Below are positions 1 to 64,000 of a stretch of 64,000 bases of DNA, in pieces (position 1 is the first letter of the stretch; every line of letters starts with the position of its first letter). A model generated the notes under the pieces. That model did no database searches, was not told the origin of the DNA, and saw only the letters and a list, made by a program, of their open reading frames with translations. The position numbers and the translations under genes were made by a program. The stretch covers positions 62,001 through 126,000 of the forward strand of contig NC_014145.1 in the NCBI RefSeq assembly GCF_000253115.1. The letters are read 5' to 3'. This stretch comes from Thiomonas arsenitoxydans. GTDB taxonomy: Bacteria; Pseudomonadota; Gammaproteobacteria; Burkholderiales; Burkholderiaceae_C.

Positions 1-1048
1 CAACCAGATCGATCGGCGCATCGCGCAGGTTGTCCTCGCTGCGATAGCCCGCGTCGGCCAGACCCAGCGCGGGCAGCGCGCCCAGGTTCTCCTGGATCGC
101 ATCGATCATCGGCAGCAGCCAGTTGGCATCGGGTGCCGTGTTGTCCAGTTCCGCAGCCACGATGATGTGCGCAGCCTCGTCCACCGCCGTCTGCGCGTTG
201 TAGCTGGGGTCGAAGCCGCCGCCGGCGCGCTTCATGATGCGGCTGTCCGGGTCGGTGAAGTTCTCCTGCGCCTTGTCTTCGGGCACGCCGAAGTCGCGCT
301 TGAACCGCGCACCGCGCCGCGGCTTCCCATCCGGCCCCCGGGGACGGCGATCATCATCGTCACTGCGACCACGCTGCGCGTCGGCTTCACGCTGACGCTG
401 TTCCAGCCGCTGGCGCGCCTGCCGGATCGCATCGAGTCGCGCCTCGCGCCGCTCGATCTCGGCCGGGATGTCGAGTTCGGGCTCCTGCGCCTCGGCCTCG
501 TCGGTGGCCTTGGCGCGCGCCAGCAGCGCGTCGATCTGCTTTTTCAGTTCGACCTCGGTGTGCTGCATGCGCGCATAGCTCATGGCCTTGTGGCGGCTCG
601 CGTTGGCCTTGACCTTGGTGCCGTCGATGGCCACCGTGCCCAGCTTGACCAGACCCATCTCGCGCGCCAGGCGCACGACCTGCACGAACAGGTCCGAGAA
701 TTCCTGGAGGTGCAGCGCACGGAAATCCCGGATCGTGCGGTGCTTGGGGAAGTTCCCTGCTGCCAGCATCCGGAACGCCAGGTCCTCGTGCAGCCGGCGC
801 TCGATCTTGCGCGAGCTGAACACCCCGGTGGCGTAGCCGTACACCAGAACCTTGACCATCATCGCCGGATGGAAGGGCTGGTTGCGCGCTCCGCCACCCT
901 CATAGCGCGCGTAGAACGCGCTCAGGTCCAGCGTGTCAATCGTGTCGTGGATGAAGTAAGCCAGGTGGCCCGGCGGCAGCCAGTCCTGCGGCGCCGCCGG
1001 CAGCAGCATCACCTGGTCCGGCTCATAGGGGCGGTAACTAGTGGGCAT
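1..1048 (-). CDS. IS1182-family transposase, 3' part beyond the window
   Basis: Reading leftward from an ATG at 1046-1048, an open frame runs to base 1 without a stop, giving about 349 residues of a DDE transposase that would catalyse movement of its own insertion sequence. The N-terminus (MPTSYRPYEPDQVMLLP, then a PGHLAYFIHD stretch near residue 27) and the later KRDFGVPEDKAQENFTDPDSR region (split here as KRDFGVPEDKAQ and FTDPDSRIM) are typical of the IS1182 family. A charged, probably coiled segment rich in R, E and Q lies in the middle. The C-terminal third, with the last catalytic acidic residue, is outside the window, so integrity cannot be judged. The right end of the element should lie between 1049 and about 1290, but I could not fix the terminal repeat. 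Confidence 0.85.
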   Translation of the reverse strand, partial: MPTSYRPYEPDQVMLLPAAPQDWLPPGHLAYFIHDTIDTLDLSAFYARYEGGGARNQPFHPAMMVKVLVYGYATGVFSSRKIERRLHEDLAFRMLAAGNFPKHRTIRDFRALHLQEFSDLFVQVVRLAREMGLVKLGTVAIDGTKVKANASRHKAMSYARMQHTEVELKKQIDALLARAKATDEAEAQEPELDIPAEIERREARLDAIRQARQRLEQRQREADAQRGRSDDDDRRPRGPDGKPRRGARFKRDFGVPEDKAQENFTDPDSRIMKRAGGGFDPSYNAQTAVDEAAHIIVAAELDNTAPDANWLLPMIDAIQENLGALPALGLADAGYRSEDNLRDAPIDLV

Positions 1049-1301
1049 GCCGTATTAACGCACGCCCACCGTCCTACGTCGACCTCAACAACCTTCTGCC
1101 GCCCACACTCCTAGGGGTGCAGCGGAAGCAGTCAGCCGCAGAGAAGTCGCGGCGAAGCTCGCATATTAGAGGGCGCCGTCAAGGGATGGGTCGCGCCTCA
1201 GGTATTAAAGTTGACCGTCATCGGTCTGGTCGCAGAATGGACCGGCCTGCCCTCTCGCCAGCCTTGCACAACGCCAGGCAGCGTCTCACTCAGGAGCTTT
1301 C

Positions 1302-1751
1302 ATGGACGACAAACAGCCCCCCAGCGTCACCCTCAAGCAGATCAACGCCTACCAGTTCGACCTGCACTTTGCCGACGATCGCCCCACCATTCTGACCGAC
1401 GAGCCGCCGCCGCTGGGCGAGGGCGCGGGGCCGTCGCCCTCGCACCTGCTGCTCGCTGCCGTGGGCAACTGCATGAGCTCCAGCCTGTATTTCGCCCTGA
1501 GCAAATTCAAGCTCGACCCCAAGGGGCTGACCACCACCGCCACGGGCGAAATCGGCCGCAACGAAGCCGGTCGCCTGCGTGTGCTGTCCATCACGGTCGA
1601 TATTCGCATGGGCGCTGCCGCGCAAGGCATGGAGCGGCTCGACCGCGTGCTGATGCAGTTCGAGCAGTTTTGCACCGTGGGCGAAAGCGTGCGCCAGGGC
1701 ATTCCGGTGACGGTTTCGGTGTTCGACGGCACCGGGCAAAAACTCAAATAA
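1302..1751 (+). CDS. OsmC family protein (peroxiredoxin-like)
   Basis: A 149-residue protein of usual OsmC/Ohr-superfamily length. Family members are homodimeric cytoplasmic thiol peroxidases that reduce organic hydroperoxides. The two expected cysteines are visible: Cys57 in VGNCMSSSLYF and Cys124 in QFCTVGESVRQG. The PSPSHLLLAAVGNC stretch is the common OsmC helix. An AGGAG ribosome site at 1291-1295 supports the ATG at 1302. The sequence resembles the general OsmC-like branch rather than Ohr, so the physiological substrate is not known. It stands alone between the IS1182 element and a methyltransferase gene. Confidence 0.85.
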   Translation: MDDKQPPSVTLKQINAYQFDLHFADDRPTILTDEPPPLGEGAGPSPSHLLLAAVGNCMSSSLYFALSKFKLDPKGLTTTATGEIGRNEAGRLRVLSITVDIRMGAAAQGMERLDRVLMQFEQFCTVGESVRQGIPVTVSVFDGTGQKLK

Positions 1752-1807
1752 CTGCGCAAAATGGCGGCTTTGCGGCTTTACTTTTTCCAATATCAGTCCA
1801 TACCGCC

Positions 1808-2458
1808 ATGACTGCCCACACTCCCGCCACGCCGCCCGCCGGCAGTTTTGCCGATCCGCGCGAAACCTGGAACGCCCGCTTCGCCAAGCCCGGGCTGCAC
1901 TACGGCGCCGAGCCCAACGCCTTTTTGGTGCGCGAATCCGCGCGTTTTGCGCCCTCCAGCCGCATTCTCAGCGCGGCCGACGGCGAAGGCCGCAATTCCA
2001 TCTGGCTGGCCGAGCAGGGCCACCACGTCACCGCCTTCGACCTCTCGCCCGTCGCCGTCGATAAAGCCCGCCGCTGGGCGCAGGAGCGCGGCGTATCGGT
2101 GGACTTTCACGTCGCCTCGGTGGATGAATGGGGCTGGGCGCCGGGTCGATTCGACGCCGCCGTGGCCATCTTCGTGCAGTTCGCCGACCCGGCCCTGCGC
2201 GAGCGCCTGTTCTCCGGCCTGTGGCGCACCCTCAAACCCGGCGGCCTGCTGTGCGTGCAGGGCTACGCGGTGAAACAGCTCGAATACGGCACCGGCGGCC
2301 CGGGCCGCGCCGACCATCTCTACACCCCCGAACTACTGCGCGAGCTGTTGCCCGAGGCCGACTGGTTGCTGCTGCAAGAGCACGAAGCCACCCTGCACGA
2401 AGGCACGGGCCACGTCGGGCGTTCGGCGCTGGTCGATGCGGTAGCGCGCAAGCGCTGA
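1808..2458 (+). CDS. class I SAM-dependent methyltransferase (TehB/thiol-methyltransferase-like)
   Basis: A 216-residue Rossmann-fold methyltransferase. Motif I appears as ILSAADGEGRNS near residue 55, followed by WLAEQGHHVTAFDLSPVAV, where the acidic residue ending strand beta-2 (FDLS) would bind the ribose of S-adenosylmethionine. A post-motif III LKPGGLLCVQGY stretch follows. The first glycine positions of motif I are A-A-D-G rather than the more usual L-G-C-G. The nearest recognisable relatives are TehB-like and small-molecule (thiol or heteroatom) methyltransferases, so the substrate is unassigned. The frame is open far upstream, but the ATG at 1808, 56 bases after the osmC stop, fits the family N-terminus. 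Confidence 0.8.
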   Translation: MTAHTPATPPAGSFADPRETWNARFAKPGLHYGAEPNAFLVRESARFAPSSRILSAADGEGRNSIWLAEQGHHVTAFDLSPVAVDKARRWAQERGVSVDFHVASVDEWGWAPGRFDAAVAIFVQFADPALRERLFSGLWRTLKPGGLLCVQGYAVKQLEYGTGGPGRADHLYTPELLRELLPEADWLLLQEHEATLHEGTGHVGRSALVDAVARKR

Positions 2459-3142
2459 GTGCGGTACTTGATGGAAACGCAGCACCCTGACCAGCTCTAC
2501 CGCGGGCGCTTCGGCACTCTGCTGGTCGGCTCGCGCAGCAAGCTCAACGACCGCGTCAGCCTGTACGAAGAAACCCGGCGCACCACCGGCTATGGTCAGG
2601 CTGGCCTGCTCCATGCCTTCGGCGTCGACCTCGTGCTCACCGAGCGCTGGAGCACCGGGCTGAAAATGGAAACCGGCACCATCAGCGACCCGCCCAACGG
2701 CGACATCAAACGCCGTGTCGTCGCGCTCTCCATGGGCTACAACGCCACCGTCCTTGCCTCCAGTCTGTAATACCGCCACGACCAGAACAACCTCACCGGC
2801 GAGCGCACCTCCTGGCTCAGCCGCAACAGCTTCGGCCAGCAGCTCGCCGCCGCCTGTCGCCTGCTGGGCAAGCTCGACCTCGCGCGCAGCAGCGCCAGCC
2901 TCGTGGTGTTGCGCGGCGAGTGACACTTCGTGCGCGAATGGAGCGGCCTGGTCGAGTGGCGTCGCCTGCACGCCAAAGAGGCCGGCGATGCCCAGAGCGG
3001 GGCGTTGCTGGCCGTGTACCGGCGCATGAACGAGCACGTCAAAATGGGCGTCGGCGACAACTTCACCAACTTCTCAGACAACCTCACCGATCTGTCCTAC
3101 AACAAGCGGGGCGTGTTCCTCAACGTGCTGGCCACCTACTGA
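2459..3142 (+). pseudogene. remnant of a large outer-membrane beta-barrel protein
   Basis: One reading frame runs from 2459 to the TGA/TAA region at 3142 but is broken by TAA at 2768-2770 and TGA at 2921-2923. The three pieces read as consecutive parts of a beta-barrel C-terminus: an AFGVDLVLTERWSTGLKMETG strand pair (split as AFGVDLVLTER and WSTGLKMETG), then YRHDQNNLTGERTSWLSRN, then EWSGLVEWRRL ending in RGVFLNVLATY. This pattern of alternating aromatic strands ending in GVFLNV is seen at the end of very large repeat-bearing outer-membrane proteins of beta- and gammaproteobacteria. The second stop lies where family members carry Trp (RGDWHF-type context, here RGE-stop-HF), so TGG to TGA is likely. 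About 100 residues seem deleted before it. No intact N-terminal part exists in the window. Confidence 0.65.
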
Positions 3143-3291
3143 CCCTGGCCACGGACTGAGATCGCAAGGCCCTCCGCCGCCGTGCGTGGGCGCTTGTACT
3201 TTGGCCCGCATTTTTTACGCGCGGTTTACACGCATCTGCCTACGCTTTCGATCCATCAGTGGCACGAGGCGGCGCAGTGGCGTCGAACTGC

Positions 3292-3384
3292 ATGGATCTG
3301 TTCTGGATTGCTCTGACGCTGGCGCTGTTCGCCGTGGTCTTCGCCCTGGTGGCGTTCTGTGACCGTCTGCTGCAAAGGAGCTGA
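3292..3384 (+). CDS. 30-residue membrane peptide preceding kdpF
   Basis: ATG at 3292 opens a 30-residue frame, MDLFWIALTLALFAVVFALV then AFCDRLLQRS, ending TGA at 3382-3384. One hydrophobic helix (residues 4-22) is followed by a basic tail CDRLLQRS. The stop is one base before the GTG of kdpF, which suggests translational coupling. Similar short peptides ending in a C-D/E-R-L motif occur before kdpF in other bacteria, from general knowledge. Its role is unknown; a KdpFABC accessory subunit is an inference. It is easily overlooked because of its length. Confidence 0.6.
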   Translation: MDLFWIALTLALFAVVFALVAFCDRLLQRS

Positions 3385-3385
3385 G

Positions 3386-3475
3386 GTGAGTCCATTCGTC
3401 TGGATCGGCGCGGTCGCCGCGCTGGCGCTCCTGATTTACCTGCTGGCGGCGCTGTTCCGCGCGGAGGACTTCTGA
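3386..3475 (+). CDS. kdpF: potassium-transporting ATPase subunit KdpF
   Basis: A 29-residue single-helix protein starting with GTG at 3386 (SPFVWIGAVAALALLIYLL then AALFRAEDF). Length, the single transmembrane helix and the terminal R-A/P-E-D/R-F motif are typical of KdpF, the small subunit that stabilises the KdpABC complex in the inner membrane. Its TGA overlaps the ATG of kdpA (TGATG at 3473-3477). Ribosome site AAGGAG at 3375-3380 lies in the preceding peptide gene. Confidence 0.85.
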   Translation: MSPFVWIGAVAALALLIYLLAALFRAEDF

Positions 3476-5268
3476 TGACGCCCGAATTCTTCGCCTTGCT
3501 GGCGGTGCTGCTCTTGGTGGTTCTGGGCGCGGCCCGCCCCCTGGGACGTTACTTCGCCTGGATCATGGACGGCGGTCCCGCCTGGCGGCCGCTGGCCCGG
3601 CTGGAGGCCGGTCTGCTGCGGCTGTGCGGCGTCGATGCCGCCGGGATGCGCTGGTCGCGCTATGCCGTGGCCTTGCTGGTGTTCAGCCTGCTGGGCACGC
3701 TGCTGGTGTATGCGCTGCAGCGGCTGCAGGGCGTGCTGCCGCTCAACCCGCAGCAGTTCGGCGCGGTCAGCCCCGACTCCAGTTTCAACACCGCCATCAG
3801 TTTTGTCACCAATACCAACTGGCAGGGCTATGCGGGCGAATCGACCCTGAGCAACCTCACGCAGATGATGGGGCTGGCGGTGCAGAACTTCGTCTCGGCA
3901 GCGTCGGGCATCGCCGTGGCCTTTGCCCTGATCCGGGGATTCGCGCGTCACCGTGCCACCGAGATCGGCAACTTCTGGGTGGATCTCTATCGCATCACGA
4001 TCTATGCCTTGCTGCCCCTGTCGATGCTGCTGGCGATGGCCCTGGTCAGCCAGGGCGTCATCCAGACCTTCTCGGCCGACACGCCCGTCACCACGCTGCA
4101 GTCCACGACCTACGTGGCGCCCAAGCTGGACACCGCGGGCCAGCCGATGCGCGATGCCGCCGGGCAGTCGGTGCAGCAGACCGTGACCGTCACCCAGCAG
4201 ATTCTGCCCATGGGGCCAGTGGCGTCGCAGGAGGCGATCAAGGAGCTGGGCACCAATGGCGGGGGGTTTTTCAGCGCCAACTCTGCCCACCCCTATGAGA
4301 ATCCGAACGCGTTGAGCAATCTCCTGGAGATGATCGCGGTGCTGCTGATTCCCGCCGCGCTGGTCTACACCTTTGGCCTGGCCGTGGGCGACACCCGCCA
4401 GGGCTGGGCCCTGCTGGCGGCGATGACGCTGGTGTTCGCGGTCGCCGTCACCGGTCTGGCCGCAGCCGAACAGCAGGGCAACCCCACCATCGCCGCGCTC
4501 GGCGTCGATCAGGCGCACGGCGCGCTGCAGTCCGGCGGCAATATGGAAGGCAAAGAGACGCGCTTCGGCATCGCCGCCTCGGCGCTGTTCAACGCCGTGA
4601 CCACCACCACCTCATGCGGCGCGGTGAACGCCATGATCGACTCGTTCACGCCGCTGGGCGGGCTGGTGCCGATGGCGCTCATGCAGCTCGGCGAAGTGGT
4701 GTTTGGCGGTGTTGGCACGGGCTTGGCGGGCATGCTGGTCTTCGCGCTGGTGGCCGTATTCGTCGGCGGGCTGATGATCGGCCGCACGCCCGAATATGTC
4801 GGCAAGAAGGTCGAGGCCTTCGACATGAAGATGGTGTCCATCGCCGTGCTGCTCATGCCCGCGCTGGTGCTGCTCGGCACGGCACTGGCCGTCGTGGTGC
4901 CGGCCGGGCTGGCGGGACTGGCCAACCCCGGGGCCCATGGCTTCTCCGAGATCTTCTACGCCTTCACCTCGGCCGCGAACAACAACGGCAGCGCCTTCGC
5001 CGGGCTGTCGGTGAACACGCCGTTCTACAACGGCTGGCTCGGTGCGGCGATGCTGTTCGGACGTTTCGCCGTGATGGTGCCCACCCTGGCGCTGGCGGGT
5101 TCGCTGGCGGCGAAAAAGCGCATTCCTGCAGGCGGCGGCACCCTGCCCACGCATGGCCCGCTGTTTGTCAGCCTGCTCATCGGCGTGCTGCTGCTGGTGG
5201 GCGCGCTGAACTTCTTCCCGGCCTGGGGCCTGGGCCCCATCGTCGAGCAGTTGCAGCTCTGGAAATGA
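3475..5268 (+). CDS. kdpA: potassium-transporting ATPase subunit A
   Basis: A 597-residue inner-membrane protein, the potassium-binding channel-like subunit of the KdpFABC P-type ATPase. The four selectivity-filter repeats of the superfamily of K+ transporters are visible: TNTNWQGYAGES, GTNGGGFFSANSAHPYENP, TTTSCGAVNAMIDSFTPLGG and SAANNNGSAFAGL. About ten hydrophobic helices are present and the length is a little above the E. coli subunit (557), mostly from a longer periplasmic-type segment around residues 200-250. It starts within the kdpF stop codon and is followed after 50 bases by kdpB. Expression is expected under potassium limitation via KdpDE encoded downstream. Confidence 0.97.
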   Translation: MTPEFFALLAVLLLVVLGAARPLGRYFAWIMDGGPAWRPLARLEAGLLRLCGVDAAGMRWSRYAVALLVFSLLGTLLVYALQRLQGVLPLNPQQFGAVSPDSSFNTAISFVTNTNWQGYAGESTLSNLTQMMGLAVQNFVSAASGIAVAFALIRGFARHRATEIGNFWVDLYRITIYALLPLSMLLAMALVSQGVIQTFSADTPVTTLQSTTYVAPKLDTAGQPMRDAAGQSVQQTVTVTQQILPMGPVASQEAIKELGTNGGGFFSANSAHPYENPNALSNLLEMIAVLLIPAALVYTFGLAVGDTRQGWALLAAMTLVFAVAVTGLAAAEQQGNPTIAALGVDQAHGALQSGGNMEGKETRFGIAASALFNAVTTTTSCGAVNAMIDSFTPLGGLVPMALMQLGEVVFGGVGTGLAGMLVFALVAVFVGGLMIGRTPEYVGKKVEAFDMKMVSIAVLLMPALVLLGTALAVVVPAGLAGLANPGAHGFSEIFYAFTSAANNNGSAFAGLSVNTPFYNGWLGAAMLFGRFAVMVPTLALAGSLAAKKRIPAGGGTLPTHGPLFVSLLIGVLLLVGALNFFPAWGLGPIVEQLQLWK

Positions 5269-5318
5269 ACCGGATATGAAACAACCCCCTGACTTGCTAC
5301 GGGCTATTCGCATCTGAT

Positions 5319-7406
5319 ATGACGCGCTCATCCCTTCCCTTATTCGACGCCGATCTGCTGCGGCCAGCCGTGGTGGATGCCTTTGCCAAGCTTGATCCCC
5401 GCGTGCAATGGCGCAATCCGGTGATGTTCGTGGTCTATGTGGGCAGCCTGTTCACCAGCGCGCTGTGGCTGCAGGCGCTGGCCGGGCAGGGGGAGGCCCC
5501 GGCCTGGTTCATCGGCGCGGTCACCCTGTGGCTGTGGTTCACGGTGTTGTTCGCCAACTTTGCCGAGGCCCTGGCCGAAGGCCGCGCCCGGGCGCAGGCG
5601 GCCTCGCTGCGCGGCATGAAAAAAACCGTGGTCGCCAAGAAGCTAGCCGAACCGCGCTCCGGCGCCCCGTGGACCCAGGTGCCCGGCGAGAGTCTGCGCC
5701 GTGGCGATGTGGTGCTCGTGGAAGCCGGTGATCTGCTGCCCTGCGATGGCGAGGTGATCGAAGGCGTGGCCGCGGTGGACGAGAGCGCCATCACCGGCGA
5801 GTCGGCCCCGGTGATCCGCGAGTCCGGCGGCGACTTCTCCGCCGTGACCGGAGGCACCAAGGTGCTGTCGGACTGGATCGTGGTGCGCTGCACGGCCGAC
5901 CCCGGCGAGTCCTTCCTCGACCGCATGATCGGCCTGGTCGAAGGCGCCAAGCGGCGCAAGACGCCCAACGAGATCGCGCTGACCATTCTGCTGGTGGCCC
6001 TCACCCTGGTGTTTCTGCTGGTCACCGTCACGCTGTTGCCGTTTTCCATCTACGCGGTGAACGCCAATCACGCGGGTGTTCCGGTCACTCTCACGGTGCT
6101 GATCGCACTGCTGGTCTGCCTCATCCCGACCACCATCGGCGGTCTGCTGTCGGCCATCGGCGTGGCCGGCATGGGGCGCATGCTGCTGGCCAATGTCGTG
6201 GCCACTTCGGGCCGCGCCATCGAAGCGGCGGGCGATGTCGACGTGCTGCTGCTGGACAAGACCGGCACCATCACCCTCGGCAACCGTCAGGCCAGCGCGT
6301 TCCTTCCGGCACCCGGCGTGAGCGTGACCGAACTGGCCGACGCCGCGCGCCTGGCCTCGCTGGCCGACGAGACACCCGAAGGCCGCAGCATCGTGACCCT
6401 GGCGCGACAGGAGGGCTCGGCCCATGAGCCCGCCGCCGATCCGGCTGCCAGCTTCGTCGCCTTCTCGGCCCAGACCCGCATGAGCGGGGTGGACCTGCCT
6501 GGCCGCCTCATCCGCAAGGGCGCGGCCGACGCGCTCAAGCGCTGGATCCTTGAGTCCGGCAGCGCTTGGCCCGAGGCGGTCGTGCGGCATGTCGAAGCGG
6601 TGGCGCGGCGCGGCAGCACGCCCCTGGTCGTGGCCGAGCGCACGTCGCTCGAGGCCGGGTCGCCTGCCCGTGTGCTCGGCGTCGTGGAACTCAAGGACAT
6701 CGTCAAGAGCGGCATCAAGGAACGCTTCGCGCAATTGCGCCGCATGGGCATCCGCACGGTGATGATCACCGGCGACAACCGGCTCACCGCAGCGGCCATC
6801 GCCGCCGAGGCCGGGGTGGACGACTTCCTCGCCGAGGCCACGCCGGAGAACAAGCTCGCGCTCATCCGCCAGACCCAGGCCGAGGGCCGGCTCGTGGCCA
6901 TGACGGGCGATGGCACCAACGACGCCCCGGCGCTGGCCCAGGCCGATGTGGCCGTGGCTATGCACAGCGGCACTCAGGCCGCCAAGGAGGCCGGCAATAT
7001 GGTGGATCTCGACTCCAACCCGACCAAGCTGATCGAGGTGGTGGAGATCGGCAAACAGATGTTGATGACGCGCGGCGCGCTCACCACCTTCAGCATCGCC
7101 AACGACATCGCCAAATACTTCGCCATCATTCCGGCGGCCTTCGTCGCCACCTATCCGCAGCTCGGCGCGCTCAACCTCATGCACCTGGCCTCGCCGGATT
7201 CGGCCATCCTCTCGGCGGTGATCTTCAACGCCCTGATCATCGTCGCCCTCATTCCGCTGGCGCTCAAGGGCGTGCGCTACCGCGCCCTGGGCGCCGCCGT
7301 GCTGTTGCGCCGCAACCTGCTGATCTATGGACTTGGCGGCATCGTTGCGCCCTTTGTCGGCATCAAGCTCATCGACATGCTGCTGCGCCTGATGGGTTGG
7401 ACCTGA
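5319..7406 (+). CDS. kdpB: potassium-transporting P-type ATPase subunit B
   Basis: A 695-residue P-type ATPase that hydrolyses ATP to drive uptake through KdpA. The actuator motif TGES lies near residue 160, the phosphorylated aspartate in [10 protein letters not shown] near residue 313, and the hinge motif [10 protein letters not shown] near residue 530. Hydrophobic helices flank these domains. The ATG at 5319 gives the usual family length. It sits between kdpA and kdpC on the same strand in the standard operon order. Confidence 0.97.
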
Positions 7407-7456
7407 GCCGCGTCGGCCTGCTTCCTATCCGTTGCTCTCACACCGCTTTCACCGCC

Positions 7457-8044
7457 ATGACATCCCATCTGCGCCCCGCACTCAGCCTGCTGATCCTGCT
7501 TACCTTGATCACCGGCCTGCTCTATCCGCTGGCCGTCACCGGCCTGGCCCAGCTCGTCTTTCCCTGGCAGGCCAATGGCTCGGTGCTGGCGCGGCAAGGC
7601 CGTGCCGTCGGCTCGGCGCTGATCGGGCAGAACTTCACCGCCCCGGGCTACTTCTGGAGCCGCCCCTCGGCCACGGCGACCTACCCCTACAACGGTCTGG
7701 CTTCCGGCGGCTCCAACCTCGGCCCGACCAATCCGGCGCTGCGGGAGGCCGTACGTGCCCGCATCGCCGCGCTGCGCGCGGCCGATCCGGGCAACACCGC
7801 GCCGGTGCCGGTCGATCTGGTCACCGCGTCGGCCAGCGGGCTCGATCCCGACATCTCGCTGGCTGCGGCCCGGTATCAGGCGGCGCGCGTGGCGCGGGTG
7901 CGGCATCTGCCGCTGGCTCGGGTGCAGGCGCTGATCGACGCGCAGGCGCACCCGCGCTGGCTCGGCCTGTTTGGCACACCGCGGGTGAATGTGCTGGAAT
8001 TGAACCTGGCCCTCGACGGCACGCCGCCGCAACGCGCCGAGTGA
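7457..8044 (+). CDS. kdpC: potassium-transporting ATPase subunit C
   Basis: A 195-residue protein with one N-terminal membrane helix (residues 6-32, LSLLILLTLITGLLYPLAVT) and a soluble domain. The motifs GSALIGQNFTAPGYFWSRPS and SGLDPDISLAAARYQ are characteristic of KdpC, which assists assembly and ATP binding of KdpB. The open frame extends far upstream through kdpB in another phase; the ATG at 7457 gives the family-typical start MTSHLRPAL. It is followed after 10 bases by kdpD. Confidence 0.95.
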   Translation: MTSHLRPALSLLILLTLITGLLYPLAVTGLAQLVFPWQANGSVLARQGRAVGSALIGQNFTAPGYFWSRPSATATYPYNGLASGGSNLGPTNPALREAVRARIAALRAADPGNTAPVPVDLVTASASGLDPDISLAAARYQAARVARVRHLPLARVQALIDAQAHPRWLGLFGTPRVNVLELNLALDGTPPQRAE

Positions 8045-8054
8045 CCCTGACACC

Positions 8055-10799
8055 TTGACCGATCCCGACATTCGCCCCTCTCCCGATGCGCTGCTGGCCC
8101 AGGTCCAGCAGGACGCCGAGCAGGCGCAGCGCGGTCGGCTCAAGCTCTTTTTCGGCGCCTCGCCCGGTGTCGGCAAGACCTACGCCATGCTCATGGCCGC
8201 GCGCCGTCTGCGCGACGAGGGCGTGGACGTCTGCGTCGGCCTGGTCGAAACCCACGGCCGCGCCGAGACGGCCCGGCTGCTGGAAGGGCTGGAGCAGATT
8301 CCACTGCGCGAGGTGCGTCACGGCGCGCACCTGCTGCGCGAGTTCGATCCAGCCGCGGCGCTGGCACGTCGCCCCGCCGTGCTGCTGGTCGACGAACTGG
8401 CGCACAGCAACGCCCCGGGCAGCCGACATCCCAAACGCTGGCAGGACGTGGAGGAACTGCTGGACGCCGGCATCGACCTCTACACCACGCTGAACGTCCA
8501 GCACCTCGAGAGCGTGAGCGACATCGTCGGTGGCATCACTGGCGTGCAGGTGCGCGAAACCCTGCCCGACCGCATCTTCGAGCGGGCCGATGAAGTGGTG
8601 CTGGTCGATCTGCCGCCCGACGACCTGCTGCAACGCCTCAAGGACGGCAAGGTCTATCTCCCCGAACAGGCCGCGCACGCCGTGCGCAATTTCTTTCGCA
8701 AAGGCAATCTGCTGGCGCTGCGCCAGCTCGCGCTGCGGCTCACCGCCGAGCAGGTCGAAGGCGAGATGCGCGACTACCGCAGCCGCCGCGTGGGCGGTGC
8801 CGTGTGGGACGCGGCCGAGGCCCTGCTGGTGTGCGCGGGCCCGCGCGACGACATCGGCCTGGTGCGCGCCGCCGCCCGCCTGGCCGACGCGCTACATGCG
8901 CGCTGGCACGTCATCACGGTGGAGACCCCCGCGCTGCAAGGCGCCAGCGAGGCGCAGCGCGACCATGCCCTCGCGCTGCTGCAGCGCGCCCGCGACCTGG
9001 GTGCGCAGACCGCCATGCTGGCCGGTCCCCACGCCGCCGAGGCCGCGCTGGCCTATGCCCGAACCCACAACCTCAACCGCGTCGTGCTCGGCCGCGCCCC
9101 GCGCTGGCCCTGGTGGCGCCGGGTGCTGGGGCGCTCGACCACGGCGGTGCTGGCGCGGCAGGCGCCCGATCTCGACCTCATCCTCATCACCCGCGACGCG
9201 CGTTCGCCGCCCACGGCCCTGGCCGGGCTGCATCCCGCTCTGCCGTCGGCCGATGCACTGATGCGGCGCTACCTGGCCGCGCTGCTGATCTCTGGCGCCA
9301 TCACCCTGCTGGCCAGCCCGCTGCGCAGCTACTTCGACCTGTCGAACACCGTCATGCTGTTCATGCTCGGCGTGGTCGCGGTGGCGCTGCGCTTCGGCCG
9401 CGGGCCCGCGGCACTGGCGGCGGTGGTCAACGTGCTGGCCTTCGATTTCTTCTACGTGCCGCCGCGCTTTTCGTTCGCTGTGAGCGACGTGCAATACGTC
9501 TTCACCTTCAGCGTGATGCTGGGCGTGGGCCTGCTCATCGGCCACCTCACCTCGCACCTGCATTTCCAGGCCCGAGTCGCGGGTCAGCGCGAGCGCCGCA
9601 CCCACGATCTCTACGAACTCTCGCGCGAGCTTTCGGGCGCGCTCACCGTCGATCAGGTGGCCGAGATCGGCACACGCGTGGTGCAGGCCAGTTTCCGCTG
9701 CCGGGCCACGCTGCTGGTGCTCGGTCTGGACGAGCGCCCGCAGCCTGCGGCAGACGTGGCTGCCGATGCCCTCCTGCCTTTCGACGCCGAGCTGGCGCGC
9801 TGGTGCTTGCAGCGCGGCGCGCCAGCCGGCCAAGGCACTGATACCCTGCCCGGCGCGCCGCTGTTCTACCTGCCGCTGAAGGCGCCGATGCGGGTGCGCG
9901 GCGTGCTCGTCGTTGACCCCGGTAACACCCGCCTATCCACCATTCCCGAGCTGCGCCGCTTGCTGGAAACCTGCGCCACCCAGATCGCTATTGCGCTCGA
10001 ACGCATCCACTTCGTCAGCGTGGCACAAGATACCCTGCTGGCCATGCAGGCCGAGCGCATGCGCAACTCCCTGCTGTCGGCGCTGTCGCACGATCTGCGC
10101 ACCCCGCTGACCGCCCTGGTGGGCACGGCTGAAGTCCTCTCCACGCGTCTGGTCGCTCATCCACCAGGCGATGCCGCCACGTTGCACAGCCAGGCGCTCA
10201 GCCTGTTGCAGCAGTCGCGGCGGCTGGCCCGCATGGTGGACGATCTGCTCGACATGGCCCGCCTGCAGTCCGGGCAGGTCACGCTGCGGCAGGACTGGCA
10301 ATCGGTCGAGGAGCTGGTTGGCAGCGCGCTGCGCGCCGTCGATGCCGCTGCCCTGGCGCAGCATCCGCTGCAGATCGACCTGCCCGCAGACTTTCCGCTG
10401 GTGCGGGCCGACGCCGTGCTGCTCGAACGCGTGCTGGTCAACCTGCTCGACAACGCGCTCAAGTTCACCCCGCCCGGCACCCCGCTGGGCGTGCGCGCCC
10501 GCGTGCGCGGAGCAGAAGCCGAGATCACCGTCTGGGACCGCGGGCCAGGCCTGCCCGCAGGGCGCGAGCGGGCGGTCTTCGAGACCTTCACCCGTGGCGA
10601 TCCTGAATCGCCCATCCCGGGTGTAGGCCTGGGGCTTGCGATCTGCCGCGCCATCGTCGAAGCTCATGGGGGCCGGGTGACGGCAGCCAACGCCCCCGAG
10701 GGCGGGGCTGCGTTCAACGTGCGCCTGCCCCTGCACGAGATGCCGCCGCTCGACGCCGCCGCCGAACTCGGCACTGAACCCGCCGGGCCGACCCCATGA
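8055..10799 (+). CDS. kdpD: sensor histidine kinase KdpD
   Basis: A 914-residue membrane sensor kinase starting at TTG 8055, ten bases after kdpC. Domains in order: KdpD N-terminal domain with Walker A GASPGVGKTY (residues 34-43) and VDELAHSNAPGSRHPKRW, a universal-stress-like domain (about 250-375), four membrane helices (about 400-500), a GAF-like region, the HisKA dimerisation domain with phospho-acceptor His near residue 679 (ALSHDLRTPLTAL), and an ATPase domain with N box NLLDNALKFTPPG and G box GVGLGLAICRAIVEAHGG. It senses potassium limitation or ionic conditions and phosphorylates KdpE. Length is slightly above E. coli KdpD (894). Confidence 0.96.
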   Translation: MTDPDIRPSPDALLAQVQQDAEQAQRGRLKLFFGASPGVGKTYAMLMAARRLRDEGVDVCVGLVETHGRAETARLLEGLEQIPLREVRHGAHLLREFDPAAALARRPAVLLVDELAHSNAPGSRHPKRWQDVEELLDAGIDLYTTLNVQHLESVSDIVGGITGVQVRETLPDRIFERADEVVLVDLPPDDLLQRLKDGKVYLPEQAAHAVRNFFRKGNLLALRQLALRLTAEQVEGEMRDYRSRRVGGAVWDAAEALLVCAGPRDDIGLVRAAARLADALHARWHVITVETPALQGASEAQRDHALALLQRARDLGAQTAMLAGPHAAEAALAYARTHNLNRVVLGRAPRWPWWRRVLGRSTTAVLARQAPDLDLILITRDARSPPTALAGLHPALPSADALMRRYLAALLISGAITLLASPLRSYFDLSNTVMLFMLGVVAVALRFGRGPAALAAVVNVLAFDFFYVPPRFSFAVSDVQYVFTFSVMLGVGLLIGHLTSHLHFQARVAGQRERRTHDLYELSRELSGALTVDQVAEIGTRVVQASFRCRATLLVLGLDERPQPAADVAADALLPFDAELARWCLQRGAPAGQGTDTLPGAPLFYLPLKAPMRVRGVLVVDPGNTRLSTIPELRRLLETCATQIAIALERIHFVSVAQDTLLAMQAERMRNSLLSALSHDLRTPLTALVGTAEVLSTRLVAHPPGDAATLHSQALSLLQQSRRLARMVDDLLDMARLQSGQVTLRQDWQSVEELVGSALRAVDAAALAQHPLQIDLPADFPLVRADAVLLERVLVNLLDNALKFTPPGTPLGVRARVRGAEAEITVWDRGPGLPAGRERAVFETFTRGDPESPIPGVGLGLAICRAIVEAHGGRVTAANAPEGGAAFNVRLPLHEMPPLDAAAELGTEPAGPTP

Positions 10800-10825
10800 C
10801 TGCGCCGCACGGTCGCTGCGAGGAG

Positions 10826-10854
10826 GCGCGCAACGCCCTCGGGGAGTTGCGCGC
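10826..10854 (+). other. 9-bp-stem hairpin in the kdpD-kdpE spacer
   Basis: GCGCGCAAC at 10826-10834 is the exact reverse complement of GTTGCGCGC at 10846-10854, with an 11-base loop. It lies in the 73-base gap between kdpD and kdpE, before the GGAGGG ribosome site of kdpE. No T tract follows, so it is not a classical terminator. It could set relative kdpD/kdpE expression or mRNA stability, which is speculation. Confidence 0.45.
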
Positions 10855-10872
10855 AGCACGGAGGGTCGTGCC

Positions 10873-11568
10873 ATGACCACACCCCCCAGCCTCATCCTGG
10901 TGATCGAAGACGAGGCCGAGATCCGCCACGTCGTGCGCACGGCGCTCGAAGCCGAGGGCTGGCGCGTCTGCGAGGCCGACAGCATGGCGCGCGGGCTGAT
11001 CGACGCCGCCTCGCGCAAGCCCGACCTCGTCATCCTCGATCTGGGCCTGCCCGACGGCGATGGCATCGACTTCATCCACCAGTTCCGCGGCTGGAGCGGC
11101 GCGCCGCTGCTCGTGCTCTCGGCCCGCTCGGCCGAAGGCGTCAAGGTAAGTGCCCTCGATCTGGGCGCCGATGACTTTCTCGGCAAACCCTTCGGTGTGG
11201 CCGAACTGCTGGCGCGGGTGCGCGCCGCGTTGCGCCGCCCGCCCGTGAGCGAGGCCGCGCCATCGGTGCCGCTGCGCTTCGGCCGCGTCGAGCTCGACCG
11301 CGTGCGCCGCCTCGTGCGGCGCGACGGCGAAGACCTGCGCCTCACCGCCGTCGAATATCGCCTGCTCTGTGCCCTGGCCAGCCGCCCCGGCCAAGTGCTC
11401 ACCCACCGGCAACTGCTGCGCGAAGTCTGGGGCCCCGGTGCGGTGGAGCATGGCCACTACCTGCGTATCTACATGGGCCGCCTGCGCCACAAACTCGAAG
11501 ACGACCCCGCCCGCCCGAAGCACCTGCTCACCGAGTTGGGCGTGGGCTACCGCTTCATGGCGGATTGA
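10873..11568 (+). CDS. kdpE: response regulator KdpE
   Basis: A 231-residue OmpR-family DNA-binding regulator. The receiver domain shows the acidic pocket E12-D13 (VIEDEAEI), phospho-acceptor D56 in LVILDLGLPDGDG, and the conserved lysine in LGADDFLGKPFG. The C-terminal winged helix contains LTAVEYRLLCALASRPGQV and YLRIYMGRLRHKLEDDP. Partner of KdpD; it activates kdpFABC under potassium limitation. A GGAGGG site around 10861-10866 precedes the ATG. It is the last gene before the accessory island. Confidence 0.96.
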   Translation: MTTPPSLILVIEDEAEIRHVVRTALEAEGWRVCEADSMARGLIDAASRKPDLVILDLGLPDGDGIDFIHQFRGWSGAPLLVLSARSAEGVKVSALDLGADDFLGKPFGVAELLARVRAALRRPPVSEAAPSVPLRFGRVELDRVRRLVRRDGEDLRLTAVEYRLLCALASRPGQVLTHRQLLREVWGPGAVEHGHYLRIYMGRLRHKLEDDPARPKHLLTELGVGYRFMAD

Positions 11569-11721
11569 CCCCCGGGGGGTGTATCGGTACGGCTTGGTGA
11601 AGTCTGCAGTGCAGGGTTCAGAGCTTCCCCAGCCTAACCGCTCGCCAGCACACGACAAGGTGCACCGTGCTGGCTGTGGGTCAAGCTGAGTTGAAGTGCC
11701 GAGTCGTCGCTGGCCGCCCGG

Positions 11722-12009
11722 TCAACGCAGCGCTTCGGCCTCGGCGGCAATCAGGCGGAACTGCCCCAGTGCGGCTTCGAGATCGTCCACGATTTCGGCG
11801 GCGCTCACCTCTGGCGCGGGCAGGTTGTCCATGTCGGAAAGTGAATCGTCCTTCAGCCAGAAAATGTCCGGACTGGCCTTGTCGCGGTTGATGCGTTCTT
11901 CATAGTCGTAGGCGCGCCAGCGGCATTCGGGGTTGTCGGCTGACCACGTGGCGTTCCGGTCATGCCGATTCGCCGGGTGGTAGCACTGCACAAACTCGCC
12001 CAGATCTTC
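11722..12009 (-). pseudogene. C-terminal remnant of type I restriction methylase subunit HsdM
   Basis: About 96 codons remain in one frame, from a TAG just upstream (12010-12012 on this strand) to TGA at 11722-11724. The text EDLGEFVQCYHPANRHDR, then RWRAYDYEERINRDKAS, PDIFWLKDDSL, DNLPAPEV and AAEIVDDLEAALGQFR is the typical extreme C-terminus of N6-adenine methylase subunits of type I restriction systems. The catalytic N-terminal 400 or so residues, HsdS and HsdR are absent, and there is no plausible start. This is a fossil of a former type I system at the left edge of the island. Confidence 0.75.
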
Positions 12010-12551
12010 CTAAACGATTATCAGTGTCTGCCGGATTCAGAAAAAGAAACAGCGCTCGACATAAAAATCAAGCGCTGTCAGTAACTTAAGGATCCAACGA
12101 TACAGAACGACTTCTTATCAAAATTAGAACGGTTATGCGCACCTTTTTTGGTTGTTAGACCCTTCCATCTGAGTGATTAAGGGCACTTGCCGCGTCGTGC
12201 TTCCAGCTTTTTGTGTATAGCGACAGCACTTCCGTCTTCGACACCCGGGAAACACATCAATCGATGTGTCTTTGTTGATAGTGGTAGGGGCTGCTCTGCC
12301 TGCCAGTTCACTGGCGTATAGTGCTTTGCCGTCAACGCATTCTGACTCGTCCACTCCAGCCCTACCATATTGGCCTCGAACCCCAACCTACGCTGGACCT
12401 GCGACAGCCTGCAGAAGAGTAGAGCGAATTGTCGCCAAAGGTCCTAGTACCCGTCGGCGTATCCTCCGAAGGCTTCAACGGTCAGAAGTTTCACACAGTT
12501 TTTCTACCATCAACCAAAAATAGGTGGCTTGGTGCCACAAGGGAGAAACGA
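12010..12551. other. gene-free AT-richer stretch left of the restriction gene
   Basis: Apart from the candidate terminator, I see no convincing gene in this stretch. The short frames here (up to about 85 codons on either strand) lack ribosome sites, recognisable motifs and normal codon use. No helix-turn-helix controller (C) protein, which regulates the EcoRV system of E. coli, is visible. The stretch must include the promoter of the restriction gene starting at 12552 and probably one end of the recombinase-borne island. Confidence 0.5.
12040..12078 (-). terminator. candidate Rho-independent terminator, leftward
   Basis: ACAGCGCT at 12049-12056 pairs exactly with AGCGCTGT at 12071-12078 around a 14-base AT-rich loop. 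Reading leftward, the stem is followed by TTTCTTTTT (12041-12048), a good U tract. It would end leftward transcripts coming from 12.1 kb or beyond. No clear gene on that strand ends here now, so it may have served a lost gene. Confidence 0.5.
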
Positions 12552-12572
12552 TTGACTAATTTCAAAGAAGCG

Positions 12573-12580
12573 CTCGAGAC
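12573..12580 (+). repeat. left target-site duplication CTCGAGAC
   Basis: CTCGAGAC directly abuts the left IS21 end and is identical to 15225-15232. It encodes codons 8-10 (part) of the restriction enzyme. Confidence 0.95.
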
Positions 12581-12633
12581 TGTTCGTGCCGATGGAATTT
12601 TGACCCACCGTGCCGATTCAATTTTGACCCGGG
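12581..12633 (+). repeat. left IS21 end with tandem terminal repeats
   Basis: Contains TGTTCGTGCCGA followed by AATTTTGACCCAC, then a second TGCCGA...AATTTTGACCCGGG unit beginning at 12611. This matches the order of units at the other end (15160-15224 read in reverse). Confidence 0.8.
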
Positions 12634-12777
12634 GTCTAAGGCCGACTGCGTCGCAGTCGGGTGTGGATAAGTCTACGGTTTTTGCGTGGGGTTGGCTCCT
12701 GGTGGGTGGGTTTGGATCCTTGGGGCAAGCTGCGTCGGGCGTAGCCCAGAGCGGCTTGCCCCAAGGGCTTGTGGGGG

Positions 12778-13596
12778 TCAAAGCGGTGTCTCGGGCTCAG
12801 CGGGCTGGGGTGCCTGTGCTGTGCCCGAACGCCTTTGCTCCCGCGCCTTGATGCGGGTCTTGGCGGTTTCCGTGCTGTGACGGAAGCGGTAGCTCTCGTT
12901 CCCGGTTTCCAGAATGTGGCAGTGGTGTGTGAGCCGGTCGAGCAAGGCGGTGGTCATCTTCGCATCGATGAACACGCTGGACCACTCGCCGAAGGCCAGA
13001 TTGGTCGTGATCAGCACGCTGGTGTGCTCGTAGAGCTTGGACAGCAGATGGAACAACAAAGCCCCGCCCGCCTGACTGAAGGGCAGATACCCCAGCTCAT
13101 CGAGAATGACCAAGTCCATACGCAAGAGGCTTGCCGCAATCCGCCCGGCTTTGCCCTGCGCCTTCTCCTGCTCCAGCGCGTTGACCAGATCGACGGTGGA
13201 GTAAAACCGCACCCGCTTGCCGTGCTGCGTGATGCCCGCCACGCCGATGGCCGTGCCCAGATGGCTCTTTCCCGTGCCGGGCCCGCCCACCAGCACGACG
13301 TTGTGCGCGGCTTCGGTAAAGGCCATGCTGGCGAGTTGCCCCACCAGCGTGCGATCAACCCTTGAGGCATCAAAGTCAAACCCCGCTAGATCGCGGTGCA
13401 CCGGGAAGCGGGCCGAGAGGATTTGATGGCGTACCGAGCGCACGGCGCGATCTTCCTGCTCGGCCTGCAGCAAATGCTCGACGAGCCACTGCGCGGCATC
13501 CAGCCTGGCGTTCGTCCCCAGACCTTGCAAATCGGCCCAGGCGCCGGCCATGCCGTGCAGCCGCAACGCCTTGAGTTCCGCAATGACCTCACGCAT
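12778..13596 (-). CDS. istB: IS21 helper ATPase IstB
   Basis: A 272-residue AAA+ ATPase that remodels target DNA for the IstA transposase. Walker [10 protein letters not shown] lies near residue 105 and Walker [14 protein letters not shown] near residue 161, with the family-specific [13 protein letters not shown]. The length is typical for IstB (about 250-265), with a short Pro-rich tail. Its start overlaps the istA end by 8 bases, as in other IS21 elements, which suggests translational coupling. Confidence 0.95.
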
Positions 13597-15118
13597 GATC
13601 TCGCTCCTCGTCAGTCACCCGCAGGCGGTCATAGCGGGCCGTGTCGGCGCGGGGTGGATCGGCCATCGTCAAGGCCGTGGTCACTTGGGCGGGCTGGGGG
13701 CCGGTCTGCAAGCGCCCCATCACGTTGACCACATGCTCCACGCTGATGCGCCCGGACGGGGCCGTGGCTTCCAGCACCAGCGCAGCGGCCACCAGGACCG
13801 CCTCCAGCCCGGATGCGGGCACCAGCGCCAGCACCTGGGCCATGAGCCGGTCGCCCCCGTCTTGCCGCAGCAGCGCCTGGCGCAGTTGCTGCAAGGGCTG
13901 GGGCAGATCGGCAAACGGCGCGCCGTTGCGCAACGCCCCGGGTTTGCGTTGAATCAGCGGCACATAGTGCTGCCAGTCGTAGGTGGTCTGTCCCCGGTTG
14001 GCCAGCCGCGCATGGCGGGCCACACACACGCCGTCATGCACCACGACCACCTCGGTGGGATACACCCGGGTGCTCACCCGCCGCCCGGCGAGTTCACAGG
14101 GCACGGAGTAACGATTGCCAGCCATGGCCACCAGACAGGTGCTGCTGACCTTGACCGTGTTGTCCACATAGCCGTCGAACGCTGTGGGCATGGGCATGAG
14201 GTGCGGCTGCTCGTGCTCGAGCATCTCGGCCACGGTGAACTGGCTGAACTCGGGATGGAAGATCTCCTGCCACAAGCCACGGCAGCGCATGGCCAGCCAG
14301 GCATTGAGTTCGGCAAAGGAGCGCCAGGGCGTCGACAGGGCCTCAATCCACACACGTCGCCTGCTGTCCTGGACGTTCTTCTCCACCACCCCCTTCTCCC
14401 AACCGGAAGCGACGTTGCAGAAGTCGGGGTCGAACAGGTAGTGGCTGCACATCGCCGCAAAGCGCGCGTTGACGTCGCGCTTCTTGCGCGGGTGCACTTT
14501 GTCGACGGCTGTCTTCATGTTGTCATAGATGCCGCGATGCGGCACTCCGCCGAAGGCGGCAAACGCCTGGGTATGGGCGTCAAACAGCATCTCGTGACCT
14601 TGGCTGGGATAGGCCCCCAGCCAGAAGGCACGGCTGGCGCACAGCTTGACGTGGGCAACCTGCACGCGGTACGGCACGCCGCCCACCACCATGCTCTCTT
14701 CACTCCAGTCGAACTGGAAGGCTTCGCCCAGCGCAAACGTCAAGGGCACGAAGGCGTGCACAGCGCTCGTGCCATCGGCCTGTCGCCAAGCGCGCAGTAA
14801 ATCGGTGACGCGGCTGTAGGCGCCGTCATAGCCTTGTCGCTTCAACTCGGCATGCAATGCCCTGGCCGTGCGCCGCTGCGCTTTAGGACGCTGCGCATCA
14901 ATGGCCACGGCCTGCCGGAGCCACTCCACATAGGGCGCGAGCTTGCGCGAGGGTTGTGTTCGCCGCGCCGCGTACCGCGGTACGACATCGCCCGGCTGGC
15001 GTAGCCAGGTACGCACCGTGTTGCGCGACAGCCCCGTACTGCGGGCAATCTCTCGAACGGATTTGTTCTGGCGGAAATGCATCCGCCGGATCTTGCCAAT
15101 CATGTCCATGGTGATCAC
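13589..15118 (-). CDS. istA: IS21 transposase IstA
   Basis: A 509-residue DDE transposase. The N-terminal helix-turn-helix reads [18 protein letters not shown] (residues 22-39). The DDE core shows Asp in FQFDWSEE, Asp in [11 protein letters not shown] and Glu in [12 protein letters not shown], and a Mu-type C-terminal beta-barrel follows ([16 protein letters not shown]). No frameshift is seen. Together with istB it makes the element autonomous. The gene lies antisense to the restriction gene it interrupts. Confidence 0.95.
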
Positions 15119-15159
15119 TCCTGCTCCCCGTGCCTAAAAAAGCAGCAGGGTAGGTGGAA

Positions 15160-15224
15160 CACCCGGGTCAATTTTGCGTCGGCATAACCTTCAAAAGTGG
15201 GTCAATTTTCGTTCGGCACGAACA
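15160..15224 (-). repeat. right IS21 end with tandem terminal repeats
   Basis: Read on the minus strand: TGTTCGTGCCGA, AAAATTGACCCAC, then TGCCGA...AAAATTGACCCGGG. It is the inverted partner of 12581-12633, with somewhat longer spacing between units. Confidence 0.8.
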
Positions 15225-15950
15225 CTCGAGACCAAGCTCAAGGCAAACGGCAACAAATACACAATCAGCGGCGTAGTGAGCCAGGATGGGACGGTCTACC
15301 CCTTGGGAAGTGACACCAAGGTGCTCAGTACCATTTTTGAGTTATTCACCCGTCCACTGATGATTGAACTAGCTCACGACCTAGGGCTGCAGCTCGTGGA
15401 GCCATCGGCTCAGAACCACTACCCAGATTTCACTCTGTGCAGCGGCCCACACGCCAAAAACAAGATTGCTGTCGATGTGAAGACAACCTACATCGAGAGA
15501 CCCGATGACACGTTTGGATTCACGCTTGGCGGTTACACCTCGTTTATTCGGCCAGGCAATGAGAGCAAGAACATAGTGTTCCCATTCACCGATTACACCG
15601 AACACTGGGTAATTGGCTACGTCTACGAGCGGGTTGCTGAGAAGAAGGCAGCCGAATGCGCTGTCTATACGCTAGAACAAATCAAAGACATCCCACTACC
15701 TTACCGGAATGTCCGTGTCTTCGTACAAGAGAAATGGCGCATATCCAGCGACCGGGCGGGGTCCGGGAACACAACTAACATCGGCAGCTTGGTGGGAAGA
15801 ATCGACCAGTTCAGGGATGGCGGCGGGCCGTTCCAAGATGAGAACGAATTTCTGGACTACTGGCGCAACTACGGACGCATTGCGGCTGACAGAGTTAACT
15901 TCAAGAACATAGTGGAGTACCGTGCCTGGCGCAAAAAAAATCCACTCTAA
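15174..15950 (+). CDS. downstream fragment of the EcoRV-like endonuclease, possibly a chimera
   Basis: The frame downstream of the insertion is open into the IS21 end, back to a TTG at 15174. It gives a theoretical 258-residue product whose first 17 residues come from the IS end (MRRHNLQKWVNFRSART), joined to residue 8 or so of the native enzyme. All catalytic residues (QNHYPDFTL, AVDVKTTY) and the R-loop-like AGSGNTTN stretch are kept. There is no good ribosome site before 15174, so translation is doubtful; internal starts would remove the N-terminal dimerisation region. Probably inactive, but an IS-driven active chimera cannot be excluded. Its stop overlaps the stop of the convergent methylase gene. 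Confidence 0.6.
   Translation: MRRHNLQKWVNFRSARTLETKLKANGNKYTISGVVSQDGTVYPLGSDTKVLSTIFELFTRPLMIELAHDLGLQLVEPSAQNHYPDFTLCSGPHAKNKIAVDVKTTYIERPDDTFGFTLGGYTSFIRPGNESKNIVFPFTDYTEHWVIGYVYERVAEKKAAECAVYTLEQIKDIPLPYRNVRVFVQEKWRISSDRAGSGNTTNIGSLVGRIDQFRDGGGPFQDENEFLDYWRNYGRIAADRVNFKNIVEYRAWRKKNPL
15225..15232 (+). repeat. right target-site duplication CTCGAGAC
   Basis: Second copy of the 8-bp duplication at the right IS21 boundary. The restriction gene resumes in frame at 15233. Confidence 0.95.
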
Positions 15951-16933
15951 GCCAGCAAAAGCTGCTGCCGCCCCATCTCAACTTCGAGAATATCCTCATC
16001 CTCGGACAGGTCGGGTGGCGGGAGCCGATTGGCCTCCTCAACGAGATTTCCAGCGCTAATCACCAGCGCCTCTTCCATTTCGCTACGCAGGCTTTCGGTC
16101 GAGCCGACGTGATAGAAGTGGCTGAACGTCTCCATGTGGAAACGTCCAAAGTGCGCCTCCAGATGGGCGTTCTCGCGATACTGGTTGCCCTTCCACATGG
16201 AATATGCAAAACCCGAAGGCAACGCTTTGATGGCATCCGACAATTCGTCAGCCTCTTGTTCAGACCACTTGTTGTAGTAGTCCGCATGCCGACCGATGTA
16301 CGGTGGGTCTAGATACACGAAATCGTCAGCGGACGCCTGTGCCAGGGTTTCCCGCCACGGCTGGCATTTGAAAACCCATTCTTTGCCATGCATGACCTTA
16401 GCAGCCCAGGAAACCTGGTTACAAATTTTTGTGATGAGGGCTTGTCGGAATCGCTCTGGCTTGCGGCAGAAGGGCACGTTGAAGCCGCCCTTTTTGTTGA
16501 ACCGCATGATTCCGTTGAAACAACTGCGGTTCAAGAATACCAAGTCCAAAGGACTCTTGTGCTCATTGAACCGCTTCCGAATCTCATAAAAGTGGTCCTC
16601 CCCGACAGCTAGCAGCTTCGCCCCCTCCTCCTCAAGGAACGCTCGAACTGACATGGAGGTTATATCCCCTCTTTGTACACCCTGGTAGAAGCGGACAAGG
16701 TGCTCGTTCGTGTCACAAAGGAGTGCACGCGGTGGCGCTATGTTGAGAGCGACCGCCCCGGAGCCCATGAAGGGCTCAATCCACCTACCTTGACCATGCC
16801 AATTGATTGCGTCGGCTATCCACGGCACGAGCTTTGTCTTGATGCCTTGAATCTTGATGGGGGGAGCTTTTGCTCTAATGCGGCGAGGTAAGAAGTCGGC
16901 CATTTCATTTTTCACGATATTACTCCCATCCAT
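15947..16933 (-). CDS. EcoRV-like DNA adenine N6-methyltransferase
   Basis: A 328-residue D12-class (Dam-like) adenine methylase. The SAM-binding motif is FMGSGAVALN (near residue 55) and the catalytic motif DPPYIGRHADYYNKW (near residue 203). Stretches IQGIKTKLVPWI, CDTNEHLVRFY, LNRSCFNGIMRFNKKGGFN and HFYHVGST parallel M.EcoRV, so it should methylate the GATATC-type site. The N-terminus is about 15-30 residues longer than M.EcoRV; a GTG at 16915 behind GGGAGT, or the ATG at 16903, may be the real start. It follows the small coiled-coil gene by 40 bases on the same strand, so it is probably read with the recombinase operon. It converges tail-to-tail with the endonuclease gene. No disruption is seen. 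Confidence 0.9.
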   Translation of the reverse strand: MDGSNIVKNEMADFLPRRIRAKAPPIKIQGIKTKLVPWIADAINWHGQGRWIEPFMGSGAVALNIAPPRALLCDTNEHLVRFYQGVQRGDITSMSVRAFLEEEGAKLLAVGEDHFYEIRKRFNEHKSPLDLVFLNRSCFNGIMRFNKKGGFNVPFCRKPERFRQALITKICNQVSWAAKVMHGKEWVFKCQPWRETLAQASADDFVYLDPPYIGRHADYYNKWSEQEADELSDAIKALPSGFAYSMWKGNQYRENAHLEAHFGRFHMETFSHFYHVGSTESLRSEMEEALVISAGNLVEEANRLPPPDLSEDEDILEVEMGRQQLLLA

Positions 16934-16973
16934 GGGCTGCGCCCGCCATTCAGTACCCGCTGCTCGTTAGCCA

Positions 16974-17408
16974 TCACTTCACCACTTTCGAGCGGTCACG
17001 GTCTGGCTTCGGCAACGGCTTGTTCAACATGTCCATGGTGACACCCTTGCTTTCCGCGTTGAGTGCCCAAGTAACGAATTGCTCCAACAAAAGGCTGTTC
17101 TCTGCCTCTAACCGTTCGGCCTTCGCTTTGAACCGCTCAGCTTGCTCTATGGCCGCACGGACGCGCTCGTCGGTAGGAGTCCCGCGCGATACAGGAAGGG
17201 TCCCCTTCAGGGCATCCTTGCGGTGCGCAAAGGCGTTGGCCACTTCGGGATAGCTGGCCAAGGTGAAGCGGGAGTACCGATAGCCCCAAGCTGCCTCCAG
17301 GCTGTCCAGCAGAAGGTCCCACGTCAGCTTGCCTCTCCAAGTGTCGAGCGTGTCGAGGGCCGTGGCAATGTGTTCCTGAGTCAGGTCAGGTGCACGATAC
17401 TTCTTCAT
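16974..17408 (-). CDS. small coiled-coil protein of the recombinase operon (TnpC/GmtX-like position)
   Basis: A 144-residue protein without a recognised domain. The N-terminal half (TQEHIATALDTLDTWRGKLTW) looks like a small helical DNA-binding region; residues about 85-115 (ERVRAAIEQAERFKAKAERL, EAENSLLLEQ) form a clear coiled coil; the tail is basic. Its ATG overlaps the stop of the 669-residue recombinase (ATGA at 17405-17408). The same place and size are taken by TnpC in Tn554-type transposons and by the third small protein in other multi-recombinase modules, so an accessory role in recombination is inferred. Confidence 0.6.
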   Translation of the reverse strand: MKKYRAPDLTQEHIATALDTLDTWRGKLTWDLLLDSLEAAWGYRYSRFTLASYPEVANAFAHRKDALKGTLPVSRGTPTDERVRAAIEQAERFKAKAERLEAENSLLLEQFVTWALNAESKGVTMDMLNKPLPKPDRDRSKVVK

Positions 17409-19414
17409 AGCAATGCCTGCTTCTTGCGCCCCTTGAGGACACGGATGGGTTTCACGTTATCGGCGGTGATGAGGGGCGCGCTGGAAACATCCAGCCGGAT
17501 ACGGGCACCCGTAGGTACTTCAGGGTTCTCCAAGATGGAGAGCAGCAGGGTGACCCGCTCCAAGGTCGTGGCTTGATGCCTGACCCAGGCATCAGCGCCG
17601 TATTCTTCGTCGCTCAGAGCTGCCTTGGCTTGCTTCAGCAGATATTCGGTCTCGCTCTTGAGTTGCCGAAGATTTGCCTCCTTGTGCGCTTCACCTTTGA
17701 CGCATTCCTGCTCTTGGCAGTTGATGCAGTCGCGATACATCTGACACGGCTCGCTCGCGAAATTGTGACGGCACCAGCCATATTCCGTCGTGTGCGCAGC
17801 GGTGAGCCCGAGCCCCTTGAATTCGCTGCGCATCATCAAGTTCCGCCCTGAGACATCAACCGGCTCAAGCTCCGACGTGAAACCAGCTTTCAGTGCTTGG
17901 CTGATTGGCGCTTGCACCTCCTCCGAGGACATGTGGTCGTAGTGCCGGTTTTGCTTGACGTCCTTACGCCCTGAGAAAATTGCGATTTCCGTGCTACTTA
18001 AGCCCCCCATCTGAGCTAGCGTGTTCAGGTAGTGGCGCAGGCTGTGGCTGTTGAGCTCAATCGGAGAGCCATCGTCCTCGGTGTAGTCGAATGCTTTGAA
18101 GATGGAGCGTCGACCTTCCCGAGTCCCGAACCGGCTTGTGATGGCCTCGTAGTCGACGCTGTTGAACATGCACAGGTAAGTCGCCCTGATGGCGTGCATC
18201 TCGTTCGTCCGAATGACCGCGATGGCATCCATGCATCGGAGCTCGGGCGCACCAGGCATGAACGGAAAGGTCGCCGGCAGCATGCCGAGGATGGCGCGCT
18301 CCACATCGTCGAAGAGGTATCCGATTCGCCGGCCTTCTAGCGGCTGTCTTTCAAGCTCGTGCCGATTCGCCCAGGCGTTCGCCTGACTCTCGGAGTCCTT
18401 GTCCCCCCAAAGCACCAGTGCGACATCACTCAGGGTCAACACGCGCTGGCCCCGAAGATGTGCTGCGCCCTCGTGGAGGAACAGCTTGGTCGGGTTGGCC
18501 GTGTACCAGGTCGCGAGCTCGTGGGCTGGGGCCGACACCCGAATCAAGTTGTCTACCGCCTCGCGAGCGACGCCGGCCATGTCGGAAGGCAGCCACTTGG
18601 TAGTGTTCTCAAACCCTTTAGAGCCAGCCCAGCGAAGCCCCAACTTGCCCCTGAACTCGCCGTCGCCGTCCACAAGACAGTCGCGCCGCAACCGCAGAAC
18701 CTCGTTGATGCGCTCAGGGGCGCACACCATCAGGGCGGTCATGCTGGAGGTTATGACGTCCGGCGGGTCAATGGCTAGGTGAAATATGCCAGCCAGAGCG
18801 CGCAGCGCCGCCGCCGACGGCAGCTTCCCCTTCCGGGCTTCGAGAGCCTCTTTGGATATGCGGGAATCCATCTCCTGTGGCTTCTTCATCCCGTGCTTCC
18901 ATCGCTGGCGCAGAGAGATGAACTGCTTGGAGGCCATGAACTCGCTGATGTATTCCAACTGGCCAGCTATGCGGTACGCCACCGATGGCGACACCTGCTG
19001 CTTGGCCAGCGCCACTGCCGTGTCCAACACGACTGGGTCTACGGCAGTCGGTCGTGACCCCTTTGACTGCTGGCGTAGCGCCGCTTCAAGGCATCGCAGC
19101 GCGGCAATCCGCGTGCCTTGCGACGTCACTGGCCGCTTGTCTTGTAAGTAAATGACAGCCGCCTTGGCGAAGTTCAAGAATGGCTCTGGCAGGCTCGGCT
19201 CCGGCTTGTTGCCACTCGCAGCTTCTAGTGTGCTGAAGACAACCCGATTCGCCTTGTTTTGCCCCTTCAGGAAGCCGTCGTCCCACGCATTTTTGTCGAA
19301 CTGCCGATGCGCGCCCATGACTTCGGATAGCCGGCATAGCTCAACGAACGCTTCAAGGTTAGCGTGAGGCTCAAGCTCGGCCCGGGGCGTGAAGTGAAGA
19401 ACAGGTGCGTTCAC
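17405..19414 (-). CDS. large tyrosine recombinase with zinc-ribbon-like C-terminus
   Basis: A 669-residue tyrosine recombinase. Catalytic signatures are APERINEVLRLRRDCL (first Arg, near residue 230), HSLRHYLNTLAQ (His-x-x-Arg) and the nucleophile region RKDVKQNRHYDH. After the core comes a Cys-rich segment (WCRHNFASEPCQMYRD, CINCQEQEC) that may bind zinc, then a long helix to about residue 625 (LRQLKSETEYLLKQAKAALS). The architecture resembles TnpB of Tn554-type elements (about 630 residues). It overlaps both neighbours by 4 bases, showing strict translational coupling. It should act with the other two recombinases in excision and integration of the island. Confidence 0.8.
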   Translation of the reverse strand: MNAPVLHFTPRAELEPHANLEAFVELCRLSEVMGAHRQFDKNAWDDGFLKGQNKANRVVFSTLEAASGNKPEPSLPEPFLNFAKAAVIYLQDKRPVTSQGTRIAALRCLEAALRQQSKGSRPTAVDPVVLDTAVALAKQQVSPSVAYRIAGQLEYISEFMASKQFISLRQRWKHGMKKPQEMDSRISKEALEARKGKLPSAAALRALAGIFHLAIDPPDVITSSMTALMVCAPERINEVLRLRRDCLVDGDGEFRGKLGLRWAGSKGFENTTKWLPSDMAGVAREAVDNLIRVSAPAHELATWYTANPTKLFLHEGAAHLRGQRVLTLSDVALVLWGDKDSESQANAWANRHELERQPLEGRRIGYLFDDVERAILGMLPATFPFMPGAPELRCMDAIAVIRTNEMHAIRATYLCMFNSVDYEAITSRFGTREGRRSIFKAFDYTEDDGSPIELNSHSLRHYLNTLAQMGGLSSTEIAIFSGRKDVKQNRHYDHMSSEEVQAPISQALKAGFTSELEPVDVSGRNLMMRSEFKGLGLTAAHTTEYGWCRHNFASEPCQMYRDCINCQEQECVKGEAHKEANLRQLKSETEYLLKQAKAALSDEEYGADAWVRHQATTLERVTLLLSILENPEVPTGARIRLDVSSAPLITADNVKPIRVLKGRKKQALL

Positions 19415-20943
19415 GCTGCCCCCTCTTCACGACCTCGCTGCGACCAGATTTGCGCGCACAGCGAGATGACTTCCCTGACGGCCCGGATGGGCTCGTCATT
19501 CACGGCCGCCATGCGGTCATCCGATGTCCACTTCTGGCGCTCTGCTTCGAGTCGATGCAGCACCTTCTCGTGCGGTGCATCGAGCCAAGGCTCGAACCGG
19601 AAGCTGGAGTAGCAAGCCACCGGCTTGTTGAAGCCACATCCGGCACCCTTACCAGCACAGCTGCCCAGTCCCTCTGTAGTAATACGGAAATCGTGAATGC
19701 GGCTCCCGGGGGCGCCCCGGTGAGTGCTGTGAGCCTCGTCCTCCACCACCTGCCCCTTGAAGGCTTGGGCGAGTGGCGCTAGGAACTTGCTCAGCGCCTT
19801 ATCGTAGCTCTCGATAATCTTCGGCGATGCAGAGACATAGCACTCAACATTCTGGAGGTCCGCATGGCCGAGACGCTCCGCGATGACCAGCTTGCTGGCC
19901 CCCTCTTCCGCCATCCGAGTCCCGAAGGTATACCGGAACCGTTGCGGGACGATGTGCATTGGCGCGAAGTCGAGCCTCGCAGTCGGAGGAGCAATTTCTC
20001 GGAGCAGCTGTATGAACCACTGAGAGAGGGTATGCGGCGTGCAGTGCCCAAAGAACAGGTCCGACTCGGCGCGAATCTGTCTTCTAGGTCCTCGGGGCAT
20101 TACGAGGTCAGATGAGAAAAAAGGGCTGTTCTCCGTTTTTCCGGACGCCAACAACTCGTCGCGATGCGCCAGGATGAGTTGCGAAGTCTGAGCAGAGATG
20201 TCGAAGGGCACGAAGCTCGCCCGCGCGTGGTCCTGCCCGGTCTTGACCTGGGGCAGCTTCAGAGTCGAACCTTTGGGGTCGAAGTCGCACAGTTTGAGAG
20301 AGGCGTACTGTGAGATTCGACCGCCGCAAGCCAATAGCAATCTCGTCAGCAGCAACGTCCACAGTGGCAGTTCTCCTCGGCCATAGGCGGCGTCCGCGGC
20401 TGAGTACAATGCGGTGTACTCATCCTCGCTGAAGGGCCCCTTGACGGAGTCTCGCGTCCGCACGGCGTCCCCCTTGGTGTTTCCCGGCTTTCTGTGCTCT
20501 CGGAGGTACGCAGCGCAATCTGCCGTTACGCCTGGTAGCCGGAGTTCAACCCACTTCTGGAGCAGCCCATTGAGTGTGCCGAGGCGCCATTTTTCGTTGG
20601 GGCGCAAGGTAGCCGCATAGTTCGCGACTGCTTGTTCGTCAATCACCCAGGACGCACGCCGTGGGGAGTTGTCGATAAAGTGGATGAACGCCCGAAAAAG
20701 ATTATCCACGTGACTCGAGGAATGGCCCCGAACGTAGGGCAAAAGTGCTGCTTTCAGGGATGGCTTGTATGCCTCTGCTCCAGCAATTAGCTGCCCAAAA
20801 TCGAGCCTAGCGATAAACGGACCGTCAGACCACTCCCATACATTCAAGCGGGGGTCAAAGGTCGAGCCTGAACGCGTGATGACACGCTCGGGCACCGTTT
20901 GCACGAGAGCATAGGACTTCAACTCAATGGCCAGAGACATCAA
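19411..20943 (-). CDS. second tyrosine recombinase, atypical active site
   Basis: A 510-residue protein of the tyrosine recombinase fold. The first catalytic Arg is in LLACGGRISQYASLK (near residue 210); the box II region reads IVPQRFRYTFGTRMAEEG, where the usual His of His-x-x-Arg is replaced by Gln; the candidate nucleophile Tyr lies in LQNVECYVSASP. A Cys-containing stretch CAGKGAGCGFNKPVACY (near residue 440) follows, and a C-terminal helical extension completes the protein. The start overlaps the upstream recombinase gene by 20 bases and the end overlaps the next by 4. The Gln substitution may be tolerated or may indicate a structural role in a recombinase assembly. Confidence 0.78.
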   Translation of the reverse strand: MMSLAIELKSYALVQTVPERVITRSGSTFDPRLNVWEWSDGPFIARLDFGQLIAGAEAYKPSLKAALLPYVRGHSSSHVDNLFRAFIHFIDNSPRRASWVIDEQAVANYAATLRPNEKWRLGTLNGLLQKWVELRLPGVTADCAAYLREHRKPGNTKGDAVRTRDSVKGPFSEDEYTALYSAADAAYGRGELPLWTLLLTRLLLACGGRISQYASLKLCDFDPKGSTLKLPQVKTGQDHARASFVPFDISAQTSQLILAHRDELLASGKTENSPFFSSDLVMPRGPRRQIRAESDLFFGHCTPHTLSQWFIQLLREIAPPTARLDFAPMHIVPQRFRYTFGTRMAEEGASKLVIAERLGHADLQNVECYVSASPKIIESYDKALSKFLAPLAQAFKGQVVEDEAHSTHRGAPGSRIHDFRITTEGLGSCAGKGAGCGFNKPVACYSSFRFEPWLDAPHEKVLHRLEAERQKWTSDDRMAAVNDEPIRAVREVISLCAQIWSQRGREEGAA

Positions 20944-22180
20944 GGTCCTCCTGCAGCTTCAGTGCGATTGCACGCCCCTTGCGCCGCGTGTGGCGACGTG
21001 TGTAGTTGCGCGCCGACTGTGAGTTTTCTGTCCAGCCTTGCTGCTCGTTGCGAGCCCGCGCCTCCTCGATTTCGGATATGCCCATCTCGTCGGCCTGCTC
21101 GGAGAAGCGCTCATTCCACGTATGTCGCATGACATGGCTGGTCAGCGTCACAGGAAGCCCTGGGCAAGCCGCGCGGAGTTGTTGGAACAGCTTCCCAATA
21201 CTCCGTGTAGATAGTGGCTTTCCATCCTGAGCAACGAACACCTGCGGGTGCCTGCGCGCCGCCCGAATGCGATAGCGCTCCACGTTAATGTGAGCCAGAA
21301 GTGCGCGCATGATGCCGGGAAGCAATTCGAGTTCGCGGTCGTTTGTCTTCGTGCCCACCGGGGTACGACGGGTGTCTTCCGATGCATCAGCGCGACGCAG
21401 GACACCCAGCTTCGACAACTGCTGTTTGATGTCGCTGATTTGCAGGCCAAGCAGTTCGCCACTGCGCATGCCCGTCGCGAGCAACAGCATGACAATCACC
21501 CAGTTCCGATGGCGAACAAAGCCCCGTTGCCAAGGGTTGTCTGGACTCTCCGGATGCACAACTCGGAGCAATCGGTCCTGGTCCTCCTTTGAGAGGCCCT
21601 CCCGAGCATCCATCTGAGCCCGCTTGGTCACCTTGGGAATCTGCGCCTTGAAGGCTTTCAGGGCCTCCACACTTTCCAAGTTGAGTTGGTGGCGCTGCTG
21701 CTGAGGAAGCCCCGCAGCGTAGTAGGTGGCAAGGAAGCCCAGGTAGTCCGCCATGTAGCGCATCCGGTTGGCGTGGTTGGCCTTACCCACGGCCTCCACC
21801 TCGACGGCGGCCTTGCTACGGCGCATCGGGATACTCTTGAGGTTGACCACCTGCTGTGTCGCTTCCTGCTCTTCCTCGTGAGCTAGCGCCTTCATGGGGT
21901 ACTGCGCGACATCAGCGAGCCGGGCCAACTCGGGCATCGTCAAGAACTGTCCGTTACGCAGGCGTCCGAGGACATCGAGTCGCGGCTTGGCGTCCAGTTC
22001 TCGGTGCAGCAACGCCAGGCATTGGCAAACGGCGTGAATGGTGTTCGCTGCGCGCCCTCGTTTGCGGAACTTTTGCAGGAACAAGGTCACCGCATGTACA
22101 GGAAGGCCATTCGGCCCCTTCAGTACAGAGTGATGTTCGCCGTTTTGAAACCTGAAGCGTTTTGCGATGTACCGCGGCAT
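20924..22180 (-). CDS. first tyrosine recombinase (integrase) of the operon
   Basis: A 418-residue site-specific recombinase with a complete active site: Arg in LATGMRSGELLGLQ (near residue 245), His-x-x-Arg in TSHVMRHTWNERF (near 350), and Tyr in QSARNYTRRHTRRKGR (near 395). The N-terminal part (AVTLFLQKFRKRGRAANTIH) resembles a core-binding SAM-like domain. It is the promoter-proximal gene of the leftward operon and starts about 70 bases inside the right edge of the island, next to the ssb terminator. TnpA of Tn554-type elements and the integrase of gamma-mobile-trio modules hold the same position. Confidence 0.85.
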   Translation of the reverse strand: MPRYIAKRFRFQNGEHHSVLKGPNGLPVHAVTLFLQKFRKRGRAANTIHAVCQCLALLHRELDAKPRLDVLGRLRNGQFLTMPELARLADVAQYPMKALAHEEEQEATQQVVNLKSIPMRRSKAAVEVEAVGKANHANRMRYMADYLGFLATYYAAGLPQQQRHQLNLESVEALKAFKAQIPKVTKRAQMDAREGLSKEDQDRLLRVVHPESPDNPWQRGFVRHRNWVIVMLLLATGMRSGELLGLQISDIKQQLSKLGVLRRADASEDTRRTPVGTKTNDRELELLPGIMRALLAHINVERYRIRAARRHPQVFVAQDGKPLSTRSIGKLFQQLRAACPGLPVTLTSHVMRHTWNERFSEQADEMGISEIEEARARNEQQGWTENSQSARNYTRRHTRRKGRAIALKLQEDLDVSGH

Positions 22181-22252
22181 CTATCCACCGTTCTTGCATG
22201 TTCGTAGTTGAGCCGATTTCCAAGTAGAACACAAAAACGGTGTGTTGATAAG

Positions 22253-22285
22253 AAAAAAGGCCCGCGTCCTCTCGAAGCGCGAGCC
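22253..22285 (-). terminator. Rho-independent terminator of ssb
   Basis: GGCCCGCG at 22259-22266 pairs with CGCGAGCC at 22278-22285 (one G-T pair); reading leftward the stem is followed by CCTTTTTTC (22252-22260 region). It lies 32 bases past the ssb stop and probably marks the chromosomal side of the island junction. Confidence 0.75.
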
Positions 22286-22316
22286 TGCAATCAACAAAAA
22301 GTCTACAAGGTGCTAT

Positions 22317-22814
22317 TTAGAACGGAATGTCGTCGTCCATGTCGCTGAAGTCGCTCGCCGGTTTGCTGGCGGCCGCGGCGGGGGCGCGGCTGGGGGCGGG
22401 GCGGCTGGGGGCGCGGCCTGAGTCGGCCTCGCGGTTGCGGCTGTAGCCTTCGTCGTCTGCACCGCCGCCGCCCCCGCCATCACGGCCGCCGAGCAGTTGC
22501 ATTTCTTCGGCGATGATTTCGGTGGTGTATTTTTCGACGCCGTCCTTGTCGGTCCACTTGCGGGTTTTCAGGCGGCCTTCCACATACACCGGGCGGCCTT
22601 TTTTGAGGTATTCGCCCGCGATTTCGGCGAGCTTGTCATAGAACACCACGCGGTGCCACTCGGTTTCCTCGCGCTTTTCGCCGCTGGATTTGTCTTTCCA
22701 GTTGCGCGACGTGGCGAGGGTGATGTTGCAGATGGCGGAGCCGCTGGGGGCGAAGCGGGTTTCGGGGTCGCGGCCGAGATTGCCGACGAGGATGACTTTG
22801 TTGACGGAGGCCAT
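22317..22814 (-). CDS. ssb: single-stranded DNA-binding protein
   Basis: A 165-residue SSB. The OB-fold starts [20 protein letters not shown], continues through [20 protein letters not shown], and is followed by a Gly/Pro/Ala-rich linker with GGGGGG and the acidic tip MDDDIPF that recruits replication and repair proteins. The frame is open further upstream, but the ATG at 22812-22814 matches the family start. It stands downstream of the MFS gene and uvrA cluster in the order common in betaproteobacteria. Confidence 0.95.
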
Positions 22815-22918
22815 GAGGTGTCCTGAATTGCGGCGTCCCGCGGGCTGCGGGACGATGGCGGCAAGCATAACGCCAGCCGCCGCCTCACTCGCGGCCGGGG
22901 TGAGGTGCGGCTAGGGGT

Positions 22919-24181
22919 TCAGGCGTTTTGCGGTTGCGCGGAGGCGGCGTCGGCCTCGGCGGGTTTGTGGCGATTGGGCGGAGGCTGGATGGTGAACGAC
23001 ACCAGCAGCCACAGCGCGGCCAGCGCGGCAGCGACAAAAAACACATCTTCGCTGCTGTATTGCGACAGCCATCCGCCCACCGCGCCACCGGCAAACAGGC
23101 CGAGCGATTGCCCGGTGTTGTACACGCCCATGGCCAGACCCTTGCGGTTGGCAGGCGCGGTGCGCGACACCAGCGAGGGCAGCAGCGCTTCCATCAGGTT
23201 GAAGGACAGAAAGAAAAAGAACAGCGCGGCGATGAGCGCCACGGGGTTTTTGTAGCCTGCGGCAAAGCCCAGCATGGTCAGCACCAGCAGGGCCACGCCG
23301 CCGACGAACACGGGTTTCATATAGCCGTATTTCTCGGCGTAGATGATGCCGGGAATGGATACGGCAAACGAAATCAGCGTGACGGGCAGATAGACCATCC
23401 AGTGGTGCAGCAGGGGAATGCCGGCGTATTTCACCAACGCCACCGGCACGACCACGAACATGCTGACCTGCAGAAAGTTGACGACAAAAATCGAGAGGTC
23501 GAGCTTGAGCAGCGCCGGGGTGAACACCGCCTTGGCCCAGTGGCCCTGCACCTCTTCGGAGTGCGTGGTCATGGGCACGTTGGGCACGACCCAGATGACC
23601 ACGGCAATGGCCAGTAGCGCAAGAATGCCGGTGAGGTCGAACATGCCGGGCACCGAGATGGCGTGATAGATGGGCGGGCCCAGCACCAGCGAGAGGATGA
23701 AGGAAAAGCCGATGGTCATGCCCACCATGGCCATGGCCTTTGTGCGGTGCTGGTCGCGGGTGGAGTCGGCAATCATGGCCGAGATGGCCGCCGAAATGGC
23801 CCCGGCGCCCTGAATGGCGCGGCCGATGATGATGAGGTAGAGGTTGTCGCTCGCTCCGGCGACGAATGAGCCGATGGCGAAAATCAGCAGTCCGAACACC
23901 ATCACCGGCTTGCGGCCGAAGCGGTCGCTGGCCACGCCGAAGGGGATCTGCAGCACCGCTTGCGTCAGGCCGTAGATGCCCAGCGCCAGACCGACGAGGA
24001 ATTTATCGTGTCCGTGGGGCAGATGCTCGGCGTAGATGGAAAACACCGGCAGGATGAAAAACAGCCCCAGCATGCGCAGGCCGTAGATCGACGCCAGCGT
24101 ACTGCTGGCGCGGCGCTCGGCGGGCGTCATGGCGTCCTTGGGGGCTGTGGTTTTGGTCGATCGGGAAGATTTGGAAGCCAT
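22919..24181 (-). CDS. major facilitator superfamily transporter
   Basis: An inner-membrane transporter of 420 residues with about twelve hydrophobic helices. The MFS signature between helices 2 and 3 reads GVASDRFGRKPVMV, and helix 4-5 contains GRAIQGAGAISAAISAMIAD. Family members of this kind are proton-driven exporters; the substrate cannot be read from the sequence. The start was placed at MASKSSRSTKT (24179-24181), because residues upstream lack similarity to a first helix. It is divergent from uvrA, and the ssb-MFS-uvrA arrangement is conserved in Burkholderiales. Confidence 0.85.
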   Translation of the reverse strand: MASKSSRSTKTTAPKDAMTPAERRASSTLASIYGLRMLGLFFILPVFSIYAEHLPHGHDKFLVGLALGIYGLTQAVLQIPFGVASDRFGRKPVMVFGLLIFAIGSFVAGASDNLYLIIIGRAIQGAGAISAAISAMIADSTRDQHRTKAMAMVGMTIGFSFILSLVLGPPIYHAISVPGMFDLTGILALLAIAVVIWVVPNVPMTTHSEEVQGHWAKAVFTPALLKLDLSIFVVNFLQVSMFVVVPVALVKYAGIPLLHHWMVYLPVTLISFAVSIPGIIYAEKYGYMKPVFVGGVALLVLTMLGFAAGYKNPVALIAALFFFFLSFNLMEALLPSLVSRTAPANRKGLAMGVYNTGQSLGLFAGGAVGGWLSQYSSEDVFFVAAALAALWLLVSFTIQPPPNRHKPAEADAASAQPQNA

Positions 24182-24442
24182 CGTCTGGAACTCTGGAGGG
24201 CCGCGCCACGGCGGGGCCTGAAACAAACAGGGCGATGCACAAGCGCTCGGCAAGATTTAAGCGACATTTTCGCTGAAACGCCGCCCAGATTCGTGACGGA
24301 CTCTGTCGAGAAGTGCCCGTGTTTACATACCGTTTCAGCAAAACCGGTGCCTGGCGCAATTTACTCGGCGTGAATTTCCCGGCTTCGCCTGAAGTGGCTT
24401 GGCGCTTTATAGTGTCAGGTTGACTTTTTTCCGCCCTCGCCC

Positions 24443-27319
<2,877 letters not shown>

Positions 27320-27388
27320 CACAAGGCGGCGGCAACGCTGTTACCTTGCGCCCATCGTCAAACGCCCTTGCGGGCAAAGGAGCGCGGC

Positions 27389-27628
27389 ATGGGACTTATC
27401 GGATTTTTAATCATCGGCCTGATCGCGGGCTGGCTGGCGGGCAAGATCACCAAAGGCAGCGGCTTTGGCGTGCTGGGCGATCTGGTGGTCGGCGTGGTCG
27501 GCGCCTTCATCGGCGGCTTTCTGTTCCGCCTGCTCGGCCTGTTTCCCGGCGGCGGCATGCTGCCCAGCCTGATCGTGGCCACCATCGGCGCCATCGTGCT
27601 GCTCTGGCTCATCCGGCTGGTGAAATGA
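27389..27628 (+). CDS. GlsB/YeaQ/YmgE family membrane protein
   Basis: A 79-residue, very hydrophobic protein with three helices and the glycine-rich pattern GWLAGKITKGSGFGVLGDL and GVVGAFIGGFLFR typical of transglycosylase-associated (GlsB/YeaQ/YmgE) proteins, small stress-linked inner-membrane proteins of unclear function. AAAGGAG at 27376-27382 supports the ATG at 27389. It follows uvrA by about 70 bases on the same strand. Confidence 0.88.
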   Translation: MGLIGFLIIGLIAGWLAGKITKGSGFGVLGDLVVGVVGAFIGGFLFRLLGLFPGGGMLPSLIVATIGAIVLLWLIRLVK

Positions 27629-27652
27629 GCCGGCAGCCCGGCGAAGCGCGGC

Positions 27653-28888
27653 TCAGCCCAGCGTCACCCTGGCGAACTTGCGTTTGCCGACCTGCAGCAC
27701 CACGGTGCCCGCGCCGAGTTTGAGGGTGCGGTCTTCGGCCACCGTGCCGTCGATGCGCACGCCGCGCTGTTCGATCATGCGCACGCCTTCGGCGGTGGAG
27801 GGCACCAGCCCGGCCTGCTTGAGCGCCTGAGGCAGCGCCAGCCCGCCTTCAGGCAGGGCCAGGCGCACTTCGGGGATGTCGTCGGGAATGCCGCCGCTGG
27901 CGCGCAGGGCGAAGTCGGCCTCGGCCGCGTCGGCCGCGGACGCAGAGTGGAAGCGGGTGACGAGTTCGCGGGCCAGCATCACCTTGGCATCTTTCGGGTT
28001 GCGTCCGGCTTCGACTTCTGCCTTGAGTGCGGCAATCTCGCTCATCGGGCGGAAGGACAGCAGCTCGTAGTAGCGCCACATCAACACGTCGCTGATGGAC
28101 AGCAGCTTGGCGAACATGGTCGCCGGGGCTTCCTGGATACCGATGTAATTGCCCTTGGACTTGGACATTTTTTCCACACCGTCCAGCCCTTCGAGCAGCG
28201 GCATGGTGAGAATGCACTGCGGCTCCTGGCCGTATTCGCGCTGCAGTTCGCGCCCGACCAGCAAGTTGAACTTCTGATCGGTGCCGCCGAGTTCGAGGTC
28301 GCTCTTGAGCGCCACCGAATCAAAACCCTGCATCAGCGGGTAGAGCAGTTCGTGCATGGCGATGGGCACGCCCTCCTTGAACCGCTTGGTGAAATCGTCG
28401 CGCTCCAGCAGTCGCGCCAGGGTGTATTTGGCGGCCAGGCGAATCATGCCATCGGCGCCCAGCGGCTCGCTCCACTCGGAGTTGTAGCGAATCTCGGTTT
28501 TTTGCGGGTCGAGCACCAGGCTGGCCTGGGCGTAATAGGTCTGGGCGTTGGTCTTGATCTGCTCGATCGTCAGCGGCGGGCGGGTGGCGTTGCGCCCGGA
28601 CGGATCGCCGATGCGCGAGGTGAAATCGCCGATGAGAAAAATGACCGTGTGGCCCAGATCTTGCAACTGCCTGAGCTTGTTGAGCACCACGGTGTGGCCG
28701 ATATGAATGTCGGGCGCGGTGGGGTCGAGGCCGAGTTTGATGCGCAGCGGCTGGCCGGTTTGGTGGCTGCGGGTCAGTTTGGCGATCCAGTCGGCCTCCA
28801 CCAGCAGTTCGGCGCAGCCGCGTTTGGTGATGGCCAGTGCGTTGCGCACGGCGTCGGGAAGTTCGACGGGAGAGTTGGAGTCCATCAT
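27653..28888 (-). CDS. tyrS: tyrosyl-tRNA synthetase
   Basis: A 411-residue class I aminoacyl-tRNA synthetase that charges tRNA-Tyr. The HIGH motif is [14 protein letters not shown] and the KMSKS motif is [11 protein letters not shown]; the tyrosine-binding [17 protein letters not shown] stretch is present. An S4 RNA-binding domain forms the C-terminus (residues about 345-411). The KMSKS form places it in the TyrZ-like branch rather than the KFGKT-type E. coli TyrS. Two adjacent ATG codons (28886-28888 and 28883-28885) are possible starts; an N-terminal extension in the same frame to 29023 is not supported. Confidence 0.95.
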
Positions 28889-29190
28889 GGGGAGAATCGA
28901 AAAATGCGCGAAGCGGGCTGTTAGACTCGCGCCTTTATGTCCGTGCTGCGCCTGCTTCAGCAAAGGGTGCAGTGTATTCGGTGCCACAGCGTGACTGTTG
29001 GGCGGCAAGCGAGTGTGAAACACACATGCGCAGACCGTTCAGCCGCGCCCAGGGTGCGCTCGCAGATGCTTGCCGCGTCTCGCCGCCCGTTGTCGGTGGC
29101 GCCATCACGGTGTCGGAGGCAGAGCCTTCGGCGCCACTTTCCATTGTCGGGACGGCGTGCGCGCCACAGCCTGAAGTGTGAGGAGTGGGA
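28889..29190. promoter_or_regulatory. divergent intergenic region tyrS / M23 operon
   Basis: About 300 bases between divergent genes, which must hold promoters for both. The only recognisable site is AGGAG at 29181-29185 before the M23 gene. No gene, T-box-like structure or repeat family was seen. Confidence 0.5.
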
Positions 29191-30621
29191 ATGTCGTTTG
29201 TCGAATTCAAGCAGTCTGCGGCGCAAGGCGCGCAGAGTTTGGCCGGTTGGATGCATCAGCATCGCAAACGGGTTTTGGCGGGGGTGGGAAGTGGTTTGCT
29301 GCTGACCAGCGCCGCCGCCTTCGCCCTGGCTTACGAAGGGCCGCAGGCGCATCCGCCCGCGCCGACCTGGGTCAGCGTGGCGGTGGCGAGCACCGCGCCG
29401 CAGCAGGCCGATGAGCTCTCGAATGCCGATCAGGTGGTCTACACCACGGCGCATGTGCGGGCGAGCGATACCGTCGAATCGCTGCTGCGTCGTCTGCAGG
29501 TGACCGATCCGCAGCAGTTGCGCCAGCTCAGCGCGCAAGCCGATTTGCGGGCTCTGGTCACCGGAGATCCCGGCCGCGTGGTCGCGGCCCAGGTGAGCAA
29601 TCTGGGCGAATTGCAGTCGCTGCACGGCCGTTTGCCCGGGCTCAAGCCGGTGGCCGAGGGCGGCCAGAAGGCGCGCCAGTTGCGCGAACTGACGGTCAAG
29701 GCCACGCCAACAGGCTGGGACGTGCAGACGCAATCGCGCCTCGTTCAGCCGGTTTTGCGTGTGGCCAGCGGCACGGTGAAATCCAGCTTTTTCGCCGCAG
29801 CCGACGAGGCCGGGATGCCCCGCAACGTGGCCTCGCAACTGATCGACGTGTTCGACACCCAGATCAACTTCCGCCGCAATCTGCGTCCGGGCGACCGTTT
29901 CAATGTGGTGTACCGGGTCTATCAGGCGCAGGGCCAGACGCTGGCCGATGGCCGCCTGGTGTCGGCGGAATTCGTCAACCAGGGCCACGACTACAAAGCC
30001 GTGTGGTTCGACGCCAAGGGCGATGCCAAGGGGGGCGCCAAAGTTTCCGGGTATTACGCGCCCAATGGCGACAGCCTGAGTCGCGCCTTTCTGCTGTCCC
30101 CCCTGCCCTACGACCGCATCACTTCAGGCTGGGGCTGGCGCGAAAACCCGGTGATGCACTTCCATGAATTCCACAAGGGCATCGACCTGGCCATTCCCGT
30201 GGGCACGCCGGTCAAGACCATCGCCGACGGCCGCGTGGTGTATGCGGGCTGGGGCACGGGCTACGGCAAATACGTCAAGGTCGATCATCCAGGCGGTTTT
30301 GCCACCATCTATGCGCATCTGAGCGCGTTCAAGGTGCATGTGGGCGAGTCGGTCAAGCAAGGCGAGGTGGTGGCGCTGTCGGGCAATACCGGCTGGTCCA
30401 CCGGGCCGCATGTGTATTTCCAGTTTTTCGTGCACGGCACGCCGGTCAATCCCCTGGACATTGCGCACTATTCGCCCAAGGGCACGGCGGTTCCGGCCGC
30501 GCTCAAGCCGGAATTTCTGGCGCAAACGGCTGAACCGCGCCATCTGCTTGCCGTCATCGATGGCGGCAGCCCGGTGGTCGATGCCGCCGCGCAGGCCGCC
30601 AAGGAGCCGCAGCATGGCTAA
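29191..30621 (+). CDS. M23-domain protein with altered zinc site (probable non-catalytic)
   Basis: A 476-residue cell-envelope protein with an N-terminal membrane anchor or signal (residues about 31-52), an OapA/Csd-like middle region, and a C-terminal M23 (LytM) domain. The first metal motif is present as FHKGIDLAIPVG (near residue 328), and YAHLS follows. The second motif reads GPHVYFQFF, where active enzymes have His-x-His: the second His, a zinc ligand, is Tyr. It is therefore likely an EnvC/NlpD-like activator or scaffold rather than a hydrolase. AGGAG five bases before ATG 29191 fixes the start. It overlaps the next M23 gene by 8 bases. Confidence 0.85.
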   Translation: MSFVEFKQSAAQGAQSLAGWMHQHRKRVLAGVGSGLLLTSAAAFALAYEGPQAHPPAPTWVSVAVASTAPQQADELSNADQVVYTTAHVRASDTVESLLRRLQVTDPQQLRQLSAQADLRALVTGDPGRVVAAQVSNLGELQSLHGRLPGLKPVAEGGQKARQLRELTVKATPTGWDVQTQSRLVQPVLRVASGTVKSSFFAAADEAGMPRNVASQLIDVFDTQINFRRNLRPGDRFNVVYRVYQAQGQTLADGRLVSAEFVNQGHDYKAVWFDAKGDAKGGAKVSGYYAPNGDSLSRAFLLSPLPYDRITSGWGWRENPVMHFHEFHKGIDLAIPVGTPVKTIADGRVVYAGWGTGYGKYVKVDHPGGFATIYAHLSAFKVHVGESVKQGEVVALSGNTGWSTGPHVYFQFFVHGTPVNPLDIAHYSPKGTAVPAALKPEFLAQTAEPRHLLAVIDGGSPVVDAAAQAAKEPQHG

Positions 30622-32014
30622 GCCGCTGCGCGCTCAAGACGCGGCGCTGTGGGTGTCGCAACGCTCGGCCGAGGTGGTGCAGGCGCTGCGTGCGCATCCG
30701 CGGCGTCTGGCCGCCAGCGTGGGCGGCGCTCTGCTGCTGAGCAGCGCCGGGGCTTATGCCCTGGTCGAGGCGCAGCCGCAGCTGCCGCCGCGCGCCACTC
30801 TCGCTACCGTGCTCGACAACGATGTGCAGGGACAGACCGAAGCGCTTGCTGCGGTCGATCTGCGTTATGCCAGCAGCACTTCGGTGCGGCATCGGGACAC
30901 CGTGCAGCAATTGCTCAAACGCCTGGGCGTGACCGATCCGGCCGCCATCGCGCAGCTCGGCAAGAATGCAAGTTTCCGCGCGCTGCTCGCCGCAGGCGGC
31001 GGGCCCGAACCCGTGCGGGCGCAGGTGAATGCACAGGGTGAACTGCTGCAGCTTGCCGCCGTGCTGCCCATGCCTGCGGGAACCGATCCGCTGGCCGCCC
31101 CAGTTTGGCGCGAACTCACGGTGCAGCCCGGTGCCGACGGCACCTTGCAGGTATCGACCACCGAACGCAAGCTCGAACCCCGCACGCGGCTGGCCAACAT
31201 ATCGGTGCGCGGCGCTTTGACGACCGCGCTGAGCCAGTCCGGCGTACCTTCGCCAGTCGGTGCGCAGCTGGTCAAGGCATTCGCTCCACAGATCGACTTG
31301 CGCCGCAGCCTGCGCAAGGGCGATCAGGTCGCGCTGGTGTACGAAATGCAGACGCTCGACGGCCGCGAGCTGCGCCCGGGCCGCCTGCTGGCGGCGGAAG
31401 TGCGCAGCCGTGGCGTGGTGCGTCAGGCAGTGTGGTTTGCCGCGCACGGTGAGGCCGCCGGTGGCTACTACACCCCTGCCGGCCAGGGGCTGGAAAAAGC
31501 CTGGGCCACGACGCCGCTGCCGGGCGCCAAGGTGACGTCGCCCTTCGGCCTGCGCATGCATCCGTTGAGCGGGCGCCGTGAAATGCATGAGGGTGTCGAT
31601 TTCGCCGCGCGCATCGGCACTCCGGTGCCCAGCGTCGCCGAGGGCCGGGTGAAGTTTGCCGGGGTACAGAGCGGCTATGGCAATGTGATCAAAATCGCGC
31701 ATCCCGGCGGTTTCGAGACGGTCTACGCCCACTTGAGCAGCATTGCGGTCAAGCCGGGCCAGACCGTGAGCGAAGGCCAGAACATCGGCAAGACCGGCAA
31801 TACCGGCACCTCCACCGGGCCGCATCTGCATTTCGAATTTCATGCCGCCGGGCGACTGATCGATCCGCTGCGCATGGCCAGCTATGTGCCGCAGGGCAAA
31901 CCTTTGCCACCGGGCGAAAAAGCCTCGTTCTTCGCCGCCACCGCCGTGATGCGCACCCAACTCGCCCAGGCGGCTGGCAGTGACGACGCCGTGCGGCTGG
32001 CGCGTGTCGACTGA
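30614..32014 (+). CDS. M23 family metallopeptidase (peptidoglycan DD-endopeptidase)
   Basis: A 466-residue paralogue of the preceding gene with an N-terminal hydrophobic segment (residues 36-52) and an intact C-terminal M23 domain: MHEGVDFAARIGTPV (His-x3-Asp near residue 324), YAHLSS, and GPHLHFEFH (His-x-His near 404-406). It should be a periplasmic zinc endopeptidase cleaving peptidoglycan cross-links during cell growth. The ATG overlaps the upstream stop by 8 bases. A degenerate/intact pair in one operon suggests partner proteins. anmK follows in an overlapping frame. Confidence 0.88.
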   Translation: MAKPLRAQDAALWVSQRSAEVVQALRAHPRRLAASVGGALLLSSAGAYALVEAQPQLPPRATLATVLDNDVQGQTEALAAVDLRYASSTSVRHRDTVQQLLKRLGVTDPAAIAQLGKNASFRALLAAGGGPEPVRAQVNAQGELLQLAAVLPMPAGTDPLAAPVWRELTVQPGADGTLQVSTTERKLEPRTRLANISVRGALTTALSQSGVPSPVGAQLVKAFAPQIDLRRSLRKGDQVALVYEMQTLDGRELRPGRLLAAEVRSRGVVRQAVWFAAHGEAAGGYYTPAGQGLEKAWATTPLPGAKVTSPFGLRMHPLSGRREMHEGVDFAARIGTPVPSVAEGRVKFAGVQSGYGNVIKIAHPGGFETVYAHLSSIAVKPGQTVSEGQNIGKTGNTGTSTGPHLHFEFHAAGRLIDPLRMASYVPQGKPLPPGEKASFFAATAVMRTQLAQAAGSDDAVRLARVD

Positions 32015-33116
32015 ACCGGGCCTGTTCATCGGGCTCATGTCGGGCACTTCGCTCGACGGGGTCGATGGCGTGCTGCTTGAATCTGCGCCCGGCACGCCGC
32101 CTCGGGTGCTGGCGCATGCGGCGCGGGCATTTCCCACGGGGTTGCGCGCTGAATTTTTCGCCCTCAACACGGCTGATTTCGACGAACTGCACCGCAGCGC
32201 CCTCGCCGCGCAGCAACTCGCCGATCTCTACGCCGAAGTCGTCGCCACCCTGCTGCGCGACAGCGGTGTGAGCGCCGCATCGGTTCGCGCCATCGGGGCG
32301 CATGGGCAGACGGTGCGTCATCGTCCCGATCTCGGTTACACCGCGCAAATCAATGCGCCGGCCTTGCTGGCCGAGCGTTGCGGCATCGCGGTGGTGGCCG
32401 ACTTCCGCAGCCGCGACGTGGCGGCCGGCGGCCAGGGCGCGCCGCTGGTGCCCGCGTTTCATCGCGCCGTATTCGCGGTGGCGGGCGCCGATGTCGCCAT
32501 ACTCAACCTCGGCGGCTTTGCCAATCTCAGCCTGCTGTTTGCCGATGGCCGCACCCTCGGTTTCGACACCGGCCCCGGCAACGCCCTGCTCGATCATTGG
32601 GCGCAGCGCCATCTCGGGCATCCTTACGACGCCCAAGGCGCCTGGGCGGCGGGCGGCGCGGTGCGGGCGGATTTGCTCACGCAATTTCTGGCCGATCCCT
32701 ACTTCTCGCGTGTCGCCCCAAAAAGCACCGGGCGCGACGACTTTCATCCGGCCTGGCTCGAACGTCATCTGTCGGCTCATGCGGCCCAAGCTTCGCCCCA
32801 GGATGTGCAGGCCACGCTGGCGGCATTGACCGCGCACAGCGTGGCCGAGGCGTTGCGGCGCGCCATGCCCGCCGTCTGCGAGTTGGTGATCTGCGGCGGC
32901 GGCGCGCGCAATACCGACCTGCTAAGCCGCCTACAGCAGGCGCTCCCCGGCGTGACCTGCCGCCCGAGCGACCACAGCGGCATACCCGCCGAACAGGTCG
33001 AAGCCGCCGCCTTCGCCTGGCTGGCGCAGCAAACCTTGTTGGGGCTGCCAAGCAACCTGCCCGCCGTCACAGGGGCCGCTGGCCCACGGGTGCTCGGGGC
33101 GGTCTATCCGGCTTGA
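32004..33116 (+). CDS. anmK: anhydro-N-acetylmuramic acid kinase
   Basis: A 370-residue cytoplasmic kinase that opens 1,6-anhydroMurNAc and phosphorylates it to MurNAc-6-phosphate in peptidoglycan recycling. N-terminal phosphate loop GLMSGTSLDGVDGV, then GQTVRHRPD, FRSRDVAAGGQGAPLVPAFH, LNLGGFANLS and DTGPGNALLD are family signatures. GTG at 32004 (MSTEPGLFIG) is preferred; GTG at 31980 in the same frame is an alternative. It overlaps the end of the M23 gene, which joins wall hydrolysis and recycling in one operon. The window also has amgK-murU, later steps of the same salvage route. Confidence 0.93.
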   Translation: MSTEPGLFIGLMSGTSLDGVDGVLLESAPGTPPRVLAHAARAFPTGLRAEFFALNTADFDELHRSALAAQQLADLYAEVVATLLRDSGVSAASVRAIGAHGQTVRHRPDLGYTAQINAPALLAERCGIAVVADFRSRDVAAGGQGAPLVPAFHRAVFAVAGADVAILNLGGFANLSLLFADGRTLGFDTGPGNALLDHWAQRHLGHPYDAQGAWAAGGAVRADLLTQFLADPYFSRVAPKSTGRDDFHPAWLERHLSAHAAQASPQDVQATLAALTAHSVAEALRRAMPAVCELVICGGGARNTDLLSRLQQALPGVTCRPSDHSGIPAEQVEAAAFAWLAQQTLLGLPSNLPAVTGAAGPRVLGAVYPA

Positions 33117-33122
33117 AACCCA

Positions 33123-33158
33123 AAAAACCGCCTTCAAAGGCGGTTTCAGGGCGTTTTT
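33123..33158. terminator. bidirectional terminator anmK / erpA
   Basis: AAACCGCCTT (33125-33134) pairs with AAGGCGGTTT (33137-33146) with a two-base loop. It has A-rich sequence on the left and T-rich sequence on the right, so it can end both the rightward anmK and the leftward erpA transcripts. Confidence 0.75.
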
Positions 33159-33179
33159 AAGCCAGCCGAAGGCGTTCGC

Positions 33180-33557
33180 TCAAACCGAAAACGACGAGCC
33201 GCAGCCGCAGGTGGTGGTGGCGTTCGGGTTCTTGATGACGAACTGGGCGCCTTCGAGGCCATCCTTGTAGTCGATCTCGGCGCCCACCAGATATTGCAGG
33301 CTCATGGCGTCGATCAGCAGGGTGACGCCGTTTTTCACCATCTGCGTGTCGTCTTCGTTCACCGCTTCGTCGAACGTGAAGCCGTACTGAAAGCCGGAGC
33401 AGCCGCCGCCTTGCACGAACACGCGCAGCTTCAGATCATTGTTGCCTTCCTCGTCAATCAGCTCCTTGACCTTGGCCGCCGCGCTGTCGGTGAACAGCAG
33501 GGGGGCGGGCGGGGCGGCCATTTCGGCGGTGGGGGCGGTATCAAGCATGGCGCTCAT
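33180..33557 (-). CDS. erpA: iron-sulfur cluster insertion protein ErpA
   Basis: A 125-residue A-type carrier protein that delivers Fe-S clusters to apo-proteins. The three conserved cysteines are in [11 protein letters not shown] (near residue 53) and [11 protein letters not shown] at the C-terminus. GGAGT five bases before the ATG at 33555-33557 supports this start over the longer frame to 33599. It lies next to argC, as in many Burkholderiales. Confidence 0.94.
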
Positions 33558-33633
33558 GGGGTACTCCTTTAAGTTGTACGCAATTTTAGTGCTGCGCAAG
33601 ACCTTGTTCCCGTCTGCGGGTTTACGGCAAAAA

Positions 33634-34692
33634 TCAGGGCAATACCGCCAGCCCGTCCAGTCCCATGTTTTCGGGCAGGCCGAACATCACATTCATGTTC
33701 TGCACCGCCTGGCCCGAGGCGCCTTTGGTGAGGTTGTCCTGAACGACCAGGATCACGGCCATGTCAGGGCGCGGCTTGTGTACCGCGAGCCGCAGGGTAT
33801 TGGCGCCGCGCACCGAGCGGGTTTCAGGCGCACTGCCCGGCGGCAGCACATCGACGAAAGGCTCTTTCGCATAGAACGAGGCGTACAGCGCTTGCAGGTC
33901 GAGTGCCTGCCCGGCGGGCGTGAGGCGGGCCGACAAGGTGGCATGCATGCCGCGAATCATGGGGGTGAGATGCGGCACGAACAGGCAGTCGACCGCGCTG
34001 CTGCCGGGGGGCGCGCCCGCGATGCGGCGCAGTTGTTCGTTGATTTCAGGCCCATGCCGGTGCCCTTTGACGCCGTAGGCCTTGAAATTGTCCGAAGCTT
34101 CGCTGAACAGCAGACCGATTTCCGCCTTGCGTCCCGCGCCCGAAACCCCCGAGGCGCAGTTGGCCATGAGGTGGGTGGCCTCCACGAGGCCGGGGGTGCG
34201 CAGCAGGGGGGCAAAGCCCAGCTGCACCGTGGTGGGATAGCAGCCGGGATTGGCGACGATACGGGCCTTGGCAATGGCCTCGCGGTGCAGTTCCGGCAGG
34301 CCGTAAACCGCTTCTTGCAGCAGATCGGGGCAGGCGTGCTCCATGCCGTACCACTGGGTGAACTCGGTCAGGTTTTGCAGGCGGAAGTCGGCGGCCAGAT
34401 CGATAAGGCGCACACCGGCATCGAGCAGTCGCCGGGCCTGAGCCATGGCCACCCCGTGCGGCGTGGCGAAAAAGACGATGTCGCAGGTGTGCAGCGGTGC
34501 GTCGTCCGGCGTGGTGAAGGCAAGATCGACCTGCCCGCGCAGGCTGGGGAACATATCGGCCACCGGGGTGCCCACTTCCTTGCGCGAGGTGATGGCGGCC
34601 AGCTCAGCCTGGGGGTGGCGGGCCAGCAGCCGCAACAGCTCCACCCCGGTGTAGCCGGTACCGCCAACGATGCCGATGCGCAGACGTTTCAT
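33634..34692 (-). CDS. argC: N-acetyl-gamma-glutamyl-phosphate reductase
   Basis: A 352-residue dehydrogenase of arginine synthesis that reduces N-acetylglutamyl-phosphate with NADPH. The dinucleotide-binding motif [17 protein letters not shown] opens the protein and the catalytic Cys lies in [10 protein letters not shown] (near residue 150). [11 protein letters not shown] and GHRHGPEI are typical. The length fits type 1 ArgC. The start ATG at 34690-34692 is followed at once by the methionine-lysine-arginine-leucine beginning of the Rossmann fold. Confidence 0.95.
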
Positions 34693-34757
34693 AGTGCTGG
34701 GCCCTCAAATGAAAGCAGACATCTTATGGTCTTTGTGCGACAGGGGGCGGGGCGAAC

Positions 34758-35000
34758 GAGAGCCCCCTGGGCCGGGCAATCCCCACCCCAACCCTCCCCA
34801 CAAGTGGGGAGGGAGTGATCTCACCTCCCCCACCTCGTGGGGGAGGTCGGGAAGGGGGCGGCCCAGCCCGCCCCCCGTGGGGGATGGGGCCCGCGGCTCC
34901 AAGCTGCCCTGCGGCAGCTTGGACGGAGCCGAATCCGAGCAGCTTGCAAGCTGCGAGGTGGACAAGGAAACTTGGGGCGGCCCGGTGTTTTCTCATGAGG
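34758..35000 (+). repeat. modular intergenic repeat, copy A (full length)
   Basis: Lies between divergent argC and yajC and is the only copy with all modules: (1) a GCCCCCTGGGCCGGGC-type start, (2) two GC-rich hairpins CCTCCCCAC/GTGGGGAGG and CCTCCCCCAC/GTGGGGGAGG, (3) a 3' module with a 10-bp stem (34899-34908 with 34913-34922, loop CTGC) and the 16-bp palindrome GCAGCTTGCAAGCTGC (34939-34954), ending in TTTTCTCATGAGG. Related copies are at 47038, 52232, 54421 and 58408, all in the same orientation. The remaining bases to 35108 hold nothing else recognisable. Confidence 0.85.
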
Positions 35001-35108
35001 TCTTTGAAGAAATTTGCGGCACCCGGCCTCAGCTTTGCGACAATACGCGGCTAACCGACCCTGGCCACGAGCCAGGATGCCGATGAAATCCACCGTTCCA
35101 TCTTCCCC

Positions 35109-35444
35109 ATGAACCTTATTTCTGTTGCCCACGCGCAAGCTGCTGCCCCCGCACCCAGTGCAGGTTCCACCCTGATGAGCCTGCTGCCCATCATCGTGAT
35201 GTTCGTCATCCTGTACTTCGTCATGCTGCGTCCGCAGATGAAAAAGCAAAAGGAACTGCGCGCCATGCTGGCCGCGCTGGCCAAGGGCGACGAAGTGGTG
35301 ACCACGGGCGGCGTCGTGGGCAAGATCAGCAAAATCAACGACAACTATGTCACGCTGGAAATCGCCGCGAATACTGAGGTACTGCTGCAGCGCAGCGCGG
35401 TGACCATGGTGCTGCCCAAGGGCACGATCAAGAGCGGCATCTGA
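35109..35444 (+). CDS. yajC: preprotein translocase subunit YajC
   Basis: A 111-residue inner-membrane protein with one helix (residues about 20-42, LMSLLPIIVMFVILYFVMLR) followed by RPQMKKQKELRAML and GDEVVTTGGVVGKI, the YajC signature. It forms part of the SecDF-YajC complex that assists protein export. It precedes secD and secF in the usual order. Confidence 0.95.
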   Translation: MNLISVAHAQAAAPAPSAGSTLMSLLPIIVMFVILYFVMLRPQMKKQKELRAMLAALAKGDEVVTTGGVVGKISKINDNYVTLEIAANTEVLLQRSAVTMVLPKGTIKSGI

Positions 35445-35562
35445 GCGCGTCCATGCGTCCCTGTCGGCCCGCCCCGTCGCAGGCCCAACCGTGCAGGCCC
35501 GACTTGTGCGGGATTTTTATTTGAACCCGCGCCTCATCGGCGGGTGAAACGAGGTCGTTGTC

Positions 35563-37533
35563 ATGAATCGCTATCCCTGGTGGAAATATCTCATCATGGT
35601 CGTCGTCCTGGTGGTTGGCGTGGTGTATGCGCTGCCCAATCTGTACGGCGAATCGCCCTCAGTGCAGATTTCAAGCACCAACGGCGGCAAGGTGGACAAC
35701 GCCCTGCTGCTCAAAGGCGAGCAGATTCTGGACGCGGCTAACCTCAAGCCCGATTCGGCCGACTTCAACGGCGCCACGGTCAACTACCGCTTCAGCAACA
35801 CCAGCGTGCAGCTCAAGGCGCGCGATGTGCTGGCCAAGGCGCTCAACCCCAATGCGGACGATCCGCGGTATGTGGTCGCGGTCAATCTGCTGTCGCGTTC
35901 GCCCGCGTGGCTGACGGCGCTCAACGCCAATCCCATGTACCTCGGTCTCGACCTGCGCGGGGGCGTGCACTTCCTGCTGCAGGTGGACATGCAGGCGGCC
36001 GTGCACAAAAAGCTCGACTCGATTTCCGGCGAGCTGCGCCGCGATTTGCGCGACAAGGACGCGCGCTACACCAAGCTCGAACGCGTGGGCGACACCCTTC
36101 AGGGCGTTTTTGTCGATGCCAGCGCACTGAACACGGCCAAGGAACTCATCACCCGTCAGCATCCCGATTTGCAGCTGGCCCCGCAAGCGCCCGCAGGCTC
36201 CTACAGCCTCAGCGCCAGTCTGACGCCTGCCGCCGTGTCGCAGGAAGAAGACTACGCCATCAAGCAGAACATCCAGACCCTGCACAACCGCATCAACGAA
36301 CTCGGCGTGGCCGAGCCCATCATCCAGCAACAGGGTCGCGACCGCGTGGTGGTCGAGCTGCCCGGTATTCAGGACGTGGCCCGGGCCAAGGACATTCTCG
36401 GCCGCACCGCCTCACTCGAAGTACGCATGGTGGACGACAGCGCCGCAGCTCAGGCCGCGCTGGCCGGGCAGGGCCCGCTGCCCGCTGGCGACCAGATCTT
36501 TCCGGACCGCGATGGCGGCAAACTGGTGGTCAAGCGCGACGTGCTGCTGACCGGCGACAACCTCACCGACGCCCAGCCCGGCTTCGACCAGCAGACCAAC
36601 GAGCCCGCGGTGTTCCTCACCCTCGACTCCAAGGGCTCCCGCATCTTCCAGCAAGTCACGCGGGAGAACGTGGGCAAGCGCACCGCCATGATTCTGTTCG
36701 ACCGCGGACGCGGCGAAATTATCACCGCCCCGGTGATCCGCAGCGAAATCGCCGGCGGCCGGGTACAGATCTCCGGCCACATGACCGTGCAGGAAGCCAA
36801 CGACACCGCGCTGCTGCTGCGCGCCGGCGCTCTGGCTGCGCCGATGAACATCATCGAAGAGCGCACCGTCGGCCCCAGCCTGGGGCAGCAGAACATCAGC
36901 CAGGGCTTCCATTCGGTGACCTGGGGCTTTGTTGCCATCGTCATTTTCATGTCGATCTACTACATGTTCTTCGGCGTGGTGTCGTCCATCGGTCTGGCGG
37001 TCAACCTGCTGCTGCTGGTGGCGGTGCTCTCCATGTTGCAGGCCACACTCACTCTGCCCGGCATCGCGGCCATGGCGCTGGCGCTGGGTATGGCCATCGA
37101 CTCGAACGTGCTGATCAACGAACGCATCCGCGAGGAACTGCGCAATGGCGCCAGTCCGCAAAACGCCATTTTCCACGGCTACGAGCGCGCTTGGGCCACC
37201 ATCTTCGACTCCAACGTCACCACGCTGATTGCCGGGGTCGCGCTGCTGATCTTCGGCTCGGGCGCCATCCGGGGATTCGCCGTGGTGCACGTGCTGGGCA
37301 TTCTCACCTCGATGTTCTCGGCGGTGTTCTTCTCGCGCGGCATCATCAACCTCTGGTATGGCCGCAAGCGCCGCCTGCACAGCATCTCCATCGGCCAGAT
37401 CTGGAAGCCGCAAGCGGCTGAAGGCGCGGCGGGAGCGCTGTCGTCCGGCGCCGCGAGTGACGCGGTGAAAGCTGGAAAGCCGCTGGACGCACCCACACCG
37501 CGCACCACCAAGCCGCGCCGCAAGGTGCATTGA
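35563..37533 (+). CDS. secD: protein translocase subunit SecD
   Basis: A 656-residue RND-type membrane protein that uses the proton gradient to aid release of exported proteins. Signature stretches: LGLDLRGGVHFLLQVD (near residue 130), RINELGVAEPIIQQQGRDRVV (split as RINELGVAEP and QQQGRDRVVVELPG), and the C-terminal six-helix domain with ALGMAIDSNVLINERIREEL carrying the functionally important Asp. Length is above E. coli SecD (615), with an extended, charged C-terminal tail. The spacer before it (35445-35562) holds a short stem CCCG/CGGG followed by ATTTTTATTT near 35502-35524, possibly a weak attenuator. Confidence 0.95.
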   Translation: MNRYPWWKYLIMVVVLVVGVVYALPNLYGESPSVQISSTNGGKVDNALLLKGEQILDAANLKPDSADFNGATVNYRFSNTSVQLKARDVLAKALNPNADDPRYVVAVNLLSRSPAWLTALNANPMYLGLDLRGGVHFLLQVDMQAAVHKKLDSISGELRRDLRDKDARYTKLERVGDTLQGVFVDASALNTAKELITRQHPDLQLAPQAPAGSYSLSASLTPAAVSQEEDYAIKQNIQTLHNRINELGVAEPIIQQQGRDRVVVELPGIQDVARAKDILGRTASLEVRMVDDSAAAQAALAGQGPLPAGDQIFPDRDGGKLVVKRDVLLTGDNLTDAQPGFDQQTNEPAVFLTLDSKGSRIFQQVTRENVGKRTAMILFDRGRGEIITAPVIRSEIAGGRVQISGHMTVQEANDTALLLRAGALAAPMNIIEERTVGPSLGQQNISQGFHSVTWGFVAIVIFMSIYYMFFGVVSSIGLAVNLLLLVAVLSMLQATLTLPGIAAMALALGMAIDSNVLINERIREELRNGASPQNAIFHGYERAWATIFDSNVTTLIAGVALLIFGSGAIRGFAVVHVLGILTSMFSAVFFSRGIINLWYGRKRRLHSISIGQIWKPQAAEGAAGALSSGAASDAVKAGKPLDAPTPRTTKPRRKVH

Positions 37534-37572
37534 TCCGCCGACGGCCCAAAGACTTCCGATTCAAGGCACATC

Positions 37573-38526
37573 ATGGAATTTTTCCGTATCAAGCGCGATA
37601 TCCCGTTCATGCGCAATGCGCTGACGTTCAACGTCGTCTCCGCGGTGCTGTTTGCCGCCGCGGTGTTCTTCCTCTTCACCCGCGGGCTCAATCTGTCGAT
37701 CGAATTTACCGGCGGCACGGTGATGGAAGTCGGTTACAGCCAGGGGGCGAACATCGACGGCATCCGCGCCACCCTGAGCAAACTCGGTTACGCCGATGCG
37801 CAAGTGCAGGCCTACGGCAACGCCAACGATGTGGTCATCCGCCTGCCGCTGCACAAGGGCGAGACCAGCTCGGAGCAGAGCACCAAGGTCATGGCCGGGC
37901 TGCTGGCCGCCGACCCGCAGGCGCAGCAGCGCCGCACCGAATTCGTCGGCCCGCAGGTGGGGTCTGAGCTGGCCACCGATGGTCTCAAGGCGCTGGCGCT
38001 GGTGATCTTCGGCATCGTCGCCTATCTGGCGGTGCGCTTCGAGTGGAAGTTCTCGGTGGCGGCCATCCTCGCCAACCTGCACGACGTGATCATCGTGCTC
38101 GGCTTCTTTGCCTTGTTCCAGTGGGAATTCTCCCTGCCCGTGCTGGCGGCGGTGCTGGCGGTGCTGGGGTATTCGGTGAACGAGTCGGTGGTGATCTTCG
38201 ACCGGGTGCGCGAAAACTTCCGCAAGTACCGTAAATACACCACGGTGCAGGTGATCGACAGCGCCATCACCAACACCATCAGCCGCACCGTCATCACCCA
38301 CGGCTCGACGCTGGCGATGGCGTTTTCCATGTTCTTCTTCGGCGGCCCGGCGCTGCATTACTTCGCGCTGGCGCTGATCATCGGCATTTCGATGAGCATC
38401 TACAGCTCGGTCTTCGTCGCCGCCGCGCTGGCGATGTGGTTCGGCGTGAAACGCGAAGACCTGATCAAGCCGGGCGGCAACAAGCCCAGCGACCGCAACG
38501 ACCCGAACGCGGGCGCGGTGGTCTGA
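37573..38526 (+). CDS. secF: protein translocase subunit SecF
   Basis: A 317-residue partner of SecD. N-terminal LSIEFTGGTVMEVGY and C-terminal LGYSVNESVVIFDRVRENFRK are diagnostic SecF motifs, with six hydrophobic helices. It follows secD by 39 bases and is closed by a strong terminator. Confidence 0.95.
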   Translation: MEFFRIKRDIPFMRNALTFNVVSAVLFAAAVFFLFTRGLNLSIEFTGGTVMEVGYSQGANIDGIRATLSKLGYADAQVQAYGNANDVVIRLPLHKGETSSEQSTKVMAGLLAADPQAQQRRTEFVGPQVGSELATDGLKALALVIFGIVAYLAVRFEWKFSVAAILANLHDVIIVLGFFALFQWEFSLPVLAAVLAVLGYSVNESVVIFDRVRENFRKYRKYTTVQVIDSAITNTISRTVITHGSTLAMAFSMFFFGGPALHYFALALIIGISMSIYSSVFVAAALAMWFGVKREDLIKPGGNKPSDRNDPNAGAVV

Positions 38527-38531
38527 AATCA

Positions 38532-38577
38532 GGCGCCCACAAAAAAGCCAGCGTGAGCTGGCTTTTTTGTGGGCGCC
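38532..38577. terminator. perfect 21-bp-stem bidirectional terminator after secF
   Basis: 38532-38552 and 38557-38577 are exact reverse complements around a GTGA loop. The stem itself contains AAAAAA on one arm and TTTTTT on the other, so it can terminate secF (rightward) and the lipoprotein gene (leftward). Confidence 0.85.
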
Positions 38578-38584
38578 GAGACGG

Positions 38585-39433
38585 TCAGTTGAAGTTGAAG
38601 CTGACCCCGGTCGTACCGTTGGCTTGGTTGTAGGCCGTGCTGTAATCCGCAGAAACAGTGCCTGCCGTGGTGGCTGAACCGAGATTGGTCCAGTTGAGCA
38701 GATTGGCGCCGTAGGGGTCGTCGGTGGTGCCGAGTGTGGTGCCCATATTGAGCAGGTACTGATCCACTCCGATCAGCGCCTTGTCGTAAGCATCTCCAGC
38801 CGTGGGAACCTCCGTGGCCAGAGCCAAGCCGCCCAGGCCGAATTGCCCGGCGATGTCTTGCAGCGAGGCGGTGTAGTTGGCGAGCGTCAGGCCACTGTTC
38901 GGGGTGATACGGGCCACGGCGAAAGTGGTCAGCGGGGTGATGTTGGCCGTGACCGTTCCGCCACCGCCCACGTTCACCATCGCTTGCAGGCTGGCGTTCG
39001 TCGCCAGTGCGGCGTTACTGGCGCTGGCGGCGAGATTGAGCGCCGTGGAGGTCAGGCTGTTGAGCGCCTGCGAAGCGCCGTTGTAGCTATACGTGCCGCC
39101 CACGACTTGCAGCAGGACCGGGCCGTAGAAGCTAGTGAGGTTCATGCTGAAGCTGCCATCGGCCGCTGAAGGCACGCAGTCCAGCACGGTGCCATAGCTG
39201 GTGTATGGCGTCACCGTGGTGGTCAGCGGATTGCCCTGACCATTGACGATGGCGTAGGCGCAGACATTGTTGGTGCCGTTGCCGTTCACCGGGCTGTTCG
39301 CCCCCATGAGCACCTGCCCTGTGACGGTCGAGCCGGAATAGTTGGTGTTGGTCGCACCGCCGCCGCAACCGGCGAGGGCGAGACTGGCCAGCAGGGCGGC
39401 GCCCAGGCTGATGCGGATGGGGGAAACTGGCAT
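38585..39433 (-). CDS. putative lipoprotein of unknown function
   Basis: A 282-residue exported protein with a lipoprotein signal peptide: ISLGAALLASLALAGCGGG, lipobox LALAGC with Cys23. The mature part is rich in T, N, G, A and S, has two cysteines (NNVCAYAI and VLDCVPS) that might pair, and shows repeats of TxxxLNLAA-like helices. No domain is recognised with certainty. It sits between secF and smg, where it is a separate leftward gene with its own terminator downstream. Outer-membrane location is an inference. Confidence 0.75.
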   Translation of the reverse strand: MPVSPIRISLGAALLASLALAGCGGGATNTNYSGSTVTGQVLMGANSPVNGNGTNNVCAYAIVNGQGNPLTTTVTPYTSYGTVLDCVPSAADGSFSMNLTSFYGPVLLQVVGGTYSYNGASQALNSLTSTALNLAASASNAALATNASLQAMVNVGGGGTVTANITPLTTFAVARITPNSGLTLANYTASLQDIAGQFGLGGLALATEVPTAGDAYDKALIGVDQYLLNMGTTLGTTDDPYGANLLNWTNLGSATTAGTVSADYSTAYNQANGTTGVSFNFN

Positions 39434-39494
39434 CGGAAATCTTTCAGGGAGGGGTTGGGCGAGTCGTGGCCGAAGCCGAGCGGCAGCAGTTAGC

Positions 39495-39953
39495 TCAATG
39501 CACCACGCGGTCTTCGGCTTCGACGAACAGCTCGTCGAGGATCAGGGCATCGGGCTCTTCGTCCAGACGCCAGAAAATCAACAGCACGATGGTTTTGAGA
39601 TGCTCCAGCGGCAGCGGCTGCATGCCGGTGGCCAGCGCGCGCTCGATGGTGAGTTCGCGCAGATGCGGCTTGAGCACCCCGGCGCTTTCGAGAAAGTTGA
39701 GATAGCCGATGGCTTCCAGCCCCAGGCAGTCGAGCTCTTGCTGCGCGTAAAGACGAATGGCGTGTGCGCTCTGCTCGTGCTGGGTCTTGAGGCCGCCTAC
39801 GGCGCTGTCGAGCCCGCGAAGCCAGTCGATGGCTTCGTGGATTTCGTCGCTCTCGAACCCGGCCGCGCTGAGTTTGCGCGTGAGCTGCCCGAACTCGGGG
39901 CAGGCTTCCGGATGCCAGTAGGACTCGTAGAGATACATGAGAATATCGAACAT
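39495..39953 (-). CDS. smg: Smg family protein (DUF494)
   Basis: A 152-residue protein beginning MFDILMYLYESYW and containing ELDCLGLEAIGYLNFLESAGVL (split as ELDCLGLEAIGYL and NFLESAGVL), characteristic of Smg. The molecular role of the family is poorly known. It follows dprA on the same strand, as in the classical dprA-smg neighbourhood. The topA gene that often comes next is absent here; a lipoprotein gene takes its place. Confidence 0.9.
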   Translation of the reverse strand: MFDILMYLYESYWHPEACPEFGQLTRKLSAAGFESDEIHEAIDWLRGLDSAVGGLKTQHEQSAHAIRLYAQQELDCLGLEAIGYLNFLESAGVLKPHLRELTIERALATGMQPLPLEHLKTIVLLIFWRLDEEPDALILDELFVEAEDRVVH

Positions 39954-40046
39954 GAGGCCATTCTATGCATGACGCGATGACGGATTGTTTCGCGGTTTTC
40001 TCCCGGCATCAGGCCGGGTCAGGAGCACGCGAAGGGTGGCCGGATT

Positions 40047-41186
40047 TCAGGCGCGGGCGATGCGCTGAAAGCGGCCGCCGGGCAGGCGCGCGACCTGGCC
40101 CTCCAGCTCAAGTTCGAGCAGGCGCGCGCCCAGCCGGTCGGCAGGCCAGCCGGTGCGCGCGCTGAGATCGTCGAAGCTGCGGATGTCGTAGCCGAGGGTG
40201 CGCAGGATGTCGCATTCGGTGTCGCATTCGGGCGGGGCTTCCGCGGCGGGCGATGCGTCTGCCGTCGTGGTTTTCGCGGCGGGGCGCGCATCCCAGGCAA
40301 ATTCCTCCAGCACGTCTTGCGCGGTTTCGACGAGCTTGGCGCCTTCGCGGATGAGACGGTGGCAGCCATGCGCCAGGGGGTTGTGGATCGAGCCGGGCAT
40401 GGCAAAGACTTCGCGCCCCTGCTCGCCAGCCAGCCGCGCGGTGATGAGCGAACCGGAGTGCGTTGCGGCCTCAACTACCAGCACCCCGCGTGACAGGCCG
40501 CTGATGAGGCGGTTGCGGCGCGGAAAATTGCCCTTGGCGGGAGCGGTGCCCAGCGCAAACTCGGACAGCAGCAGCCCGCGATCGGCCACGAGATGCGCCA
40601 GTTCCTTGTGGCGTGGCGGATAGACGCGGTCGCAGCCGGTGCCGAGCACGGCGATGGTCGAACCGGCGTGCTCGCCCGTCGCGGCCAGGGCACCGCGATG
40701 CGCGGCCGCGTCGATGCCCAGGGCAAATCCCGACACGATGGTGACCCCGGCTTCGCTGAATGCCTGCGCAAACGCCTGGGCATCGCGCTCGCCCTGCGCG
40801 GTGGGGGTGCGTGCGCCCACCATGGCCAGCCGCCGTGGGGCGCCCAGCAGCGCGGCATTGCCCAAGGCGTAAAGCAAGGGCGGCGGGTCGGTGATGTCGA
40901 GCAGGCTTTGCGGATAAGCCGGATCGTCCAGGGTGATGCAGGACTGCCCCGGCTGGGCGGCCCATTGCAGGGTGCGTGCGATGAGGTCTTGGGTTTCGCG
41001 GTCGGGGTCGGCCAGCAGCGCCGAGGCGACGGCGGCGCTGACCACCCGAGTCAGCGCGGCGTGCGAGGTCTGGAAAATCAGCGATGGCGGCCCGAAGGCG
41101 CTGAGCAGTTGGCGCGCGGTGAGGGCGCCAACGCCCGGAGTCTGCATCAGCCGCAGCCAGTCGGCGAGGTCTTCAGGCGGCGTCAT
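40047..41186 (-). CDS. dprA: DNA processing protein DprA
   Basis: A 379-residue DprA/Smf protein that protects incoming single-stranded DNA and loads RecA during natural transformation. The Rossmann-like core shows LAMVGARTPTAQGERDA, GFALGIDAAAHRGAL, GCDRVYPPRHKEL, FPRRNRLISGLSRGVLVVEA and SGSLITARLAGEQGREVFAMPG. A C-terminal winged-helix segment (DILRTLGYDIRSFDDLSART) is present. The size is usual for Burkholderiales. Confidence 0.94.
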   Translation of the reverse strand: MTPPEDLADWLRLMQTPGVGALTARQLLSAFGPPSLIFQTSHAALTRVVSAAVASALLADPDRETQDLIARTLQWAAQPGQSCITLDDPAYPQSLLDITDPPPLLYALGNAALLGAPRRLAMVGARTPTAQGERDAQAFAQAFSEAGVTIVSGFALGIDAAAHRGALAATGEHAGSTIAVLGTGCDRVYPPRHKELAHLVADRGLLLSEFALGTAPAKGNFPRRNRLISGLSRGVLVVEAATHSGSLITARLAGEQGREVFAMPGSIHNPLAHGCHRLIREGAKLVETAQDVLEEFAWDARPAAKTTTADASPAAEAPPECDTECDILRTLGYDIRSFDDLSARTGWPADRLGARLLELELEGQVARLPGGRFQRIARA

Positions 41187-41216
41187 GCTCGACCGTGCCG
41201 AAGGCCGCTGCGGCGA

Positions 41217-42368
41217 TCAGGGCTGGGTGAAGCGGTCGGCGACTTCAACCGGTTCGTCGGCCGACAGGATGAGCGCATAGGCCACATGCTTGAAGGTGCG
41301 AAACACCATCATCACGCCCACGCGGCGGTCGGGCAGTTCGATCTCGGGTTTGCCGGGCGCCGTCGAGTCTTTGACCATGCGGCTGTTGTGCCACAGCGCC
41401 AGCACGTCGCCGCGCTCCAGCCCGTCGTCGGCCCCGCGGTTGAGCGCGACCACGCTGTTCTTGGCCGCCATGCTCAGATCGCCGTAGATCGAGACAATGT
41501 CGCCGCTGATCGGCTTGGCCGGGGCGTGGGGGGTGTAGTTGACGAATTCACGCGGCGGCGCGATGACCAGCCGGTCGCCCACGCCGACTTCACGCTCGAT
41601 GCCATCGACCCGGAACACCGACACCGCATCCGGCCCGGAGGGCGGCTCGACCAAATTGGTCGTGCCGAGATATTCGGCCTGGTAGGCGATGATTTTTTTC
41701 GTGGCCGGGTCGACCAGCGGCTTGGCCGGACGATAGATCTGATAGCGCGTGGCCTTGCTCACATCACCGCGCACATAGACCTGCGTGCCGGGCGACGCCA
41801 TGGTGTGCCCCTTGGGCAAGGCCACGATGCGCGGCGAGGCTTCGAGGGTGTCGGGTTCGACGATCAGCGGCTGGGTGAGGAAGGGCGCGATAAGTTCGGG
41901 CGAGATGGTGGGAATGCCTTCGGGCGGCAGCAGGCTGGATTCGACCTGCGGATTGAGCTTCACCGTGGGGATGCCCTGGCTGCCGCTGCCCATGGTGAGG
42001 CGGGCGCGGCCATTGGAAATGTCGAGATACAGCACTTGCCCCGGAAAAATCCAGTGCGGGTTGCGGATCTGCTGCAGATTCATGCCCCACAGCTTGGGCC
42101 AGTCCCAGGGCTTGCGCAGGTACATGCCTGAAATTGCCCACAAGGTGTCGCCGCGTTTGACGGTGTAGCGCGAAGGCGCCTTGGCCGCCAGCTCGGAAAC
42201 CGGCACGCCGGTCTGCGCGGTCAGTTCAGCCTGGGCGCGCTGCGCCGGAGCCACCGGATAGTTGGGCAGACCATGCAGCGCGGGCGCGGCGGCCGATGGG
42301 TTGGCGGCGCATGCCCAGGGCGCCGCAGTGGCCAGCGCCAGCGCGGTAGCCAGAGCGCGGTAGCTCAT
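41217..42368 (-). CDS. LysM-domain exported protein
   Basis: A 383-residue protein with signal peptide MSYRALATALALATAAPWACA and a LysM domain at about residues 65-115 (YTVKRGDTLWAISGMYLRKP, then NPHWIFPGQVLYL). LysM binds peptidoglycan glycan strands. The C-terminal two thirds contain a conserved region (GTQVYVRGD, ADDGLERGDVLALWH) without catalytic motifs. It stands upstream of dprA on the same strand and divergent from def-fmt, a conserved arrangement in this order. An in-frame ATG at 42416 is an alternative start. Confidence 0.88.
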   Translation of the reverse strand: MSYRALATALALATAAPWACAANPSAAAPALHGLPNYPVAPAQRAQAELTAQTGVPVSELAAKAPSRYTVKRGDTLWAISGMYLRKPWDWPKLWGMNLQQIRNPHWIFPGQVLYLDISNGRARLTMGSGSQGIPTVKLNPQVESSLLPPEGIPTISPELIAPFLTQPLIVEPDTLEASPRIVALPKGHTMASPGTQVYVRGDVSKATRYQIYRPAKPLVDPATKKIIAYQAEYLGTTNLVEPPSGPDAVSVFRVDGIEREVGVGDRLVIAPPREFVNYTPHAPAKPISGDIVSIYGDLSMAAKNSVVALNRGADDGLERGDVLALWHNSRMVKDSTAPGKPEIELPDRRVGVMMVFRTFKHVAYALILSADEPVEVADRFTQP

Positions 42369-42710
42369 ACGAGGTGAAAAGAGGTTGAAAGGGTGGTGGA
42401 AAGCCTGTCTCAGCATGGCGCAAAGTCCCCAGATCGAAACGGTGGCCACATCCGGCGCGGTGTGGTCTTTTGTGAATCTGCCCCCCGTGGAAATTTGCGA
42501 TTCCAGGGCCCATATCTCAAAATTGTTGAGCACATTGTGCACGCAACACCTTGATGCGGCAATCAAATCACCGTTTGGTCGGTGTTTGGACGGGACGGCA
42601 GTTGCAAGAATGTTGCGGGCGCGCCCGACCGACGGCGCGTGCAGAGCCGGCCACCCCCGTTTTTGCAATGGATAAAGCCTTTTCCATCGCAAATAACTAA
42701 AATGCGAGCC
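42369..42710. promoter_or_regulatory. divergent intergenic region lysM / def
   Basis: About 340 bases, less GC-rich around 42500-42580 and 42660-42705. It must hold both promoters; an AT-rich stretch (CGCAAATAACTAAAATG) precedes def. No RNA gene or repeat was recognised. Confidence 0.45.
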
Positions 42711-43217
42711 ATGGAACAACTGACCATTATTCAATATCCCGATCCGCGTCTTTACACCGTGGCCAAGCCGGTTGCGGCGGTCGATGAGCGGGTGCGCGCC
42801 CTGGTGGCGGCGATGTTCGAGACCATGTACGCCTCCAATGGCGTCGGCCTGGCCGCGACGCAGGTCGATGTGCACGAGCGCATCATCGTCATGGATACCT
42901 CGGAAGAACGCAATCAACCTCTGGCGCTCATCAACCCGGAAATCGTGCGGCACAGCGCGGAAGACAAGGAATGGGAAGAGGGGTGCCTGTCCGTCCCTGG
43001 CATTTATGACAAAGTCACGCGGCCGGCCACGGTGCGGGTGCGCGCGCTGGACGCGCAGGGCCAGCCCTTCGAGATGGACGCCGACGGGCTGACTGCGGTG
43101 TGCATTCAGCATGAAATGGATCATCTGCTGGGCAAGGTTTTTGTCGATTACCTCTCGCCGCTCAAACGCAACCGGATCAAGACCAAAATGCTCAAACGGC
43201 AGAGGCAGGCCGCTTGA
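42711..43217 (+). CDS. def: peptide deformylase
   Basis: A 168-residue metalloenzyme that removes the N-formyl group from nascent proteins. The three motifs are intact: [13 protein letters not shown] (box 1), EEGCLSVPG (box 2, with the metal-binding Cys) and [12 protein letters not shown] (box 3, His-Glu-x2-x-His). The start at ATG 42711 aligns with known deformylases; ATG 42702 adds three residues. It is followed by fmt with nearly no gap. Confidence 0.95.
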
Positions 43218-43225
43218 GCCAGTCC

Positions 43226-44209
43226 ATGCCCGCCTCCCCTTCGGCGCGCCGTTTGCGCGTGGCGTTTGCCGGCACGCCGGAGTTCGCCGCGGTGGCGTTG
43301 CGCGCCATTCTGAGCGCGGGCTACACCGTGCCTCTGGTGCTGACTCAGCCCGACCGCCCCGCGGGCCGCGGCATGAAACTGCAGTCCAGCCCGGTCAAGC
43401 AAGTTGCTTCGGCGGCGCAAATCGAGGTCATTCAACCCCAAGGTCTGCGACTGGACGGGCGCTATGCCGAACAGGCCGCGCAGGCACACGCGGCATTGCG
43501 CGCCGCCCAGGCGGACGTGCTGGTCGTGGCGGCCTACGGCCTGATTCTGCCGACGTCGGTGCTGACGCTGCCGCGATTGGGCTGCTTGAATATTCACGGC
43601 TCGCTGCTGCCGAGGTGGCGCGGAGCGGCCCCGATCCAGCGGGCGATCGAGGCAGGCGATGCGCAGACGGGCATCACCCTGATGCAGATGGATGCGGGGC
43701 TCGACACGGGCGACATGCTGCTGGAGCAGGCCCTGCCTATTGAATCCACCGACACCGCGTCCACCCTGCACGACAAACTCGCCGTCTTGGGCGCGGCCCT
43801 GGTGGTTCAGGGACTGGATGCGCTGGAACGCGGCGAGCTGCGCCCGCGTCCGCAGCCCGAAGCCGGGGTGACGTACGCCGCGAAAATCAGCAAGGACGAA
43901 TCGCTGTTGCAGTGGGATTTGCCGGCGGAACTGCTCGCCCGGAGGGTGCGAGCGTTCACGCCTTGGCCAGGGACGCAATTCACCTTGCCGGACGGCGGGG
44001 TCGTCAAGGTGGGTGCGGCTGAGGCTTTGACGGCACCACATGTCGGCCCGCCCGGCTTGGTGCGGCAGATGACGGCCGAAGGCCTGGATGTGGTTTGCGG
44101 CAGCGGCGTGCTGCGCATCACACGACTGCAAAAACCCGGCGGCACAATGCAGAGCGTGGCGCAATGGCTGCAGGGCGGGGCCGACCTCACGGGCTTGACG
44201 CTAAGTTAA
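43226..44209 (+). CDS. fmt: methionyl-tRNA formyltransferase
   Basis: A 327-residue enzyme that formylates initiator Met-tRNA using 10-formyl-tetrahydrofolate. The catalytic core has [14 protein letters not shown], the [20 protein letters not shown] stretch with the family Asn-x-His-type site in [10 protein letters not shown], and [13 protein letters not shown]. The C-terminal tRNA-binding domain begins around residue 205. An alternative TTG at 43214 overlaps the def stop. def and fmt act on the same formyl group, in opposite directions. Confidence 0.94.
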
Positions 44210-44284
44210 GCCCCTTTGCGGCCTTGAACTTTTGATTCGCTGCACAATCTAGCGCTGTTGTATCCAAACGTATCGGAGCGAAGC

Positions 44285-45154
44285 ATGTTCAATATCCTGA
44301 AAACCGCAATCCTGATGGCTGCGATCACCGCGTTGTTCGTGGTCATCGGCTCCATGCTGGGCGGACAGAAAGGCATGATTCTGGCGCTGCTGTTCGCGTT
44401 GGGCATGAACTTCTTCAGCTACTGGTTCAGCGACAAGATGGTGCTGAAGATGTACAACGCGCAGGAGGTCGACGCCAGCAGCGCGCCCCAGTTCTACGCC
44501 ATGGTGCAGGAGCTTGCGCAGCGCGCCGGGCTGCCCATGCCGCGGGTCTATCTCATCCAGGAAGACGCGCCCAACGCCTTCGCCACCGGCCGCAACCCGG
44601 AGCACGCGGCGGTGGCGGCCACTACGGGCATCCTGCGGGTACTCAGCGCGCGTGAGTTGCGCGGGGTGATGGCGCATGAACTGGCGCATGTGAAGCACCG
44701 CGACATTCTGATTTCCACCATTTCCGCCACCATGGCCGGGGCCATTTCGGCGCTGGCGAACTTCGCGATGTTCTTCGGTGGACGAGACTCCGAAGGTCGA
44801 CCGGCGAATCCCATCGCCAGCATTGCCGTGGCCATTCTGGCCCCGCTGGCTGCGAGCCTGATCCAGATGGCAATTTCCCGCGCTCGCGAGTTCGAGGCCG
44901 ATCGTGGCGGCGCCGAAATCTCGGGCGATCCGGCCGCGCTGGCCTCTGCTTTGCAGAAAATCGAGGCTTACGCGCGCGGCGTGCCGTTTCAGGCCGCCGA
45001 GGCGCATCCGGCCACGGCGCAGATGATGATTCTCAACCCCCTGCACGGCGGCGGCATCGCCAAGCTGTTCAGCACCCACCCGGCCACCGAAGAGCGCGTG
45101 GCGCGGCTGATGCAGATGGCGCAGACCGGCACGGCACAGGCCTGGCAAGGCTGA
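44285..45154 (+). CDS. htpX: membrane-bound zinc protease HtpX
   Basis: A 289-residue inner-membrane metalloprotease involved in quality control of membrane proteins. Two N-terminal helices, the catalytic [10 protein letters not shown] (near residue 140), two further helices, and the third zinc ligand region [15 protein letters not shown] at 44275-44279 precedes the ATG at 44285. It follows fmt by 75 bases. Confidence 0.95.
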
Positions 45155-45171
45155 GCGTCGGCGCAGGGCAA

Positions 45172-45211
45172 AGCAAAGCCCGGCAGGCCTCACGGTCAGC
45201 CGGGCTTTTTG
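45172..45211. terminator. terminator after htpX
   Basis: AAAGCCCGGC (45175-45184) pairs with GCCGGGCTTT (45199-45208), followed by TT. It can also act for the leftward gene ending at 45223, since A residues precede the stem. Confidence 0.7.
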
Positions 45212-45222
45212 CTGGACGCCGC

Positions 45223-45585
45223 TTACCGGCGCCGTCCGAATTGCACCCCTTCCAGCGCGCTGTCGATGATGACCCCGGCGATGCTGTAGAGAATCGACCC
45301 GAGCAGCGCCGCGCCGAAGCTGCGCACATGAAAGCCGTCGATCACGCCTGACGCCGCGTAGAACATGGCGGCGTTGAGCACAAAGAAAAACAGCCCGAGG
45401 GTCAGAATGGTGATCGGCAGCGTGAGGATGAACAGAATGGGCCGCACAAGCGCATTGAGCAGGCCGATGAACAGTGCCGCCCACATGGCCGCGCCAAAAC
45501 CTGAGACCTGCACGCCGCTGTAGAGGTAGGCCACAGCCAGCAGGGCGCAGGCGGAAAGCAGCCACTTGAGCAAGAGTTTGAGCAT
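45223..45585 (-). CDS. phage holin family protein (DUF, four-helix membrane protein)
   Basis: A 120-residue membrane protein with four hydrophobic helices and the pattern GLLNALVRPILFILTLPIT, a signature of the YvlD/phage-holin-4 superfamily. The function in bacteria is unknown. GGGAGG upstream of ATG 45583-45585 supports the start. It lies 17 bases after purB on the same strand, possibly cotranscribed. Confidence 0.85.
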   Translation of the reverse strand: MLKLLLKWLLSACALLAVAYLYSGVQVSGFGAAMWAALFIGLLNALVRPILFILTLPITILTLGLFFFVLNAAMFYAASGVIDGFHVRSFGAALLGSILYSIAGVIIDSALEGVQFGRRR

Positions 45586-45602
45586 ATCGGGCCTCCCGGG
45601 CT

Positions 45603-47124
<1,522 letters not shown>

Positions 47125-47166
47125 CCCGTTGATATACTGATTCGCCTATTGATCGCGCACCAGAAC

Positions 47167-47787
47167 ATGAAACTCATCGGATCCCTGACCAGTCCCTACG
47201 TTCGCAAAGTGCGCATTACGTTGGCCGAGAAAAAAATCGACGCCAAGTGGGAAGAAGAGAACGTCTGGTCGGACGCGACCCAGATCGGCCGCTCCAATCC
47301 GCTGGGCAAGGTGCCTTGCCTAGTGCTCGATGATGGCGAGGCGATTTTCGACTCGCGGGTGATCGTCGAATATCTCGATACCCTCACGCCCGTGGGCAAA
47401 CTCATTCCCGGCGGTGGACGCGAGCGTGCCGAAGTCCGTACCTGGGAGGCTCTGGCCGATGGGGTGATGGACGCCGCGGCCACGGCCCGGCTGGAGCAGA
47501 CCTGGCCCGGCCGCACCGAAGCGCAGCGCAGCCCGGCCTGGATTGCGCGGCAGATGGGCAAGGTGGAGGCCGGGGTCAAGGCCATGGCGGCCGGACTGGC
47601 TGACAAGCCGTTTTGCTGCGGCAACCACTTCACCCTGGCCGACATTGCCGTGGGAGCCGCGTTGGGCTATGTGGTGTTCCGTTTTCCCGAAATGGACTGG
47701 CAGCAGCAGTACCCCAACCTCGCCAAGCTTTACGACAAGTTGATGCAGCGCCCGTCGTTCCGCGACACGGTGCCGCCGCAAGGCTGA
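47167..47787 (+). CDS. glutathione S-transferase family protein
   Basis: A 206-residue protein with an N-terminal thioredoxin-like domain (MKLIGSLTSPYVRKVRITLAE would be the first strand and helix; here given as MKLIGSLTSPYVRKVRI) and GKVPCLVLDDGEAIFDSRVI, which contains the cis-proline and the Ser binding glutathione. The helical C-terminal domain ends LYDKLMQRPSFRDT. Closest to the YibF/GstB branch. Substrate unknown. Confidence 0.9.
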   Translation: MKLIGSLTSPYVRKVRITLAEKKIDAKWEEENVWSDATQIGRSNPLGKVPCLVLDDGEAIFDSRVIVEYLDTLTPVGKLIPGGGRERAEVRTWEALADGVMDAAATARLEQTWPGRTEAQRSPAWIARQMGKVEAGVKAMAAGLADKPFCCGNHFTLADIAVGAALGYVVFRFPEMDWQQQYPNLAKLYDKLMQRPSFRDTVPPQG

Positions 47788-47799
47788 ACGCCCGTACTT

Positions 47800-48312
47800 C
47801 TACGCGGGCTGCGCCGCCTGCAGCAGCCACAGCAGCGCCAGTTCGGCGGCTTGAAGGCGCACGCTGGCCCGGTCGCCCTTGAACAGCGCGTGACGGGTTT
47901 CGTTGTGTACCGCGCCACCCGCTCCCCAGACCAGTCCAAACCACACCGTGCCCACCGGTTTTTCTGCTGTGCCGCCGCCCGGCCCGGCGATGCCGGTGAT
48001 CGCCACGGCGACCTCCACCCCTGCGCGTTGCCGTGCGCCCAGCGCCATCGCGCTGGCGACCTCCGGGCTCACCGCGCCGACTTGCGCAAACAGCGCCGGG
48101 TTCACGCCGAGCAGATCGGATTTGGCGGCATTGCTGTAAGTGACAAAACCCCGGTCGAACCAGTCGCTCGACCCGGCCACACTGGTGACGGCCGCCGAGA
48201 CCAGCCCGCCAGTACAGGATTCGGCCGTGGCCAGCCGCCAGCCGCGCGGGCGATAGGCCGCGCCGACATCGGCCGCAAGGCGGCAAAGCGCGTCGAAGTC
48301 GGGTCTGGTCAT
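47800..48312 (-). CDS. pncC: CinA-family nicotinamide-nucleotide amidohydrolase
   Basis: A 170-residue single-domain CinA C-terminal protein that deamidates NMN to nicotinic acid mononucleotide in NAD recycling. Family motifs: LATAESCTGGLVSAAVT, YSNAAKSDLLGV, AITGIAGPGGGTAEKPVGTV. It stands downstream of pgpA and thiL on the same strand, separated by a few bases, suggesting one transcript. Confidence 0.92.
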   Translation of the reverse strand: MTRPDFDALCRLAADVGAAYRPRGWRLATAESCTGGLVSAAVTSVAGSSDWFDRGFVTYSNAAKSDLLGVNPALFAQVGAVSPEVASAMALGARQRAGVEVAVAITGIAGPGGGTAEKPVGTVWFGLVWGAGGAVHNETRHALFKGDRASVRLQAAELALLWLLQAAQPA

Positions 48313-48316
48313 GGAC

Positions 48317-48838
48317 TCAGAACAGGGCGTAAAGCCGGATGCCCAGCGCCATGACCAGCAGCGTGAAAGCGGCGGCGATCAGGTCGTCGAGCATGATGCC
48401 GAAGCCGCCTTTCACATTTCGGTCGGCCCAGCCTACGGCCAGCCATTTACCGGCGTCGAAAGCGCGAAACAATAGAAAAGCGGCCAGTTGCTCAGCCCAG
48501 CCCGCCGGGGTGACGAGCAGCAGAATCAGCCAGAAGGCGATGATCTCGTCCCACACTACGGGCGAGGCGTCTTCGAGGCCCAGCGCACGCGAGGTATGAC
48601 CGCAGGCCCAGATGCCGATCACGGCGCCCACGCCGATGACCACAGCCCAGCTCAGCGGGCCCAGCCAGAGCGAAAGCAGGGCATAGCTGGCCCAGGCGAA
48701 CAGCGTGCCTGCAGTGCCCGGTGCGACGGGCGACAGGCCGCTACCGAAACCCAGCGCGAGCACATGCAGGGGGTTGCGCCACATGAAACGCCAGGAAGCG
48801 CCTTGTGCGGCGGCGGGAATGGGGGTGGGGGCGGTCAT
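48317..48838 (-). CDS. pgpA: phosphatidylglycerophosphatase A
   Basis: A 173-residue inner-membrane phosphatase of phospholipid synthesis. Motifs GSGLSPVAPGTAGTLFAW and the acidic DEIIAFWL plus FRAFDAGKWLAVGWADRN and GIMLDDLIAA are diagnostic for PgpA. The ATG (48836-48838) overlaps the thiL stop by 4 bases, showing translational coupling. Confidence 0.94.
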   Translation of the reverse strand: MTAPTPIPAAAQGASWRFMWRNPLHVLALGFGSGLSPVAPGTAGTLFAWASYALLSLWLGPLSWAVVIGVGAVIGIWACGHTSRALGLEDASPVVWDEIIAFWLILLLVTPAGWAEQLAAFLLFRAFDAGKWLAVGWADRNVKGGFGIMLDDLIAAAFTLLVMALGIRLYALF

Positions 48839-49806
48839 GGTGTGCGGAAATGGTCGAAGCCCGCATAGACATTGTCCAACACCTGTCCGCTCGCGTCGAT
48901 CAGCCGCAGGCCCGGCTCGGCGTCGATGCGGCCGATGCGGGTGACGGGCGTGGCGGCTTGTGCTGCGGCGGCTGCCACGGCGTTGCGTTCGGTGGGCGGA
49001 GCGGTGAACAGGAGTTCGTAATCGTCGCCGCCCGCGAGTTGGCACAGGCGGCGGCGCTGCAGGGGTTGGGAACGAAGTGCCGCGCTGGCCGGGCAGGCGT
49101 CGGCATCGACGGTGGCGCCCACCTTGCTTGCGCGCAGGAGGTGGCCGAGGTCGGCAAGCAGGCCGTCGGAAATGTCGAGCGCGGCCTGCGCCACGTTCCG
49201 CAGCGCCAGACCGAGGGCGACGCGGGGCTCGGGGCGATCCATGCGCGGAAAAGTCGAGTCTTGCGTCTGCGCATCCAGCGTCCATTCGCCCAGGCGATGG
49301 CCCAGCGCCAGCCGGGCGTCGCCCACGGTGCCCGAGACCCAAAGGTCGTCGCCGGGCCGCGCGCCGCTGCGCAGCAGCGCCAGGCCGCGGGGCACGAACC
49401 CGAGCACGGTGATGCAGAGGTTGCGAGGGCCGCGGGTGGTGTCGCCGCCGACCAGTTCGATGTCGTGGGCTTCGGCCAAGGCGAACAGGCCCCGCGCAAA
49501 GCCTTCGAGCCAGCGTGGATCGGCCTCGGGCAAGGCAATCGCCAGGGTGAAAGCGTGCGGCCTTGCGCCCACGGCGGCCAGATCGGACAGGTTGACCGCC
49601 AGCGCCTTGTGTCCCAAAGCGTCCGGATCGGCCCCGGGTAGGAAATGCCGACCTTCCACCAGCATGTCGCTGGAAATGGCGATTTGTTCATTTGCGGCGG
49701 GCGCGGCGAGCAAGGCGCAATCGTCGCCCACGCCTAAAGCGGCGCGGCGCACGGGCCGGGTGAAGTAGCGGGCGATGAGATCGAACTCGCCGAGCGGTGC
49801 AGTCAT
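48835..49806 (-). CDS. thiL: thiamine-monophosphate kinase
   Basis: A 323-residue kinase that makes thiamine pyrophosphate. It begins GEFDLIARYF, with LGVGDDCALLA (metal-binding Asp pair), SSDMLVEGRHF, AVNLSDLAAVGARP, GGDTTRGP and DISDGLLADLGHLL, and ends with GFDHFRT. thiL-pgpA coupling is common in proteobacteria. Divergent from the malic enzyme gene. Confidence 0.95.
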   Translation of the reverse strand: MTAPLGEFDLIARYFTRPVRRAALGVGDDCALLAAPAANEQIAISSDMLVEGRHFLPGADPDALGHKALAVNLSDLAAVGARPHAFTLAIALPEADPRWLEGFARGLFALAEAHDIELVGGDTTRGPRNLCITVLGFVPRGLALLRSGARPGDDLWVSGTVGDARLALGHRLGEWTLDAQTQDSTFPRMDRPEPRVALGLALRNVAQAALDISDGLLADLGHLLRASKVGATVDADACPASAALRSQPLQRRRLCQLAGGDDYELLFTAPPTERNAVAAAAAQAATPVTRIGRIDAEPGLRLIDASGQVLDNVYAGFDHFRTP

Positions 49807-49942
49807 GGAAAGGCTATGCGATCAGAGGTGGTATGCACGCCATGTTCGCATATCGGTGCGCGGGCAGGCTCCTACAATGCCTGCTTCCCGTGCGGCGACA
49901 AGATGCGAAACGTTCACGACGGCCGCGTGAGGAGGAGACTTC

Positions 49943-52231
49943 ATGTCCAGCCCAGAAGACACCAAGGCCAAGCTGCGCCAAGCCGCGCTCGAATATCACG
50001 AATTTCCCCGCCCCGGCAAACTCGCCGTCGTCGCCACCAAGCAGTTGTCCAATCAGCGCGATCTGGCGCTGGCCTATTCGCCGGGTGTGGCGTCGGCCTG
50101 CGAAGAAATCCAGTCCAAGCCCGATGATGCGTTTCGCTACACCGGGCGTGGCAACTTGGTTGCGGTGATCACCAACGGCACCGCGGTGCTGGGGCTGGGC
50201 GACATCGGCCCGCTGGCGGCCAAGCCAGTGATGGAAGGCAAGGCGGTGCTGTTCAAGAAGTTCGCGGGCATCGACGTATTCGACATCGAGGTGAACGAAA
50301 AAGACCCGGCTAAGCTGGTCGAAATCATCGCCGCGCTGGAGCCCACGTTCGGCGGCATCAACCTCGAAGACATCAAGGCGCCGGAGTGTTTCGAGGTTGA
50401 GCGCAAGCTGCGCACCCGCATGAACATTCCGGTGTTCCACGACGATCAGCACGGCACGGCCATCATCGTCGGCGCGGCCATTCTCAATGGCCTGAAGGTG
50501 GTGGGCAAGGACATCGCCCAGGTCAAGCTGGTGTGCTCCGGCGCGGGCGCTGCGGCGCTGGCCTGCCTGAGCCTGCTGGTCGATCTGGGGCTGCCGCGCA
50601 AAAACATCTGGGTCAGCGATCTGGCCGGCGTGGTGTACGCGGGCCGCACCGAGCTGATGGACGAGGACAAACGCCGCTTCGCGCAAGATACCCCGGCGCG
50701 CACCCTGGCCGAAATCATCGACGGCGCGGACGTGTTTCTCGGCCTGTCCGCAGGCGGCGTGCTCAAGCCCGAATACACCCTGCGGATGGCGGACAAGCCC
50801 ATCATCCTGGCGCTGGCCAACCCCACGCCCGAAATCCTGCCGGAAGAGGCGCGCGCGGCGCGGCCTGATGCCATCATCGCCACGGGCCGGTCGGACTATC
50901 CGAACCAGGTCAACAACGTGCTGTGCTTCCCCTACATTTTCCGCGGTGCGCTCGACAGTGGCGCCACCACCATCACCGCCGAGATGGAAGTGGCCGCGGT
51001 GCGTGCCATCGCCGAGCTGGCGCAGGCTGAACAGAGCGACGTGGTGGCGGCCACTTACGTGGGTGAGCCGCTGCGTTTCGGTCCCGACTACCTGATTCCC
51101 AAACCCTTCGATCCGCGCCTGATGATCAAGATCGCCCCGGCAGTGGCCGAGGCGGCGGCGAAAAGCGGCGTGGCGCGCCGCCCCATCGCCGATCTGGACG
51201 CCTATCGCGACAGCCTGCAGCAGTTCGTCTATCAATCCGGCGCGCTGATGCGGCCGATGTTCAGCATCGCCAAGAAGGCGGCGAAAAAGCGCATCGTCTA
51301 TGCCGAGGGCGAGGACGAGCGCGTGCTGCGCGCCGTGCGCGTGGTGGTTGACGAGCATCTGGCCCGGCCCATTCTGGTGGGGCGTCCGGCGGTCATTGCC
51401 CAGCGCATCGAGCGTTTCGGTCTGCGGCTGGAACAAGAGCGCGACTACGACGTGGTCAACACCGATTTCGATCCGCGCTACCGCGATTTCTGGCAGACCT
51501 ACCACCAACTTGCGGGCCGCAAGGGCGTGACCCCGGCGATGGCCAAGATCGAAATGCGTCGGCGCCTGACCCTCATCAGCTCCATGATGCTGCACAAGGG
51601 CGAGGCCGACGGCATGCTCTGCGGCACCTGGGGCAATACCCACATCCACCTGCACTACATCGACCAGGTCATCGGTCGTCGTCCCGGCGCCAAGGTGTAT
51701 GCGGCGATGAACGTGCTGGTGCTGCCCGGTCGGCAGGTGGCGCTGGTCGATACCCATGTCAACATCGAGCCCAGCGCCGATGAAATTGCCGAAATCACCT
51801 GCATGGCGGCGCAGGAATTGCGCCGCTTCGGTATCGTTCCCAAGGTGGCCTTGCTGTCGCATTCCAATTTTGGCTCATCTCCTGCGCCCAGCGCGCTGAA
51901 AATGCGCGAGGCGCTAGCCCTGCTGCGCGAGCGCGAACCCGATCTGGAAGTCGATGGCGAAATGCAGGGCGACACTGCGGTCGACCCGGTCTTGCGCGCC
52001 AGCCTGATGGTCGATTCCGCCCTCACTGGCGAAGCCAATCTGCTGGTGTTCCCCAATCTGGACGCGGCCAATATCTCCTACAACCTGCTCAAGGCCACCG
52101 CGGGCAACAACATCGCCATCGGACCCGTTTTGCTGGGGGCGGCCAAGCCGGTGCACATCCTCACCGCGTCCAGCACCGTGCGTCGCATCGTCAACATGAC
52201 GGCGCTCACCGTCGCCGAGGCCAATCTTTGA
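49943..52231 (+). CDS. maeB: NADP-dependent malic enzyme with phosphotransacetylase-like domain
   Basis: A 762-residue two-part protein. The N-terminal half (to about 420) is malic enzyme: [40 protein letters not shown] and [12 protein letters not shown] for dinucleotide binding. The C-terminal half resembles phosphate acetyltransferase (PTA), [17 protein letters not shown] onward, and is thought to be regulatory by acetyl-CoA. Converts malate to pyruvate and CO2, producing NADPH. A purine-rich ribosome site (GAGGAGGAGA, 49930-49939) precedes the ATG. Confidence 0.95.
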
Positions 52232-52374
52232 TCGCCCCCAGGGCCGGGCACTCCCCACCCCAACCCTCCCCACAAGTGGGGAGAGAGTGATCTCGCCTCC
52301 CCCATGACGTGGGGGAGGTCGGGAGGGGACTGCTCAGCCCGCCCCTCGTGAGGGCTGAGGCCTGCGGCTCTTTG
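52232..52374 (+). repeat. modular intergenic repeat, copy C (5' modules only)
   Basis: Directly after maeB: GCCCCCAGGGCCGGGC, the two GC hairpins CCTCCCCAC/GTGGGGAG and CCTCCCCCA/TGGGGGAGG, then CAGCCCGCCCCTCGTGAGGG and GGCCTGCGGCTC before losing similarity. The 3' palindromic module is missing. From 52375 to 52568 no gene is seen; the segment is AT-richer and should hold the promoter of the RNase gene. Confidence 0.75.
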
Positions 52375-52568
52375 ACCGTAAAACCTGCCTAAAAATTGGG
52401 CGAATCCTTGTGTTTCCGTGGTGATTTCGCTACGATTGCGTCTTGGCTGGTGTGCAGGGCCGAAGAATTTCATTATGGCCCAATACGCGAAACCGAACAG
52501 CATCAGCTGGTAATTTTCACGCAATTGCGTCCAATTTTCTCTAACGGTGCGGCTTTTGCCGCAGCAGC

Positions 52569-53015
52569 ATGAATCGCCGGTGCATTCGTTCTACGCTGCA
52601 ATCCCTGTTTTTTGCGGGGCTGCTGATTGCCACTTTATCGCTTCTGGCATCAGGCGGAACCAGCGTGTGGCCTGCAGCCCAGGCGCGCGAAACGTCGCAA
52701 TCGTCGCAAACCTCGGCACCGCAGGACATTCCAGTCATTTCCGTGGCCGACCTGCCGGTGCAGGCGCGAGACATGTTGAAGCGCATTGAACAAGGCGGCC
52801 CGTTCGAGGGATACAAGGACGGCGTCATTTTTGGAAACTATGAGCGGCTTTTGCCCTCAAAACGTCGTGGTTATTACCGCGAATACACCGTCCCGACTCC
52901 AGGCGCCCGCAACCGAGGGGCGCGCCGCATTGTGTGCGGAGGGGCCAAGCACCATCCCGATGTTTGTTACTACACCCATGATCACTATGCCAGTTTCCGA
53001 CGCATCGCCCAATGA
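52569..53015 (+). CDS. secreted guanyl-type ribonuclease (barnase/RNase Sa-like)
   Basis: A 148-residue protein with a signal peptide or anchor (hydrophobic residues 13-28) and a ribonuclease domain: FGNYERLLPSKRRGYYREYT with VPTPGARNRGARRIVCGG and CYYTHDHYASFRRI. Glu (YREYT), Arg (GARRIV) and His (THDHY) match the catalytic triad of barnase-type enzymes. Two cysteines around the C-terminal hairpin may form a disulfide, consistent with periplasmic or extracellular action. The next gene encodes a barstar-like inhibitor overlapping in another frame. Confidence 0.88.
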   Translation: MNRRCIRSTLQSLFFAGLLIATLSLLASGGTSVWPAAQARETSQSSQTSAPQDIPVISVADLPVQARDMLKRIEQGGPFEGYKDGVIFGNYERLLPSKRRGYYREYTVPTPGARNRGARRIVCGGAKHHPDVCYYTHDHYASFRRIAQ

Positions 53016-53424
53016 TGCCGATCCCGCCGTGCTGCTCAAATCGGTACGGCCGAACATCGTGCAGTCGATCCGGGCTTACCGTGTTGCGCAGTTGCAAGAC
53101 GCAGCCGAGACGACCGGCCAGCATTTTCTCTATGCCAACCTCGCCGAGGCGAACACCAAACAGGAAGTGCTGGAGACGATTGCGCGCTCCTTCCTGTTTC
53201 CCAAGCATTTCGGCAAAAACCTCGATGCCCTGCACGATTGCCTGACCGACGTGGTGCACAGCGGCGGGCCGCAGCCCGGCTTCGTGGTCGTGCTCGAGCA
53301 GCTACCGGCCACGCAGCGATTCGACAAGGAAGCGCGCGAAACGCTGCTCGATGTGTTCCGCGACGCGGCCGATTTCTGGGCGGAGCGTGGCATAGCCTTC
53401 AGGGTCTTCTATTCTTTTCTGTAA
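52987..53424 (+). CDS. barstar family ribonuclease inhibitor
   Basis: A 145-residue cytoplasmic protein whose C-terminal 90 residues form a barstar domain: LYANLAEANTKQEVLETIAR, FPKHFGKNLDALHDCLTD (helix that blocks the RNase active site), and FWAERGIAFRVFYSFL. The start at ATG 52987 overlaps the RNase gene by 29 bases (ATG 52978 is an alternative), so inhibitor translation is coupled to RNase translation. The N-terminal extension of about 45 residues beyond classical barstar is unassigned. Confidence 0.88.
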   Translation: MPVSDASPNDADPAVLLKSVRPNIVQSIRAYRVAQLQDAAETTGQHFLYANLAEANTKQEVLETIARSFLFPKHFGKNLDALHDCLTDVVHSGGPQPGFVVVLEQLPATQRFDKEARETLLDVFRDAADFWAERGIAFRVFYSFL

Positions 53425-53571
53425 CCCGCACTCCTGGCCGGGAGGAGATGCGGGGCGAAGCGGTACCGGAACCCAGAGTCAAGGCCGTCAAGGTCTGCAC
53501 GCCGTGGGAAGGGGCTTGGGCGCAGCTCGTGGTTTGAGCCCTGCCTGATCTTTTTCTGCGGTGCTGGAGGT

Positions 53572-53609
53572 GGCGCAAGACAAGTTTTGTCTTGCGCCAT
53601 TTATTTTTT
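53572..53609 (+). terminator. Rho-independent terminator, RNase/barstar operon
   Basis: GGCGCAAGACAA (53572-53583) and TTGTCTTGCGCC (53587-53598) form a perfect 12-bp stem with a GTT loop, followed by ATTTATTTTTTA. It stands about 150 bases after the barstar stop and just before the rsmA end. Confidence 0.85.
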
Positions 53610-54414
53610 ACGGCGACGATGGAAGCGACTGAGCCAGCGCGATGTACTCGGCCGTGCTCACTTCCTCGGCGCGGCGCTGCAGATCGAAGTCGCCGGCATA
53701 GCCTTGGGTGTCGAGCCAGGGGCCCAGGCTGTGTCGCATCAATTTGCGGCGCTGGGAGAACGCGGCGGTCACCAGGGCGGAAAGCAGTTTGCGGTCGAGC
53801 CGCGGCAATTCCTGCACAGGCAGCGGGGTCATGCGAACCACCGCGGAATTGACCTTAGGCGGCGGATCGAAGGCTTCGGGCGGCACGTCGAGCAGATTGA
53901 CCATGCGATAGCGCCACTGCAGCATGACCGAGAGTCGGCCGAAATCGCGACCACCCGGAGCGGCCACCATGCGGTCGATCACCTCTTTTTGCAGCATGAA
54001 GTGCTGATCGCGAACTTGCTCGGCCACATCCATGAGATGAAATAGCAGCGGCGTGGAAATGTTGTACGGCAGATTGCCAACCAGGCGCAGATCGGTGCCC
54101 AGGCTAGCGAAGTTGAAATCGAGCGCGTCGGCCTCGATCAGTTCCACCTTGTCGGGCGCTTGCTTGCTCCAGCGCGCGGCGAGGTCGCGGTCGATTTCGA
54201 CGGCGGCCAGGCGGGGAATGCGCTGCAAGAGCGCGAGCGTCAAGGCGCCCAGGCCGGGGCCGATTTCCACCAAGCGCTCGTCAGCCTGCGGGTTGATGCA
54301 GTCGACGATGCCCTGGATGATCTGCTGGTCGATGAGGAAATGCTGGCCGAAGCGCTTGCGCGCCACATGCGTGGTCTGCGCCGCCCCGCGCGGTCGGGCG
54401 GGCGGGTGCTTCAT
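53608..54414 (-). CDS. rsmA: 16S rRNA dimethyladenosine transferase
   Basis: A 268-residue methylase (KsgA) that dimethylates two adjacent adenines near the 3' end of 16S rRNA. Motifs: [23 protein letters not shown]-binding [28 protein letters not shown] (catalytic NLPY) and [14 protein letters not shown]. The surA gene lies upstream on the same strand; pdxA, often found between them, is missing and a repeat copy occupies the gap. Confidence 0.95.
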
Positions 54415-54420
54415 GCCGCC

Positions 54421-54580
54421 GACCGCCCCCAGGGTCGGCTCGCCGACCCGCCCCCCATGGGGGATGAGGCCCGCGGCTCCAAGCTGCCCTGCGGCAGCGT
54501 GGACGGAGCCGAATCCGAGCAGCTTGCAAGCTGCGAGGTGGACAAGGAAACTTGGGGCGGTCCGGCGTTTTCTTGAGGGC
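54421..54580 (+). repeat. modular intergenic repeat, copy D (modules 1 and 3)
   Basis: Between rsmA and surA: GCCCCCAGGGTCGGCTCG, CCGCCCCCCATGGGGG, then the 3' module with the first stem (one arm changed, AGCGTGG for AGCTTGG), the intact palindrome GCAGCTTGCAAGCTGC and TTTTCTTGAGGGC. It lies antisense to the surA-rsmA transcript. Confidence 0.8.
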
Positions 54581-54597
54581 CCAGGCCAATGCGCCGA

Positions 54598-56016
54598 TCA
54601 GTCATTTTCCGGAATGTGCACATAGGTGCGGGCGCGCACGTCGCGCACCAGTTCATCGAAGTCTTCAGCGGCCTTTTGGCGTTGCAGCACTTCGCGCGCC
54701 AGCGCGCGTTTTTGCGATGCTTCAAGCGGTCGCACCGCGCGGTCAACCAGTTGCAGCAGAACGACCTTGTTGCCCATGACGATGGGCGCAGACACATCGC
54801 CCGGATTGAGACGCTGCAACGCGGCGTCGAGCACGGGGTCGAGCTGCCCGGGCAAGACCCAGCCCAGCGCGCCGCCCTTGGCCGCCGTCGCGGGGTCTTG
54901 CGAAAGTTCGCGGGCCTTTTCGCTGAACTGCACCTTGCCGTTTTGCACCGCCTGCGCGATGGAGTCCAGCTCGGCCTTGGCGCGAATGCGTTGCGCGTCG
55001 GTGCTGGCGCTCAGCACGATTTCGCGCACCTCGCTTTGCATGGCCGTGGTGGGCGCGGCCGTCTCGCCGCTGACCTGCAGCAGCTTCAGGATGTGGAACC
55101 CGGCCGCGCTGCGGATGACGGGGCTGATCTGCCCGGGCTGCAGGTTGCGCACGGTGTCGACGAACAGCGTGGGCAGACGGTTGGCCGGGCGCATGCCTAG
55201 ATCGCCGCCGCGCTTGGCGCCTTCGCCCTGAGAGTCTTGGGTGGCGAGCTGGGCGAAGGCGGCGCCCGCTTTCAGCTTGGCATCGATGGCGTCGATTTTC
55301 TGCTTGACGGCGGCGACTTGCGCCTCGGTGGCGTTTTGCGCCACCGGCAAAAAGATCTGCGCGATGTCATAGGCGGCCTGCGGGCTGGCGGCGGCAGCGT
55401 CTTGTTTGGACAGGAACTCGTCGATTTCGCTTTCGGAAACCGTCGGCAGTTGCGCCATGCTGCGCTCGCGCAATCGGCTGATGAGAATTTCGCGCTTGAG
55501 CTGATCGCGGTAAGTGCTCCAGCCCATGCCCTCTTTCTCGATGGCGCTGCGCAGTTCGGGCACGGTCAGCTTGTTGTTGCTCGCCACCTGGGCGATGGCG
55601 CGGTCGAGCGTGTCCTGGTTGACGCCCATGCCGATTTGTTCGGCATATTGCGCCAGCGCCACTTCGTCGATCATCTGGTTGAGCACCTGGCTGCGCAACT
55701 GCGCTGCAGACGGCAGTGTGGCGCCAGCGGCCTGCGCCTGCTGGCGTGTGGCTTCGACTCGCAGTTGCAGGTCGTAATCGGTGATCACCTGGTTGCCCAC
55801 GATGGCGGCAATGCCATCGCTGGTGCGAGCACTGCTGAAGGTGGATGGCAGCGCGGGCGGCGCTGCCATCGGTGGGACGGTGGCAGCAGCCGGTGCTGGC
55901 ACCGACAAACCGCCCGCAGCGCCGGGAGGCAGCCGCAAACCCTGCGCCTGCGCACAGACGGCCAGAGAGGCCAGCATCATTGCCAGCAGGGCGCGTGGCG
56001 GAAGAGTCTTATTCAT
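54598..56016 (-). CDS. surA: periplasmic peptidyl-prolyl isomerase chaperone SurA
   Basis: A 472-residue periplasmic chaperone for outer-membrane proteins. Signal peptide LLAMMLASLAVCAQAQG; N-terminal SurA domain (GIAAIVGNQVITDYDLQLRV); two parvulin domains, around residues 215-320 (GGDLGMRPANRLP) and 335-430 (GGALGWVLPGQLDP). It starts inside the lptD end (8-base overlap, reading from ATG 56014-56016), so the two are coupled; SurA assists folding of LptD itself. Confidence 0.95.
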   Translation of the reverse strand: MNKTLPPRALLAMMLASLAVCAQAQGLRLPPGAAGGLSVPAPAAATVPPMAAPPALPSTFSSARTSDGIAAIVGNQVITDYDLQLRVEATRQQAQAAGATLPSAAQLRSQVLNQMIDEVALAQYAEQIGMGVNQDTLDRAIAQVASNNKLTVPELRSAIEKEGMGWSTYRDQLKREILISRLRERSMAQLPTVSESEIDEFLSKQDAAAASPQAAYDIAQIFLPVAQNATEAQVAAVKQKIDAIDAKLKAGAAFAQLATQDSQGEGAKRGGDLGMRPANRLPTLFVDTVRNLQPGQISPVIRSAAGFHILKLLQVSGETAAPTTAMQSEVREIVLSASTDAQRIRAKAELDSIAQAVQNGKVQFSEKARELSQDPATAAKGGALGWVLPGQLDPVLDAALQRLNPGDVSAPIVMGNKVVLLQLVDRAVRPLEASQKRALAREVLQRQKAAEDFDELVRDVRARTYVHIPEND

Positions 56017-58294
56017 AGTTGGCAAAACGGCTCGGGGGCACGTTGGATTGCTTGAGGATCTGATAGCCGGGGATATTCTGCTTGAGCGCCGACAGCGGAT
56101 TGTTGCCCAGCCGGGAAAAACCGACGAGTTCGAGCTGGAAAAGGATGCGGGTATAAGCCGTGGCCTGGGTGAGCGAGTTGCGTTGCAGCACGATGCGGCC
56201 GATCCAGCAGCCGCCGTCGTACTCGAACCCCAGCAGGCCGTCGTTGAAGCGCTTGTCGAGAATGCTGTAATTGGCCTGTCCCACCGAATACCAGCGCGGG
56301 CTGAGCTGCCACTGCCACGCCGTGTTGATGTAGCGCAGCGGAATCTGGCCCGAGGCGGCGCTTTGGTACAGGTAGCTGGTGCTGATGGTTTTATACGGCC
56401 CGGGTGACCAGCGCGCGCCCGCGGAGATCTGCTGGCTTTGCTTGAGCCGCATGTTGTATTGCAGTGCGGCCTCCGCGCTCCAGTGTGTGCTGAGGTTGGC
56501 GCTGGCCAGCGCGAAGGTGTCGTTCAGCCCGGCCGGAATGGGATTGCCGCTGAGCACGACACGTTGCGGCGCGAACAACACCCGTTGCGCCAGGGTGAGT
56601 CGCCCGAGTTCGACGCCGGTCCGCGGGTCGAGCAGGCGCGAGGTGACGCCGCCGGTGAGGTTGTTGGCGTCGGCGATGCGATCAACGCCCGAGAACACGT
56701 TGTCGGTATAGATGGTCGACAGGTTCAGGTCGAGGTCGGCGCTGTCGAAGTTCGGCAGGTTCTGCTGGTTGCGATAAGGCGTGTAGACGTAGTAGAGCCG
56801 CGGCTCCAGGGTTTGCGTGAGCGCGCGGCCGAACAGCGAGGTGGGGCGCTCGAACACCAGGCCGCTGTCGAGGCTGAAGGTCGGCACCGAGCGGTCGGCG
56901 GTGGTGGCGCCGCCGGTCATGGCCGTGTCGGTGACGTAGCGGGTGAAGTTGAACGACAGCTTGGGCGTGATAAAGCCGCCGGGACGCACCACCGGATAGC
57001 TGATCTGCGGGTTGAGGTAGAGCCGGTCGCCGGAAATCGCGGCGGGGTTGGTGAAGCGGGTCAGCGCCGAGTCGAACTGCCAGCTCAGGCCGCTGTAATT
57101 CGCGCTTTGCAGATGGGTGTAGAGCTGGGGCTGCTGGTTGTAGGGCACGCCGATCGGCGCCGCGGTGTTTTGCAGCGTCTGCCAGCGGTTGACGCTGAGC
57201 TGCATATAGCCCAGCGGCAGACCGTAGGTGAGGCTGCCTTGTTGCGGCAGGGTGCGATTGGAGCCGATGACCGGGTTGACGCCGCCGAAGTCTTGCCACC
57301 AGTTGTCGTCGGACACCTGCTGGTAGTTCACCGCGTAGCTCAGGCCGTGGCCGAGGCCGCCGTTCTGCTGCACATAACCGGCCCAGCGACTGTTGCCGCT
57401 GTCGCTGCTGTCCGAAGGCAGCAGGTCGAACTGGCTGCGGCCCGAAAACGTCGGCTCGAGCCAGCGCGTGGCCAAGCTGCCCATGAAGCCGCGACGCAGA
57501 ATGACCCGCGGCGTGAGCGTGGCGTCGTAATTGGGGGCGATGTTCCAGTAGTACGGCACCGCGAGGTCGACGCCGTTGCGGCTGTCCACGCCCAGCGTGG
57601 GCGGCAGCCAGCCTGACTTGCGCGCATCGCTCAGCGGAAAGCTGGCGTAGGGCAGCGGCAGAATGGTGGCGCCCTTGAACACCACGCGGGCGTCGCGCGC
57701 CACGCCGGTGTTGTCGGCCAGGTTCAGGTCGAGATGCGTGGCCTGAACGAACCAGTCCACCGGGCTGGCGGTGCAGGTGGTGTAGGTGGCGTTGTCGGCC
57801 TTGAGGTGGTCGCGGCCGAGAAAGTCGATGTTGTCGGCGTGGCCGTGCCCCTGGGTGACGCGAAAGTAATAGTTGGCGTCGGGCATCTGGCCGCGATAGG
57901 TGTCGAGCTGCATGCGCAGCGCCGGGCCGGTGAACAAATTGCCGTCGCGCAAGACCCGCACGTTGCCGTTGGCCACGGCCTCGTTCTCGACAAAGTAGTA
58001 GCGCAGGCGGTCGGTCTTGATCACGATGCTGTGCTTGCGCAGTTGCACGTCGCCGGTGGCGTGGACATAGATATTGTTCTGTCCGGTAATTTTGTCGGCG
58101 ATGACGAACAGTGGCTCGAAGGCCTCGGCCTGCGCGGGCAGGCGCTGCAGCAAATCCAGGCTGGGCGTGAGTTGCAGCGGGGCGGAGGCAGGTGTTGCCT
58201 CCTGCGCCTGCGCCGTGACATCCCAGCCCAGTGCGAGCGCCAGCATCAGCAGAGTGAGGCGCGGGAGGCGGCGGGATGGCGGGGGAAAAGGCAC
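56009..58294 (-). CDS. lptD: LPS-assembly protein LptD
   Basis: A 761-residue outer-membrane protein that inserts lipopolysaccharide into the outer leaflet. Signal peptide LTLLMLALALGWDVTAQAQ; periplasmic LptA-like domain (YVHATGDVQLRKHSIVIKTD region); large beta-barrel with RLLDPRTGVELGRLTLAQR and QLELVGFSRLGNNPL near the end. The ATG-initiated frame extends to 58654 through a repeat copy, so that start is not credible; GTG 58292-58294 gives MPFPPPSRRLPRLTLLML, a normal export signal. Divergent from amgK-murU, as in Burkholderia and Pseudomonas. Confidence 0.92.
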   Translation of the reverse strand: MPFPPPSRRLPRLTLLMLALALGWDVTAQAQEATPASAPLQLTPSLDLLQRLPAQAEAFEPLFVIADKITGQNNIYVHATGDVQLRKHSIVIKTDRLRYYFVENEAVANGNVRVLRDGNLFTGPALRMQLDTYRGQMPDANYYFRVTQGHGHADNIDFLGRDHLKADNATYTTCTASPVDWFVQATHLDLNLADNTGVARDARVVFKGATILPLPYASFPLSDARKSGWLPPTLGVDSRNGVDLAVPYYWNIAPNYDATLTPRVILRRGFMGSLATRWLEPTFSGRSQFDLLPSDSSDSGNSRWAGYVQQNGGLGHGLSYAVNYQQVSDDNWWQDFGGVNPVIGSNRTLPQQGSLTYGLPLGYMQLSVNRWQTLQNTAAPIGVPYNQQPQLYTHLQSANYSGLSWQFDSALTRFTNPAAISGDRLYLNPQISYPVVRPGGFITPKLSFNFTRYVTDTAMTGGATTADRSVPTFSLDSGLVFERPTSLFGRALTQTLEPRLYYVYTPYRNQQNLPNFDSADLDLNLSTIYTDNVFSGVDRIADANNLTGGVTSRLLDPRTGVELGRLTLAQRVLFAPQRVVLSGNPIPAGLNDTFALASANLSTHWSAEAALQYNMRLKQSQQISAGARWSPGPYKTISTSYLYQSAASGQIPLRYINTAWQWQLSPRWYSVGQANYSILDKRFNDGLLGFEYDGGCWIGRIVLQRNSLTQATAYTRILFQLELVGFSRLGNNPLSALKQNIPGYQILKQSNVPPSRFANYE

Positions 58295-58407
58295 GGGGAT
58301 CAGGTGGGAGGCGGGCTTATGACGGCGAACCGCGGCGGATCGCCCGGCCAGTCGATCGATTCGGGCCGCGCAACGGTGCCTAAAATGCCAGCGGATTATA
58401 GGGAGTG

Positions 58408-58564
58408 CCCCCAGACCTGCCGCGTTCGCGTCAGCCCCCCCGAGGGGGATGAGGCCCGCGGCTCCAAGCTGCCCTGTGGCAGCTTGGACGGAGACGAATC
58501 CGAGCGGCTTGCAAGCCGCGAGGTGGACAAGAAAACTTGGGGCGGCCCGGCGTTTTCTCATGAG
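58408..58564 (+). repeat. modular intergenic repeat, copy E, with compensatory change
   Basis: Between lptD and amgK. Degenerate module 1, then CCCCCCCGAGGGGGATGAGGC and the 3' module: first stem with loop CTGT instead of CTGC, and second palindrome GCGGCTTGCAAGCCGC instead of GCAGCTTGCAAGCTGC. Both arms changed together (A to G and T to C), preserving pairing. It ends TTTTCTCATGAGGC. Confidence 0.85.
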
Positions 58565-58595
58565 GCCATTCTTCCTGTCTTTTCTATCCCATTCC

Positions 58596-59624
58596 ATGTC
58601 CGCCACCGACCCCGACACCCGCGCCCAGGCCCTGCAACATTGGTTGCAGGACATCGCCCCGGCGCACCAGTTACAGCTTGAGAGTCTGCAGCCCGCTTCC
58701 AGCGACGCCAGCTTCCGCCGCTACTTCCGTATTCAGGCGGCGGGCGGTTCGCGGATCGTGATGGACGCACCGCCGCCGATGGAAAACGTGCGGCCCTTCG
58801 TGCGCATCGCCCAACTGCTGGCCGAAGGCGGCGTGCAGGCGCCGCAGGTGCTGGAGCAAGACGTGGCGCAGGGTTTTTTGCTGCTCACCGATCTGGGGCA
58901 GACCACCTATCTGCAGGCTATCAATGCCCAGCCTGATCGCGCCGACAGCCTGATGCGCGACGCGCTCGGCGCGCTGGTCTCGCTGCAGCGCATCGACGGC
59001 GCGGGCGTCGTGCCGGTTTACGACGCGGCCCTGCTGCAGCGCGAGCTGGATCTGTTCCCGCAGTGGTTCGTGCAGCGTCACCACGGCCATGTGCTCAGCG
59101 ACGCGCAAAGCGCCGCGCTGCAGGGCCTATTCGCCGCACTGATCGCCAACAACCTGGCGCAGCCGCAGGTGTTTGTGCACCGCGACTGGCACAGCCGCAA
59201 TCTGATGGTCACGCCCGAGCGCAACCCCGGCGTGCTCGACTTTCAGGACGCAGTGATCGGCCCCATCACCTACGACCTGGTCTCGCTGCTGCGCGACGCC
59301 TATATTGCCTGGCCCGAAGAGCAGCAGCTCGACTGGGCCATCCGCTACTGGGAGCGCGCCCGCAAGGCCGGACTGCCGGTGGTGGCCGACGCGGCCGACT
59401 TCTATCGCGACCTCGACTGGATGGGCCTGCAGCGCGCGCTCAAGGTGCTGGGCATCTTCGCCCGGCTGTATCACCGCGACGGCAAGGCGCAGTATCTCGG
59501 CGACCTGCCGGTGGTGCTGCAACACACCCGGCTGGTGGCGGCGCGCTACGGCGCCTTCAAGCCCTTGCTGCAGTTGCTCGACCAGATCGAGCGGCGCAGC
59601 CCGCTGGTGGGCTACACCTTCTGA
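58596..59624 (+). CDS. amgK: N-acetylmuramate/N-acetylglucosamine kinase
   Basis: A 342-residue aminoglycoside-phosphotransferase-fold kinase. Catalytic loop FVHRDWHSRNLMV (near residue 195) and metal-binding DFQDAVIGPITYDL are intact; the N-lobe has SSDASFRRYFRI. AmgK phosphorylates MurNAc at C1, the first step of the shortcut to UDP-MurNAc known from Pseudomonas, and is linked to murU three bases downstream. The long upstream extension of the frame is repeat copy E and is not coding. Confidence 0.93.
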   Translation: MSATDPDTRAQALQHWLQDIAPAHQLQLESLQPASSDASFRRYFRIQAAGGSRIVMDAPPPMENVRPFVRIAQLLAEGGVQAPQVLEQDVAQGFLLLTDLGQTTYLQAINAQPDRADSLMRDALGALVSLQRIDGAGVVPVYDAALLQRELDLFPQWFVQRHHGHVLSDAQSAALQGLFAALIANNLAQPQVFVHRDWHSRNLMVTPERNPGVLDFQDAVIGPITYDLVSLLRDAYIAWPEEQQLDWAIRYWERARKAGLPVVADAADFYRDLDWMGLQRALKVLGIFARLYHRDGKAQYLGDLPVVLQHTRLVAARYGAFKPLLQLLDQIERRSPLVGYTF

Positions 59625-59626
59625 AC

Positions 59627-60337
59627 GTGAACAGTCTGCCCAAGCGCGCCATGATTCTTGCCGCCGGACGCGGGCAGCGCATGCGGCCCCTCACCGACGC
59701 TTGCCCCAAGCCCCTGCTGGCCGTGGGGGGCAAGCCGCTGATCGTCTGGCAGATCGAGCGCTTGGCCGCGGGCGGCTGGCGCGACCTCGTCATCAACACC
59801 GGCTGGCTGGGGGCGCAGATTCCCGCTGCGCTGGGCGACGGCAGCGCCTTGGGCGTGCGCCTGCGCTACTCGCCCGAGCCGGCGCAGGCTTATGAGACCG
59901 GCGGCGGCATCGCCACCGCCCTGCCCCTGCTCGGCGCCGCGCCCTTTCTCGTGGTCAGCGCCGACATCCACACCACCTACGACTACGCGAGCCTGCACGC
60001 ACCGGCCGACACCATCGCCGCCGATCCGCAGCACACCGCGGCGCATCTCGTGCTCACCCCCAACCCCGAACACAACCGCGACGGCGACATGGCGCTGGAC
60101 GCGCAGGGCCGCATCCGGCGCGAGGGCGCGCGGCTCAACTACGGCAATATCGGCGTGTTTCATCCCGCGCTGTTCGCCGAGCAGCCCCGGGCGCAAGCCT
60201 GGAAGCTGTTTCCTTGGCTTTATGGCGCGGCGGACGCCGGGCGGGTGAGCGGCGAGGTGTTCAGCGGCCCCTGGCACAACGTCGGCACGCCCGAACAATT
60301 GGCCGCGCTGGATGCGCAATTGCGCGGCGCAGGCTAG
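59627..60337 (+). CDS. murU: N-acetylmuramate-1-phosphate uridylyltransferase
   Basis: A 236-residue nucleotidyltransferase. The activation loop AAGRGQRMRPLTDACPKPLL and SADIHTTYDY (metal-binding Asp) and GPWHNVGTPEQLAALD are characteristic of MurU. It converts MurNAc-1-phosphate to UDP-MurNAc, bypassing de novo synthesis (and fosfomycin-sensitive MurA). Start GTG at 59627 gives MNSLPKRAMILAAG; the stop of amgK is 2 bases upstream. Confidence 0.92.
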   Translation: MNSLPKRAMILAAGRGQRMRPLTDACPKPLLAVGGKPLIVWQIERLAAGGWRDLVINTGWLGAQIPAALGDGSALGVRLRYSPEPAQAYETGGGIATALPLLGAAPFLVVSADIHTTYDYASLHAPADTIAADPQHTAAHLVLTPNPEHNRDGDMALDAQGRIRREGARLNYGNIGVFHPALFAEQPRAQAWKLFPWLYGAADAGRVSGEVFSGPWHNVGTPEQLAALDAQLRGAG

Positions 60338-60369
60338 GCTTGCATCCATTGCCTTTTTCGAACACGCTC

Positions 60370-61776
60370 ATGCCCGATTCCAATCTGCTCGTCCGCTGCG
60401 CCACCCGCCGCGCTGAAGTGGTGCGCCAGCTCGCCGCTGCTGGCGGCGGCGTGGCCCTGCTGCCCACCGCACCGGAGGCGATGCGCAACCGCGACGCCGA
60501 CTATCCCTACCGACACGACAGCTATTTCTACTACCTCACCGGCTTCACCGAGCCGCACAGCCTGCTGGCGCTGCAGGTGACCGCTTCGGGTAGCAGCCGC
60601 AGCGTGCTGTTCTGCCGCGACAAAGACGTGGAGCGCGAAATCTGGGACGGCTTCCGCTGGGGCCCGGAAGCCGCGCGCGAGGCCTTCGGCTTCGACGCGG
60701 CGCTGCCCATCGACAGCCTCGAGGCCGAGCTGCCCAAGCTGCTCGCCGACCAGCCCGCGGTGTGGTGGCCCTTCGCCGTGCACGCGGGGCTGGAGACCCA
60801 GGTGGAACGCTGGCTGGCGGCCGTGCGCGCCCAGGCCCGTGCCGGGGTGACCGCGCCGCGCACCCAGCACGATCTGTGCGCCATCCTCGACGACATGCGG
60901 CTGTTCAAAGATCCGTATGAACTGGACGTCATTCGCCGCGCCTCAACCATCTCCGCGCAAGGTCACATTCGCGCCATGCAGGCCAGCCGCCGCGGCCTGC
61001 TGCAACCGCCGTCGCAAGGGCTGCGCGAATATCACCTCGAAGCCGAACTGCTCCACACCTTTCGTCAGGGCGGATCGCAAGCCCCGGCCTACGGCTCCAT
61101 CGTCGCCGCGGGCGCCAATGCCTGCGTGCTGCACTACCGCGCCAGCGACGCTCCGGTGCGCGCGGGCGACCTGGTTCTGATCGACGCCGCCTGCGAGCTC
61201 GACGGCTACGCCAGCGACATCACCCGCACCTTCCCCGCCGACGGTCGCTTCACCGGGGCGCAGCGCGCGCTGTACGAGGTGGTGCTCGCCGCGCAATTGG
61301 CCGCGATTGAGGCCAGCGTCGAAGGCGCCCGCTTCACCGACCCGCACGAAGCCGCCTTGCGCATTCTGGCGCAGGGTCTGCTCGATCATGGCCTAATTGC
61401 GCGCAACGCCGCGCCCGATGTGGACGCCGTCATCGCCACCGGCGCCTACAAGCGCTTCTACATGCACCGCACTAGCCACTGGATGGGCATGGACGTGCAC
61501 GACTGCGGCGACTACGCCGAGCCGGGCGAAGCCCTCGAAATCCAGCCCGACGGCAGCCGCAAACGCCCCGCGCGCATCCTGCGCGACGCCATGGTGCTCA
61601 CCATCGAGCCGGGTCTATACGTGCGCGCGGCCGACGACCTGCCCGCCGAATTTCACGGCATCGGCATCCGCATTGAAGACGATATCGCCGTGCGCGCCGG
61701 CGGCCAGCCCTGCGAGGTGCTCACCGCCGCCGCCCCCAAAACCGCGGCCGACATCGAGGCCGTGATGCGGGGTTGA
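60370..61776 (+). CDS. pepP: Xaa-Pro aminopeptidase
   Basis: A 468-residue metallopeptidase of the M24B (aminopeptidase P) family that removes N-terminal residues before proline. Typical N-terminal RNRDADYPYRHDSYFYYLTG, metal-binding LIDAACELDGYASDITRTFP (two Asp), HRTSHWMGMDVHDCGDY (His), TIEPGLYV (Glu) and GIGIRIEDDIAV (Glu). All ligands are present. Length close to PepP (441). It follows murU by 32 bases. Confidence 0.95.
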   Translation: MPDSNLLVRCATRRAEVVRQLAAAGGGVALLPTAPEAMRNRDADYPYRHDSYFYYLTGFTEPHSLLALQVTASGSSRSVLFCRDKDVEREIWDGFRWGPEAAREAFGFDAALPIDSLEAELPKLLADQPAVWWPFAVHAGLETQVERWLAAVRAQARAGVTAPRTQHDLCAILDDMRLFKDPYELDVIRRASTISAQGHIRAMQASRRGLLQPPSQGLREYHLEAELLHTFRQGGSQAPAYGSIVAAGANACVLHYRASDAPVRAGDLVLIDAACELDGYASDITRTFPADGRFTGAQRALYEVVLAAQLAAIEASVEGARFTDPHEAALRILAQGLLDHGLIARNAAPDVDAVIATGAYKRFYMHRTSHWMGMDVHDCGDYAEPGEALEIQPDGSRKRPARILRDAMVLTIEPGLYVRAADDLPAEFHGIGIRIEDDIAVRAGGQPCEVLTAAAPKTAADIEAVMRG

Positions 61777-61900
61777 TCGCCCGGGCAAGCGGCCTGTGAT
61801 GCGTTCGAGCTGCCCCGGCAGCGCTGCAGGAGAGCCGACATGGCCATCGTGTCCACGCGCAACCGCTCGCGGCGCATCGAAAATAAGTCCAGAGCGTGAT

Positions 61901-61927
61901 CCGCGAGTTTCGCCTCGCGGTTTATTG
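61901..61927 (+). terminator. candidate terminator after pepP
   Basis: CCGCGAG (61901-61907) and CTCGCGG (61914-61920) form a 7-bp stem followed by TTTATT. It is in the 180-base gap between the convergent pepP and nitrilase-family genes. Confidence 0.6.
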
Positions 61928-61958
61928 AGCTATCCGCAGCGCTGGGGCATCACCCAAA

Positions 61959-62762
61959 TCACACCACCCGATGCCCCAGAGCGGGCAGGCTTTCGCGGTG
62001 TCTGGCGATGCGGTCGCGATCCAGGGTGGCGGTGACCACGGCCTCGCCTTCAGCCTGCATCGCCAGCACGTCGCCCCAAGGGTCGATGACCATGCTGTGG
62101 CCCCAGGTGCGGCGGCCGTTTTCATGCACGCCGCCCTGCGCGCAGCCGACGACGTAGGCGAGGTTTTCGATGGCGCGGGCGCGCAGCAGTACTTCCCAAT
62201 GCTTTTCGCCGGTGGTGTGGGTGAACGCGGCGGGCAGCAGGTAGGCATCGCACGCGGAGGGCTGCGATAGCGCCCGAAACAGCTCGGGAAAGCGCAGGTC
62301 GTAGCAGATGGTCAGACCCATGCGCCAGCCTTCGCAGTCGAACGCGACGGGCTGGGCGCCGGGGGTGATGCTGTCGGCTTCGGCGTAGCGCTCAGTGCCG
62401 CGCTGGAAGGCGAACAGGTGCATCTTGTCGTAGCGCGCGGCCAGTTCGCCCGCGGGGTTGAACACCAGGGTGGAGTTGAGTACGCGGTTGGGGTCGGGGC
62501 TTTCCAGCGGCAGGGTGCCGCCGACGACCCACAGGCCGAGGCGGCGGGCGGTGCTGGCGAGAAAGTCTTGAATCGGGCCGCTGCCGGGTTTTTCGCGCAC
62601 GCGCACTTTGTCGGCGTCGGTCTGGCCCATGAGGCAGAAATATTCGGGCAGCACGGCCAGCCGCGCGCCAAGGGCCGCGGCCTGTTCGAGCAGGCTTTGG
62701 GCGCGTTGCAGATTGGCGGTAACGGAGGTGCCGGAAACCATTTGAAGGGCGGCGATTTTCAT
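61959..62762 (-). CDS. carbon-nitrogen hydrolase (Nit1-like, deaminated glutathione amidase)
   Basis: A 267-residue nitrilase-superfamily amidase. Catalytic Glu in LAVLPEYFCLMG (near 41), Lys in RYDKMHLFAF (near 113), and Cys in LTICYDLRFPELFRA (near 150), giving an intact Glu-Lys-Cys triad. It resembles the Nit1/NitA group that hydrolyses deaminated glutathione, a metabolite-repair reaction. It lies downstream of the YhdP-like gene on the same strand. Confidence 0.9.
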   Translation of the reverse strand: MKIAALQMVSGTSVTANLQRAQSLLEQAAALGARLAVLPEYFCLMGQTDADKVRVREKPGSGPIQDFLASTARRLGLWVVGGTLPLESPDPNRVLNSTLVFNPAGELAARYDKMHLFAFQRGTERYAEADSITPGAQPVAFDCEGWRMGLTICYDLRFPELFRALSQPSACDAYLLPAAFTHTTGEKHWEVLLRARAIENLAYVVGCAQGGVHENGRRTWGHSMVIDPWGDVLAMQAEGEAVVTATLDRDRIARHRESLPALGHRVV

Positions 62763-62801
62763 GGCGGCATGCAGTGAATCGGTGGATGGCCCCAGCTTAC
62801 G

Positions 62802-64000
62802 TCAGGGCGTGGCGGGCGTGGCGTCTGCGGGTTTGGGGGCGTTCAGCGAGGCTTCGGTGACGATGGGGGTGAGCCAGGTGCCGGTGATGTCGTACACATG
62901 GGTGAAGGCGCGCGCCAGGGGTTCGCGAGCGATGTATTGCGCCAGGAAAGTGCCCAGACCGATGACGGGGTTGATCAGGGCATAGGCCAGCGAGGCCGCG
63001 CCGGCGTTGATGTTGGGCACGACGACCACGCGCAGATTCTGCGTTTCGGCGGCCAGGTTGGTGCTGCCTTCGATGCGCACCGAAGCGGCCACACCGCTCA
63101 TGCGGAAGTCGCGGGTGGTGGCGATGCCGCTGGCCACGTTCACGTCGGCGTCGACCTTGTCGAAAGCGAAGCCGGACGAGAACAGGTCGCGGAAATCGAG
63201 GGTGAAGCGGCGCGGCAGGCTTTGCAGACTGAGCACGCCCAGCAGCTTGGCGATGCCGGGGTCGGCCTTGAGAAATTGCCCCTGCCCGAGCTGCAGATTG
63301 AACTGCCCGTCCAGGCTGGGAAAGTCCAGACTCAGCGGCGAGCCCAGCCAGGCCAGGTTGCCGCTGATGTCGCCCTTGCCGCCTTTGAGCAGGCCCGGTT
63401 TGCCCAGGGTGGCGAGCAGGCTGCCGGCGTCAAGGATGTCGAGCTTGAACTGCATGGTCGTGCGCCGCGCGGGCGAGGCGGAATCGGTGCTGCCGGGCGC
63501 GGTGAGTTGCGTACCCACGCTGGACCAGGCGCCGCTGCCGCTGAGCACGCCGCCGGGCGCGGAGAGCTGGAAGTGGGTGAGCTGCCACACCTTGCTGTCA
63601 TCGACCCGGCCACGGTTGACGGCCTGCACTTCGAGGCGGGTGAAGTGGTGGCCGTGCAGATCGACGTTGTCGGCCACGATGTCCAGCGCGGGAATGCTCT
63701 TGGGTTGTTCGTCGAGCAGGTTTTCTACGTCGGAGTCGCTCGACTTGGGGAGTTCCAGCCGCGCCAGCCGGGCGCTCAGGGTGCCGGGGTTGCTGCCGCT
63801 GCCGATCTGCCAGCCGATATAGCCCGACATCTGGCGCGAGTTCACATTGGCCTGCAGCAGATCGCCGCTGCGGTTGCCGCCGATCACGACCTGATTGATC
63901 ACGCGGTGCATCAGCGTGAGGCGGCCGATGTCCAGCGCCGCGGTGGTGGGCAGCAGCCCGATCAGCCCGCGATCACTGTTCGCGCGAAACACCACGGGCG
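62802..64000 (-). CDS. YhdP family protein, C-terminal part (N-terminus outside window)
   Basis: The frame is open to the right edge of the window. About 400 residues of the C-terminal end of a large (usually over 1200 residues) AsmA/YhdP-type protein: LPTTAALDIGRLTLMHRVIN, GDISGNLAWLGSPLSLDFPS, LGVLSLQSLPRRFTLDFRDL, and the end IGLGTFLAQYIAREPLARAF. YhdP bridges inner and outer membranes and aids phospholipid transport. The N-terminal membrane anchor is not visible here. Confidence 0.9.
   Translation of the reverse strand, partial: PVVFRANSDRGLIGLLPTTAALDIGRLTLMHRVINQVVIGGNRSGDLLQANVNSRQMSGYIGWQIGSGSNPGTLSARLARLELPKSSDSDVENLLDEQPKSIPALDIVADNVDLHGHHFTRLEVQAVNRGRVDDSKVWQLTHFQLSAPGGVLSGSGAWSSVGTQLTAPGSTDSASPARRTTMQFKLDILDAGSLLATLGKPGLLKGGKGDISGNLAWLGSPLSLDFPSLDGQFNLQLGQGQFLKADPGIAKLLGVLSLQSLPRRFTLDFRDLFSSGFAFDKVDADVNVASGIATTRDFRMSGVAASVRIEGSTNLAAETQNLRVVVVPNINAGAASLAYALINPVIGLGTFLAQYIAREPLARAFTHVYDITGTWLTPIVTEASLNAPKPADATPATP

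Follow-up and report, generated by a model that had tools for sequence, protein, structure and literature searches.

Organization of the locus

The locus belongs to Thiomonas sp. 3As, a bacterium of acid mine drainage that is named Tm. arsenitoxydans 3As in the accessible part of PMC4589449, and it lies in a stretch of 64,000 nucleotides (the window), which corresponds to contig positions 62001-126000 of this genome (G000). An EcoRV-like endonuclease gene is split there near its start by an IS21-family element and is met at its stop by a convergent methylase gene. The insertion with its target duplication, the joint, the protein family, the open methylase frame and the anatomy of the surrounding island, described below, are read from this DNA itself. 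The interrupted pair comprises the following features:

12552-12580, plus strand: 5' end of the EcoRV-like endonuclease gene, with a TTG start, codons 1-9 and two further bases, holding the left duplication copy (AGGGAG, homologue-profile fit)
12573-12580, no strand: target-site duplication CTCGAGAC, 8 bp, left copy (identical to the right copy)
12581-15224, minus strand (istAB strand): IS21-family element, 2644 bp (terminal repeats, IstA/IstB matches)
12778-13596, minus strand: istB, transposition ATPase, 272 aa (Pfam PF01695, IstB_IS21, E 2e-84)
13589-15118, minus strand: istA, transposase, 509 aa (NCBIfam NF033546, transpos_IS21, E 8.4e-100; Pfam PF22483, E 2.6e-21)
15174-15950, plus strand: post-insertion open frame, 258 codons, in which the endonuclease is preceded in frame by 17 codons of the IS end (TTG start in poor context)
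15225-15232, no strand: target-site duplication CTCGAGAC, right copy (identical to the left copy)
15225-15950, plus strand: remainder of the endonuclease gene with the complete catalytic domain (Pfam, PDB, alignment and fold, all obtained with the enclosing frame 15174-15947)
15947-16933, minus strand: D12-class N6-adenine DNA methylase, 328 codons, convergent with the endonuclease gene and overlapping its stop by 4 bp

The interrupting element has istA and istB, terminal inverted repeats and a short target duplication, as members of the IS21 family do. The sequence-only reading had described its ends as perfect 12-bp inverted repeats (TGTTCGTGCCGA) flanked by identical repeats, had placed the break near codon 9-10 and had proposed 12581-15232 as the interval to be excised. 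All of this holds, as the flanks carry the 8-bp duplication at 12573-12580 and 15225-15232, the insertion point with its duplication covers codons 8-10, and the interval equals the element plus one duplication copy. The genome has nine full copies of the element that are 100% identical, the interrupting one included, which points to recent transposition; a tenth copy is split into two pieces (1985844-1986652 and 1988192-1990030), and the genome also has relatives that have diverged further. Direct target duplications of 8, 9, 9 and 7 bp flank four of the nine full copies, and at the other five no direct duplication of 3-12 bp is found.

Reconstruction of the endonuclease gene

When the flanks are joined with one duplication copy they form 248 codons with a single terminal stop, and the reconstruction is sound. 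The nine codons preceding the element encode MTNFKEALE, and AGGGAG is located six bases upstream of the native TTG (12552). Comparison of MTNFKEALE with the starts of intact homologues, such as MSNFKQAFEAKL (P0003), MKNFKEAFEAKL (P0005) and MFNFKDAFQAKL (P0004), indicates that the joint is consistent with natural genes that lack an interruption. Of the 119 listed homologues (P0002-P0120), the 105 with lengths of 240-262 aa were used to build a profile and the other 14 were dropped. The joined protein scores 427.5 against this profile, ahead of the post-insertion frame (422.2) and of the fragment alone (418.9), while none of 1000 random N-termini (988 distinct) reaches 427.5, the best of them scoring 425.7. 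The 248-residue protein that excision had been expected to restore is thus borne out by a fit above that of every random N-terminus. The joined protein has 31 residues ahead of YPLGSD, the commonest number, shared by 49 of the 97 homologues where this motif could be located.

Homologue P0001, of 241 aa, matches 93% of the query at 100% identity, and its start coincides exactly with the first codon in the right copy of the duplication. Its assembly, whose longest contig has 162017 bases, is not the 3As chromosome. P0001 is likely the product of a draft assembly broken at the same element, and the same insertion may therefore be common to another strain.

EcoRV family and predicted specificity

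The assignment of the interrupted gene to an EcoRV-type endonuclease is well founded. The post-insertion frame matches Pfam PF09233 (Endonuc-EcoRV) with E 1.4e-55 and 188.8 bits against a curated cut-off of 25, it matches EcoRV in the PDB with E 1.2e-78, and it is 51.2% identical to the plasmid-borne EcoRV over 95% of the query. Residues D74, D90 and K92 of EcoRV are named as catalytic in the accessible part of PMC4081073. Their equivalents in the query are D85, D101 and K103, which are invariant across 40 aligned sequences including this protein. Likewise invariant in this alignment are the equivalents of EcoRV Q69, N70, G182, G184, N185 and N188, which have roles in recognition. Because both sets are conserved, the recognition site is predicted to be GATATC. 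The stretch PLGSDTKVLSTIFELF had been called nearly unique to EcoRV, which the homologues do not support, as it or a near form occurs in most of the 14 homologue sequences inspected. Among 1599 candidate proteins, 1397 match at E ≤ 0.001.

Avoidance of GATATC, a possible sign of a long-active enzyme, is not seen in a 400-kb sample of this genome, which has 25 sites where 32.9 would be expected; the ratio of 0.76 ranks 39th among 64 palindromes, whose median ratio is 0.68. The congener G005, also sampled over 400 kb, has a ratio of 0.92 (rank 48 of 64). The interval 12011-22318 contains no GATATC, a count that is uninformative at such length.

Two known systems are close to this pair. The EcoRV system of the E. 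coli plasmid pLG13 (NC_005019.1) has, besides the endonuclease of 51.2% identity with the same catalytic residues and fold, a partner adenine methylase that is 51% identical. Its methylase gene is divergent, whereas here the two genes converge; a helix-turn-helix gene overlaps its endonuclease start, whereas none was found here, and its endonuclease gene lacks the interruption. The system of the Acinetobacter plasmid pANC7454.2 (NZ_CP156812.1) shares the convergent layout with a 4-bp overlap, and its endonuclease and methylase are 55% and 60% identical, but it has an upstream helix-turn-helix gene and its endonuclease gene is uninterrupted. The search for such a controller near the endonuclease used tblastn with the controllers of the E. 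coli and Acinetobacter systems as queries on window positions 9001-24000 at E 1e-4, which returned none and which a diverged controller could escape.

Methylase

The methylase adjoins the endonuclease gene, as is found in a type II pair, and scores 185.3 bits against TIGR00571, whose cut-off is 114.85. Its frame has no stop or frameshift, it is the sole PF02086 match found in its genome, and it retains 55 of the 56 positions that are invariant in 18 other aligned loci. The exception is Leu131, where all 18 compared loci have Phe. Judged from its sequence, the strain is supported as methylase-plus.

The surrounding GInt-type island

The pair is surrounded by features of a genomic island; that the pair is its cargo had been missed in the earlier reading of the sequence:

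11722-12010, minus strand: remnant of a type I hsdM, left of the island (limit of DNA homology to congeners at 12010)
12124-12132, no strand: putative attR, TTAGAACGG (9-mer repeat)
16974-17408, minus strand: ginD-like small protein, 144 aa (homologous stretch in G040; no Pfam or NCBIfam match)
17405-19414, minus strand: ginC-like protein, 669 aa (homologous stretch in G040; no Pfam or NCBIfam match)
19411-20943, minus strand: ginB-like tyrosine recombinase, 510 aa (Pfam PF00589, E 6.7e-14; NCBIfam NF041502, 354.6 bits against a cut-off of 350)
20924-22180, minus strand: ginA-like tyrosine recombinase, 418 aa (Pfam PF00589, Phage_integrase, E 3.8e-12; 90% identical homologue in G040)
22317-22325, no strand: putative attL, overlapping the ssb stop codon (9-mer repeat; ssb identified)

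GInts, as described in the accessible part of PMC5385486, have the gene order ginABCD, end in imperfect direct repeats of 10-17 nt and are reported at the end of ssb, where attL extends over the end of the gene; their cargo begins just after ginD and has a minimum of 2.5 kb. The order of the genes at 16974-22180 is that of ginABCD, and this order, together with homology to G040 that ends past ginD, places the island with the GInts of that text. The recombinase-like genes with a small fourth gene, the cargo after ginD and the insertion at the end of ssb are shared with them, and the putative att sites would correspond to their short direct repeats. The cargo, counted from attR to the ginD stop without the element and one duplication copy, is about 2.2 kb, which differs in being slightly below the minimum given in PMC5385486. 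The plus strand of the window has TTAGAACGG at just two positions, 12124 and 22317, and the other strand has none. The two repeats agree in 9 bases, or in 11 with one mismatch. When the left flank was shuffled 2000 times (mononucleotide shuffles), some match of 9 bases turned up in 131 cases, so that by itself this repeat is no more than suggestive. Neither the Rfam scan nor the tRNA scan of the window gave a match.

The EcoRV-like pair is the only recognised cargo of this GInt-type island at the end of ssb, which means that an EcoRV-type pair can be the sole recognised cargo at this site. In two related genomes the ssb site carries other restriction-type genes. The congener G005 has a type I system (hsdM, hsdS and hsdR) between the kdp region and ssb, and positions 11722-11991 of the window are 71% identical to the C-terminus of its HsdM. 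G040, which belongs to the same family, has a similar operon next to ssb with 81% DNA identity; the homology ends at 16970, just after ginD, and beyond the operon follow genes for a helicase similar to RecD2, a double C5-cytosine methylase and a protein of 381 aa that matches nothing in Pfam or PADLOC. The far att repeat was sought in G040 and not found, so that these genes are no more than candidate island cargo. A literature search joining ginABCD with restriction-modification returned PMC5385486 only.

The EcoRV-like pair has no match in any of 12 other congeneric genomes, and the PF09233 family is found in one of 100 relatives and in three of 399 genomes of the order, both counts including this genome. 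Because of this scarcity the pair is probably a recent arrival, which would have entered together with the island before the element struck. A recent arrival that the congeners lack, and Leu131 in place of an otherwise constant Phe, could also fit a pair that is decaying as a whole, methylase included, with neither enzyme active; this is unlikely, as the methylase is free of stops and frameshifts and keeps 55 of 56 invariant positions.

Probable loss of restriction

The explanation that best accounts for the locus as a whole, and that we hold with good confidence, is a GInt-borne EcoRV-family pair in which an IS21 hit abolished restriction and the methylase was kept. The recently moving element entered the endonuclease gene at codons 8-10 and parted the native start and ribosome-binding site from the coding body, and because of this separation restriction was most likely abolished. 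The undamaged convergent methylase would go on modifying its predicted GATATC site. With the endonuclease interrupted and the methylase undamaged, we infer that the cell protects its own DNA and no longer cuts foreign DNA. The event looks recent, since the copies of the element are identical, the target duplication is undisturbed and the remaining coding sequence has acquired neither stop nor frameshift.

The sequence-only reading had called the strain restriction-minus and methylase-plus. The second part is supported at the level of sequence by the open methylase frame and its conserved residues; for the first, loss of restriction through the insertion is likely, though some expression may remain, since the catalytic domain stays open in the 258-codon frame, where 17 residues derived from the element replace the first 7. 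A working chimeric endonuclease could have arisen from TTG 15174, so that restriction persists, perhaps at a lower level. The frame is open across the end of the element and GGG lies six bases before this TTG, but the nearest longer purine-rich stretch, AGGTGG, is 16 bases away, compared with AGGGAG at six bases from the native TTG, which is the better placed of the two when judged by the Shine-Dalgarno consensus. An open fusion is also expected by chance, since all three outward frames at this end of the element are open for 12-29 codons, each with a start codon. A scan of 11950-16100 found no promoter-like site at the end of the element, which again speaks against the chimera, and none upstream of the native start either. 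The single promoter-like site in this interval sits inside the gene, at a level no higher than shuffles give, and the scan is accordingly weak evidence.

The AlphaFold model of the 258-codon product retains the EcoRV fold, with TM-scores of 0.89 (target length) and 0.85 (query length) for the best match, and a helix is modelled at residues 15-28, both of which would suit an active chimera. Its first ten residues are of low confidence (mean pLDDT 50, against 82 in the intact homologue P0003), and the second ten have a mean of 69 (72 in P0003). Taken with the start context and the chance fusion, this makes a working chimera very unlikely. It is at least as improbable that the end of the IS21 element serves as a replacement first segment of a functional, possibly attenuated, transposon-capped enzyme, tolerated because the methylase is intact. 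A probable loss of restriction with an undamaged methylase is the reading retained here.

The knock-out of an endonuclease by an insertion sequence, with a lone methylase left, is an already known kind of event, and the present locus is probably a clean yet fairly ordinary example of a bacterium losing a restriction enzyme. Its interest is that this probable loss, with the methylase retained, is unusually clean. Orphan methylases are mentioned in the accessible part of PMC12707154. A literature search for at least three of Thiomonas, the EcoRV family, restriction-modification, IS21 and methylome gave a single paper, on another organism; EcoRV and IS21 are both absent from the main text of PMC4589449, and IS21 is absent from that of PMC2829063.

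Integrity of the family in other genomes

Among phage records the only relative, 31% identical, is that of Halogranum tailed virus 1, present in two records, and viral contigs contributed two loci. The locus L059 was excluded from the counts, its match being confined to query residues 1-19, the part derived from the element. L126 and L034, whose frames are long at the N-terminus, were considered as fusions. This was rejected, as Pfam gives only the EcoRV domain and an inner ATG that would give the normal length can be seen in L034 and in L127, which has the same frame and match figures as L126.

In the 28 loci L031-L058, the endonuclease frame is open for at least 250 codons in 22 and is cut by the contig end in one (L052). 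The methylase queries used here detected an adjacent methylase in 16 of these loci, and 7 of the 16 converge with the endonuclease. The endonuclease is interrupted or shortened in five loci (L049, L050, L054, L057 and L058), all labelled as metagenome-assembled genomes in their records, so that some of these breaks may be assembly errors; an adjacent methylase was found in three of the five (L050, L057 and L058).

Island at the end of ssb and a related gin operon

The EcoRV-like pair, which is formed by the endonuclease gene interrupted by the IS21 element and a convergent D12 adenine methylase, is the sole recognised cargo of the GInt-type island at ssb, and TTAGAACGG is present at each end of this island. 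An hsdM remnant is found to the left of it, and in the congener genome G005 a type I hsdM/S/R cluster is located between kdp and ssb.

Window 11722-12010: remnant of hsdM, on the island's left side
Window 12124-22325: GInt-type island, at the end of ssb
G040:C92:68500-84000 (L124): related gin operon at ssb, in a genus other than that of the window

The gin operon of L124 precedes genes for a RecD2-like helicase, for a double C5-cytosine methylase and for a protein of 381 aa. The latter, which gave no match in Pfam or PADLOC, contains a single PD...ExK-like stretch and is perhaps an uncharacterised endonuclease.

IS21 copies and CTCGAG

Five of the nine identical IS21 copies (loci L002-L006) lack a target duplication, which suggests later recombination or deletions beside these copies. 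In the sampled stretches of the Thiomonas arsenitoxydans genome (L080-L099), few palindromes are as strongly under-represented as CTCGAG (38 observed against 173.8 expected), which also ranks lowest in G005. The same hexamer is the core of the target duplication of the copy in the endonuclease gene.

Other EcoRV-family loci, apparently broken or viral

Five EcoRV-family endonuclease genes (L049, L050, L054, L057 and L058), all from metagenome-assembled genomes, are frameshifted or truncated in appearance, and a methylase adjoins three of them. An EcoRV-like endonuclease is also found in two uncultivated viral contigs from IMG/VR (L126 and L127), and in L127 the endonuclease is followed by a convergent methylase-like frame.
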